Source: Branchiostoma floridae (taxonomy: Eukaryota; Chordata; Leptocardii; Amphioxiformes; Branchiostomatidae). Taken from it: a stretch of 64,000 bases of DNA. This document shows, piece by piece, positions 1-64,000 of the stretch. Below the pieces are notes generated by a model that had not been told where the DNA came from, did no database searches, and saw only the letters and a program-made list of their open reading frames with translations. The position numbers were made by a program, and so were the translations under genes. Numbering within the stretch: position 1 is the first letter of the stretch; each line of letters starts with the position of its first letter. The DNA is taken from assembly GCF_000003815.2 (NCBI RefSeq), contig NC_049992.1, positions 18,116,957 through 18,180,956 of the forward strand, written 5' to 3'.

Positions 1-360
1 AATGATGTTTTATATATACAGTTACAATGTAAGTGAAAAGTTTTGAAAATGTGAATACAATATTAATAGTAGAGTAGAGTAGAGTTGAACTCTTTTGTGG
101 GTAGGGATAACAGTTACACTGAAACTAAAATAAGGTCATGAACAGGTCACAAAGAAGCTCTGTTCACACTCTGTTTGCCCAAGTGCCTGCTGGTCTGCCT
201 GTTCCCCCTTAGCATGGTTTCCTTGCCCATGGAGAATTTTATGTGGAAAGTCAGACCACCTCTGGAAACAGCCCCTACATGGAGTTAGTTCTAAAGGTGA
301 TCAAAGGTCTGTCAGGATTTGAAGTCTTGAAGTGTGTTTCCACCCAAAAGCTACTAGTAC
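1..360. other. Non-coding, no gene seen
   Basis: No ORF with splice signals or recognisable domain was found here. It contains a short GTAGA-type repeat near 68-84 and AT-rich DNA. The same pentamer recurs near 59830-59890. Confidence 0.4.
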
Positions 361-800
361 TAAGGCCATACCAATTTTATTGACTGGTTCACGGATTCGC
401 TCGCTCCTGTTTTTTGGAAAATAAAAAATAAAAATTACCACTCAGCAAATTTTCACCATTAAAGAGACCATTCACCAACTTTCTGGTGTAGCAGATTGGC
501 CTTTATATTATAAGCTCCTTAAAATGTGGGCATTGTTATTGCAGTTATATTTTTCATTCATGAAAGATGGGACAAACATAAAAACTGACACTACTTTTGT
601 AATTTTCAACGAACAGGTTCTGTTACTGTACAGTAATGGTGTTTTTGTACTTTTTTCAAGCTGAAAACTTTTTATTCCTTATGTTTTGGATTAGCCCTTA
701 TCTTTACCCCAACCATTTTACAATTTTTTTTCGCCCTGTCGCTCTCTCTATCTATTTTTTTGAAAATCCGTGAACCAAGAAATTAAATTGGTATGGCCTA
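361..800. mobile_element. MITE, TIR starting TAAGGCCATACCAATTT
   Basis: The left end reads TAAGGCCATACCAATTTTA and the right end is its near-perfect inverse, AAATTGGTATGGCCTA. The inverse match continues inside the ends (GGTTCACGGATT against AATCCGTGAACC). The interior is AT-rich and non-coding. A second, more diverged member is at 11189-11518. Superfamily not assigned. Confidence 0.65.
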
Positions 801-1408
801 ATACAGGGCAAAACCCTCTACTGTCCTGGACTCCCCACTATTGAGTCTTTCCTCTGTAACTAGGTCACTTGTGGGCACATCTAAATACTTATCAGGAAAT
901 CCATCATATATCCCCTTTTCCCTTGTTAGAAATCCCTATTTACTCTGTAACCAGTCATTACTGAAAGATCATCATATATTGTACATAGGTAAAAAGAGAC
1001 TACTATCCGTAACAAACGTTAATGCTACCAACAAACTAGAGTCCGAGTGTCCATACGAAAACGGAGGTGACAGTCTAGAACAAACAAACAAACTTCCAGT
1101 TGAACTATGCATTCATAATTTGTTTTCAGACTATCCATTGCAAAAACATGTAATGGTTAAACCAGCATGAGTGAATAAAGGGACATATCCGAATTTTTTT
1201 TTTCACACATACATTCACATGTATTGTATAGAAATTATCCTTTATACATTCTATGAAAGATAAATATACAGTGATAGGGCTTGGAGGGACATAGTGTATG
1301 AAACATAATACACCCAGCTGTATGGTAACCTTTCTTTGACCTGGTTTGGCCACTCTGGTGGATGGCCTGAGAGTTCCCTGCTGGTTTCCTAATTGGGAAC
1401 ATCAGGAT

Positions 1409-1620
1409 TACTCTCCAAGCAGAGGTTTGGCTCTGGTTGTTTTTTTTTACATTTTTTTTAGTCGTTTTTATCAGGCTTTCTGTTTTGTATTGTATCTTGT
1501 ATTGTCAAAACCTAACTTTGGCTGGCGGACTTCAAGAAACAATACAAAATAGAAAGCCCTATAAAAGCGACTAAAAAAAGACGTAAAAACAACCGGAGCC
1601 TAACCTCTGCTTGGAGAGTA
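1409..1620. mobile_element. MULE-like foldback MITE (family A)
   Basis: Terminal inverted repeats are TACTCTCCAAGCAGAGG and CCTCTGCTTGGAGAGTA. Flanks are CATCAGGAT and CACCAGGAT, a 9-bp target duplication with one mismatch. The arms are nearly complementary over most of the element (TTAGTCG...TTTTTATC against GATAAAAGCGACTAA-type sequence). A 9-bp duplication points to the Mutator superfamily. Related copies are at 15179, 31243, 58497 and 59964. Confidence 0.75.
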
Positions 1621-1992
1621 CACCAGGATGGCTATTCCCTGTGTTTACAGAAGAAACTGAATACTGTACCTTGTACAGAATTTCTTCTTTACTTTGTCAC
1701 AATAACTTGATGATGTCAAATGCATTTTAGACATGTGCAGACACACTAACTATATTTTGTAATTGATGGAGTCTCACAGAGTCTGGAAAAAAACTTTTAA
1801 GGATAAGCAGATGTAATCAAACGTTGACTCTTGCATGGATTCTAAACACATGATGGAGAAAATGGGTGAGGGTAGAGAATGGAGATTTCCTTTGTACAGT
1901 TGTCCCATAATAGTGTAGTGGTAGTATACAGTTTTGGGAAACTGGATTCTATCTGTGGGAAGCCTTTGTCCTGTTTTTATCCACTCCTTTCA

Positions 1993-2285
1993 GCTACGGC
2001 CACGTGGCGCGTTGGTACACCCGATCCCTCGATCTCGGAAGTTAAGCAACGAGCGGTCCGGACAGTACTTGGATGGGAGTCCCCCACCCAAGGACGTCCG
2101 GATTGCTGTAGCCTCACAAAGTTTTCCACGAAATCGTCTTCCGGGAGGGACGTAAAACGGGGGTCCCGTGCTCGAGGAGGTGCCTCGACCACGTTAAACA
2201 GCCTCATTACTCATACTTGGGGTACCTACTGGCTGGCAAAATACACCAGATGATTATCATTATTATTATTATTATTATGATCAGC
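1993..2285 (+). mobile_element. SINE with a 5S rRNA-derived head (SINE3 type)
   Basis: Positions 1993-2113 follow animal 5S rRNA from GCTACGGCCA through GATCTCGGAAGTTAAGCA and GTACTTGGATGGGAG to GCTGTAGCC. The internal pol III control regions (A box, intermediate element, C box) are therefore recognisable. The remaining ~140 bp (CTTCCGGGAGGGACGTAAAA onward) is a non-5S body, and the element ends in an ATT-rich microsatellite tail near 2255-2280. This layout is that of a 5S-derived SINE rather than a functional 5S gene. The 5S part diverges from a working gene in the CCACCC region and the 3' stem. Confidence 0.75.
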
Positions 2286-2289
2286 TTCT

Positions 2290-3178
2290 ATACAAACTTA
2301 GACTTCGGAAGACAGAAGCTAAAACAGATCTCCAAGCAGATCTTGGGGTGAAAGATTGTAATGTTTTGAGCAGCCCAGCTCTTCACCCCAAATTGGGGTA
2401 TACTGGTAGTGGATGTCAGAGAAACCTGTCTGGTCAGAATTTTTTTTTACCAACATTCTGCAGATTAGATCTTGAATACATAGCAATGATATCTGATACA
2501 CCATGTCCAGTATGTCATGGCTGGGCATGGCTCTGCCTTGAACATCTGCTACCAATCTACCGGCATAGGAGTAGTACAGACAGTTCCAGTTGGTGGTGCT
2601 TGGAATATATGATGTTACCCCAGGGACAGGATTCTAGATCCAGCCCCCAGAGAACATTGTGTACTTAAGAGATTAGCCTAATTTCATGGCCAATTACTAA
2701 TGACAGCACTAACAGGGACAAGATGATTCTTTCTCCATGGGAGGCCAGATTAGCCTGTAGACCAGCTTGGAAACAAAATCTTTACTTTTAGGGCTCCAAA
2801 TTCTCTGAAAAGAAAGCAGCAATGATGTATTTCACATTTATTTTACAATGCTGTAGCATTATGGACAGCTTACATTTCTGTACAAATCTTTTTTGCTTTG
2901 CATTCATCCTTTCTAAGGAGTACTAAACAAGATATCAAAGATCACCAAGGAACACAAAACAAGAGTGTTTCTTGTCTCCTGCCCCTATGATTACTTTCTA
3001 AGCTAACTGAAATGACGAAATAGAAACTGTGAGCCACTTATTGGGACTGCCTTAGAACTTTAAATTTTGGAGGGATCATTTAGAAACATGGTTTTAAATC
3101 ACTTTATTGCATTTGTCACAAGATGTTTCCCTTGTGAAAGTATTGTGTCAATGGAGTGTAATTTGTGATTGCATGGAA
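2290..3178. other. Non-coding, unassigned; isolated MITE-arm remnant
   Basis: No supported exon. ATCTCCAAGCAGATC at 2328-2342 matches the terminal repeat of the family A MITEs, so a broken copy probably lies here. The rest is AT-rich and unassigned. Confidence 0.35.
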
Positions 3179-3809
3179 NNNNNNNNNNNNNNNNNNNNNN
3201 NNNNNNNNNNNNNNNNNNNNNNNNNNNNNNNNNNNNNNNNNNNNNNNNNNNNNNNNNNNNNNNNNNNNNNNNNNNNNNNNNNNNNNNNNNNNNNNNNNNN
3301 NNNNNNNNNNNNNNNNNNNNNNNNNNNNNNNNNNNNNNNNNNNNNNNNNNNNNNNNNNNNNNNNNNNNNNNNNNNNNNNNNNNNNNNNNNNNNNNNNNNN
3401 NNNNNNNNNNNNNNNNNNNNNNNNNNNNNNNNNNNNNNNNNNNNNNNNNNNNNNNNNNNNNNNNNNNNNNNNNNNNNNNNNNNNNNNNNNNNNNNNNNNN
3501 NNNNNNNNNNNNNNNNNNNNNNNNNNNNNNNNNNNNNNNNNNNNNNNNNNNNNNNNNNNNNNNNNNNNNNNNNNNNNNNNNNNNNNNNNNNNNNNNNNNN
3601 NNNNNNNNNNNNNNNNNNNNNNNNNNNNNNNNNNNNNNNNNNNNNNNNNNNNNNNNNNNNNNNNNNNNNNNNNNNNNNNNNNNNNNNNNNNNNNNNNNNN
3701 NNNNNNNNNNNNNNNNNNNNNNNNNNNNNNNNNNNNNNNNNNNNNNNNNNNNNNNNNNNNNNNNNNNNNNNNNNNNNNNNNNNNNNNNNNNNNNNNNNNN
3801 NNNNNNNNN
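3179..3809. other. Assembly gap (631 N)
   Basis: A run of N. Exons of the minus-strand membrane protein at 3991-5060 or of CDKAL1 could be hidden here. Confidence 0.99.
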
Positions 3810-3990
3810 AGCTATTTCATAGAAAAATACCTCAATTTTGAAAAATACATCAATTTGAAAAATACATCAATTTTTCTTCATTGGTAGCTGTTCTTTACTT
3901 GTCTGTTCTGCAAACATGTACAAATGTACATGTAACAGTTACTATAAAAACACTGAAAAATGTCACAGGCCATTTGAAAATTTCCCTTAC

Positions 3991-5060
3991 CATATGTGTC
4001 CACACCATCATCAGTAGAGCTGACACCAACTCCAGCCTGTATCCCCACTTGTAAGCAGGCTATGATGCATGTAGTCAACAGCAGGAGCATGGTCACTAGG
4101 AACAATGAGCAAGAACAGACCTTCAGGAGAAATGTTTTGATTTTTCCTTCTAACAGGTAAATTTGCGCGTCTTGCACATGCTCAGGTGTGCTTTTTACCT
4201 CCCTTGATTAATCTGGTTTAGGCCTAGGAAAATTCAAGTGGTACTTTAAATGCAGAAATGTTCGTGGTGGTTTTATATTCGCGGTTTTCGTGGTGGCCAC
4301 TTCACCGCGAATTTCAAGCCACCGCGAACATTTTTCCAGGGCATTAAGATACTACAGTGTATGGTGCTACCACGAAATTAAAACCACCGTGAAAAGCTCT
4401 TTTTCCCACTAACACAAAATTATATCCCCACAAAATTAAATGCATTTACAGTATTTTAGATTATGGTCCTGATCAAATTAGGATCAGCGTAGGTACTAAC
4501 TTAAGGGATTTTCTCATTTGTTTAATTTTTTTATTTTTAGATGTCAGCCGGACTGATCCTAGGAATACAGTTTAACTGAAGAAAGATAATTCAGTACACA
4601 TTTTTGTTACATCAGCTGTCCACAGCCTCTTTTCATAAAGTTTTCACCACTCAGATGTCAGATCAAAAATTTAATGTCCTTTGCTAGTGGTCGACCCCCT
4701 CCCCACCCAAAAGGGCTATAGGGTTGGCAGGTTTTGATAGTCGGGAAATTTAAACCAGGGCTGTCTCCAGGACCCGTCCCTCTGTCCTGAGAAGAAAATT
4801 AAAAAGTTTGGACACAGCCCTGCTGGAAACACAACATTTTACTAACATTTTACACTTACCTTTGGATTAGTATCTGTAGTTGTGGGACAGATGTGAAAAG
4901 AGCTTGTGTTCTCAGTCTGGCTCTGGATATGCAGTGTTCCACCAGGGATAGCTGTGTCACTTTTATAGCCACAGCAAACTTGTTTTTGTACAAGATCTGC
5001 TGATTGTTGCATGTTAGGAGTTATAATTGGACATTCCTGTTGATTTAGTGGGCTGTGCAT
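3991..5060 (-). CDS. 5' exons of a type II single-pass membrane protein (partial)
   Basis: Two exons can be joined. Exon 1 runs 5060-4860 (ATG, 67 codons, phase 0) and ends in a consensus donor AAG|gtaagt. Exon 2 runs 4120-3991, after the acceptor ctcctgaag, and ends in donor G|gtaagg at phase 1. The product starts with a 67-residue polar, Cys-containing cytoplasmic-type segment. A hydrophobic stretch rich in Leu, Thr and Ile follows at residues ~71-92, then a Gly/Asp/Ser-rich segment. With no signal peptide and one internal hydrophobic segment, a type II orientation is inferred. The rest of the gene should lie at lower coordinates, possibly in the gap at 3179-3809. The ectodomain and function are unknown. 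The exon 2 acceptor has a modest pyrimidine tract and could be misplaced. Confidence 0.45.
4244..4451. mobile_element. MITE, TIR CTGTAAATGCA, TA target (family B)
   Basis: The ends are CTTTAAATGCAGAAATG and, inverted, CTGTAAATGCATTTAA, each flanked by TA. The inside is a near-palindrome built of GTGGTTTTATATTCGCGG-type sequence. It sits in the intron of the minus-strand membrane protein. A sibling is at 5196-5385 and a right-end fragment at about 6605-6647. Confidence 0.65.
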
Positions 5061-5195
5061 CCGTCGTACTTCGGACTTGTAAATGGTTATTATATGTGTA
5101 AGAGATGCCCTTGTTTATAGTTCATGTGACTAGAACATCTGTCAGTTATAATAAAGAGTTTGTGTTGCTGTATATCTTATAATAGATACACAGTA

Positions 5196-5385
5196 CTGTA
5201 AAAGCAGAAATGTTTGCAGTGGATTAATGTTTGCAGTTTTCGCAGTGACCACTTCACCGCGAACATTTTTCTATTATGGTATTAGACTGCAGTCTATGGT
5301 GTTACCACGAACTTAAAACACCACGAAAAGTCCCTTTTCCCGCTAACGCAAAATTAAATCCCCGCAAACTTCAATGCATTTACAG
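5196..5385. mobile_element. MITE family B, second copy
   Basis: Starts TA|CTGTAAAAGCAGAAATG and ends AATGCATTTACAG. The body aligns with the copy at 4244-4451 (CACTTCACCGCGAA, TGGTGTTACCACGAA, CCCGCTAACGCAAAATTAAA). A tRNA-derived SINE follows directly. Confidence 0.65.
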
Positions 5386-5650
5386 TCCCTGTGGCGCAAG
5401 CGGTAATGCAGCCCTTACTGCTTGGCCATCTGGATCGAATTCCATTGATCATAGTTGGATTCAGGGTTGACCCCAGCTTGGACATGATGCAAAGGATTGC
5501 ATTAATTTTTGTAATGATTTTGGATGGTGACATAAAGGTGGTAGCCCTGTGAAAAAAGGAGCCTCAGGCACAAGCCTCAAGCACAAAAACCTCTGCACAT
5601 AAAAGAACCCAACACTTATCAAGAAGAATTAGGGGTGACCTGGTGTGCAG
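5386..5650 (+). mobile_element. tRNA-derived SINE
   Basis: The head has an A-box-like TGTGGCGCAAGCGG and a B-box-like GATCGAATTCC at tRNA spacing. The body ends with AAAAGAACCCAACACTTATC and TTAGGGGTGAC. The same 3' body recurs at about 59740-59790, so it is a repeated family. The tRNA-like part is degenerate and not a functional tRNA gene. Confidence 0.55.
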
Positions 5651-5748
5651 AAGCCCATGTGATAACCAAAAATATCACCAGGTCCAGAACACATTATCCC
5701 AGCCAAGGTATGGCATAAGGAAGCTTCACACACTATAGTACCACGCAC

Positions 5749-6056
5749 CAGGGTTGTAGCCAGCACCCGTCCTTCCGTCCTTTGACGGAATTTTGCAGCT
5801 GGAGATGGAAAAAAATTTGCCTGTTCCATCCTTTGTGATGGACAAAAATCTCCTTTGTGTGATTTTTCACCAAAACAGATGCTGTTGAACAGCTTAGTCT
5901 ACCAGCAAAATTTACACCTCAAAATGCAGGAAATAGCATTTCAGAGGGTCTGGATTTCAAAATATTCGGACCCCCCTAGAAACGTCATGCCTTGTGAGCT
6001 CGATGGGATTCAAAATCGAAGGGACGGAAATTGATTTCAGGCTGGCTACAATGCTG
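5749..6056. mobile_element. hAT-like MITE, TIR CAGGGTTGTAGCCAGC (family C)
   Basis: Ends are CAGGGTTGTAGCCAGC and GGCTGGCTACAATGCTG, imperfect inverted repeats. The flanks CCACGCAC and CCACACAT could be an aged 8-bp duplication. The interior shares CACCTCAAAATGCAGGAAAT with an inverted copy near 51474-51825 and loosely with the insertion at 20562-20901. Confidence 0.55.
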
Positions 6057-6151
6057 CCACACATTAGCACACCCCCCCCCCCCCCAATTTAGCTTTACAC
6101 CTTTCAAGAGCTGCACTATGATAATGACCAATTATCATGTTCTCATTTAAG

Positions 6152-9100
6152 CTGCCTGAACCAGTGTACCTACTGTAAGACCAAGCATGCCAGAGGAGAG
6201 CTGGGCAGTTATCCACCTGAAGAGATCGTCTCCAGGGCCAGGCAGTCTTTTGAAGGTATAAAGAAGGAAAATTTGTAAATTTTCTGCAAATATATTAAGG
6301 TTCTTTTGCGTTAACCACAATACTCTTTAGATCTGTTATCGTCGACGTTCCTTTTGAAATGCCGATATGTTTGAGATGGTTTTATGTTCACTGTCTTTTA
6401 GGCAACTGCCTCACTGTAAACTGCAAAATTTTACCTTTTTGTCTTAGCAAGTGCATTGTACAGTGCTATTATGTGTTGGAGCAAGAACATTATATCCTTG
6501 GTTGGAGGCACCTGTTACGGTGAAACACAAATACTAAAAAAGTGCAAACCCATGCCCAGTCGTTAGGTTACTCAAAACCAAAGCGAACACTCCATTTTCC
6601 TCCTGCAAGGAAATTAAATCCTGTGAACTTTAATGCATTTACAGTACAATGAACTTTGAAAATGATAAAACCTAGCCAGGGCTCGAAATACCACCTGCAT
6701 ATGCAGGTTATTGCAGGTAAAATTCAAATTTGGGCTGTGCAGGTATTTCTGGTGTCTACCTGCATCTAATCTGCACTGGTCCATGTACTGGGTTTTGCAC
6801 ATAAATGTCCTATGATGTTGGTGTATGAGGATTGTTATTAGCTGCATTGACTGTTACCACCTATAAAGTATAAAAGTAAAAATAGCAATGGTTCCTGAAC
6901 AATTTTAGTATGATCCATACTTCCTAAATTCAGAGTGGTGCAGGCAAAATTTGTCTGGTTCAGGTAATTTTGAATGTTACCTGCACCAGTGCAGGTATAC
7001 AGAAAAAAAGATTTCGAGCCCTGCTAGCCCATGTTGAAAATCACAAATCAGCATTCCCGTAGAAATAAACAGTTGACCAAAGAAATTAAAAGCCTGTGTA
7101 GGAGGCTACATTACATTAGGTGGCATTCTCTACCTAGTTTGATATGTGTTTCTGTAATCATCTTGTAGAGGGAGTAGTGGAGATCTGGTTGACCAGTGAA
7201 GACACGGGAGCTTATGGGAAGGACATCGGAGTGACACTACCTGAACTTCTGTGGAGACTTGTGGAGGTCATACCAGAGGGGTGTATGTTACGTGTGGGCA
7301 TGACCAACCCACCCTACATACTGGAACATCTAGAGGTTAGTGGAACATGTACTATGTAGCGTATTTAGTGTGATGATACCAGAGTTGCTGTGGAGACTTG
7401 TGGAGGTCATACCTGAGGGGTGCATGTTACGTGTGGGCATGACCAACCCACCCTACATACTGGAACATCTAGAGGTTCGTGGAACATGTACGTATGTAGT
7501 GCATTTAGTGTGGATCTGTGGAGACTTGTGGAGGTCATACCTGAGGGGTGCATGTTACATGTGGGCATGACCAACCCACCCTACATACTGTAACATCTAG
7601 AGGTTCGTGGAACATGTACCTGTTTCACTATTATCCAGCACATACATTTGTATGTATATAGTGAATTGCTTTGAGGTTACCTATGGCATTAAAAAGTGTT
7701 TAGAAGGAATATTGACAGAATATGATTTTGTTTAATTTTCCAATTCATAAAAGTAATATTTTCATCATGTATTTTGCCAGTAAGATGTATGATGATCTTG
7801 TGGATCAGATCTAGAGTTAGACTTCCAATTGGACTTGCCCAAAGACTGGAGTTGGTCAGTAAAAAATTGGTACATTCATTTACATAATCAGAATATTTAA
7901 TGGAGATATGAGGTCTCTGAACTCTTGTTTCATCATGTATTTTGCCACCAAGATTTATTATTCTGGTTTAGATTTAAACTTCAACATGATATGAGACTGT
8001 ACTTTACTCAGGCAATGTCTGTATCATCTTCTTTGTTTGTTTGTTTGTTTGTTTCTGTCAGGAAATGGCTAAGATCCTGAGCCACCCCCGTGTGTATGCC
8101 TTCCTGCATGTGCCGGTGCAGGCTGCCTCAGACAGTGTGCTGATGGACATGAGGAGGGAGTACTGTCTGTCTGACTTCAAACAAGTCGTCGACTTTCTCA
8201 AGGAAAGGTACCAACAACATCAGCAAAGCCTTTGCATAATACAGGCTTTTAGCTACGTTTTTATTATAGGGGGTCAAAATTTCTTGAATCGCAGTAAGTG
8301 ATATATATAGAGAGAGAGACCTCCAAGCAGCTAACATCAACTGGATGGATGTAAGGAGGATAGCCGCCGACAGAGCTTGCTGGGCCAACCTGACTGCCTC
8401 ATGTGTCGGACGACACGGGAGCCCCTAAGTCTAAGTCTAAGTAAGATATAGGCATGGCTATTGTCTGGGGGCATCCACTTTCCATGGTGCAGAGATTTTG
8501 AGATTTTTAAGTTAAAATGGTGCATTATAAGGTATCCTGAGGGGCAAAATTACTGCCAAAGAGATCAAAGTAGAAGACTATGATGCCTTGCTATTTTAAG
8601 AAAAACGTGTCCAAATGACGCTTTGACGCATGCCTGGCTAAAGCATGACATAATACAAGGTTGTCTCTAATCTAAGGAGAAGAACAACTTATTCATGTAG
8701 TAGGTCTTGTGTCTAATGTGGTTAGAGTTGCTGACTTAGAATCTTAAGGATCTGGGTTCAAATCCTAAGCAAGCATCAATGTTGTAAGCAAAACAAACCA
8801 ATCAGGAAAGTAGAAAGTAAACACATGTATATGCTTAAGCAACTCTTGTACCCATAATTTTATTTGACTGTTGAAGAGTTGAATATAGTTTGGGGTTGCC
8901 CATTACAATATGGACTTCTCACGACTAGACACAACTACTGCTGTATGGGAAGGAGAATAGTTTAATTTTTTTTCTGTTAGGTGGTTAGTGCACCTGTTTT
9001 TTAGTTCTTCTGACAACCATTTTGTCCTTAATTTCACAGAGTTCCTGCTGTTACCATAGCAACTGATGTCATCTGTGGGTTTCCAACAGAAACAGCTGAG

Positions 9101-9519
9101 GTACATATACAATCATAATGGATTGTTATATATAATGTGTAGTATTTAAAGTAACAATATTGGAAATGCTGTTATTTCAAAATTATATCTTGCAATAAAA
9201 AGTATATATGTTGGTGACAGTTTCGGAGAATTAGACAACTTTTATCTTTCATTGTTTTGCGTTTTGGAAGGATAAATGTTTAATAAATTACAAACCAAAG
9301 TAGGTTACATCATCACACAAAATTCCCCAAAATGCTGTGTGATTCTTTTTGTAATTCTAACACAAGTGTTGTTTTTCAGGATTTTGAGGAGACCCTACAG
9401 CTGGTTGAAGAGTACAAGTTCCCCAGTCTGTTTATAAACCAGTTCTTCCCCCGACCAGGAACCCCGGCTGCCAAGATGCGGAGGGTTCCTCCACAGGAGG
9501 TATGTCAGCTTTCTCTCCT

Positions 9520-9581
<62 letters not shown>

Positions 9582-12524
9582 CCTCTCTCTCTCTTGCTGT
9601 GTCTCTGTCTCTCTCTCTCTCTCTCTGTGTCTCTCTCTGTCTCTCTCTCTCCCTGTCTCTCTCTCTCTGTCTCTCTCTCTGTCTCTCTCGCTGTGTCTCT
9701 GTCTCTCTCTCTCTCTCTCTTTTTTCTGTCTGTCTCTCTCTCACTGTCTCTCTCTCTCTCTCTGTCTCTCTCCCTGTCTCTCTCTCTCTCTTTTTTCTCT
9801 CTCTCTCTGTCTCTGTCTCTCTCACTGTATCTCTCTCTGTCTCTCTCTGTCTCTCATCTCTCTTCTCTCTCCCTCTTCCTCTCTCTATCTCCCTCCCTCC
9901 TTACATTTTAAATGTAACTTCTTATATACATCTTCCATAAAGTTGTGTTCAGCTACAAGTACATTTGTATCTCACTTATTATACTGTATACAATAGGTTT
10001 TGCAATGTTAAATAGTGACATATTGTACTAGAAATATAAGCTGAAATAGTCTGCTTTATTTATTTGTAGGTCAAAAGAAGAACAAAAGCAATATCAGAGC
10101 TGTTTCAGAGCTACAGACCATATGATCACAAGGTTTGTCTTCTCCTTTTTATGTTCCCTGCATTATGCACAAAATTAAAGTTTGACATTGAAAATATAAG
10201 TGTCCTCATGTATTACAGTTAAACTGTATTGTATGACTAGAGTTTTAGCCAAAGTCTAAAAAAAAATAGTGCCAACCCTATTTTTTTTCAGGAAACATGA
10301 AACACAACATTTCTTCCTAGGCCTTATTATATTGCATTTAATGAAAAGGGATATAGTCATGTTTGACAGATTCATCTGAATACTATATGTATGAACTTAC
10401 TACAATGTAGATGCGTGTTACGGTTTCTGGTGATTTATATTGACAATCACTCTATTTGCAGGTTGGAGAAATCCAGAATGTGTTAGTGACAGAAGAATCA
10501 CACGACAAGAAGTTTTATGTAGCACACAACAAGTACTATGATCAGGTGAGAAAAACCACATTGGGCATTCCTATAACCCTACATTTGAACCCAGACCTAT
10601 GAAAATGAGCAATGTTTTTGTCACATGTAAAATGATCCAAAATGAAGTTGTTTTTTTTGAGTGTTTTTTTTTTTTTCTATTTTGCTTTTGGACAGACGAG
10701 GACAATGTGGTACTGCACTCAAGTTTTGTAACTTATATTAACAGTGCCACATACACGGTACAGACAGAAGGTACCCATTTTTACACCTGGGTGAAGTGAG
10801 GAAGGTCGTGTAAAGTGCCTTTCCCAAGGGCACAACGTCGGGGCGGTGCACGGCGGGGATCGAACTCAGAACCTCTAGATTCCGAACCGAACGCTCTACC
10901 AGTTACGCCACACCCAACGCCTCTTTTTTTAGTTGTACAGGTGGAATTGCGAAGTCAGTAGAGGGCATTCTGTAGGTCGTGAGTTTGATCCCAAGCCAAG
11001 TCATTCCCAGTACTTTAAAATGTTGCATACTTCTCTCTCTGCTGAGCACTCAGCATTTGGGAAAGATTATGGATGTTGGACACACACCACTACCAGTGGA
11101 CTAGCCCCTGCTGTAGTGATTGAACATTTAAGGGCTATCGAAATGATGTTGCAATATGCTCCATCTGGTGTGGGAACAACTTGAACTTAAGGCCACACCA
11201 ATTCTATTTGTTGCCTCTCAGATTCTGTCCACCTTTTTCATTTTCAAAAAAAAAAGGTTCACAAACCTGTAAATATTACCATTCAGAGCCACATATTCAT
11301 AATTTCAGTCTAAAAACAATGTATTTTATTCAGAACATTGGTAACAAATTAAAGAAGGCTTCATTGTATAAAACGTGCCATTCAACTCCTCAGGCTGGTG
11401 TTTTTTTGTGTGTATATGAGTTGTATATCCTCACCTCAGACCTTTTTAAAAAATATCAGTCGGTCCAATTTTTTTTCACAAAAAATCAGAAAAGAAACAA
11501 ATAAATTTGGTGCAGCTTAAAGTTGTAAAAAAACATTTTTAGCTTCTCATATGGAAAAAAATTCTATCTACATTTGTAAAGGTTTTGATCATGAATATTT
11601 TAAAATCCTTTCAGGTTTTGGTACCCAAAGATGAGAAGTTGCTGGGAAAGATGGTAACAGTGGAGATCACGTCAACGGGAAAGCACTACCTCATGGGAAG
11701 GCTGCTGTCAGATGAAGTGACCAAGGTTGCCATAGCAACCCCGCTGCCCAAAGGAACCGTGTCAGGTGTACAAGACAACCTTCAGGTATGACCTTGGATA
11801 GTTTTTTTTTTTTTTCAAACTAGTAAATAGAGGGCTGTGCCCTCATACAATTGCCAAAATCACACACACACACTCACATGAGACACACACTCACATAAAA
11901 AGCACACACTCACAAACACACAAAACAGCACACAGAACCCAACATGTAACTTCTCTATGTCATACTAGCTTCGGGATAATGGTCAATATACGGGTGTTCT
12001 GGACTGGTATCTTACAGTAATACGATTTGGACATGCTTTGCGTCTGTTGTGTCATGTTCAAGGACACCAAGATTTCTCAACTTTTGGCTCATTTTGCATT
12101 GACGTGTGTGGGTTTTTTGTAAGTATTACACTAGTAATTCAAAATGATGTACTTCTCACCTGCAGTTCCAGCCCCCCATGGGTCAAAACACCACCCAGCC
12201 AATCTTACCTGCGGTCAGGCTGGTACCTTGAGCGATACAGAAATGTTGTGACTGACAAAGGTTATTGCAGCTTTGTCTAAACAAGGCTCTAAAATGGATG
12301 CATCCCACAGTAGCCTCACAGTTTATTTCTTCCGTGTTTAACAGGAAGCAACAGACAGCACAACAGTGACAGCACAATCCCCGCTGTCCTGGTGTCAGCA
12401 CCAGCTGTCCAGGGTGACTCCCGCCGGCATGCCTCGTTGGATGCAAGTGGCTGCTTTTGTTTTAGTTCTCGCTGTTGTTTTAGATTTTTGTAGGATTGTT
12501 TACAGAGTAGGGGCTAAATTCTAG
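6152..12524 (+). CDS. CDKAL1: CDKAL1, tRNA-t6A37 methylthiotransferase (3' part, nine exons)
   Basis: CDKAL1 methylthiolates t6A37 of tRNA-Lys(UUU) to ms2t6A at the ER surface, using a radical-SAM cluster. Exons: 6152-6255, 7169-7335, 8062-8207, 9040-9100, 9380-9499, 10070-10132, 10462-10545, 11615-11785, 12345-12524. All have GT-AG borders and compatible phases and give 364 codons. The first visible exon carries the radical-SAM motif CLNQCTYC (C-x3-C-x2-C). The next exons carry the family blocks [42 protein letters not shown] and [14 protein letters not shown]. The exons at 10462 and 11615 form the TRAM region. The last encodes a hydrophobic tail (residues before Tyr-Arg-Val-Gly-Ala-Lys-Phe), matching the known tail anchor of animal CDKAL1. 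Roughly the first 200 residues, with the N-terminal MTTase domain, are not found upstream and may be in the gap or outside the window. A MITE begins 22 bp after the stop. Confidence 0.93.
6677..7023. mobile_element. hAT-like MITE, TIR CAGGGCTCGAAAT (family D)
   Basis: Perfect ends CAGGGCTCGAAAT and ATTTCGAGCCCTG, flanked by CTAGC on both sides. It lies in a CDKAL1 intron. A second member at 19731-20075 has a clean empty site in the paralogous duplication. The interior consists of repeated CTGCAGGTA-type words and is non-coding. Confidence 0.7.
7370..7610 (+). pseudogene. Two partial tandem copies of the CDKAL1 exon 7169-7335
   Basis: Downstream of the intact exon, its 3' two-thirds plus the donor and ~40 bp of intron recur twice, offset by about 139 and 128 bp (GTGGAGACTTGTGGAGGTC at 7251, 7390 and 7518). 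Neither copy keeps the exon's acceptor. The second copy stays open and has donor GAG|gttcgt. The third has GAA changed to TAA (CTG TAA CAT), so inclusion would stop translation. These are exon relics, not functional exons. Confidence 0.8.
8315..8443 (+). mobile_element. 3' end of a non-LTR retrotransposon ORF
   Basis: One frame reads [20 protein letters not shown], then ACWANL, and stops at 8425-8427. The W-x-D/V...A-x-DR-x-x-W pattern is typical of the C-terminus of many metazoan LINE reverse-transcriptase ORFs. A short TAAGTC repeat tail follows. It is a 5'-truncated relic inside a CDKAL1 intron. Confidence 0.55.
8706..8770 (+). mobile_element. tRNA-like SINE head
   Basis: TGTGGTTAGAG (A-box-like) and GGGTTCAAATCC (perfect B box) lie at tRNA spacing, but acceptor-stem pairing is poor. 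Best read as the promoter head of a tRNA-derived SINE; its body was not delimited. Confidence 0.4.
9518..9900. repeat. CT-rich microsatellite, ~380 bp
   Basis: Polypyrimidine tract dominated by (CT)n with CTGT, TTTTTT and CCCT interruptions. It starts about 20 bases after the donor of the CDKAL1 exon 9380-9499. The long open frames across it on both strands are composition artefacts. Confidence 0.95.
10750..10919 (-). mobile_element. tRNA-derived SINE, minus orientation
   Basis: Read on the minus strand it begins GTTGGGTGTGGCGTAACTGG (A box) and GAGTTCGATCCC (B box), at tRNA spacing. A conserved-looking body follows (TGCCCTTGGGAAAGGCACTT, CACCCAGGTGTAAAAATGGG). It lies in the CDKAL1 intron 10546-11614. 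Confidence 0.65.
10932..11183 (+). mobile_element. Second tRNA-derived SINE, plus orientation
   Basis: Head with GAAGTCAGTAGAGGGC and B-box-like GAGTTTGATCCC, then a non-tRNA body ending near CATCTGGTGTGGG. It sits back-to-back with the minus-strand SINE at 10750-10919. The short ORF across it is not protein-like. Confidence 0.5.
11189..11518. mobile_element. MITE related to 361-800
   Basis: Starts TAAGGCCACACCAATTCTA and ends AAATTTGGTGCAGCTTA. The layout matches 361-800, including a CATTCAGAGCCACATATTCA-type interior. Diverged copy in a CDKAL1 intron. Confidence 0.5.
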
Positions 12525-12545
12525 ATGTGTTTGAAGGAACTAGTA

Positions 12546-13016
12546 CAGTCAAACCTGTCTATAGCGGCCACTCAAGGGACTGGAGAAATATGGCCACTAT
12601 AGACAGGTGGCCACTATAGAGAAAATGTTGATCTAGATCTATTGACCATGAGAAAGCTACACATGATTTCAGTTCTCACTAATCTTTCTCACCAAGTAAA
12701 ATTGTCTTGATCGGTAAATTCACCGACAAAGACTTGCACTTTAATGCTCAAGGCATGCATACATTTTTTTGTACCTTCTGCTACCGCCAAAATGACCCTA
12801 TCAAAAAACTCCAAAGCCTCGCAAACTACAATTTCAAACTCGGTGCAGGGTGACATAAGGCTGCAGTATGGTTGCAATAGGCAGTGTTTCTGTATCAATG
12901 GGACCGGAAATCGTGTGGCCGCTAAGCCTATTTCTCAATCATTACGACCGTCAAAAAGTGGCCACTATGGCCAGGTGGCTGCTATGCAAAGGTGGCCGCT
13001 AATACAGGTTTGACTG
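12546..13016. mobile_element. Tc1/mariner-like MITE, TIR CAGTCAAACCTG, TA target
   Basis: Ends are TA|CAGTCAAACCTGTCTA and CAGGTTTGACTG|TA. Near both ends GTGGCCACTATAGACAGG-type words recur as short repeats. TA duplication and CAGT ends fit Tc1/mariner. It begins 22 bp past the CDKAL1 stop, so it probably lies in the 3' UTR. Confidence 0.7.
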
Positions 13017-13019
13017 TAT

Positions 13020-13687
13020 TGGGGAGTAAATGTGTGTATACTCTGCCCCTGAATGTCATCATGCTGTAATTACATAAGTTTGCAGTGATTGTATGGCATG
13101 TACATGTAGCGCTTAGACAAGGGGGTAGGCAGACAAAGATCTTCACCGTGCAGATGTATTTACAGTACATTGTGCCTTACATAGAATCATATGTTTATAG
13201 ATTAGAGGATTGAAAATGAATCAGGAGTTCAGACCACATGTACATTGCACTGTGGTTTTAAAGAGAACTGCATGCTTTCAATTTTTAAATGATTGCAGGC
13301 CTGGAATATATCAACTAATGCTCATTAATTCATGGATAATGACCTGCCACGAGGTAAATATGGTGTCACAATGCCTGGTCATTTGCTATAACCACCAAAC
13401 GAAACAACTTATTCTATGATAATAGCGATGAGGCATTATGATACCATATACACCTTGGAACAGGCTGGTCAGGCTGAACCATATAAGAGATACAAATCCC
13501 TGTGTGACATATAGTCCATTCATACTATACATGTAAATATATTTGTCCGATATTAGAGAAATACAGTTGAAAAATTACCTTTGTACTTTTGGTTCAAAGA
13601 ATGATATATACATGTATGTTATCAAAATGAGCTTTCTCTCCATACATAGTGCTTATGTCAAACATGTCTGTCATTGTAGTACACTTG
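13020..13687. other. Intergenic, nothing recognised
   Basis: AT-rich sequence between CDKAL1 and the segmental duplication. No clear polyadenylation signal for CDKAL1 could be assigned. Confidence 0.4.
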
Positions 13688-13714
13688 TATGACATCATGA
13701 CCAATATGACATAG

Positions 13715-13760
13715 AAATGCACTGATTGGTCGACGTCATTTGGCTATATAACTTCTCAGA
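13715..13760 (+). promoter_or_regulatory. Promoter-like cluster: inverted CCAAT, CRE-like, TATA
   Basis: Within about 35 bp the plus strand has GATTGG (inverted CCAAT), GACGTCA (CRE-like) and TATATAAC. The same cluster is in copy 2 at 18816-18845 with one change in the CRE (GTCAACGTCA). In copy 2 the DNA after the TATA-like box is different. No gene was found immediately downstream, so function is unproven. Confidence 0.35.
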
Positions 13761-14569
13761 ATGTCTCTCTCTCCACTCTTTGCTTCAGATACACTTTGAT
13801 AAAATTACAAGAATACATGTATAAAACCAATATGGCATTATTATGCATCACCAGTTATTCCCCCAAAGTTTTCCTCAATGGAATCATAGTCCAGTTAGCC
13901 CCATTCAAAGTCTGCAAAGGAGGCTAAATATTCGTTCATTCAGGCTAAATATACACATATTTTTCAACCAAACATGCTTATACAACATACTTTCATATTG
14001 CATTCATTACTGCATAGTTACAATACAGTCATCAGTATGTACAGCAAGAACACATCACACAGAACGATAAAGACGCTGCAATATAGATTTCTGGATTATC
14101 TTGCATTTATGCCATGTTACGTACATGTATTATGCACAGATCTTTGACGAATACATGCGTGACATATTATTTAGATTTAGGTATAAAGTAAGCCATCTGG
14201 AGAATTTCTATACATTTCTTTGACATCTGGTTGCCAAATAGCAAGAGTTAAGTGGGTATCTCACTGCACTTCACCAAACTATGCCAGACATTTGCAAATT
14301 TGCCACCTGAAATAGTGAATATTTGGAAACCTTGAGAATGAATAGTTCAATCACTGGAAATCTCTTTTTGACGAATTTGAAGTCATATTCTTTTTACAAT
14401 TCATTGGCAAGACTGCAATTTAAAAAAAAACTTTCTTCTACAGTAACTAGTACATTACCGTTGCCAAAAAGGTAATGTTTTTGGTGGTGCTATGTGTGGA
14501 GGTTGTTTTCAACCCCCATAGTGAGAGTGAGTGTGTAGGTGAGAGAGACAGAGTGTGTAGGTGAGAGAG

Positions 14570-14573
<4 letters not shown>

Positions 14574-14660
<87 letters not shown>
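14574..14660. repeat. (GT)n microsatellite
   Basis: About 42 GT units. The paralogous position in copy 2 (19257-19287) has only about 15, interrupted by AAGTGAGAGAGACA. Confidence 0.95.
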
Positions 14661-15178
14661 ATTGCATATTTTACCTGGTTTGTGAGAAATATTTTGCAGA
14701 CGTGTTGCTTGATAACTGGGCGAGACAAATGCACATCAAACACTAAGCTTTATTTTCAACTTTAATTGCAACTTTAAAAAGTCCAGGTATTCAAAATATC
14801 ATCAAACATGTCTATAAACAGGAAGTTCAAATAAAACAAAGGACTACTTCAAAGTACTTTCTTGTTACTGAGTTGACTATGAAATATATCTAGTTGGTTG
14901 TACAGCTACAAAGTAACAGTTATATATCATTATAGCATATAACAGTAATAACCTGGCTTTACTCTATCAGTCTTTGCAATATTTCTCCTTTCAATACTAC
15001 TATGAACTCAATCTTTGGCTAAACATAACACAACAATACAGATACGAACTGTTGAAAACACTTAACTGAATAGAAACATAAAGGACTATCAAATATATGT
15101 TGGTTAAATAGAAAGAACATATATATGATATAAAAAACTTCAAAAGGGTACAGATAAGTACATTACCTAGGAAATAAC

Positions 15179-15319
15179 TAATCTCGAACCAGATCCACGG
15201 TGCGTAATGTATAGTATCAAACTTCCGGTGCCCGTTTGACTCCCTTGGCCGGCTACACTCCTTGGCCAGCTTTGATACTACATGTATCTTATGGCACCGT
15301 AGGATCTGCTTGGAGATTA
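15179..15319. mobile_element. MULE-like MITE family A
   Basis: Ends TAATCTCGAACCAGATCC and GGATCTGCTTGGAGATTA. Flanked by the 9-bp duplication GGAAATAAC. The paralogous duplication has the unoccupied site (CTAGGAAATAACTAGACTGG near 20137), which proves insertion after duplication. Confidence 0.9.
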
Positions 15320-16217
15320 GGAAATAACTAGACTGGATTACATTTGTAGATCTACAGAGACCTGTAAAACATGTAGATTACTAAAAAAAAGACTACAAAT
15401 TCCTTATATTTCTAAAAACATGATTTGTAACAAGAAAACAAATCTATGAATATAAAATATGACCTAGGACAAAGGACATACTTTCTACTATTTCAAACAT
15501 TTTTTGAAATACTGTATGCTACCTAGTTGATTGTAGAACTAAAAAGTACTTATAGCTATATCATAATTGTATCTATTTTTTAGGCAGAAAATATCAAATA
15601 GTAATAACCTGGCTTTATTCTATTAATCCATGAAATAGCTTCTCCTTTCACTGCAATTCTGAACTAAAACTGTGTGTATGTCCCTAAATCTAACTATATA
15701 TTAGAACCATTACTTTTAAGAAAACTTTAACCGTTATTATGAACCATATGCTAATCAACAAAAAAGACATAAAAATGAAATGGATGCAGATATGTACTAC
15801 AAGTAGCTATTGCTAATATCACTACACTGGACTGATGATGAATAGCCTGTCAAACAAATTGTTGATTACAAAATAATCTCCATGTCATATTTTCACCAAG
15901 AAGTAGAAAATCAAAAGAAGCTTTTAGCAAAACTTATAAAGTGCTAAGAATAAGTCTCACCTCAATTCTACACTGTAAATAGACATCATTAGACATTATA
16001 GAAATAAAACAATAACAGCAACAACTTAAAACGATTCTTTTCACAAGAGCTGTTACAAAAGCAAACTATACAAAACACTATTTGCATGATGAGCTGACCC
16101 CAAAAAATATCAAAGATCCGCGACAAGGTACAATCAATGTATGGGGATGTTAGGAGTCTATTTAGCTTTTGACAATAGTCGGATGATGCGCTGGGGGATC
16201 GTGACACTCCTTTGTCT

Positions 16218-17216
16218 TTAAGAACTGTGCCCTGTGTGAGTTTGCATGTGTTTCTTCAGATGACTCCTCGTGGTGAACTGCTTGCTGCACTCCTCACACC
16301 TGTAGGGTTTCTCCCCTGTGTGAGTCCGCATGTGAGACTTCAGACTATTAAGCAGACTGAACTGCTTGCTGCACTCCTCACACCTGTAGGGTTTCTCCCC
16401 TGTGTGAGTCCTCATGTGTGTCTTCAGACTATTAAGCAGACTGAACTGCTTGCTGCACTCCTCACACCTGTAGGGTTTCTCCCCTGTGTGAGTCCTCATG
16501 TGTGTCTTCAGACTATTAAGCAGACTGAACTGCTTGCTACACTCCTCACATCTGTAGGGTTTCTCACCTGTGTGAGTCCTTGTGTGTTTCTTCAGATCAC
16601 CCAGCTGACTGAACTGCCTGCTGCACTCCTCACATCTGTAGGGTCTCTCACCTGTGTGAGTCCGCATGTGAGTCTTCAAATGACCCAGGTCACTGAAATA
16701 CTTGCTGCACTCCTCACACTTGTAGGGTTTCTCACCTGTGTGAGTCCGCATGTGAGTCTTCAAATGACTCAGCCTACTGAACTGCTTGCTGCACTCCTCA
16801 CACCCGTAGGGTTTTTCACCAGTGTGAGTTTGCATGTGTTTGTTCAGATTACCTAGCTCACTGAACTGCCTGCTGCACTCCTCACACCTGTAGGATTTCT
16901 CACCGGTGTGAGTCCTCATGTGTTTCTTCAGATTACTCAGCTGACTGAACTGCTTGCTGCACTCCTCACACCTGTAGGGTTTCTCCCCTGTGTGAGTCCG
17001 CATGTGTCCCTTAAGATGACTCAGCTGACTGAACTGCTTGCTGCACTCCTCACACCTGTACGGTTTCTCCCCTGTGTGAGTCCTGATGTGTATCTTCAGA
17101 CTATTAAGCAGACTGAACTCCTTGTTGCACTCCTCACATCTGTACCGTTTTGCAACCACAATTCTGCCAACAGACTTCCCTTCCACCACATCAGAGCTGG
17201 TTCCACTTGTTGCCAT
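16218..17216 (-). CDS. C2H2 zinc-finger protein, 11 fingers (copy 1)
   Basis: 332-residue protein from ATG at 17216: a ~27-residue leader (MATSGTSSDVVEGKSVG...) followed by eleven tandem C-x2-C-x12-H-x3-H fingers joined by TGEKP-type linkers (two are TGEKS or TGERP), ending TGHSS. Helix residues (-1,2,3,6) read in order LNSI, QSHG, QSNK, EGNK, RSHT, DGHT, QGDK, LNST, LNST, LNSS, TSHK. No KRAB, SCAN, BTB or ZAD domain is visible. It is probably a nuclear DNA-binding protein; the target is unknown. The start was chosen because MATSGT is shared with the paralog at 21468-22466 and a splice acceptor (tttttacag) lies just upstream, implying a 5'-UTR intron. A frame-open upstream ATG at 17264 falls before that acceptor. 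Confidence 0.9.
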   Translation of the reverse strand: MATSGTSSDVVEGKSVGRIVVAKRYRCEECNKEFSLLNSLKIHIRTHTGEKPYRCEECSKQFSQLSHLKGHMRTHTGEKPYRCEECSKQFSQLSNLKKHMRTHTGEKSYRCEECSRQFSELGNLNKHMQTHTGEKPYGCEECSKQFSRLSHLKTHMRTHTGEKPYKCEECSKYFSDLGHLKTHMRTHTGERPYRCEECSRQFSQLGDLKKHTRTHTGEKPYRCEECSKQFSLLNSLKTHMRTHTGEKPYRCEECSKQFSLLNSLKTHMRTHTGEKPYRCEECSKQFSLLNSLKSHMRTHTGEKPYRCEECSKQFTTRSHLKKHMQTHTGHSS

Positions 17217-17515
17217 GATGGTAGTAACAGCATTAACCAATTCTGTAAAAATCAGATGAAACAATATTTTACAGCTTTCAATCTGTTAGGTCATTAAAAA
17301 AAGGGTAGGCGTCTGCTAAGGTCAAACATTAAATAATAGATAAATCAGACAATTCAGTCTGTAACACCCAATTATCATATAGCCAGGCGCTGCGGACCAA
17401 TCAGGTTCCATGTTGGCCCAAAAGCAGTTATGGCATCGGCTCCTCTCAGTTAGTTAGCAACTCTCCCGTCAAATTGTGAGTTAGCAAGTACTCTTCTCTA
17501 AGTGGGTTTGTGATA

Positions 17516-18085
17516 GCGTCTCTGGGGGCCTTGGCGAAAGTTTTTTTCTTTCAGGGGGTGTTGATTTGCGATTTTTATCCGTGAATGCGCCGGGAAAGGA
17601 AAGTATGCCGGGAAAGGAACACATGCCGAGAAGCCCCCAGTATTCCCGGATAAAAATCGTGAATCGAATCGATAGTTTATTCGCAACTAGTCTGTGAAAA
17701 TGAAACAAATGGAAGAGAGACCTTGCAGACAATTCTGGTTAAATGGGCACAATATAGTCTCCATACATACGTTAGTTGTATTTCAAAAATTGAACATAAA
17801 AGAATCATGGTACGCAGTTCTAACTCAGTACAAGGTAAGAATGCGGCTTTACTGCATTATAAAATATAACGTTCGACTCCAAATACTAGTAACTAGCAAA
17901 CTATTAAAAAGAAAGCTCGACGAAAAATCGTTAATCAACAGACAATAGGTGTGAACTATTCATCCCTGTCCCTCGTGTGCCACTAGATCAGTACGTGGTA
18001 ATTGGCTAGAAATCTACTGGTTGTGTTTTAGTAACGAGCCACCCCCCACCCCCTAAAGAACTTTCGCTTAGACCCCCAGAGACGC
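17516..18085. mobile_element. Inverted-repeat element between the zinc-finger copies
   Basis: Left end GCGTCTCTGGGGGCCTTGGC with GAAAGTTTTTTTC; right end GAACTTTCGCTTAGAC with CCCCAGAGACGC. The interior is ~500 bp and non-coding as far as can be read. It lies in the spacer between duplication copies. Target duplication not identified. Confidence 0.55.
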
Positions 18086-19253
18086 CGGTGTCCGGTAAAG
18101 GAGGCTAATATGGGAGCGCAGAAAACTCCAGTTTTCCCCTCCCCAAACGAGCACGTTTGATATACAATCATAGACGAGAGAATCTCTACGAGTAATCATA
18201 ACGGTTTACATGCTGATCTAAATGTTGTTTGCGACGGTCAGAAAAAAATGTTCAGCCAAGATGGCAAAATATCAAGGAGAGTGCTAGTCACAAACTTAAG
18301 CAGTCACGCCGCGTTCTCTGGCCTGAATACATCGACACAGTTTCTCGTACGTACCTGCAACGTATCCCAGATGAGTACGGGTCCTGGTACTGAATCTGGT
18401 ACCTGGTTTCTCCGAAAATATCGAAGTAAAACTAACAAAACTAGTAGCAAATCTTTGGACTCAAACCACGCGGAGTCTCGTCATGAACAGAATGACAGGC
18501 TACGGCACAACATCGGTATTCATCCGCGACTGGAGAACTCAGAGGGCGCGGAGGGAAAATAGTGCGGATACAGAGTATTAAAAAAATTCTGCGGAAATTA
18601 TTTATGGGTTGGATTTTGACATTTCATTTCAAATATCCGTTAAAGGTGATGTTCTTAAATTAACTTGTTGTGGAAAAAAATCTGTATACATGAATTAGGC
18701 ATTGTGCTTTCAAGTTTCCAAGATTTCGGAATGAAGAATAGGCTAGACGCTGCAGTACATTTGACTACCGCATGAGGTGATGATGACATCATGACCAATA
18801 TGACATAGAAACACACTGATTGGTCAACGTCATTTGGCTATATAACGAATACATGTGTGACATATTATTTAGATTTATGTATAAAGTAAGTCATCTGGAG
18901 AATTTCTTTACATTTCTTTGACATCTGGTTGCCAAATAGCAAGAGTTAAGTGGGTATCTCACTGCACTATGCCAAATTATGCCAGACATTTGCAAATTTG
19001 CCACCTGAAATAGTGAATATTTGGAAACCTTGAGAATGAATAGTTCAATCACTGCAAATCTCTTTTTGACGAATTTGAAGTCATATTCTTTTTACAATTC
19101 ATTGGCGAGACTGCAATTTAAAAAAAAAACTTTCTTCTACAGTAACTAGTACTACTACATTACTGTTGCCAAAAAGGTAATGTTTTTGGTGGTGCTATGT
19201 GTGGAGGTTGTTTTCAACCCCCATAGTGAGAGTGAGTGTTTAAGTGAGAGAGA

Positions 19254-19291
<38 letters not shown>

Positions 19292-19730
19292 GTGAGAGAG
19301 ACAGTGTGTGTGTTTGTGTATGGATTGCATATTTTACCTGGTTTGTGAGAACTATTTTGCAGACGTTTTGGTTGATAACTGGGTGAGACAAATGCACATC
19401 AAACATTGATCACCAAACATGGCTATAAACAGGAAGTTCAAATAAAACAAAGGACTACTTCAAAGTACTTTCTTGTACTTTGACCATGTTACTGAGTTGA
19501 CTATAAGATATGATACCTTGTTGATTGTACAGCTACAAAGTAACAGTTATATCATTATAGCATATAACAGTAATAACCTGGCTTTCCTCCATGAGTCTTT
19601 GCAATATTTATCCTTTCACTACCACTATGAACTCAATCTTTGGCTAAATATAACACACCAATACAGATACGAACTGTTGAAAACACTTAACTGACTGAAT
19701 AGAAACATAAAGGACTATCAAATATATGTT

Positions 19731-20075
19731 CAGGGCTCGAAATACACACTTGCCCACTTGAAAATGGAACCACATTTTGCTTTGCGCAACTTAATTTTAA
19801 ACCCAGGTTGCACTCTGAGCAACCTGAAATTTTGCGGTTGGAACGCTGCTTTTTCCCCACCTACATGCATAAGCCCTTGTATTTAATTTTTGATAACATA
19901 AGACATATTACATAGTTACATATAACTGGAAGAAAAGATAATGGATAAGTAGCTGATTTGAAGAAAGTAACAATTTGAAAGTGGGGCAACCTGAAATGTT
20001 GATGGCGCAACCTGGCTTTTGACTCAGGTTGCCACTTGGACAACCTGGCTGAAAAAAGTATTTCGATCAGCCCTG
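19731..20075. mobile_element. hAT-like MITE family D with known empty site
   Basis: Starts CAGGGCTCGAAATA, ends TATTTCGATCAGCCCTG. TATGTT is duplicated at 19725-19730 and 20076-20081. Copy 1 reads AAATATATGTTGGTTAAATAG straight through at ~15092, the pre-insertion site. The interior is non-coding. Confidence 0.9.
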
Positions 20076-20561
20076 TATGTTGGTTAAATAGAAAGAACAT
20101 ATAAAAAACTTCAAAGGGTACAGATAAGTACATTACCTAGGAAATAACTAGACTGGATTACATTTGTAGATCTACAGAGAACTGTAAAACATGTAGATTG
20201 CTAAAAAAAAGACCACAAATCGCTTATATTTCTAAAAACCAGAAAACAAATCTATGAATATAAAATATGACCTAGGACAAAGGACATACTTTCTACTGTT
20301 TCAAACATTTTGTGAAATACTGTATGCTACCTAGTTGATTGTAGAACTAAAAAGTACTTATAGCTATATCATATACATTGTATAGGCAGAAAATATCAAA
20401 TAGTAATAACCTGGCTTTATTCTATTAATCCATGAAATGGCTTCTCCTTTCACTGCAATTCTGAACTAAAACTGTGTGTATGTCCCTAAGTCTAACTATA
20501 TATTAGAACCATTACTTTTAAGAAAACAAAGAAAACTTTAACCGTTATTATGAACCATAAG

Positions 20562-20901
20562 CAGGCTTTTAGCCAGGCAGGCGTACGGGTGTGCATTGTA
20601 CACCCTATTAAAAAACAGCACAAATTGTACACCCTTACACTGGGGAGCACATCCTCTGACAAGCATGAAACTCTGATTGACCAGGGATGCTACAGGTCAC
20701 ATGTGGCCTGTCTAACAGTAAATTTGCTTCATTCCCCCAAAATTGCAACTCAAAATGTGGGAAATGGTGTTTCAGAGTTCTAAATTTCAAAACTTTCTAA
20801 GTGAGGATGTCCCCAGGCCCCCTACAATACTCGCGCCTGCAGCGCTCGCCGAGCGGCAAGAAATTTGGACACCCTATGATAAAGTTCTAGCTAAAAGCCT
20901 G
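20562..20901. mobile_element. hAT-like MITE, TIR CAGGCTTTTAGC
   Basis: Ends CAGGCTTTTAGC and GCTAAAAGCCTG. Flanks are ACCATAAG and ACCATATG, an 8-bp duplication with one mismatch. Copy 1 has the single ACCATATG at about 15744. The inside shares AACTCAAAATGTGGGAAATG with family C at 5749 and 51474. Confidence 0.85.
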
Positions 20902-21467
20902 ACCATATGCTAATCAACAAAAAAGACATAAAAATGAAATGGATGCAGATATGTACTACAAGTAGCTATTGCTAATATCACTACACTGTACTGATGATGA
21001 ATAGCCTGTCAAACAAATTGTTGATTACAAAATAATCTCCATGTCATATTTTCACCAAGAAGTAGAAAATCAAAAGAAGCTTTTAGCAAAACTTATAAAG
21101 TGCTAAGAATAAGTCTCACCTCAATTCTACACTGTAAATAGACATCATTAGACATAATACTAAGAAATAAAACAATAACAGCAACAACTTAAAACGATTC
21201 TTTTCACAAGAGTTGTTACAAAAGCAAACTATACAAAACACTATTTGCATGATGAGCTGACCAAAAATAATATCAAAGATCCGCGACAAGGTACAATCAA
21301 TGTATGAGGATGTTAGGAGTCTATTTAGCTTTTGACAATAGTCGGATTATAGTCCAATTTTAAAGGGAGGGACACTAGGTTATTTTTCTGATGTTTAAAT
21401 TTATCGCAAGAATGTTTTCATAGTCCTCAAAGATGATGCGCTGGGGGATTGTGACACTCCTATGTCT

Positions 21468-22466
21468 TTAAGAACTGTGCCCAGTGTGAGTTTGCATGTG
21501 TTTCTTCAGATAACTCCCCGTGGTGAACTGCTTGCTGCACTCCTCACACCTGTAGGGTTTCTCCCCTGTGTGAGTCCTCATGTGTGTCTTCAGACTATTA
21601 AGCAGACTGAACTGCTTGCTGCACTCCTCACACCTGTAGGGTTTCTCCCCTGTGTGAGTCCTCATGTGTGTCTTCAGGCTATTAAGCAGACTGAACTGCA
21701 TGCTGCACTCCTCACACCTGTAGGGTTTCTCACCGGTGTGAGTCCTTGTGTGTTTCTTCAGATCACCCAGCTGACTGAACTGTTTGCTACACTCCTCACA
21801 TTTGTAGGGTCTCTCACCTGTGTGAGTCCGCATGTGAGTCTTCAAATGACCCAGCTCACTGAAATACTTGCTGCACTGCTCACACCTGTAGGGTTTCTCA
21901 CCTGTGTGAGTCAGCGTGTGAGTCTTCAAATGACTCAGCCTACTGAACTGCTTGCTGCAGTCCTCACACCTGTAGGGTTTTTCACCAGTGTGAGTCAGCA
22001 TGTGTTTGTTCAGATTACCCAACTCACTGAACTGCTTGCTGCACTCCTCACACCTGTAGGATTTCTCACCAGTGTGAGTCCGCATGTGATTCTTCAGATT
22101 ACTTAGCTGACTGAACTGCTTGCTGCACACCTCACACCTGTAGGGTTTCTCACCTGTGTGAGTCCGCATGTGTCCCTTAAGATGACTCAGCTGACTGAAC
22201 TGCTTGCTGCACTCCTCACACCTGTAGGGTTTCTCCCCTGTGTGAGTCCTCATGTGTGTCTTCAGACTATCAAGCAGCCTGAACTGCTTGCTGCACTCCT
22301 CACACCTGTAGGGTTTCTCACCTGTGTGAGTCCGCATGTGAGTTTTCAGACGACTCGGATGATGGAACTCCTTGCTGCACTCCTCACACCTGTATCGTTT
22401 TGTAGTCACAATGCTGCCAACAGACCCCCCTTCCACCACATCAGATCTAGTTCCACTTGTTGCCAT
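21468..22466 (-). CDS. C2H2 zinc-finger protein, 11 fingers (copy 2)
   Basis: Paralog of the gene at 16218-17216, also 332 residues from the shared MATSGT start, also just after an acceptor (tctttacag). Eleven C2H2 fingers; helix residues in order HSRT, LDST, QSHG, QSNK, EGNK, RSHT, EGHT, QGDK, LNST, LNST, TSYK. Compared with copy 1 it has an extra first finger (FHHPSRLKTH) and one fewer LNSx finger near the C-terminus, so total number is kept while composition shifts. All Cys and His ligands are intact, so both genes look functional. Confidence 0.9.
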   Translation of the reverse strand: MATSGTRSDVVEGGSVGSIVTTKRYRCEECSKEFHHPSRLKTHMRTHTGEKPYRCEECSKQFRLLDSLKTHMRTHTGEKPYRCEECSKQFSQLSHLKGHMRTHTGEKPYRCEVCSKQFSQLSNLKNHMRTHTGEKSYRCEECSKQFSELGNLNKHMLTHTGEKPYRCEDCSKQFSRLSHLKTHTLTHTGEKPYRCEQCSKYFSELGHLKTHMRTHTGERPYKCEECSKQFSQLGDLKKHTRTHTGEKPYRCEECSMQFSLLNSLKTHMRTHTGEKPYRCEECSKQFSLLNSLKTHMRTHTGEKPYRCEECSKQFTTGSYLKKHMQTHTGHSS

Positions 22467-22877
22467 GATGCTCACACTTCTGTAAAGATCAGATGAAACA
22501 ATTTGTTATAGATCAAATAAAATATGAAAGCAGTCATTGTCTTGACCATTGTTTCGATTTGCATGAAAACATCCAGACTGGTTTTGTTTACATTTTGTGG
22601 GCCTTACCCTTCAATGCCCTTTGACATATTACCTAGAATTCATGTCACCGCATATGCTTTCAGATCTCTATGAAATGGCTTATACACAGCCTCCTACTCC
22701 CAGATCAATAAAGGGAGCGATCTTAGGTGATCTGTCAGAGGGCCTGGGTAGCTGGCTTCACCTGACTAACAATCATTGGCTGCGATGTGAATAATTTCTC
22801 AGTGTCTTCTTTTGGGCGATGGAATCCCATCCATTTCTTCCAACTACAACAAGTTCGAAACCATCAACAAATTGGAT

Positions 22878-22977
22878 NNNNNNNNNNNNNNNNNNNNNNN
22901 NNNNNNNNNNNNNNNNNNNNNNNNNNNNNNNNNNNNNNNNNNNNNNNNNNNNNNNNNNNNNNNNNNNNNNNNNNNNN
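22878..22977. other. Assembly gap (100 N)
   Basis: Run of exactly 100 N, a conventional size for a gap of unknown length. Right after it, CACCGTGGATCTGG with TTAGAGATTA at 23021-23044 is the inverted right end of a family A MITE, so the gap probably contains its left part. Confidence 0.98.
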
Positions 22978-23535
22978 TACAAGGGAGAACATTCCACCGG
23001 AGGTTGGACTATACATTACCCACCGTGGATCTGGTTAGAGATTAGACAGAGACCACCTTGAATATACCCTGGGTTGTAATTTGGACACTCTAGGCAGGGC
23101 CAGGAGACAAACAAGTCAGTAGGAGTCCCCTATCTGTCTTCACAAGCCAGTAGGTTGGAAGAATGGCAGAGGTCCAGGCTTATAACTCACTGAAGTGAAC
23201 AGCAATCACAGAGATAAAGGACCCTGGCATGGCCTGATATTGATCAACAGGAGCTGAGGCAGGTCTTCATTACTCACTGGGTCTGGTAGCTATGGCCCAC
23301 CCAGGAAAAAAACAGACTAGATTTCTCCAAGCAGATGTTGAGGTTAGAAAATTGTAATATCTGTTTCCCTGTCCCTGCCTGTTATGGCTAACGAAAATTT
23401 ACCTGCTACGTACAAAAATATCTCTTAATCTTTATCTATCCATGGAGCTAATATAATATTTCAAACTACAGTATGGAAGCTATCAATGCAATTGTTTCTT
23501 GTTGAATATAACATGCATAATACAGGTAATAATAA

Positions 23536-23747
23536 AAGATTGTATGAGGCAAGTATCAGGATAAAACACGATCTGAAATTACATGTTTATTTCATGTATT
23601 AGACTATTAATAAATTCCATCCTTTAAAATAGTCTGATCCTTAAAGGATGGAATTTATTAATAGTCTGAAACTCTAATACATGAAATAAACATGTAATTT
23701 CAGATCATGCTATACCTTTTTCTCCTGATACTTGCCGCATGATCTTT
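23536..23747. mobile_element. Long foldback (near-perfect inverted repeat)
   Basis: The arms are ~95 bp and almost fully complementary: TTCATGTATTAGACTATT and AATAAATTCCATCCTTTA on the left pair with TAAAGGATGGAATTTATT and AATAGTCTGA on the right, with only ~13 bp between. The outer parts (GAGGCAAGTATCAGG against CCTGATACTTGCC) also pair. No coding content. Confidence 0.8.
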
Positions 23748-24262
23748 AATATTAATCACACACACACTGTATGGCTAGCAATTCTCTAGAGGATAGGTTG
23801 CAGGGTGAAAGCTTAAACTTCAAGGGCGAGAGTCAGGGTGGGGGGATTGTTCAATAACGATGAAATTGATGAGCAATTTTTGGTACCACCTTGATCGGTA
23901 TTTTTAATCGGCAATGGCAATCAGTAAGGGGAAGTGTAAGGGAAAGAAATGACTTTTTTTTCCACTTGAAACAAAAAGCTACAAACAATTATTATTTGCA
24001 ATTAAAGGTGCGCTCATGCCCCTGTTCCCAGTGAGTTCATTAAACTGTCTAATGTTGCCACAGTAAGACATATGGGTGTTTGGACAGCCCATAGAACACA
24101 TGAAATACAGACTGCTTGAGAACTGTGAGTAGTTAGACGCCAGGTGCTATCTCAGAGCAAACTTTATGACAGAAAACGTGGCACCAGTCTTTCAGTCTCC
24201 TTGATAAATCATCCTACACAATGAGGTCAACCAATAGAAAGTCTTTTTGGCAAGTCCCTACT

Positions 24263-25345
24263 ACTAACGGGAGGTGCCCCAACACGGTACGCTTTTTCTT
24301 GCGCTCAAACTCATGGCGCTCCATCGCTAGTTGCCTGAGAGTGGTCAAATTTTGATGACTGAACTTTTTACTCATAGATTTGAACAACATACTTGAATAA
24401 GAAATGCATTCATGTGGTTCATGAACCTTTCGCGCTGCGTGTTACAAGCGGCAAACACTGAGAGACAATTTCGTGTATGTAACCTTCCAATTTTGTGCTA
24501 CGCTGGACAGTGTGCCTAACTCGGTACGCTTTTTTTATATTATGCTCACTTCAGAAGTAAGTGGTAAATCTAAGTACACAGAAAAAAAAATAATAGTATG
24601 ATATTTTAGCTTTCTTTTGACAGTAAAATCGTGACTGTATGTACTTCTTGTCTCACATGAGGAAGGCTGTACCTAGAACAATCAAGCTGATGTTTTACGG
24701 GCAATGGGCTGAATGCACTGATTGTGAATGCCCGACTAAAAAAACTATTACGAAAAAACGACACCGCCAACATCAACAAAACTCTGTCTGATTATATGAA
24801 AATATCATCTACATCTCTCTGTCAAGTCTTATTTTCATAGACAGCACGAATCATTTGTTACAGTCAAATAAATCTTTGGAGCGTTCTCTAGTCTGCCACC
24901 TTCACGGCCACACTCCCTTGGGAGTACAATGGTGGCAATGTTTATGTCGCTTCCTTTTGGTTGCTTTTCTACTCAACAAACATTTGAAGACCCATATTCA
25001 TAGTGTTTTATGGAGCTTTATTTATGTGTATCATGGCAGTTGTGTGACTGCTTGGATGAGTTCCTATAGTTAGCGACACGAGCCGCCAATACACAGAGGC
25101 CAGTGACCGCAGTGATTCAGCACTGTCAACATTACTGTTAGAATTCTGCTCTTAAAAAAACATGAAGTAAATATGTTAAAGTATACTTGGAATGCAAATT
25201 AAAGTTGTGTGCATGGACTTGGTTTATTTACCTTTGTAATCAGCATAGTCAGTGGCAACAAACACGGTGTACTTATGGATAATAAGATCAGCAAAAAATC
25301 CGTACCGTCTTACGACGGGGACCGTCTTAGGGCGGCCCCCGTTAG
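24263..25345. mobile_element. 1.1-kb terminal-inverted-repeat element, unclassified
   Basis: Left ACTAACGGGAGGTGCCCC and right GGGCGGCCCCCGTTAGT are inverse. The right end also holds doubled CCGTCTTA-GGG blocks. Its right two-thirds (from TAGCTTTCTTTTGACAGTAAAAT at 24607) is repeated at 40925-41637. No transposase-like ORF was seen. Confidence 0.6.
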
Positions 25346-25349
25346 TACT

Positions 25350-26034
25350 TTCACCGCCTTTTGATTCTAACACTGAAAGCTATATTTTTTTACAAGGAAT
25401 TTACTTTTGATTCTAACATTCATGATATCTACATTTGTACACATTTTGAACAACGCGCCATAGAATCATTTCCGGTCACAGATCTGGCGGCGGACCTAAA
25501 AAAATCAGTCTTTTTGAAAGGCCGTACAAACTTTATTTCTCAATATGGCAGTTTGAAACTACAAATGTATTTCAAGGCGTTATAATTTAAGTACAGTTTC
25601 TGTGTTAACGTGTGCTTTTATACAGTTTTTCGCCTTTCACCTACGCTTCAAGCCTGTTGTAATACCTGAATTGAGACTTATTTATCACCTTCCTGTCTTA
25701 CCTGTCCACAGGTGTGTAGACAGCACCTACTTTACCTGTTGATGTCTATTGTCCAAGTTTAGACGTTCTGTTTGGCCTGCCTGGACCTGTCTGTTATTGC
25801 GGCTGTCAATTACAGGTCAGGAGGTCAGACGGATTTGTATGATGAGTCAGTAAAGAATGTGCTTCAATGTGTTTGTATGATCAAAACTTCTGTGTTAACC
25901 CCTTACTACACTTCTGACAGAGTATTGAAAAACGGTCGATTTGGCACAAATCTTATTGTAGCGCGATTGGCATTTATGTACAATATCATCACTAATGTTT
26001 ATATCAACAGTTATGTATATGAATGTAATTTCAA
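25350..26034. other. Non-coding, nothing recognised
   Basis: Short ORFs on both strands lack splice signals and known motifs. Confidence 0.35.
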
Positions 26035-26036
26035 TA

Positions 26037-26210
26037 CAGTGGAGGCCAGTTAATTGCACGTCGGATAAACGCACACTTCGGTCAATTGCACGGAATCCCC
26101 AAATCCCGTGGCGGTGCGGTCCAACTGGGTAACTTCGCATTATCGCACACGCCGGATAATTGCACGGGATTCGCTGGCAACTTGGGTGTGCAATTAAGCG
26201 GCTTCCACTG
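26037..26210. mobile_element. Tc1/mariner-like MITE, TIR CAGTGGAGGCC (family E)
   Basis: TA|CAGTGGAGGCCAGTTAATTG at the left and GCGGCTTCCACTG|TA at the right. The interior contains TTGCACGG and AATTGCAC words. A second, eroded copy is at 35019-35185. Confidence 0.75.
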
Positions 26211-26212
26211 TA

Positions 26213-29200
26213 TAACACTTTTTGCTAAACTTATAGCACAGTCCACTTGATTGGCAGGCTAAAAACATGAGAATTTATCAAAGCATCTGACATAGTACAT
26301 TTGATCTGTTTTACACAAAAATTGTCAAATGATATCCTTTCTCAGTGTTGGGATTGAAAGACTGTAGTACCTGATTGACTACACTGGATAATATGAGAAT
26401 AATTGGCGAGGAGAGTTTTGCTACCAGGGTTTATATTGTCGCAGTATCATTCTGGAGAGGGAACATTAACCTAAAGCATGGATTGACTCTCCTGGCCAAT
26501 TTGTTGACTTTTCCAAAAAAAATTGGACAATCTGTACCTCGTAGGACGTCCTAGTAAGACTAGAAAGATTGCACCAGAACAACAGTTCACATCTAGAATT
26601 TGAATTATTTCATTTACGGATGCTACAACACACCAGAGTGTAACTGTAGACATTTGACATTAAGCATTCGACCAGAAGTAAAATAGGAAGGGAACTTTGA
26701 TCATTGTTTTGGCATAACAAGGACCTTTGAAAAATACTTCCTTTCTCTTTTCTCAATCACTCAGCAACGTTTAATTTTCTTGAACTGAACCGCGGGGGAG
26801 TGTCCAAATGCAAATCACAGAAACGTATAGTAAGGGGAAAAAAGAAGATATGTCATTTTCCCATAACATTCCTACATCTGTAGGAATGCATGTAGGAGTC
26901 ACCGGAAACTGTCAGTGCACCATGTCAAGAAATTTCAAAATAACTGTCATGTTCTCACACTTCTTATAGGGACATACATGTACAGAGATTGTGTGATGTT
27001 AGGATTTTTGTTAAAAGGTTGTAAAACCTAATGTTGCAAGTGGTGGTCTAGTCCTGACACTCAATTTTTTAAATCACAAGGTGCAGAAGTCAATAATTGT
27101 GCTGCCACTGGTCAACTTAATGTCATCTGATATGTGTTATGGGTAATCGGCTAAGTTATTGGTTACTTTCATTGAGAGAAATCCAAACATTTGAAATAGC
27201 GGAACATTCATTTTTCTTGGGAAGGGGAGGAAGTTAATGAAGGAATTTCTTCCATATTGCTCAAATAGCTACTCAAACTCTGGAAAAGGGATTGCCATCT
27301 TAAATGTTTCATGAGAATTCTAATTTGTTTTTTCATAGTTGATATTGTTCCAAAGGGAAAAAAATGGAGGCATTCAGTGAAAGTCCTGTAGATATTTTCC
27401 TAAAATAGTAAAGACATGAATTTTAATTTTGTTTATGGTCCAACCTGTTGCCTTGCGTTCTGACTGCACTATCTTACATCTTGCATCTACCTGACAATTA
27501 TCTGTAATACCATCGTTAGCTTCCTGTCTTTGGTGATACCACTGTTGTCTTTGTCATGCCCCGGCCTTTACAAATAACCAGAACCCATAGTTATCTGTTT
27601 TATCAAACAGCCCGGTCGCCCTAACAAAAGATGCAGGCTAATAACAAAGATCATTTACGTATGATTACCACAGGCCTGGGATTTATTTTGAAGGATAAGA
27701 ACAACAGCAAAATGTTAAAGGTTATGACATTTTACACAAACTTGGGACAACCCCCCCCCCCAAAAAAAATTGATACTTTGTGCAATACTTGAAACAGACA
27801 ATTTTGAGAGATACAATAACAATTCCCAATGACTCTTTGCTGCATACACATAGATGATGATACCTAAATTAGTGGTATATAAATTATGCTAATTGATGTA
27901 ATAAATTTCCGGGGTACAAATAAATTCAAGTTACAAGCTATGTCACGGCATGTGGACGATATATGCTTGCAACATTGTCTGAGAAATTTATTAGCAGTAT
28001 TTACAATTGATTTATTCAATCACAATTGATTCCCAACTTTCACTGGAGAGAGAGACATGGTCTTAAATTGTCTACTGTATACTAACAGTATTTTACCTCC
28101 CTTGTCTCTCCAACTACAGTACCACACATACACAGACACAGACGGCGTTTCGAAGAACGATTTCCGAGGAATTCAGATCGCCTATCTCCTTGCAGGGGGT
28201 GAAATTGGAGGCAGTGTTATTTACAAAACAATGGAGTTTAGCCCAACTGTTTCAGGAATGTTGTTGTAACTCAAGTGGAGATGATTCGGAGACAAATGCC
28301 TGCTACTGTTCACATCTGTCACAGATATTTTACTGCATATTTGGAAACAATCACAATGACATGCTGCCTTTTTTATCATTTACCAAAATATCACAAAAGA
28401 ATTTAAAAAAAATGCTCTTTGTAACTGTAGACAAGTCTCACTCTCATGGTTTAAAAACCTTGCATACACTATTCACCTAGATCTAGGTGTACAAGAAATT
28501 TTTGCATGACATTTTGAGGTCAAAACTTACGGTGCTCTGACATTTGAAAATCTAAATGTTAGGGTGGGTCTTATTTCTTGTGTGAACTGCCATAGGATTT
28601 TCTGGGACTGCTCTTAAGTTCAGAGCTATTTCTTAAAGGTGAACATGGATAAATCTTGGGTACAAAACGCAGGGCAATGATTTTATCGCTTGCTTTGTTC
28701 TTTGCTGGAGGTAGATTCTTGTGTCTATGGAAAACAACAACAACATGACATTTAAGTGCTTTGATGGTTCCCAAACATCCAGGTATGTTTACTACCTACA
28801 GTCCCAATTTTTGTAGGCTGACCCCAAACTGTTCAACACTTTTGTGAGTAGTAGCACCAAACATTTATGCCTAAACCCCACTGCATACTATATTGTTTAT
28901 TTTCCTTTTGAAAAACGTGACCCCCTTCCTGGTTTGCAGTCCCCATAAAAGAAGCACGTCCGCTCACATGTGTGCAACAGGTGGGTGAACTGGATTTCAA
29001 ACCACTAAAATTTTCCTTTCACATCGTTTTACATGCCATCAATCAAACAGAAAAAGAGGGCAAGAAAAAGGAGATTAAAAATCCATCTATACATCTTCTT
29101 TTCTAACCTTTTCAAGAAGTAGAGACACAGTTTGCAAGTACTCTTTCTTATACTAGATTCAGATTCAAATGCATTAATTCATGTTCAACTTGGTAAATGT

Positions 29201-31242
29201 TGCAATACAGTACTTCAATTGCATACAGAATTTTGCAGAACTGAAGTCTTTAAGTTTAATTTGACATGTCACATAAAACAAGGCTCAATGAAAGAAAGAA
29301 GACAATGGTGGCTTTGCAGAGGAGCTAACATATGCTACCAGAGAAAAACCATAAAATCAAACAAGGCTTTCCTACTGTGTAGGGCTGGTAGTAATAGGAG
29401 TCCAAATGGATACCCATAATTTCACGGCCAGAGACAGCGACACATTTTCTCAGCAAGCAGTCTTCTCCCCCAGGACTGTATACATTCAGGGGTCAAGGCA
29501 GGACTCTTCCATAAATTCACCTATAATGTATGCCAGAACACTCCTCTGTTGGAGTCTATTTTGGCGCCCAGTCTTTGTACTCATAATTTTAGACTTTTCG
29601 AGTGTCGTGCATTCACATCTGTCTCTCAAGTTAGCAAATTCATTAAACTTGGAGCCATTTCTCACAAGTATCTTGTCTTCAAACATACTAGTTCAGAAAT
29701 ATGAATCTGCAAAACTGCAAATTGCATTTGTGTGGCTATCATAATCAATAAATCTATCAGACCATGGATTAGATGTATATATAGTTGAAAATAGATAGCA
29801 TTTTGATTCTGTTTTCTTGGCATATTCTTAGATAGACGTCTGACCTATAAGGGGATAACCTTTGTAGCCATATCCTACAGATATCTTGTCCACAAATGTT
29901 GGACTGTGAAACAGTTATATCACAGCTAGGCTGTTATTGTGTTTCAAACAGAAGCTGTTGAAAATGAAGTGGCAATTAGTTTCTGTTTTCTTGGCTTATC
30001 CTAAGATTCCTAAGGTAGATAATCTGTATCAAGAAGATGCCCTGGAGGACTTAATAAAAGGGTAGACAGGAATGTCAGTAATCTTATCTTAAACTGCTTT
30101 AGGGCAAGTCAGGCAGACAAACGTATCAACCTAATTAATACTAATTATTCCCCAAAGATCAAAGTGTAACGAACACAACAGGCCAAAAAGGGAACTGTCC
30201 CGCCTTTGCTTTTGTCATGTAAATTTCACAAATTTTCTTGATAAGACAACAGCAACTCAACTTGGTATATGCACCCTTGGTATATGTTAGCTATATAAAA
30301 AAGGAAAACTTGGCAATCCATATTGTCGTGCTTCATTAAGTAAATGGAAGAATGAATTTTTGATCAGCCATTCAATTTAAAATGCAATTATATGGATTAC
30401 TATATGCTTTCTAATGGAAATTATGGTCCGTCATAAAAACCATTATTTTAAGTGATTTTATATAGCTGTCATGGCAAAACACCTGCGTTCTGTAGTGATG
30501 AGCAAAAAAAATCATTCGTCATATCTTTTAGTCATGACATGTTTGATTAATGTAAATCTTGGTTCTACTCTTATTACAAGATCACATGTAAATGTGGACA
30601 CCGCTGCGAAGATAGGATAACTTTTCCCTTATCTTTAGAACGTTGTAATTGGCCCTGGCAAAGGTGGAAAATTTGACTTGAGTTTGGATCCAGATATTTC
30701 CAAAAATTAATCAAGGATTTCCTAAAAAAATGTAATTAATTTTCATTTCTGGCTTTTGCATTATTCTGATAACAAAAATCAACATAAAACCAATAGAAAA
30801 ACGTCTCAACTTTTTGTACTGGTATAGAAAATACACTGTTTTCTATAAATTGAAAATATGAAATAGGAGTTTAGAAAATGATGGATCCCATTGTCATATC
30901 TAACTGTGTATGGCCACCATACAACGTCTAAACTTTGCTTGAACCCAATCTGTTGGTTGCAAACAGGGAATTTGTCAGTCGATTGAGATGATAGCATACA
31001 ACTGACCTGCCTCACTGCGTCCCATTATCGTTGTATCAGTTCTCTCGTGTTTCAAATATTTCCGACCGGCTCAAAATATCATAATGGGAATCGGGGCGAT
31101 CCTCAGGGCGGGGAAGCGAATGCCAACCCTTAACGAGACATTTCCAGCTGATTCGCCCCACGCTCCCGTGAGAATTCAAACATATGTGTCAGAACGTCTG
31201 GCCAAGGAGGCAGCCAAGCGAGCCAATTTTGTAGATTCTGAC
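26213..31242. other. Gene-poor stretch
   Basis: Five kilobases with no convincing gene. One exon-like block at 28120-28198 has an acceptor (caactacag) and donor (G|gtgaaa) and reads YHTYTDTDGVSKNDFRGIQI, but it could not be linked to any neighbour. A T/C-tract CCCCCCCCCC lies at 27751-27760. Confidence 0.35.
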
Positions 31243-31414
31243 TAATCTTCAAGCAGATCCTAATGTAGCATAAGCTAGTATCAAAAGCTGCCAGAGGAGT
31301 GAAGCCGGCCTGGGAGTGTGTGTGGCTCCCAGTGGCTGATGACTCCCTTTGGCCAGCTATGCTCCTTAGCCAGCTTTGACACTATCTTATGCCACTGTTA
31401 AATCTGCCTGATTA
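31243..31414. mobile_element. MULE-like MITE family A
   Basis: Ends TAATCTTCAAGCAGATCC and AATCTGCCTGATTA; exact 9-bp duplication GATTCTGAC on both sides. Interior AGTATCAAAAGCTGCC against GGCCAGCTATGC-type arms as in the other copies. Confidence 0.85.
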
Positions 31415-31423
31415 GATTCTGAC

Positions 31424-33220
31424 CTCAACACTGCAAAACCTACTATTGAAATTGCTTGGTTGAATGCATGTCCTTGGGCAATATCAATATGTCATCTCAT
31501 GGAGCTAATACTTATACAATTTTGAAAATGCTAGGTCTTATCTGTTGCTCATTCACATTTACGGGATACAATTCTGCAGTTGATCAAAACAATGTGGCAA
31601 CCCCGAAACAGAAGGCCTATCATACTGTATGTATGTTGCTTTTATTCAACATTCACGTTTTTCCAAAGTTGTCGCTCGTCGAACTTAATAAAATCTTCTG
31701 TGTTGTGCGTCTGCTTGGTTAACTGTTTTGTCCTGTCACCGGGAGTGGTCAAGAACTGTTTGGAGTGGTACACTGACCAATACATGATAAACCTTGCAAT
31801 ATATTTAACCAGTTAAGAATCTTTGCATTTTAGTATAATGATAGATGAAGTATTCTAACTAAAAAAAAGATTTTGAATTGATCATGAGAACCAAGACAAC
31901 TGAATAACCCCGCCTGTTCTACTGAAAGCATGTACACAGTGCCGGTATCAGTCGAACACGTGCACCACTTAATACGGAGATCCTTTCTAAAACACAAGAC
32001 CGCGCAAACAAAGACACGTCTGCTACGCCATGCACCACGTCTTAGAGTTACAACTTGACCTCGCCTTCTTCAAAGACTCCTTCACCGGTCCTTTCCGGGG
32101 CTGACTGTCTTCTCTTTCTTCCCTTGCTACGCGCTATCGAACTTTCGGAGTCATCCTCACACGCCACTTTTCCCTATGTTTACTCGAGCGTCTGCTACCC
32201 TTGTACCTCCTCTAAAATTTCCCTCCTAATTTTCCGACTGTCATAACACAAATCCCTCTGCCTTTTTGTTCCATTCATGACAGCTCTATGCTTGAGTGGG
32301 CGGCTGCCAAAGTCCAAAAGCAGGCCAGGAGAAAGTTCAAAGGGCATTTTTTCATGCTGTTTGTTACGCAACAAGTAAGAGAAACTGTACTAATAGTCTT
32401 GAAACATCGTCACGCCTTGTTAACGCTCTATTCTGGGGTGTAAGTAACCCCCTCTTCCGCAGTTCTTCGGGAAATGCAAATACAAAAGCCTGCGTGGCAG
32501 GTAACCCTTTTTCAATATTGTAAACTTTGTGATCTTCGGAGCGTGACAGGCTGTGTACTTACGTAGAATCACCAAAAACAGGATTATCTGGCACTTGATC
32601 CAAAGAAAGTTTCTCCAAAATAACAAAACTACAACCAGTAAATCACATACACTGACTGTACAATGGGAAAGGCTAGATTTTATCTTATTGATAACCTATA
32701 CCACAAGAGAGGGGAAAGTGGAAGCACCATTTCCTTTCTTTTCCTCCTTGCTTATTTTAGCAGTGAAGGGGGGGATAAAAAAGGTTCAATCATGTGTGGA
32801 GACGGAGACTGAATTAGGGCACTACAAAAGGAGCGATTTGCCCAGAGATAAACCCAATTGGTAGAACACACAGCAGAAGATTACAGGCTTTGCCTGACAC
32901 TAATAACAGTGTTCTCTTTACCCCACATATTCCCTGAAAAACAAGAACATTGTCTTCGCTATCCACACGCAACAACAAGTAAGAAACCTCTAGCTTACAA
33001 ATCTCGAATCCTGTATGGCAAATCGTTTCCGAAAGTGACAAAAAGTAAAATTTTTGACGGATTATCTAGCTTTGCGATTTGCAAGTGGCTTCCATCCACC
33101 CGCATGGATACATTGCTGGCATTTTCTCTGGCATGTATTTGTCCGATTGACAATGGGTAAAAAACAACAGGAATGGCACACAACAAATACTACACTAGTG
33201 ACACAAAGTAAGCAGTCTCA
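31424..33220. other. Non-coding, nothing recognised
   Basis: Likely intron or downstream sequence of the minus-strand gene at 33222-33551, but no further exon could be matched by phase. Confidence 0.3.
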
Positions 33221-33221
33221 C

Positions 33222-33551
33222 CTTTAGGTGCAGGTGGTTCTCTTGTTGTGAAGGGTTCACCTGAAGAGGCAACAAACAGAGAACATTTGGTTAGAACATT
33301 TTTTCCTTTTCTTGTCACAAATCCGACAGCAGAGAGGGAAAAAAGGCGGAGAGGTCAGCGATTGTGGCTCGGAAGCGAGTTGTTTTCCGTAGATTCCAAT
33401 CAGGATAGAGGCAATATTTACATTTTAACAGCAATGCAATTGCAAGCGCCATCCAAAAGGCAGTGAAGACAGCCCAAGCAGCATGGCAGACTCTGAGGGG
33501 TCGCACCGTCCGTTTCAGCCCGTCCTTCAAGTTTCTTAATCTTAGAAACAT
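33222..33551 (-). CDS. 5' exons of a second type II membrane protein (partial)
   Basis: Exon 1: ATG at 33551 to 33422 (43 codons plus 1 nt), donor AAAAT|gtaaat. Micro-exon 2: 33260-33222 (39 nt) between a strong acceptor (ttgcctcttcag) and donor AAAG|gtgaga; phases 1 and 1 fit. The product starts MFLRLRNLKDGLKRTVRPLR, a basic segment, followed by a ~22-residue hydrophobic stretch (residues ~21-42), Cys, then a Pro/Thr-rich linker EPFTTREPPAPK. This is the plan of a Golgi type II enzyme or receptor (cytoplasmic tail, signal anchor, stem), but the catalytic or ligand domain is not seen and would lie at lower coordinates. The frame is open upstream of 33551 to 33695, so an earlier start is possible. 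Function unknown. Confidence 0.5.
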
Positions 33552-33719
33552 TTTGTCCGAAATCCTAGTCCCCTGCGCGGTAATCCAAGTGTGTGTCGCA
33601 AGTATATTCCTGGGTCGTCCCTTTTCCCTTTTAGCTGCCTGCCATACACAGAGAAGGTATACTGTGTCGCAACCCCAAGGCACACCAAGCCCCAATAAAC
33701 ATTACACACTCCAGTAAAT

Positions 33720-34861
33720 ACGGGAGATGCCACCCCACAAACATATGCAGGGGTGAGCACAAAAAAAGGGGGCTGGGCAAATACTGCATACCACCTCCCC
33801 AAGGGTTACATTCTATGGCTTCATGCTCCTTTCTTTCCTCATTAATATGTAAATATGCTAATCAGTATTCAAAGTAGGTTTCATCAATCATTTTGTCACT
33901 AATTGTCATTCATGGTGGTCTTGATTGGGCTCATTTTCCAGCCCTTCTAGTGGGGCCCGGTAATTATTCTGACTGGCTTGGTAATCGTTTTGTGCTCTGC
34001 TAAACTCAGAAAGCTCGGCTTGTGCAGTGGACAAGCCGTTTGATTGTGTATCTGTAATATGAAGAGGCGCGTAATGATGGGTACAGCTTCATTAGCCAGG
34101 GCTTGAGCCCAGTGGCGAACACCTGAGCTAGTGATCATCATTATCTGTGAAATAATAATACCTGCCACACGATTGTCAGTAGTCGCTGTCAACAAAATGG
34201 TCAGACTCAAGTATTTTGTTTCGAAGGGAAAAAAAGGATGTGATTTTATTGAATATAAGTTCATCTGCTTTGTCTATCTACATTTGTACATGTGGGTTAA
34301 AATGGTAGTAGAAGTACTGTAGTGGTACAGAGTTAAGTTAAGCATTCATTGTACATACGAAACATTACATAAACAGTAACAGAGACTGAGAGAGGAAGCA
34401 TTGATGCATAGTTTTTTTCTTGGACCTCCAATTTTTTATAAATTAGATGTGGTCCAGTAGTTTGGCACGGCCCAAGATACTGTATATCTAATAATCCGAA
34501 AGCTTGTGACAAAGTACAAGTCAATCACATTTACCCCCCCCCCCCACCTGCAATATCTCGTGTTTATGTTTGCTGGATCATTCGTTCCCAAATAAATAGC
34601 CTGTCTACACAGATGGCTATAGTATAGATGACAATCCCTTGTATGGCCTTATACACTGTGCGCCCTATCTCGTCCTGGCAATGCTCTTAATCTGCACAGT
34701 CCATTCTTAGCCCACAAGTTAAGACTTCGCAATCGACATAAGCCCCCAATTGGTATGCAAGCGGTGTCCTGTGGTCAGGGAATGCTTACACATCCTTGCA
34801 CACACATCGTAGAGCCCCTGACTCCAGCTATCTGCTGATAATCTTTAAACAGTGTCCTGAT
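33720..34861. other. Non-coding, nothing recognised
   Basis: Includes a C-rich tract near 34535. No exon supported. Confidence 0.35.
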
Positions 34862-34961
34862 NNNNNNNNNNNNNNNNNNNNNNNNNNNNNNNNNNNNNNN
34901 NNNNNNNNNNNNNNNNNNNNNNNNNNNNNNNNNNNNNNNNNNNNNNNNNNNNNNNNNNNNN
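34862..34961. other. Assembly gap (100 N)
   Basis: Run of exactly 100 N. The first exon of the TAZ-like gene downstream could be here or further upstream. Confidence 0.98.
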
Positions 34962-35018
34962 AGCAAGAGATTGTGTAAGCGTAAGCTTGGTCTTAAAATT
35001 TAAACTTTGATACTAGTA

Positions 35019-35185
35019 CAGTAGAAGCCAATTAATTGCACAACGGATTACCGCACACTTCTGTTGACTGCACGGAATGCCAAAATCCCAATTCAGTGCA
35101 GTCCATTTAGATAACTTTGCATTATTGCACCAGCTGGATAATGACACGAAATTCACTGGCAAATAGGCCATGCAATTAATCAAAT
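35019..35185. mobile_element. Eroded MITE family E
   Basis: Starts TA|CAGTAGAAGCCAATTAATTG and follows the copy at 26037 through ATTGCACCAGCTGGATAAT; the right end has decayed. Confidence 0.6.
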
Positions 35186-35204
35186 ATTTGGACATCATGA
35201 TGCT

Positions 35205-35815
35205 TATCCTCAGTGTCCGAAATAAAACAAAGACTAAAAGACAACTTTATTCAAAACTTCTACTCAGATCTTAACTCTCTTGGCATGACGGAAAATCAAG
35301 GAAATAAGTTAAGAACTTACAGAAAATTTAAGCATTCGTATGAAAGAGAAAAATATCTGGATATAGCAAATTTTAGATATCGCCGGGCCATGACCAAACT
35401 AAGGATCAGCGATCATCCACTGGAAATTGAAGCTGGTAAATATAACCGAACTCCCCCTGATAATAGATTTTGTATATTTTGCGATAAGAGTTTCATGTAT
35501 GTAGAAAACGAAGTACACTTTGTCCTAGAGTGTTCGCTGTACAAAGATCTGCAAAATGCATTCGCTAATGCTACACATATAGATTAAAAATATGCGCACC
35601 TGACGAAGGAAGATTTGTTCAAATACCTTATGTCATCATCTAACTACGATATACTGGAAAAACTCTGCAAGCTCGTCCACGCATATTTTAAGAAGAGAGA
35701 AGAAGCATTTAAATTTTAATATATATGTATAGCTTTCTGATTACTTACTATGTACCAAACTGACTGCATTTAGCCCCAATGGGGCATGAATATGCAATAA
35801 ACTTCATTGTCATTG
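35205..35815 (+). pseudogene. 5'-truncated, broken LINE ORF end
   Basis: The frame at 35213-35586 encodes KLRISDHPLEIEAGKYNR, then a Cys/His cluster (FCIFC...EVHFVLECSLYKDLQ) found at the C-terminus of many non-LTR reverse-transcriptase ORFs. A stop at 35584-35586 interrupts the frame, which continues open afterwards (to EEAFKF at ~35718). The 3' UTR ends in AATAAACTTCATTGTCATTG. It is a dead fragment of a retrotransposon, not a host gene. Confidence 0.7.
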
Positions 35816-36162
35816 TCAGTGTTAGTGGACAGCTGCATTTTGCGGCGATTTCGTGATGTCAGTGTGATTTCAGATTTTGGAACATCTGCCTATAACAGTC
35901 AAAAAGTTGAGATCTTTCTCAGCTTGGATATGAAATTTCAGCACACTTGCAAATTAATAGTACAATTTAGAACCCTTGGCACCATCTACCATTATTACAG
36001 CTGGCTCAACTTTGTGTTACACAAGCAAAAAGTGGAAACTACAGACCAATTGAAGGCTGACAATTTGATTTTGATTAGTTTTCATTCCAACTTAAATGAG
36101 TTTCTGCTGCCCCTGGCCATAACATTCTAAATAAAATATTTTGTTTCATTTTCTGTCTACAG

Positions 36163-39100
36163 GGTGGCTCGTTCCGCTCCAGTCGTGTTGATTTGGCTGT
36201 ATTAGAGGGTAACGTTAGATATCAGCTGGAAATTGAATGCTTGCAGAAACAGTTGTCCCAGAGTGTACAAGACAACCAACGCATCCAGGAAGAGAACAAA
36301 AGATTGCAGCAAGAGTTGTCAAACAGCCAGCAGGACACTGTAAGTGCTTTAAATCACCAAATGTTTTATTCAACCGTCGTCTTGGTTACAGTGTGTGTAT
36401 CACTTCCACGGGGCAATTCTGACTGGTTCTATACTATTAGGTGTTTCAGCTTAATATTCAATAGTAGATGTGGTCCTAAACGTCGGTTGAATAAAACTTG
36501 GTTGTGTACAAAGAATGTTCCTTATCTAGCAACTTACCAACCTGGATGTATTTTTTTTTATCTTTGATTGTTGGAATCAATGTAGTGTAATGGATTCTTT
36601 TTTTTTTACTGATTAATACGTCATACATGTACATGGGCCACGATAATGTTTAGTGCAGGTGTTCCGGACCAAGTGATAACATATCACAATTGGGGTTCTA
36701 CATTACATGTACTCGATGTTGATTTGATTTGATGTTGTTGCCAGTTGTTGTTCAAAGACACTAAATCATCTCAACTTTTGGCGCATTTGGCTTTGAAACG
36801 TGTGTTTTCTCAGGTGACCATGGGTATGACATAAATGAAATACAACAGTCCGGTCATACTAGTACCTCAATGATGCAGAATACACACTGTCAGTGTTGTA
36901 TCATAATGAAGAAATACTCTGTGACAGGCACATGTGGAGCAGTTGGTCAGAGAGATGAGAGAACTGCGGGTCCAGGTGGATAAAGGGAAAGAAGCATTAG
37001 AGTTGTCTACAGGCGAGGTACATCAGCAACAGGTAACCATTATTACTCATCTGTAATGCCCTAATAAGGTAATGGTGGAAGGTGCACCCATGTATATCCG
37101 GTGTATGGGGTACATGTACTTAGTGTCATTCTGTTTTTGAGCATAACATTTCAACACTAATGATGACTTTGTTGCATAACACGTTGTGTAATATAAGCAG
37201 ATGTAGGGATAAGAAAATTTTAATTAATGTTTTTGGATTTGATGTTTTTCTGACAGCACAAGTTCATTTGAAGTTTCATTGCCTCTGTCCAACAATATTT
37301 TCTAACTTACCCCCAACATCTGTTTTGAGTATAAAATGTGGTGATGGTACATGTGTTGGAAGCGACAGACTGATAAATATAGAAATTAGGAAAGCAACAG
37401 AATACAGATTCTGTATTTTTTTGGTTATTGGTTATTTGGTTTTTATTATTAAATTATTATGCATGCAATAATAGATTTAGTCATCCGTCTTACATTAGTC
37501 ATTCTCTGTTTGTTGCTTTATGCTATAACGTCCTTGCTTTATGTCAGGGGCAAATAGAGGACCTTCAGCGGGCACTCCAAGAAGCACGACAGGAAGTCCA
37601 GGAACTGACTGCGGCAAAAGAAAACTTCGAAACTAACACACAACAAGAAACGTGCAGATTGCAAGAGCGGTTGAGGTCATCAGAACGTCTTCTCCGGGAG
37701 GAAAAGGTAAGTCACTGGCTTTGGGCACAACACAATTGTAGTTATGTAAACTTGTCAAAAGCTTAAACATGTAAGACCAAAGCTTTGATCCACCTACACA
37801 AGTGCATATCGCATGAGACCATTGTTTTTTTGCCGGCGATCACAGAGCAAACTGTGGAAGGGCGGCACATTCTTCCCTTGAAATATGTGATTATCATTAT
37901 TTATATTATGAATATTGTTAATGTCAATGTTGGTACACAGAATTATTGAGCAAAAGCTTATAACTTTACAGATTGCCAATGAAAGAGCCTTGACAGACTT
38001 TGTGTCCCTGGTGGCTGTTGCTGTGCTCCTGAAGGCTACCATTGAGAGGGCCCTGCAAGAACTACAACATCTTGCAGTGCAAGTCAGGGACCTGGAGATG
38101 CTCCTCAGGAACTGCTTCTCTTTGGTAAGAAATACCAGTCAATATATCATTCATGTCGACTAACCGCATGCCCAATATGAAAAATAGAATATGAACAAGT
38201 TATACAGTATTATATATTTAATATTTCTCTCCAAACAGCAGACAGGGTATGAAAATTATTTATGGTGCACAAATTCATTGATGAGGGGTCTTTCCTGGGG
38301 TGTGGAACCATAACCCTAACTCCCTTTTCCAGGGTATTGGGCCAGGTTGACCAGGGCATTGGGCCGAGTTGGTCTGATAAGCCAAGAGCTGATTTGGAAA
38401 AGGACTGAATCATCTTGATCACATTAAGAAACTATACACAAATATGATATGATGTGTACTCAATATACACCATATCTCCATCAGTTGATAGATGTTAGTG
38501 ATACACAATACAAAATGTATTATCTATACATACATATTTTTTTTCGAAATGACTTTGATCCATCAGCTGGTACTAAAATGCCTCCTAACATGTCATACCA
38601 TGTTGATGGCATCAATACTTTCGATCATACTAATTGAGGCTGTGCTAGATGACAGTAAATGTTGAAGACAGCATGTCACTATTCAGCCAATAATTTCATT
38701 TCCAGCTCCCTGGTGCTAAGATGGTGGAAACATGCCTTCATCACATTCCATCCCTGGCCGGTGACTACTGCATAACAGTTGATCACCTTAAGAGGTGTTC
38801 AAGCTGTCAGCTAGTGATGCCTCTGTTGTATCACATAAGGACTTGTGACAAGTTCCGTTGCGAAAAGTGTGAAAAATTAGTGACCTTGTATATCGTGCAT
38901 ATATCGCACTGCCTGGAACCAAACTGTACAATTTCATACTGCATAGACTGTAGAACACTTTCTCAGCAACGTAACTTGTCAACACAAGACCTTGAGACAG
39001 ATCGACACTTGCGTGAATACGTGCAGAGTCATCTCAGAATACTTGCGTCCCAAGCAAATGAGGTAAATGTGACTATGTCATGTAGTTTCACATGTAGATT

Positions 39101-40708
39101 AGTTGTGTAAGTTGAATCTAAGCTTCTTTCATCTGTAGTATTCTAACAACCGTGGCCTAGTATAGTTGAGGTATTTGGGACAGTTCCGACAAGCAGTGAA
39201 ATTTTGTAAATCCTGAATATTGAATTTTTGTAACCTAATTCCGGACATCAATTTCCATGATAGCTTACTCTGGAACAATTGTACCTTTTGTATGGCTGCT
39301 GTAAAATGAAACTATTAGGTTTTGATTAAGAAGTAGTCTTAGTTAGAAACAGAATTGATTATCTGAATTTACTGAATTGTCTAAACATCCTTCAAGTATA
39401 CTTTACCTGCAATGACCTCCCATTGTTTAGAATATGTTCAAATTCACTCTCTACCTGTGCTTGATGCAGTGTGTGCAATAAAATTATAATAATGTGTGTT
39501 ATTCAACTTGCAAATAAACTTGTATTCAATTTTTTCTAGGTTAATGCCATCTTTGCTCATGGTCCTGGTGATGGCAACCCCTACCACAGTCGCCAAATGA
39601 CAGCTGCATTAAGGGTACGTAATAGCTGGTTTAAACTATCAATATTTAACAGTTAGACCAAGGAGTTTATATCAGGTATTTGGTTGTAATTAGCATTAAA
39701 AGAACAGAGTCCATCATGTTTGTTTCAGGCAATCATTACCACCTAGATTAGTTTCTTGATATAATAATTGACTTGACTAACTTGTTCCAACAACTCACCA
39801 TGTGCTACTTGCTCTCTGCATGCATCTCATGATCTGTTTCATGTTCAATTGTTACTTACTGATGCAATAAAATCAATTTGTATGTTGTATTTACTATTTG
39901 TCCTTACACATGTTGCTTCCCCGTCTGTAAAAACAATGCCTGGTATATTGATACTTTTAGTCTAAACATATAGCAGCTACTCTTGTCTGTCTGACTTGTT
40001 CTGTGATTCTCTGCTTCCTATTTTGTATAGCGATGTGATGCTGTCTTTCATGATACCTTTATCTAAGTTTAATTCTACTCCTCATCATCTTTGCTTCTTT
40101 CTGACAAGCTTCATGATGACTGCGGAAAACAAGTAAAAGTGAACCTAAAAGGTATTGCATCTTAATATCATTGCTTCGCTTTATCTTTTCTGCCTTCCAC
40201 TGTTTGGTTCTTTGTATGCAGGCCTTAGCATTTGCCTGGGCGCCATCCTTTCCCATTCAGATGCTTCCTCAAAATGTATTCCCCAAGGCACAATCATAAT
40301 AGTGTCACCAAACTGCAATTAACAGAGATGCCATCCTTGTGTTTGCAGGCATTGCTGATACTGTTCCCTTCGTACGTGAGACCAGTCGAGGAGCTTGTGG
40401 TGTGGTGTTTCAAACACCATGAGGAGTGGTCCTCACTTAGTCATGAGAGGAGCTGCCCACCATGCCGTATATTCCAGCATGACCTACGCAGATGTGGCAC
40501 CTGTCGTATCGATATGTGTGAAACATGTGTGATGGCTTGCTGCGCATGTGCAAAGCACACACTGGTGTGTCACAGTGAGGGCTGTACATTTCCATTCTGT
40601 CGAGGTCCGTTTAAGACCTTAGTGGGCCACAGAGATACAACTTATCCATCTCGAGTTGTCCTTTTGCTGTTTAGGGAGTATGTGCGCCAGATTTGTTTTC
40701 CTCACTGA
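36163..40708 (+). CDS. Coiled-coil protein with two TAZ-like zinc modules (5' end missing)
   Basis: Seven exons: 36163-36339, 36928-37032, 37548-37706, 37972-38124, 38706-39062, 39540-39614, 40349-40708, giving 461 codons plus stop. Every visible intron is phase 0. The first three exons are rich in Glu, Gln, Leu and Arg with heptad-like spacing (IQEENKRLQQEL, IEDLQRALQEARQEVQEL), a coiled coil. Exon five has three H-x3-C-based clusters (HLKRCSSC; HIRTCDKFRCEKC; HISHCLEPNCTISYC), the arrangement of a TAZ zinc finger. The last exon has a second such region (HERSCPPC; RRCGTC; HTLVCHSEGCTFPFC). TAZ domains of CBP/p300 bind transactivation domains, so a nuclear protein-interaction role is possible, but no HAT, KIX, bromo or BTB domain is present. 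The initiator exon was not found; exon 1 here may not be the first coding exon. No known ortholog recognised. Confidence 0.7.
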
Positions 40709-40924
40709 TGAAATGATGAAACATGTAGATAACTTCTACTCTGTGAGCAGATGTTAGGAGGGTAAAAATCAATTTTACCATCCTAGCTAAGAATATTCTG
40801 CTTGCAGATTACATGTAGAAGTTATCTGCAATGCTGACTTTTAAACCATTTTTTTCTAATTTGAGACCATAACATAAGAACAATAACTTAATTCTATCAA
40901 CGTTATGTACATTTTTTTGTATTA

Positions 40925-41637
40925 GCTTTCTTTTGACAGTAAAATTGTCCTTGTGTGTATGCCTTGTCTCACATGAGGAGAGCTGTACCTAGTGCAATCT
41001 AGCAAATATTATCACCAGAAATGGGCTGAAAGCACTTAGAATGCAGTGACCCGATTAACAGAATCATTACAAAAAACAATACCACCAACATCAGCAAAAC
41101 TCTGTCTACTTATCGAGAAATATCTCAGACATCTCTCTATAAAGATTCATATTCAGTAGGAATCATATTTTAGAGTAGCAAATCTTTGGGGGGTTCACAC
41201 GCCTGCCACCTTCACGGCCACACTCCCAGAGGAAAACAAAATCACTGATGTTTAAGTTGTTTTTCTAAGGTCGGTCTTCTATTCAACAAACATTTGAAGA
41301 CCCATATTTGTAGTGTTTTGTGATTCTTAGCTTCTTAGAATCATTTCTTTTGTGTATGATAGATATGACAGTCACTGCTTCGTACAGGTCGACTATAGTG
41401 ACACGAGCCGCCAGTACGCAGTCATCTGTGACAGTAGTAATTCGGTACTAACAACATTGTTAAAAATTCTATTTTAAAAAGAAAATCAGGAAACGGATGT
41501 GTAAAAATGTATTTTGGATGCAAACAACATCTATGTGCATGGAAATGGTTTATTTACCTTTATAATCATCATATTCATTGCAGCCAAAAACAGAGTAGTG
41601 CCATGTAAAGGCTCATGTCATCTTAGGGCATCCCCAC
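40925..41637. repeat. Second copy of the 24263-25345 repeat
   Basis: Collinear with 24607-25340: TAGCTTTCTTTTGACAGTAAAA, TCTCACATGAGGA, CACCTTCACGGCCACACTCC and ACACGAGCCGCCA blocks in order, ending CATCTTAGGGCATCCCCAC. The left terminal repeat is not recognisable. It begins about 215 bp after the stop of the TAZ-like gene and may be in its 3' UTR. Confidence 0.7.
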
Positions 41638-42194
41638 TATGCACTTTGAGTACTGCACCATGTTATTTCATCAAATATTCTTAAATATAGAAAGTGGCCC
41701 AAAATGATGATGATTATAAAATGAAAATATTACTACACAGTCATGCTGTGATTTAGTTTGTATCATGAAGTCTGCTCTGCATGTACATGTACAGTTACAT
41801 TGTGCCAAGTTAGGGATGTCTTTATACTTATTTTGTTCACTTAGCTCACCAGGTGTTTAATACTGAAGATGGAAAACCTAATATCATATTGTAACCTACA
41901 TTTGTACTGGCAATATGTCTTTAACTAATGTTCAAAATATGGTATTTGCTTGATCGAAGACTTTGAAGCTTGTATGATCGATGTAGCCCAGGGAAGAAGG
42001 ATAAAAGTTCAGAAGGGTTTTGATGTATGCTGCAACAATTGTTCTCTCTGTATATATGTATGAAAATCGTTATGGCATTGCTCTCTGTATAATATACAAA
42101 AATATGAAAATCGTAGGGCATTGTTCTCTGTATATACACATGTATGAAAATTGAACTGTACATAGGATTTGAGAATTCCGAAAGTTCAGCTACT

Positions 42195-42516
42195 AAGAAT
42201 CTGGGAAAAGAACATTTGCATATAGAGGTGCAGAAAGCTGGAATGCACTCCCACTAACTGTGAAAACTGCACCATCCACACAAACATTCAAAACATTGTG
42301 CAAGTACTTTGTGTGACCTCTGACCTCCATCCCCTTAACAACTTGGAACGGAAATGGATATAAGTGACATGGTTTTGATTTTGTTGTATTATGTGAATAT
42401 TGTACTGTATGTACATGTTATTTGTATGTATCCAGGGCCTCCATGGAAAGCAGTGTCAGTCACTAATGGGAGCCTACCCTGGTAAAAGAACACAGAAATA
42501 AAATGAATAAATAAAT
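42195..42516 (+). mobile_element. 3' end of an L2/CR1-like LINE
   Basis: One frame reads FAYRGAESWNALPLTVKTAP followed by STQTFKTLCKYFV and a stop, the C-terminal signature of LINE reverse-transcriptase ORFs. The ~190-bp 3' UTR ends in AATAAAATGAATAAATAAAT. 5'-truncated relic. Confidence 0.7.
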
Positions 42517-42519
42517 AGG

Positions 42520-43960
42520 ATTGGTTAGGTAAATTACCTTGACACAAATGCAAACATTGTGACTAGCAATATTGTGCATTGTTTGACATTTAACCATCAC
42601 TACAATAATTCATTATTGCTGCCAAATGTCAGCCTGTATACAACCTGAAACATTAATTATTCTAGAGCTGTACCAGATTGGTCTTAGCACTTAATCGGAA
42701 CCTTGTAAATGTATTTACTAACATGACATGTAAAGTTGTCCATAATAATGAATTCCAATAATTCACAGTTGTCCGCTTATATTTTGAGCCACATAGAGTT
42801 TTAAGGTGTGTATGTGTGCATGAACAGTTGTCACAACAAAGGGCACCTAATATATCAACTGAGACCATACATGTAGACAAAAGCCATTTGGGATGTCAAG
42901 CAACATCTTTATTGTCAAACACTTGATTTCAAACATTTTTCAGCACCTATACCACTGTACACACAACAGTGCTAAGTGCTCAATGCAGCACACATTAGAT
43001 CAATGCACGTGAAATAAAAATTACTTAACTTAAAGCATTATGAAACCACCAACCTTGCCACCAGAATAACCGTACATCATTTTAGCCCTAGGTTTACATG
43101 ATTCGATTATACACCAGCATTTGATAGCCATTTGGTTTACTGAGCAATTACGATACACAAAAGCATAAACGCACTGCATTACGTTAAGTATGTATGACCC
43201 AAGTCATTATGGCCAAGTAGTTACATACTTAACGTTACGTACTAGTATCATCAGGAATCAATTACAAGATACATTACACTAGATATATTGAGAATGTGAA
43301 TCTCTTTCCAAACACATTCGAGGAAGGAAAGCGTTTTAATAGTAGCAGTTTTAGCCTATTGTTTAATGGTTATTAAACAATTAGTGTAATAATTTTCTTC
43401 CACACCAGTTCAGTTTTTGTTTTTTTACTGGGAACAGTTGACGATCTTGAAGACCTATGTGTACATGTAGATGTAAGCATACCTCCCCAAGGATGTTCTG
43501 TGTTTAAAACTTATTATTAATATTGATAACTCTTGAAAGTCTGAAGAAATTAGTGCAGGGAGCCACAGGTAAGACTTTTTCAGACAGAAGGCCTGCTAAT
43601 TAACCATGTATGTACCTACTAACAGAACAGAAGTTGGTAATTATGATGTTCACAAAGATATTTACAAACGTCTGCGGTTCTTCAGGAAGTCACTAGGGGT
43701 ACAACGTGTAATCATTTCACCCTTGGGCCCAGACCTAATCCACATACCACATAGCACGGAAAATCTGTCTGTAACTTCTGAAATATCTTGGACAGCAAGA
43801 AATATAAAGACCAATATCTCTGAGAATATTAACCTCCTTGTACAGTTTAAAGGTACAGACACCTTTCTCTTTGACACGACGCAAATGATACTGTAAATGT
43901 ACATCTGAGAGTGCTTCATAGAAGTCTACATAGCTGACGGCGTCCGTTGCCTGTCAGGAT
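42520..43960. other. Intergenic, nothing recognised
   Basis: The longest open frame (43606-43896, plus) has no domain or splice support. Minus-strand AATAAA within GACAATAAAGATG near 42910 could be the 3' end of an unseen transcript or retroelement. Confidence 0.3.
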
Positions 43961-44300
43961 TGTACACACGAAGTATTTACGTATGAGTAATACTGTGATT
44001 GGTGTACATCTGAAACTGTACACACGAAGTATTTACGTATGAGTAATACTGTGACTGGTGTACATCTGATGCTTCACAGAAGGCTACATAACTGACGGCT
44101 CCTTCGCCTGTCAGAAGTGTACATTCAGTTTTTCCATTGTACGTCGATAAAAGCTTCATAGAAGGTTACGTAGCTGACGACCTGTCAGACCTGTACATTT
44201 ATTTTTTTTGTTCCCTGAGCAGTGCGTTGGACTGTCTGATATGGGACATCTTCATAGAAGGTTACATTGAACTGACGGCCTGATTGCCTGTCAGAACTTT
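43912..44300. repeat. Degenerate ~50-60-bp tandem repeats
   Basis: A 56-bp unit (GTACACACGAAGTATTTACG...) is present twice in near-identical form at ~43963-44074. GCTTCATAGAAG followed by CTGACGG...CCTGTCAG occurs four times (about 43915, 44068, 44153, 44247). No gene assigned. Confidence 0.65.
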
Positions 44301-44656
44301 GTCTGGTCTTACTTGAAGAATGCTGAACGCTCGATAGCTCAAGAAGTTGCAGAATGATTTTCCTGATTTTGGCATGTGGGTAAGTCGTGGCCTCACCAAG
44401 AAATGACACAATGACTAGCCCCCTTGCGCCTTTCTTTGAAACTGCTGTTGTGTGCATTTTTCCTTGTGACCGTAATTGCCCATTTGCCTGTCTAGCTAAT
44501 TCTAATGTTGTGTTATATCTTTTATCAGTTTCCTTTGGAAAGCCAACTTGCGGGTAACGTTTAGATTTTAACTGAAAATGTTCTTACTGAATAAAGCTGT
44601 ATGAAATCAATCGTCTCTGGGAGAAAGAAAATTGATTATGGGGTCTCAAAACTAAC

Positions 44657-47600
44657 TCAGAAATATATCTTCTTTGTGACATTGATCATCTGCCTACACA
44701 TGGGACAGATTTTGTAGGCGTTCTTGACACATTTTGAGCACACAACCAAGTGACCACATGGTAAGAATGCGTATGCAATCTCTGCGTCCATGCAGATTTT
44801 GCATGATATCTTTTCTTTCACCCTTTCATGCTCCAGCCGCATTTCATTAAGTTGCTCTAGTGCTTTTGACGCATCTGGCCCAGTTTGCACAGACAATGAA
44901 CCAAACATCCCAATCTCATGCTTACTCATTGCCAGTGCGTTGCTATCATCCTTCAGGGGTATATTCCCCACATCATATCCAAGCACAAACTGACACCACT
45001 CATTCATATCTTCATGACATTGCAGTGGGTGATCCCCACACTTCCAATCACCTTTCACTCCACCGCACACAAAACACTCGACACACAGCTCCTTTCCGAT
45101 ATAAAAGAAGCCACCCTGTACAAGGCCTTTTGGAGCTATAGGTGAAGAAGGTGGCCAGGTCTCAAAGGTGCGCATCCTCACAGCCTCCCTGTGCAGTCCT
45201 CGTTTCCTCATGGTGTTGTGGAACGCTGTAGGACTTACAAATGGGATGTACCGTGGGCCATCTTGGTAAGGCAGAAGGGCTGCACCTGTTCAGGTATGAA
45301 TAAAAAGTTTATTTGTTTGATTGTTTGAACCTTTATTTACACATGAGAAGCTCAAATCGACCTGCTTTTCATTGAGGTCATGAAGGAGGTAAGGGTCAGA
45401 TAAAATATAACAGAGATACATTGAGTCCTAATAAATCTATCAACATACTAGTATATAACTACATATACATGGTACAAAACATTAGTAGAGCGAAAGCTCA
45501 GCAATCATAGTCCGTGTCCGGTTGTTTTTGTTCTTTCTTTTTCTTCAAGAGTAGGTACTTCACTTAAATAGAGATCTTTCAGCTACAGCTTGGGGGCATG
45601 TTAGGGACGAGAAGACTAGCCCATTCCAGTTGAATGTTCTAGCTAGAGAATTTGTTACATTTCCGAATAAATAAATAAATAACATTCACCATCATTGGTA
45701 ACACTTGGATTTGCATTTAACTGTTAGCACACTTACGTCGAACGATGCCGGTGGCTCCGGTGTACCGAAAGTGCGAAAAGGAACGAAAAGGAGCGAAAAG
45801 GAACGAAAAGGAACGAAAAGGAACGAAAAGGAGCGAAAAGGAACGAAAAGGAGCGAAAAGGAACGAAAAGGAACGAAAAGGAGCGAAAAGGAACGAAAAG
45901 GAACGAAAAGGAACGAAAAGGAAAGTACCGAAAGTGCGAAAAGGAACGAAAAGGAAAGTACCGAAAGTGCGAAAAGGAACGAAAAGGAACGAAAGGATTG
46001 GATAGGAACGAAAAGGAACGAAAAGGAAAGTACCGAAAGTGCGAAAAGGAACGAAAAGGAACGAAGTATGAAGCAAAGTGAAATAAAATCGATGGGAATA
46101 TAAGGTAACGGTACTGTGATCGGCAAATGCATTCGAAACGGACTTTATTTTTGTATTTTGTGGCTTGTTCCACGAAATTCCTAGAGCTCCAATGGTTCAA
46201 CGGCGAACCGGCGGGAAAGTGCACGCGTGGAAATAGCTAAATACAAATCAAAGGCGATGGGCGGAGTCACGAATCAGTGCGTCCCGGGTTCCCACGCGGG
46301 CTGTCACAGATCAAATTGGGAGGAGGGGGGGGGGCTTGAAAGCCGCTGAGTAGCGCGCTAGAAAAACGTTTGACGGGTTGACATTCTCGTGTAGGTTATT
46401 TTTCTACGGTCCCAAAAATGTCACAAAGTCGTTTTCTAGTGGTCCCGGCCTAAATTATAAGTGGCCCCGGGCAATCGGGACACCGCGTTGATTTCTATTC
46501 GAGGCCTGGTTCCAAAGAATTTTTCTGCCGAACCCGCACGGGAGACGTGAGTCGCCCGCCAGATCTCTCCGTAGTTTCCCAATATCCTTTGCACAAATTC
46601 CTCACGTTGGCCATTTCTTACCGCAAAATGATTAATATTCATGGTACAACGCGAAGAAAACTCCTTGGTACAATGTATACATGTCTATCCTTTCACAGCT
46701 TTTCTTTTGTCGTGAACGAGCAAGAAGATATGTCTCCAGTCTCCAGAAAACCATGTTGTGGGCCCTGTTGAAGGGAGCTGTCATGCTCGTGGGGCAGCAG
46801 TTTATTAGCATATCCTTCCTGACCGGACTTCTATTAGACATAAACAATCGCAGGTCATTTGCATGCGGCGCTCCCATCTTTGATCTTGGGAGAACAGAAG
46901 CCACCCAAATACAACAACAACGCTACAATCTTGCCTCATTCTGAAAATGTATATTAATCGATATTTATCCATCACCCACCAGTAACTGAATTTTAGTCCT
47001 TACTTTCTTATCTCAGTTCTGTTTCCTTGTATTTCGCTGATCTTCAGAGAATAATTTAGCCACACAAAGACAACAGCCTAAAACAGCCCCGTAAAAATTT
47101 GATATTGCCAAATTCTGAGTAAAATAAAACACGTTTCATAGGCTTCTAACGCCCGCAGTACCGGTTCCTTATATTCTCATTGATTTTATTTTAGTTTGCT
47201 TCATACTTCGTTCCTTTTCGTTCCTTTTCGCACTTTCGGTAGACCCGGTGGCTCGGGGGGCTTGAGTCGCCACTGTGGCAGCATATCCTCCCAGAGCTTC
47301 CATGATCTTGCAATGTAGATTGATATCAGTGATTACAAATACATGGTTACTATGAACTGTCTTTTTATTTGAGATGTGTGTATGGTTGACAGCAGAGTGT
47401 AGGTTCGCAGCTATTTCAGTATGTAACGCGCATTGAAATAAAAGATTGCAACAGCAATGTTCCTTTACATCTTGTCTACACCAAGGTACAATTGTGTCTT
47501 GGAAAACAGTGATTTTCTGTGTTCAAGAATGAAGCAAAAAGTCAAAATACTTCTGATGTCACCTACCTCTTGTGGACTTGTGGCAAAGCTGGGGAAGTAG

Positions 47601-50519
47601 ACCCTCCTGATGTCAGCCAGAAGTTTGTCCACGTTACAATACCTATGGCTCCCAGTCATTCTGCTGAGGTGTTCCTGTACAAAATACATGCAGTAACGCT
47701 CAGTAATCAATTTTCAAGTATCTGGAGCTGATACACAGAATAATATTAGTAGATCCACCTGTCATGAACAAATCAAAATGCATGTTGCCCAGTCAAAATA
47801 ATTGTTTGAAAAATCATGGTGTTAAAACTAATTTGTAATACCTTTTTTGCCTTTCTGATGTTGTCAATGTTAGCAGCTCTATCCCCGGTAACTCCTGCTA
47901 CCAGGACATGCTTCATTTTCTTCAAGTTGGAGTGTTCTGAAGAACCTACGATTGCTACTTGTTGCATGGTAGTGATATCCTTGCTACAATTTGGGGAGAT
48001 AAATGTCATCTGTGTAAACACATCTATGTAAATGTTCCTGACATCGAAATGTCAAAATATAGAAATAAAATAAACTGTGCTGGCATCTACTGTAGCAGAT
48101 GCTGTGGTTTGATAACAGTCTACCGAACAAGAAAGTACATTTTGTACATTATCTGTACATTACGTTATGGCCAAAGGGTTTGCAGTTTTACTCACTAGAT
48201 TGTGGCCGGTTTGAATTGCTGCGGCAGTGAAGGGTCAGGTGGACTGTTTCCTGCCAGTACCTGCCTCAACTTCTCTCCAATCGCAGCCTCCAACTCAGCA
48301 TTGTCCAAGCTGGTACAATGTAGTCGAAACAACATGTTTGAAATATTATTGATTTCAGTTTTGCTCACGTTCCTATCATTGTTAAAAATATGCTCCATAC
48401 AGTGCAATATCATTACAACTGCAAATTACTGATAATATGGGGGTTGACATCATTTTTATTGACATGTAAACTCAACACATTTAAAATCAACATACAAGAT
48501 GAGTTTTAAAAAAAGAGGAAACCTAGGCCGATCCCTTAATCAGAATAGTAAAAAATCTGGAGGGCGCAAATGCAAGGTAAAACTTTATGTGTGCATCCGA
48601 CTTTTTGATACATGTAGTATTGCACACATCTCAGCAGTTTATCAGTGTAAAAATCTCCAACACTGTACTCGCTTACATACCTGTCCTTACAAGTGATTGT
48701 GGTGGGATCGACACAGAAGTCGACGTTGTCGATGTCAACAAACATCGGCTCGTCCTCTGCGGTCCAGGGTAGACCGAACTTCCCCATGTCTTCACCAGTG
48801 ACCAGTGACACTGCCGTGCGTGTTTCCGGATGGTACAAGCAACGACACTGGTCACTTTTCCAGTTTCCAATGTGCCAGCCAGTCTGTAGGTTAACCTGTC
48901 AATCAACAGGCAGAGGGCAAATATATTTACAGATCGGAATCTAAACAGCATTTGCCTCTTGTAGAGTGTTACAGTTGGAGTCACGAAAATATTAACTTCT
49001 GGGCAAGTTCCTAACTAGTTCTGCGTGCTTACAACTCGTACAGCATGCGATATGGATATGACAGTCAATGTAACTTTAAGTCTTAAAACTCAGATTGATC
49101 ATCTGCCAAAACATGGGACAGATTTTGAAGGTGCCTTTGACACATTTTGAGCACACAACCAAGTGACCGCACGGTAAGAATGCATATACAATCTCGGCAT
49201 CCATGCAAATTTTGCAACATATTTTTTCTTTGGCCCTTTCATACACCTGTCGTATTTCATTCAGTAGCTCGAGTACTTTTAATGCATCTAGCCCAGTTTG
49301 CACTGCCAGTGTGAAAAACATACCAATCTCATCCATGAATAGTTTCATCAGTTTGGTACTAAGATAAATTGAACAACACAGCCTTCCTTTGATTCTTCAG
49401 TAATCACCTGTCGTCTCCATCTTCTTTTGTACTGATGAAGACGACAGGTGGTCGTCGAAACGTTTACTGAAGAATTAAAGGAAGGTTGTGTAACGAAGAA
49501 GACTTTGTGCAATCATGTCAATCTCATTGCATGTAGGCATCCTTCAAGTTCTAAGCTAACCTTGCGGTGTGGAGGCCAGTTCTTCACTGGGCCTGCCCCT
49601 GGTCCTCGATCTGGACGTCTGGCCACCTGCAGTTTCCGGTTAACTCCTGCTGCAGGTTTCTCCATGTCGTCCCATGTCTCCAACTCACCACGGAGTGGCA
49701 CATGGTCCCTCGGGCCTCCTACGCCTTTTTAACATGAACAAGAGGTATTTACCACTCAAAATTACCACACCATACCACTTTCAGAACGCTAAATGTCAAG
49801 CCCGAAAGTCTTGCTGCAGTACCGTAGCAAGCCGCTGAACTTGACCTTTGTCTCCCCCGATACCTACCTACCAAGTATTGTGAAGATACATCCACCGCTT
49901 CCCGAGATATGTGTTGCTTAACATACATTCGCATAATTCCACCAGGTGTCATTATACCGCCACCTCAAAAACGTTGTTATAGAGGCCTTCTCAAGATTGT
50001 CTTCAACACCTAAATATCTGAATTGTATTACATTTAGGATAATTAACATTCGGTGTTCAAGACAATCTTGGGAAGACCTCTATACTAACGTTTTTTTAGG
50101 TGGCGGTATTATGCCACCTGGTGGAATTATGATAGTCGATGTTATGAATAAACACACAAACATACAAGTCCGCTGCAGTGAACCATCAACAGCTTCTCGA
50201 GTTATGCATACACACACAGCTACTCTTCCATAGCACAACGGAAACCATAACCTTCTTGGCGTTGTTGACAAGTGCTGAGAAGCTCACAAAGACACGTGCA
50301 GCATTTTTGTATATACCGTTCTCAAGTTGGGAAAATTGAAATTTTGAATTTTATAATTTTGTGCCTAAGTGATTAAAGAATATTTTAGATTACCATTTTC
50401 ATCGTAACGAAATGAATTGAAATGTAATGAATAAAAGTCAGGATCAGAAACAAACCTGGACTTTTCATTCTCAGAACGCTCTGAGCGACGGCTGAGTTGG
50501 TGCTCGCTGCGTCTGCCAT
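44657..50519 (-). CDS. BIR-RING (IAP-type) protein with a long novel N-terminus; exon 7 split by a transposon
   Basis: Eight-exon model: 50519-50456, 49724-49561, 48883-48681, 48372-48196, 47983-47842, 47674-47567, exon 7 in two pieces (47306-47247 and 45749-45737) and 45285-44657. All borders are GT-AG and phases join. Without the inserted element the CDS is 1560 nt, 519 codons plus stop. The last exon encodes a BIR domain (C381, C384, H401, C408, in ECFVCGG and CHEDMNEWC) and a C3HC4 RING (~472-507, CKICMD...PCGH...CPMCRQM), the plan of inhibitor-of-apoptosis E3 ubiquitin ligases. The first ~310 residues match no domain I recognise. The start is MADAASTNSAV at 50519. Exon 4's acceptor (caatgatag) is weak. 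As the sequence stands, reading into the element stops within its terminal repeat, so the BIR and RING would be lost unless the insertion is spliced out or absent from other alleles. A separate shorter transcript from exon 8 is also possible. Confidence 0.65.
45300..45440 (-). mobile_element. 3' end of a retroelement, minus orientation
   Basis: On the minus strand: TGACCTCAATGAAAAGCAGG, TTTGAGCTTCTCATGTGT, AATAAAGGTTCAAACAATCA and CAAACAAATAAAC tail. This resembles a SINE or LINE 3' end with an oligomeric tail. It lies in intron 7 of the BIR-RING gene. Confidence 0.45.
45758..47246. mobile_element. hAT-like DNA element with long TIRs, inserted in exon 7 of the BIR-RING gene
   Basis: Flanked by GGTGGCTC at 45750-45757 and 47247-47254 (8 bp, typical of hAT). 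Left end CGGTGTACCGAAAGTGCG; right end inverted GGGTCTACCGAAAGTGCG. Homology of the arms continues through GAACGAAGTATGAAGCAAA and AATATAAGGTAACGGTACTG (right arm ~47165-47246). The left arm (45758-46110) is longer because of an internal decamer expansion. The inside is partly GC-rich (46200-46560). It contains an open frame on the minus strand (46904-46632) with no transposase motif, so the element is probably non-autonomous. Confidence 0.8.
45768..46072. repeat. Decamer tandem repeat (AACGAAAAGG)n inside a transposon arm
   Basis: Units alternate AACGAAAAGG and AGCGAAAAGG. The terminal motif TACCGAAAGTGCGAAAAGG recurs at about 45928, 45959 and 46030 inside the array. The open frames on both strands are repeat artefacts. 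Confidence 0.95.
49076..49348 (-). pseudogene. Decayed copy of the RING segment in intron 2 of the BIR-RING gene
   Basis: Encodes a stretch matching exon 8 from DEIGMF through CKICMDAEIVYAFLPCGHLV and CPMF. The last RING cysteine is Phe (CPMF instead of CPMC) and the following Arg is Trp. It lies between exons 2 and 3 and in the same orientation. Its candidate acceptor (tatcttag) does not fit the phase of exon 2, so it is probably not a used alternative exon. Confidence 0.75.
49378..49495. repeat. Inverted repeat with a CTGATGA-hairpin-GAAAC motif
   Basis: CACAGCCTTCCTTTGATTC and TTCAGTAATCACCTGTCGTC at the left pair with GACGACAGGTG, TTTACTGAAGAATTAAAGG and AAGGTTGTG at the right. Between them CTGATGA (49432-49438), a 6-bp stem with 5-nt loop, then GAAAC. 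Confidence 0.65.
49932..50131. mobile_element. Foldback MITE, ends CATAATTCCACCAGGTG
   Basis: Left CATAATTCCACCAGGTG and right CACCTGGTGGAATTATG are exact inverses. Arms continue (ATACCGCCACCT; ATAGAGG; CAAGATTGTCTT) with imperfect pairing. It lies in intron 1 of the BIR-RING gene. Confidence 0.75.
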
Positions 50520-50529
50520 GCTGGCCTCA

Positions 50530-51470
50530 GGCTCTCTCCATCACCGCGCCACCTTCAAAAACTGAAAAATTAATGCGCAAACACATAACGTTACATTTTT
50601 AGCATACCTTACATACTGTAATTCACTTTGTCTTCTCGGTACCAAACTTTCACGGTCTGAGAAAATTTAACTTGTTCTCGGAACTAAATGTTCACTGTCG
50701 CGGCAAGTGCACATAAAAAAAGTCTGTGAATTATTTTTTATCAGTAATGATAAGTTCACGTTACAGTCGTCACTGTGAAAACCGTGAACATAACAGTACA
50801 TTGAAAAAAAAATCAGGAATTACAGTACGTATATTTGATTTGCAATCTCTTTCATTTGTCATGCCCACAAGAGAATGATGCACAATTGGATTTAGATTGT
50901 ACATTTTCCTTGTCTTTGTTCACTTCAACCACTACCACTCCTCATTATTTAAACAAAAGCCTAAAAGAGGAAGAGAAACTCCAGTTGGTTGTTAGTGTAG
51001 CCTATGGCTTGTTAGGACAAGGCCAGAAATTAAGTTAACTGGATTGTTTTACTCTGTTGGCACTAACATTACAATAAATAGGTAGAGACACTGCAAGAAA
51101 ATGCAATGAGGGATCTATGTTTCCGTCTTTCATTCACTTTCATTCAATCAATACTCCTGTCTTTCTTCGATACATTTTGCTGCTGTGCTGTTTTACCGTT
51201 CAGGTTTGTTGGATACATGTAGGTGCTTTCCAACCTTCATAGGTAATTCCCCCAGCAAGGTTAAAAGGCCTAGGAAAAATTGAATTTGTTTCCGGTTAAC
51301 CTACCATACTTATCCTGCCGACCCTAGTCTTTTTGTTTTCAACCGCTGGTAAGGGACCTAAAATCTTCAATCTGACAACTGAGTGATGAAATTCAAAACA
51401 GACTTTCTGTACTTTGCAATCTGTGAACAGATTACAGTTTTGAACGGTTGATATACAAGAATGTGTAGTT
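50530..51470. other. Upstream of the BIR-RING gene, nothing recognised
   Basis: The promoter of the minus-strand gene should lie here. Repeated CGGTCTGAGAA and TGTGAAAACCGTGAA words are present, but no TATA box at a convincing distance was found. Confidence 0.3.
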
Positions 51471-51473
51471 AAC

Positions 51474-51825
51474 GCAGAGTTGTAGCCAGCTCTAGCCTGA
51501 AATCATTTTCAGTCCCCTTGATTTTGAATGGGAATCCTATCGAGCACCGAAGGCATGGCGTGACATTGCGCGTCATTTCTAGGGGTCTGGGTCCCAGAAA
51601 ATTTTTAAATCTAGACCCTCTGAAACACTATTTCCTGCATTTTGAGGTGCAAATTTTGCTTGTAGACTAAGCTGTTCAATGGTATCTGTTTTGGTGAAGA
51701 AGAACACATGGGTTTCAGTTTTTTTATATCTTTACATATCAATTTTTGTCTGTCCCAGGGGACGGAATGGGGTAAACTTTTTTCAGTCCCCAGCTGCAAA
51801 ATTCCTTCAAAGGACCTGAGTTAAC
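51474..51825. mobile_element. Family C hAT-like MITE, inverted relative to 5749
   Basis: Starts CAGAGTTGTAGCCAGC. TTCCTGCATTTTGAGGTG and AAGCTGTTCAATGG are the inverse of blocks in 5749-6056. The right end is eroded. Confidence 0.6.
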
Positions 51826-52286
51826 GTCACACTTTTTGTTCAGCTTATCAATATAACGTGTTACTTGTTTTCTTACACTGTGTATCAGTATAATATGTGT
51901 CCTTATACAGTTCATCTTTATATCATCGTATTTGTTGGATCACTTTGGGTGCAATATATCAAAAAAGCAGAATCCCTATCTACTGTCCCTATTTTTTTCA
52001 GGACCGTAATCAAAAACACAACATTGTTTTCTTGGGCCTCGGGGAAAACCATGACAGGTCAAATTCTAGTGCCTGCCTATACACTACATTGTATGTTGAT
52101 ACGATGTGCCGTCCAGGCTTGCCCGTGCTCTACTGACGCAGGTACGTTCCATTAGTATTACACCGAAGGGTAATCCCCCAACGTGACAATGAGTCATCAA
52201 AGTCTACCCAATAGTGTACACAGGGTATTACATTACATATAAACAATTGTCTATGCATGGGCTGCATGGATGGCAACACTGTTTAA

Positions 52287-52521
52287 CCCTTGTCCTGCTG
52301 AGAATGTTTTGCCAATTTAACCCCCTAAGTTGGTTAATTAATCAGAGTAGTAAAACTTGACCTTTCTGTGCTGCTGCTGCAGATTTACTTCCCCAATCGA
52401 TGCGGTTTGTTGCAGTATGCCACATTTAAGTGAGAAATGCTCCAAACCCACAAAGATACCGCCCCACATATAGGCATCATATATGTGCATCCCGTATATA
52501 TACGGGCTCAGCAGGACAAGC
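52287..52521. mobile_element. piggyBac-like MITE (TTAA target)
   Basis: Flanked by TTAA at 52283-52286 and 52522-52525. Ends are CCCTTGTCCTGCTGAG and CTCAGCAGGACAAGC, inverted repeats, with an inner palindrome CCCGTATATATACGGG at 52490-52505. TTAA plus CCC ends fit piggyBac. Confidence 0.7.
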
Positions 52522-53114
52522 TTAAGGGTGTTCGCTTCCAATACATAATGGATTGATAGATATCCTAGAAAAATCAATGACGTCTCGCTCGCGTGCAACA
52601 TGCAACTAAAAGCTCCGATATAACGTTGTAACGTTATATAAAATCCGAGAGGCCCTTTTGTTTCCCTTTAGTGTATTGCGCCCTACTCTCAAAGCATAGC
52701 TATAGGCTGGGTTCCGGTTTGCCCCCAAAAATGCATATAGATGCCTGTGGAAAAAAATACGTCCAAAGTAAGAGGGGGCCTAACATCTGCTTGGACGAGT
52801 CGGAGAGTAATTGTGCCTCACCTCACCTCACCTCACCGGTGTCTAGGATTCCATATATCCGTCACTTTTATCGGGCACAAATTCAACAGATATTTCCGAT
52901 ATAACATAATATACTGAACATTAGAGTACATGTACAAACATGAAAGACAGTCGATATCAGTTAGTCCATCTATGTTTCCGGAAAAGATGTTGGCTTTGCC
53001 AACGGTCACAAAAGTACACTCCCATACGCTTAACGGCAAGGTATTGCTGTGAAAATCTGCACAAACGGGATGCTGGAAGACTTTGGGAAAATTCTACGAG
53101 ATCTGTTCCTCAAG

Positions 53115-53310
53115 ACAGTGTCCGTAGCTCAGCGGCTGCACTTGCTGACTGAGGTCTGCTTGACCTGAACCGGATTTCCCCCGGTAATTTTTTGGTCCGG
53201 TTTTCCCCTCCAGGTAACGCAGGGTCATTTTTTTACGTACCGGGCACAAGATACATGTAAGAACTCATTCATTTTTGCACAAACATGGTCATGAATAAAT
53301 CAATCAATAT
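53115..53310 (+). mobile_element. tRNA-derived SINE
   Basis: GTCCGTAGCTCAGCGGCTGC gives a tRNA-like A box. The body (CCGGTAATTTTTTGGTCCGG, ACGCAGGGTCA) ends in an AATC-type tail near 53296-53310. B box degenerate. Confidence 0.45.
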
Positions 53311-54899
53311 GTGAACATTTGTCTGTCCGTATCCTGAATGATATATTCATAATTGTAGCGTTTCCCCGTTACGCCTGGCAGTCTAATCGATTAATTGCTT
53401 CCCTGCCCTTTTGTGACTGCTCATAAACCGTTTTGTCCGAAGGTCGAATGCTTTCTGCAAGTCTAGTGTACCACAAACAATAGAAATACGTCACATATAA
53501 CACTTGCAGAGGACCGTCCGTATCTTCCAATCAACATTTAACCTCCTCGTTCCAACGCAGCGTGAATTGTAACCAGTTTGATTCCTGTCTACAGAACCCC
53601 CGAGACTGAGTATTCAATAAACTCTGACAATGCTACGATAAGAAAACAACCGTGAAGGCTGACCCTGTGCTCGCAGGAATGAACCGTCTCGGTGATTCTT
53701 CGTGTTTTAGTTTTATCCCAGAGTGCTTAGGGTAGGTCTGGTTTTCCCCAGGTTATTCCCCTTTCAATGGATAAGGTTCTAGAGGGTTCTAGAAGGTTCT
53801 GCTGTCAAGGTTCTGAGATCTTCTGAAGTCGCATTGCGAGGTTCTAGACGTATTTTGTGCTTTGTCGTAGTTTTCAAAACAAGAAACAACAACACACATT
53901 GAACTCAAAGGATGCATTATTGCAGTGGTCTAGCATAAGTATCCTCATATGGGCAATATTGATATGACTAAGGGGAATACCCAGGCCTGCGCAGTTGGAA
54001 AGTACCTGTAGACGTGACCTAGTTCGGGACCCGTTTTGTCTGGACATAATTCGAAAGGTTGCATTGAAAATCTATGACTTTGCTGACTACCAACAGAACT
54101 AGAGTAATATTTAGTTACATTCCTTTGCACTACTATGTAACGTTTATATTGCATTATTTGTATGTATGTATGTTTATATTCAACATAGTCACTGGTTCAG
54201 GTTTAGCGGGCGTTTTGAGGTCTACTTACATGTCTTTACAGGCCCACAAATACCTAGGATATAATTACATTAGGGTCTGGTATACATTAGAGGATAGGCT
54301 ACTGCCTTTAGTATCGTCTCCCATTTTTTGCTGAGCAAGCAATACACGCACTGATGCAATCTTAATGCTCCACTGACGCCCTTCCATACCCATTGCATTA
54401 TCCATTTTTAGGGTCAAATGTACCATAACACAGTTATATTGCCCCCAAGGCACTTTCTGTCGATACCAGTTATTGATAAAAAATAAACAGTGTACAAAGC
54501 TAGCAAGACACCATCAAAAACATCCTCAAGCAAGAGTCATAAATACTTGAAAGAGGTTGAAACATACCTGTGTATTTTCAACTCCCTGTTTCTTCAGAAG
54601 TGTCATTGAAGAAATGACACCGGCTTGCAACGCGCATGTCTCTTATATAGTAGGCCAAGCATACCCTGGCTGCTTTTCCGTTGACTGACAGCAAAAAGAG
54701 GAACAGAAACTTTACCTTGTCAAAAAGAGGAACTACATTTCTTTGTTCATAGGTAAGTGGATAACATGTTTGTGCAAAACCATCCAATGGCGTTTGAACT
54801 CAAGTCATAGGGGATTCCCCTTCGCGATAAACAACCCAGCTAAAGACAGGTTGAAAAGTCTGAACGCACGTACACAGCACAAAATGGGGAAGTGAAACC
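53311..54899. other. Intergenic, nothing recognised
   Basis: Short GGTTCTAGA repeats at about 53770-53850 and no supported exon. The 3' part is the presumed promoter of the gene starting at 54900; no core promoter element stands out. Confidence 0.3.
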
Positions 54900-57800
54900 A
54901 TGGCAGCGAGTTTCGGAGGTGGAGCAAAAAGAGGAACTTGTTCTTCAAACGGGCGCTATCATTCAAAAGTTCACTTCATCCGCTTCGTCTGCAGTAAACT
55001 ACGATAGTAGTAGTGCTAGTGCACGTACCTGTCTGAAAGTACTGTTCAGGTACGCTCCGTTCTGGGTCCACAAGGTAGGTGGGACATTTAACGTATGCCG
55101 CTTTTCTGATTTGCCAATGATGGTATGGTGTACTGTATATGTTCACGTGCAGCAGAGCAATACGACGGCAGATAGAAACGACAAGTTTTAACAAGGGGTG
55201 CGGGTTTGATAATGCCAAATCTGCAATCGAACATGTGTATGTGAGGCTAACTACACGAACATCCAGGAGAATCTTCACAGCCCAATGTTTCTAGACTCAT
55301 CTTATATTTCATTAGTGTAGATTTCGCAATTATTCTCAGGCATGAAGTGAAACTTCTGTGATTTATTTTTATTCGGCTTGTCGATGAGTTTCAAAACATT
55401 GCACAAGATATTCGCAACCTGTAGTGCCTGTATAATCTTCTTACAAAGTGGGTATTCAGAGACACTCTCAGACACGTCTTGGTTCTGGTTTTCATCTACG
55501 TTCTGTTGTGTTATATAGCACAGGGATATATCTAGTACCAGAAAGGACGTGTTCTTCAACAGTACGTTTGCTGTGTACGTGATTGTAATACACCATAGAA
55601 TGCATTTAATATCCGGCATGTTTCAGTACGCTAAAGGTCACTTACACAACCTGTCATCGTCTTTCCTTTTTACAGTTTTGTCCGTGCATGTGCTTACCTG
55701 AAGGTGTTCTTGTTAAAGTTATTGATCAAGATTGGATTAGTCCCACGGTTTGATCTTACCGGGAAGAAGTGGGCAGTCGTAACCCATTGATGTCTCAATT
55801 GTGCGATACACATACCAATAACGCTTTTCCTTTTTTGTTGTTTTTTACAGTTGTTCCATCGTTCCTGTAAAAAAAGCTTTGCTGTGCTTTGACGTCTACC
55901 AGAGAGGTGACTGTTTGGAAACAATGATGTCTCCCGTGTACAATGCCGATCCCAACTTTGGATTTTCCATCCTGATAGCGGGTTGGAATTTTTTTCTCCC
56001 TTATGAAATATAGATTAATGAAAGCACATAACACTATTGGATTACAACAAGAAAGTAACGAGCAACTAATTTGAATGTTGCATAGACCAAACAAATTTCT
56101 ATACAGTCAAGATTTAAAATATTAGTCAAGATAATATTTATTTTTATATTTACCGACAGGCGGCTTTCTACAAGCGTCATATGCGGGGCGTCGGATGACT
56201 CACAGCGCCAAAGAAATGTTTGGAATCCCAGAGAACGATGCAGAACTTTCCGAACACAGCGACACCGACAGTGAATACAAGACGTCAACAGATTGCTGGT
56301 CGAGTTACCTTGCAAAATGTTTGGGCGGGATACGAGGTCTGTTCGGGCAAGATCTAGAGGTCAACAAACGCAATGAGTCAAAGAGTTGGAGTCGACAAAG
56401 TTTGAGAATGGATCTAAAGAAGCTAGTCAAAGACTTTGTCGGCGCAAGGATTTCTCCTTATAGACACCTCTTATCCATGCTTAGCGATGAAGTCTCCACG
56501 AGAACGGATCGAGGAATTGGTCTCCCTCTCAGAAACAGTGCCCTTCCATGGCTGACCTGTAGCACAGCAGAGACTAAGAACAAAGATGACTGCCTTCCAA
56601 CCTTTCCTTATCATCATACTGCAACTAAGACACATACATGGAAATATGTGCCACGAAGCGGCGTATTGAAAAAAGATGTTGCGGCCATAAATGTTATCGA
56701 TCGCTCTCCCGCCGACCAAGGCAAAAAAATGGGAAAATATGGAGAACAGCAAGACAGCACTATCCAAGGGCTAGATCCAAAGAAAACAGTAGACATGGAG
56801 AATGAAGGGTCGGGAAAAATGACCTTCATCAAACAAAGCAGGGGGCAAAGGGTGGGGGCCAGATCTCTGACTGACGGATACGGGGTCGTTGCCCTGTGGC
56901 GCCCTCGAGTCGAAGTCGTCCTCATTTCAGGTCCATCTTCGCGTCAAGGTCAAATTTCGGAGGGGCCAACAGAAAGCAAGAGTTGTCAGGTAAGCAAGAC
57001 GGTTATCTGAAGTATCGTTGTTACCCGCTAGCTTGCTCGCTGGGCACGCTTCAATGATTTGGGACATCTGTCCTTGGTGCTGAAATACCTTCACATAAAA
57101 ACTGCCCTACTACCTAAGGTCAGGATAAAACGACATTGAGGACATACAGAGCAATTTAACCTGGCCAATACGAAGTGCATAGTGTACATTCAGATCAGGG
57201 CAACCTAGCGTACATTCAGGGCAAAATGTGACACTGATTGGGCATTGTATCGTAGGGCGTCCTGCACTAGTGAGGCATGGAAAAAAGTATAAGAAGAAGT
57301 GGTCCGACTCTCTGTCATTTTTAGGAGAGACGAATAATGTAAAAACCGGACAAATTTCGTCTTAGCCCTGTTATTTTTTCCTAAAGCTACGAATGATGAT
57401 TACCCTACTACCCTTTGAGTGTGTGTGTAAAATGTTGTTGTTGTGCTCTACAAATGGACATTTTCTTCTTTTATCCTCACAGAGTAAATCTTATGTTGTT
57501 CAGGACCAGCAACAGCATACAGGTGAACGGAGGGTGGCTGATCCAGACGACTGCCATGGCGATGAAGATGACGAAGACCAGGACTACTTCGCACGTATGG
57601 CTGAAGCTTACAGGAAAAATTTTTGTGAAGGTGAAACAAACAAACAAACAAACAAATAAACAAACAAACAAACGATAAATAAAGCTACGCTCGCTACATA
57701 CAATAGTTATTGAATGCAGCGTCATTGTAGAATTGCATATACTTAAATCAATACTGGCATCTTATTATCATAATTTGCATTTAGTATGCGTATGGCTATG

Positions 57801-58318
57801 ACGATCGGCAGTATACTATAGTTTAGTGATTGTTACGTCTTGCAACCCTGTGCGCGTTTGCCCTATGAATTATTATTATATTAGATTGTAATATTTGTTG
57901 CTTTAATGATTCATTATATATCCACGTATTGTGCGTATTGAATTTATTTCTCACTTGCTGATAGCAAAGCTCCCTCTACCAACTGTTCAACAAAGTACAG
58001 ACTGACAGCCATCGCATTTTCATCAATTTTACAGAAACAGCAGACTTGTTTAGCGGTACCATGGAGGCTGGGCGTTGGAACGAGATCGTCAGCCAGCTCA
58101 ACTTCACCAAGTCTAAAGCCGACCAACTGCTCAGTGACAGTGTTAGTGCACTGAAACAGAAGGCCTCCGAGGCGTATGACTCCCATCCTCATCACACCAG
58201 TCCTCCTGAAACCCTGTTTCGGCTGCAGGAGGTCTTAGTTAGGGAGGCTGTTTTGGCGCTTGCAAAACAGTGTCGTGAACAGAATGTTGTGTTTCCTCAG
58301 TCATTTGAGAAGAAATAG
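54900..58318 (+). CDS. Unknown four-exon protein, 451 aa
   Basis: Exons 54900-54993, 56160-56989, 57483-57630, 58035-58318; borders GT-AG and phases 1, 0, 1 all fit, total 1356 nt. The ATG is in a strong context (ACCATGG). The protein starts MAASFGGGAKRGTCSSNGR. The large second exon encodes a polar, low-complexity region with no domain I recognise. Exon 3 has an acidic run (DPDDCHGDEDDEDQDYF) followed by MAEAYRKNF. The last exon is helix-rich (WNEIVSQLNFTKSKADQLL, LFRLQEVLVREAVLALAKQC) and ends in SFEKK. Translation could instead start at 56195 (MTHSAKEMFG) if exon 1 is misassigned. Probably intracellular: no signal peptide or membrane segment. Function not known. Confidence 0.65.
57631..57678. 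repeat. (CAAA)n microsatellite at a splice donor
   Basis: The donor gtgaaac of the exon ending at 57630 runs straight into (AAAC)n. The open frame through the repeat is an artefact. Confidence 0.9.
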
Positions 58319-58496
58319 AAAAGGCTGAAAGCAAATAACATGAAACAACACTTGAATTGTTTAGAAATTTTAAATGGTTCTCTTGATGACCGCCTTAAAC
58401 GTATTGTTCTAAATGGATGTGTGTTTTGAAATTAGCCTGATTATACAATTGTGTGTAGATCATTTGAAACACGTGTCTGTATATATGGTATAAACG

Positions 58497-58635
58497 TAAT
58501 CTCGAACCAGATCCACGGTGCGTTATGTATAGTATCAAACTCCCCTCCGGTGCCCGTTTGACTCCCTTAGCCGGCTATAGTCCCTGGCCAGCTTTGATAC
58601 TATCTTATGGCACCGTAGGATCTGCTTGGAGATTA
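58497..58635. mobile_element. MULE-like MITE family A
   Basis: TAATCTCGAACCAGATCC to GGATCTGCTTGGAGATTA with an exact 9-bp duplication GTATAAACG at 58488-58496 and 58636-58644. Nearly identical to the copy at 15179-15319. It lies 180 bp past the stop of the gene at 54900-58318. Confidence 0.9.
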
Positions 58636-59639
58636 GTATAAACGTTGATTGATTTAATATACAGTAGAACACCAAAATATGGAAATAATGTCTTCGTGAC
58701 TTTTGTCACCTACCGAGTAAAATGGAACGGCTGTTTAGATTAGTATGAAGAAATTCATTGCCAAGTGTGTGAAAAATCTCCCTTTTCTGTGACAAAATGT
58801 ACTGCGATCTAACGAAATTTAGCATTTGTGCCAATTTCTACCTACAAAATTGACAGTAAATTTTTCTGTTTTTCTTCATTCCCGTTCCCAAAATTATAAA
58901 CGTGTTATATGCACGTGTCAATTATACGGTACATATTAATTATATGTCCAAATGTAACTTTGGTTTCCGGATATAGGTGTACCAGATTACTTATAAACTT
59001 ATTATAACAATAGTAATTTTGGATTGTTTGTAAGGGATTTGGCAGGTTTGTTGTCGTTAATTTTGCGCACAGGTGATTTAGAATAATATTGTGTCTATTA
59101 TATACAGTAGGAGAGGTATTATAAGAATCGATTGCATACATAAAACATGGCAAAGGTTACTTGTAGCACTGTCCTACCAGTCAATAGCAAATATAAAATA
59201 ACTGTCATGGTAAAAATTAATGAAGATTACTATTCATAAAACGTTTTACAAAGTCACAATAATATGCTCGTATTCATTATGGAACAGTGCTTGTAACGTT
59301 ATCAGTTTGTCGTTTTCTGTGAAAATGAGCCTGTGTATTTTATCGATAGTAATAAAAGGACTTTCAAGAATATGTTTTGTTAATTTTAGCTGCTGACATA
59401 TCATGATTAGATGTCGCCCATCCATAACTTTTTAAATCATGCTGTTCAACCAGAAGTGCAAGACCACACACGCTACCGAGCACACGACAATGGCTGCGTT
59501 TACATTTAATATTCCCCTTGGCAAGAAGGTGCGGTTTTTACACACTCATGCTGAATTCGAACGTGACTCGCGTAGATGTCTAAAGCCAGCTGCCTAGTGT
59601 ATGAGGGAGCTTTGGGAACAGCCATAAGCATCTAGCCAC

Positions 59640-59815
59640 TGTACGCAAAAGAACCCAACACACTTCGGGCATATCCATAAGCTTAAGCCTCAAGCATCTG
59701 ATAGTCGTGGATCTGGATAAATTCAAGTCAAGTCATACCGCTGTACGTAAAAGAACCCAACACACTTATCGAGAACATTAGGGGTGACGGCCGGTGTCCA
59801 TGGCCAAGGCAAAAC
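59640..59815 (+). mobile_element. SINE body fragments
   Basis: GTACGCAAAAGAACCCAACA and GTACGTAAAAGAACCCAACA are two diverged copies of the 3' body of the SINE at 5386-5650, followed by TTAGGGGTGACGG. Confidence 0.5.
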
Positions 59816-59963
59816 GTGAACATTTTCTTAGCGAAGGAGTATAGTATAGTAGAGTAAACGTTTCATATAGTAGAGTAGAGTAGAGAGAAGAGAAGACGAG
59901 AAGACCTCAACTCCCTTGCCCTTACGTTTGCCCTTGTGGGGCTATTTGGGGGTAAAACAAGAC

Positions 59964-60285
59964 TAATCTCCAAGCAGATCATACAAATTACAATGGCATA
60001 AAATAGTACCAAACTGGCCAAGGAGTGTAGTCAGCCATCAGCTGTTTTTTTAAACGTTTTTTTAGTCGTTTTTATCGGGCTTTCTATTTCTTGCTGTATC
60101 AAAACCTAACGGCTGGCGTACTTCAAGAAAAATGACAAAATAGAAAGCCCGATAAAAACGACTAAAAAAACGTTAAAAAAACAGCCGGAGCCTAACCTCT
60201 GCTTGGAGAGTATCCTAGGCCGGCTTTACTCCTCTGCCAGCTTTTGATACTATCTTATGCTACCGTAGGATCTGCTTGGAGAGTA
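59964..60285. mobile_element. Composite MULE-like MITE family A
   Basis: Outer ends TAATCTCCAAGCAGATC and GATCTGCTTGGAGAGTA with 9-bp duplication AAACAAGAC. Inside is a second family A type (as at 1409-1620) of which the right end CCTCTGCTTGGAGAGTA is intact and the left end missing, giving a nested or recombined element. Confidence 0.75.
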
Positions 60286-60289
60286 AAAC

Positions 60290-61641
60290 AAGACAAGAAG
60301 AGATCGAGAAGTGAAGAGTCTTCTACGGTTGGATACAGACTACAGAGACAAAGGTACTATTAAAGAAGCTGAACAAAGGAGTGCACTGTTTACTACATAT
60401 CCTCAAATTAACTGTTCAAAGTGTGAAATGCAGGAAGTCTGTTTTGAATCTCGTCACTGAGACGTCAAAATGTTATGTCCTTTGACAGCGGCCGATCAGA
60501 AGAAGGCTAGGGTCAGCTTGGTTTTTCCGTATGCTAACCGGAAACTATTATTTTCCTAGTTAGTTAGTGGTCTTCCGATACTCAACGAGATTTGCAAATG
60601 TTCACAAATGTCCGTATTCATAAATCACCCACACGTTTGATGTATTCTCATGTTAAAGTTTCATGACCAAGAAGTCGTCTGTGGAATATCTTCATCTAAC
60701 AGCCCCATCTTACGGAATTGGAGTGTACAGCAGGACGCAGCGCTAACGTCTGTTCTTGCGGTGTGGTCTACTCTCAGTGTTGTCTTCTCAGCTCCGTCCG
60801 GAAACCCTTGTGTTGTGCCCTCAAGACCCAAACACAATCCATTACAATGGAAATCAAAGCATCTTCAGTAGTCAGTAATCACCCCATCCGATTTAATTGG
60901 AGATGTAAGAAGGCTGATTTATCAGTCAGTAGATCGGATCTACAGGCGGCTTTCACACCAACTTGAATGGCAGTATTTACAAATACACATCAGACCGGCC
61001 AATCAACGACCGGAAGCTACCAATACATAGATCGGGGAGGCGTCTTGATTTAATTATTTACCTTTATTATTAAACTCAACAATGTCATCATTCGTGTAGA
61101 AGAATTGTATTTGATTTTGTAAAAGCTCGATTTTAACGTTCTTTTGAAGTTAGGCGCAGTTTATAGCTTAGAGAAGCCCTCTTGAGGGAGATTAATTTAG
61201 ACCGACCCCCGCAAATTCCTTAGCCCGCTCCCCACTCGATTTCATTCTTGCACATTTCATTTAGCCTGGCGACCAGGAGGTTGCATGTGTACACTCAAGT
61301 AGGTGGAGGTGAATTCCTTGATTCTACCTTTGTTTTTGCCAGGCGGAATCATCTGCATGCATCGGATCTAAAACCTGAAGTATCGGACTCAAGCTGCCTG
61401 GCGCTAGTACTGGAGGGGAACGTTGAAAAATCGGGCTGTAACAACAGTTGGCGGAACCTCCACTAGTGTACTTGCCCGAACGTGAGGTTTCTGGTTTGAT
61501 TCCCATTTGACGGACCGGATCAAACAAGGGACCAAAGAAAGAAAAAAAAGCAACCCTGGACCAAGTTCCGCAGGCAAGGAAAGTGTTTTGTAGGATCTTA
61601 TTGTTTTTAGGAAAAGTTTTGGTCGAGTAATTTGTTTCGCA
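60290..61641. other. Upstream of agrin, nothing recognised
   Basis: Presumed 5' flank and 5' UTR of the agrin gene. No TATA box assigned; no supported exon. Confidence 0.3.
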
Positions 61642-62125
61642 ATGTCTCGGGGTCTGCTCGGGTTGTCAGCTGTGCTGCTAGCGGCCTTCCTCGTGAGGAG
61701 CGCCGAAGGACTGGACGGAGACGCTCCGGTGCGGTCGAACAGGCAGTGCCATGAAGATAACCTGATGAAGCGCGTGCGACGGGCCACCGCCATCGTGACC
61801 GGCACGGTCGAGCAGAAAATGAACGGCTACCCCGATGGAAAGTACAAGGCGAAAGTCCGAGTCTGGAGGGTTATGAAAGGTACGAACGAGATCCCCACCG
61901 CCAATAGAGTCCAGCCGCTCCGGGACCCGAGCAGGGGTGTAGCGGAGGTTATGGTGGACGGCTTCGGGGATCCCCACATCTGCGACAACGAGGTGGACCA
62001 GGGCGACACGCGGATCTTTCTCTTGGACAAGAAGCCGGCAGGCCCTCCGGACGAGTTCGAGCTGACCTCCAGTCTGATCCGAGTCACCCTGGATAACCTC
62101 ATACACGCAGAGTCCGCCGTCAAAG
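61642..62125 (+). CDS. AGRN: Agrin, first coding exon with NtA domain (partial)
   Basis: Agrin is a secreted heparan sulfate proteoglycan of basement membranes; its N-terminal NtA domain binds the laminin coiled coil. The exon starts MSRGLLGLSAVLLAAFLV, a signal peptide of ~23 residues. The NtA domain follows: VTGTVEQ, KVRVWRVMKG, VDGFGDPHICDNEV, GDTRIFLL, LTSSLIRVTL. C36 and C114 are placed to form the domain's disulfide. The exon ends AAAG|gtcggt at phase 1 (161 codons plus 1 nt). The follistatin-like, SEA and laminin-G exons must lie beyond 64000. This is the NtA (secreted) form rather than a transmembrane-start form. Codon use is GC-rich and unlike the surrounding introns. Confidence 0.92.
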
Positions 62126-64000
62126 GTCGGTTTCACAAACACACACCTTCTCTACATATTGTTATATCTAACGGCTAAACAAATTAACGATACACGCACG
62201 AAATCCCAGATACGTAGGGAAAATTAAGACTAAAATTTCCCCCCACAACAACTTTTCCTTACTGCAATACCTTAGATTTTAGGGGCGTGAACAAGACATG
62301 TCTGTAAGAAACCCCCCATCCCCTTCTTCCAGTTTGTTATCTTCACCTATTTCAATTGGAAAGTTTTAACAGGATTTTAGGGGACATATCAGCTAAGTTT
62401 GCTCGGAAACGTTGAGGGTTTGACTTTGTGCTTTGCTGGGTGTTGATGTGTGAAAGATCTAGACTGTAAACATTTCTAATATTTCACGAGACTGAAGAGG
62501 GTGTCAAAGTAAAAACTCGAGATTCGAGAGGTTTTTGAGACAGCCTGCATGCCCCCCTCCCCACCCTTCCTGTGTTTCTCCTTTCTTGTCAAGAGGTGGG
62601 ACAGAAGGTATAGCATAACAAGACCCAACACAGAAAGGGCTTTGTAAAATCAATAAAAAGGAATATGGTCGGAGGAAGAAAGAAGTGGACAAGGCCGACC
62701 CCAGGTCACCCCAGTGAGCTCACTCGCCTCCTGCTAGGCAAAAAAAAAAATCCCCCAACTCAAAGTCCACCTAATTAGCCCAGTTGTAGCTTTCTAAACT
62801 CACCAGTTGAAGAGATAAGAGAAGAGGGGTTTGGAGATCAAAGTTGAGATACACACAGGGCTATCCCCTGGTTAGCTAGGCTGTAATCCAGGGTGGTCTA
62901 GGGCATGTTCCCCAGCCTGGCTCGACTACCCCCATGGTGAAATCCGACCCCTTAGCATCAGAACTGCGGACCCCAAGGAGAAAGAAACCCAAGTTTGTGC
63001 AGGGAGGGGGATGCTTTGTTTAGCTTCAAAACAAGACCAGTTGCCTAGCCCTAAGACACCTAGCTCCTGAAAGACCCAGCCAGTGCCCAGGATTAATTTA
63101 ACAGGGGATTTTGGTTAAAAGGAGGGTGAAAACTGTCCCGTTGTGTATGGTGGCAACTGGAGCCAGTCTGCTAGTGTGGAGTGGGCTTCAACTGAAAGAA
63201 CTCTGCTTGTGTATGGTGTATTGAGTTTCCTCCCATTCAGTCCAGAGAGGTGGTAAAAATATTTGTGTTTTGGCGTGTGCATGACTGGTGCTTGGACTTC
63301 CTAGCTGCCAAGTCTGGTAACCTATTACACCCAACCACCCCTCGACTCAACTCTAACTAGAACTGTGTCGTCACCAGCGAATAAAGGGTTTTATCCCGCC
63401 CCAAAAATAATCCGTAGGTTAAATGGGGGGCCCTATTATTTGCGTAGATACCGCCGGGCTTGTATACCAAACTTCTCGGGATGCCCTATATAACCTGAAT
63501 AAGCGGGGAGGAAAGATCAGCCAGATCTGTGTCGGAGATAACAAAAACGAGCTTGTCCAACATTTGCCATTCATATGCAACGCTTATGTGTATTAGGAAA
63601 TTAAGCTGTTCCTGAATGGAAAGGTACAAAAGAGGTGCTTTTACACCTATGGCAATTTAGGAGGGTTAGCAAGGGGCAACCCTGTAATCTAAGTGTCCGA
63701 GGGAATGATTTAGAGTCGCTCAAATTACAGGTATGACCTGGCAACACGCTAAGAATTGTTGATGAAACAGATGAGTTCTGTGATGAAAATTGTCGCCATC
63801 CGCCCATCCTGATTGATAGAGGTTGTAAGAACCGACGATACCTGTTGATCAGGGCTGTAAATCTCATTAGGTGAAACAAAAGGTTCATTTAGATAAGTGG
63901 ATGGGGTAAGAGATGGGAGGTACTGTTAGGAGAAGTTATACTGGGCTCCAAATTAAAGTTACCACTTGGTGTTGATCCTATAATGCGAAAGATGGCCTCG
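62126..64000 (+). other. Intron 1 of agrin
   Basis: No further exon seen. Contains unassigned sequence; the ORF at 63601-63888 (minus) has no support. Confidence 0.5.

Follow-up and report, generated by a model that had tools for sequence, protein, structure and literature searches.

A young transposon insertion in coding exon 7 of an IAP-like gene of Branchiostoma floridae, probably a loss-of-function allele

The insertion of a transposable element into an exon, with truncation of the gene, is a well-documented and ordinary kind of event. An Alu insertion in ATM with exon skipping, described in the accessible part of PMC11919196, resembles the locus reported here in that the element is exonic and truncation or skipping is predicted; it differs in that the element here is an inverted-repeat DNA transposon, in an IAP-like gene of a lancelet, and that skipping is a prediction alone. 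A second related system is that of introners derived from DNA transposons, in which, according to the accessible part of PMC9860276, non-autonomous inverted-repeat elements with a duplication likewise lie inside exons, with an internal donor and an acceptor AG in the duplication, both of which have possible counterparts at our locus. Nevertheless, our element is 1.5 kb long, whereas the introner families have median lengths of 30-654 nt, and, unlike introners, it has weak candidate splice sites and no exon bias shown among its copies; the words Branchiostoma and amphioxus are absent from the main text of that paper. As for the interrupted gene, a BIR together with a C-terminal RING is common to it and to IAP proteins (BIRC2/3, XIAP, NAIP), from which our model differs in having one BIR, preceded by ~290 residues without a Pfam match. 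A literature search on amphioxus transposon insertions, IAP expansion, introners and MITEs, with Repbase and subscription journals outside its reach, turned up nothing on either the locus or the element.

The gene lies on the minus strand of a 64,000-nucleotide stretch of the B. floridae genome (hereafter the window), from ~50519 to 44657, and the 5' end of our model is uncertain. Exon 1 (50456..50519), which bears the start ATG, and exon 2 (49561..49718), whose acceptor is uncertain, are both probable exons. These are followed by exon 3 (48681..48895, 215 nt), exon 4 (48196..48309, 114 nt), exon 5 (47842..47983, 142 nt), exon 6 (47567..47674, 108 nt), the interrupted exon 7 and exon 8 (44657..45285, 629 nt), which carries the BIR, the RING and the stop codon. 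In the model all six exons upstream of exons 7 and 8 are open and separated by GT-AG introns, exons 1 and 2 with the uncertainty already given. The BIR of exon 8 matched PF00653 (E 1.1e-14, 55.2 bits against a Pfam cut-off of 22.9) and its C-terminal RING matched PF13920 (E 8.5e-13, 48.3 bits against a cut-off of 27), and the top PDB sequence matches of the exon 8 protein were chains of NAIP, BIRC2/3 and XIAP. Judged by its predicted BIR and C-terminal RING, the gene thus resembles the IAP genes. The region encoded by exons 3-6 (48895-47567, minus strand) is common to the paralogue described below; the piece of it that was tested matched no Pfam family at E <=1, and it is possibly an undescribed domain. 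The RING end of exon 8 also has a degraded copy in intron 2 (49082-49360, minus strand), with 65.6% protein identity and 83.7% DNA identity over 49094-49332, which was the only sign of tandem paralogues in the window and three adjoining 10-kb stretches. Elsewhere in the window we observed two C2H2 zinc-finger open reading frames of 348 and 335 codons (16218-17264 and 21468-22475, minus strand) that lie in a duplicated block, and a 5S rRNA-like sequence (1992-2114, plus strand, 52.9 bits), the only Rfam match in the window at gathering thresholds.

Exon 7 is split by a transposon copy of 1,489 bp (45758..47246, minus strand), which in the direction of the gene starts with GGGTCTACCG and ends with CGGTACACCG, termini as in other copies of its family. 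An earlier note on this DNA had placed the element between identical flanks, and this was confirmed: the 8-bp target-site duplication GGTGGCTC (plus strand) is found exactly on both sides, at 45750..45757 and 47247..47254. With equal base use, the probability that two given ends are flanked by identical 8-bp sequences by chance is ~4^-8. The 5' part of the exon (47247..47306, 60 nt) is entered in phase 0 and has a homologous exon in the paralogue, and the 3' part (45737..45749, 13 nt) is left in phase 1 at the donor gtaagt. Removal of the element and one copy of the duplication restores an exon of 73 nt (47306..47247 joined to 45749..45737) with acceptor cattgcaag, which reads IMEALGGYAATVATQAPRATGIVR; length, splice sites and phases are those that the note had proposed. 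With this exon the joined coding sequence is continuous and 1,503 nt long, a multiple of three, as is the 1,560 nt that the note had given; the discrepancy between the two totals presumably sits in the uncertain 5' exons. As assembled, exon 7 is 1,570 nt long and, also as claimed before, has a stop ahead of the BIR and RING: codon 313, at 47171-47169, inside a 121-bp inverted-repeat arm of the element (47121..47241).

The splice sites by themselves are not enough to pick out the 73-nt exon. Scored with rough matrices among phase-compatible open candidates, it ranked 4 of 32, and its score was reached by 122 of 300 shuffles; its acceptor scores poorly, and the exon is outscored by a 283-nt candidate with an identical 3' end. 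We therefore did not accept this ranking by itself as proof of exon 7, and take the exon to be real because a paralogue has a homologous, uninterrupted one. This paralogue (L073, C14:18418600-18427600), found by a protein search of the genome, lies on the same contig ~250 kb away. Its exons 3-8 are of 209, 120, 139, 105, 70 and 599 nt, compared with 215, 114, 142, 108, 73 and 629 nt in the window gene, the cumulative intron phases of these exons are identical in the two genes, and all six are open to one terminal stop. Exon 7 of the paralogue is 70 nt long and uninterrupted, has Ile as its first residue, runs from phase 0 to phase 1 and ends at the same donor, gtaagt; it was by far the best of eight candidates in its intron, with a score reached by none of 300 shuffles. 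The 13-nt end motif of the element is absent throughout the 9-kb paralogue locus. Over the full extent of the comparison, protein identity is 37%, and both proteins have the conserved Cys and His residues of the BIR and RING. Since the exon 7 peptides have only weak similarity, the argument for homology of this exon rests on its position, size and phase. The paralogue also has an extra upstream BIR (PF00653, E 2.1e-25, in two exon pieces joined by hand); a tblastn search of the window with this BIR (E <0.1) matched only the BIR already known there.

The structure of the element points to a non-autonomous DNA transposon copy that moved by a cut-and-paste mode, as inferred from its repeats and duplication. 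It has the inverted repeats of a class II DNA transposon: its termini (45759-45797 and 47207-47245) are complementary at 95%, and the 121-bp arm is 84% complementary to 46031-46151. Near one end it carries a tandem array of 28.4 copies of a 10-bp unit (45774..46065), which on the gene strand is pyrimidine-rich and belongs to a 359-nt stretch free of AG. A Pfam search of five open reading frames in the window copy gave no transposase match above the cut-off, which the best hit (E 0.013) failed.

We then examined the family in the whole assembly (513 Mb, 431 contigs), where a search with the element gave 411 candidates, 40 of them scored, with 275 matching pieces. Exact matches to the 24-nt ends of the element number 140 and 129 genome-wide, the window's own included, and a reversed control gave 0. 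The 40 copies (again including that of the window) were fetched with their flanks, allowing one mismatch in the outer 5 nt of the ends, and the best-matching duplication was chosen for each. Both ends were found in 26 of the 40, the other 14 being without a clean pair. Among the two-ended copies the 8-bp duplication was exact in 19 of 26 and had at most one mismatch in 22, whereas four had 2 to 7 mismatches; dispersed copies thus have a duplication of fixed length, 8 bp, as class II transposons do. This length is shared with hAT-type transposons. hAT elements have CA-type terminal nucleotides and the duplication motif nTnnnnAn. The motif is weak in the family duplications (13 of 22 have T at position 2, and 11 of 22 have A at position 7), and the termini of our element, GGGTC and CGGTG, differ from the CA type.

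Among the places listed on contigs C1-C14 there are 64 facing end-pairs, some with a common end, and 48 of these span 1,393 to 1,838 bp. Open reading frames of 90 aa or more are present in all four of the longest pairs; in a search for a transposase, none of five frames taken from three of these pairs exceeded the Pfam cut-off. In two of the end-pairs, L075 and L076, N makes up about half of the sequence. One copy, L009 (C1:16743512-16745219), has two A-ends 207 bp apart, each followed by the same 25 bases, as if one end had been duplicated in tandem together with its flank. When flanks were joined for 22 copies, the open frames of six were above the 95% shuffle level, but only that of L027 was clearly protein-like by eye; the window locus was below this level (7 of 100 shuffles reach its open-frame length). 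L027 (C8:2119116-2120568) has an exact 8-bp duplication, its joined flanks are open for 266 codons, and the frame that it interrupts reads by eye as C2H2 zinc fingers.

The insertion in exon 7 appears to be young. Of the 40 copies, 33 aligned along more than 900 bp. In this alignment, which left out the array and indels, the window copy differed at 3 of 1,113 sites (0.27%) from the closest sister copy in the sample (L044, on C3); the mean pairwise difference among the 33 copies was 5.7%. One base of the window copy, among 1,154, is private among the sampled copies. For B. floridae, the accessible part of PMC12862219 gives a mutation rate of 5.89e-9, a pi of 0.0397 and an Ne of ~1.7 million; with these parameters the insertion is ~147,000 generations old (95% Poisson interval 3,700 to 820,000), a rough figure because an unsampled copy may share the private base and because neither indels nor the array entered the comparison. 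This estimate is below 4Ne, or 6.8 million generations, so the insertion is probably still polymorphic in the population, as expected of a young neutral insertion. A search of the whole assembly for an empty allele, using the joined flanks, matched only the window locus itself, in two pieces.

Our combined findings suggest the following course. A young non-autonomous transposon entered coding exon 7 and duplicated 8 bp of its target. Were exon 7 retained, the message, with its stop far ahead of the last junction, would be degraded or would yield a product of 312 residues without the BIR and RING; were exon 7 skipped, the resulting frameshift would stop exon 8 after 283 residues, again without the BIR and RING. 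The AATAAA motifs on the gene strand within the element (at 47190, 46806 and 46149) could shorten the message further. With a stop before the BIR and RING in the one case and a frameshift in the other, we consider it likely, from the predicted gene structure, that the recent insertion is a loss-of-function allele for the BIR-RING part of the gene, probably segregating. The view of the earlier note that a genuine coding exon was hit is supported by the duplication, the other family copies and the uninterrupted exon of the paralogue; that the insertion is recent accords with its closeness to the nearest sampled copy, and loss of function with both predicted outcomes for the message.

The gene may already have been dispensable or decaying, the insertion then being neutral, a reading that we regard as unlikely but the best placed of those that compete with our own. 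Such decay could be seen in the degraded copy of the last exon in intron 2, and presence-absence variation in lancelets is enriched in immune-type genes according to the accessible part of PMC12373286, in the main text of which a word search for BIR returned an author name only. However, apart from exon 7, every exon of our model is open and its introns are GT-AG (exons 1 and 2 with their uncertainty), and the BIR and RING both score above their Pfam cut-offs (55.2 against 22.9 and 48.3 against 27 bits).

Alternatively, the element may be spliced out, an option that the earlier note had also named; as an in-frame intron it would leave the gene saved with 15 extra residues, which seems to us improbable. 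The hypothetical intron would run from a donor, GAA|GTATGA, at 47206 to an AG within the duplication, at 45756-45755, as acceptor (45755..47206, minus strand), both weak sites, and its removal would leave a 118-nt exon with the frame open through the BIR and RING and a protein of 515 residues. On the gene strand, the 359 nt ahead of the downstream end of the element lack AG, with 83% pyrimidine over 355 nt, and the next AG to follow is the one in the duplication; in a protist, the introners of Aureococcus add 12 bp in a comparable manner (PMC9860276, accessible part). Yet the candidate donor scored 0.31, where the genuine donor of exon 7 scores 3.14, and the acceptor -5.27 (with the same rough matrices), and an in-frame result is expected by chance about one time in three. 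Nor is there a family-wide rule: only 5 of 22 copies have GTATGA in their first 60 nt, and the distance from the end of the element to the first AG beyond it varies from 3 to 52 nt across family copies. That a very young chordate transposon was here born as an intron, its pyrimidine array, a GT near one end and the AG of the duplication allowing its removal as a polymorphic in-frame gain adding 15 residues, is slightly more doubtful still; if true, an intron gain would have been caught while still polymorphic in a deuterostome. Finally, it is very improbable that the 73-nt exon is unused, with the element harmless in an intron or pseudo-exon and exon 6 joined to another exon, since, although splice scores fail to single the exon out, the paralogue carries an exon at the corresponding position whose phases and donor agree, and joining exon 6 straight to exon 8 breaks the frame.

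Returning to the reading that we prefer, a probable loss-of-function insertion, its kind is familiar, and what is particular here is the youth of the insertion together with an uninterrupted paralogous exon as a control. The locus also draws attention to a transposon family that was active recently and has 8-bp duplications, and it provides a young, cleanly bounded insertion allele in a species with ~4% synonymous diversity (pi 0.0397; PMC12862219, accessible part). From it one could learn whether a 1.5-kb transposon in an exon is retained, skipped or spliced out, and whether the loss of an IAP-like gene is tolerated.
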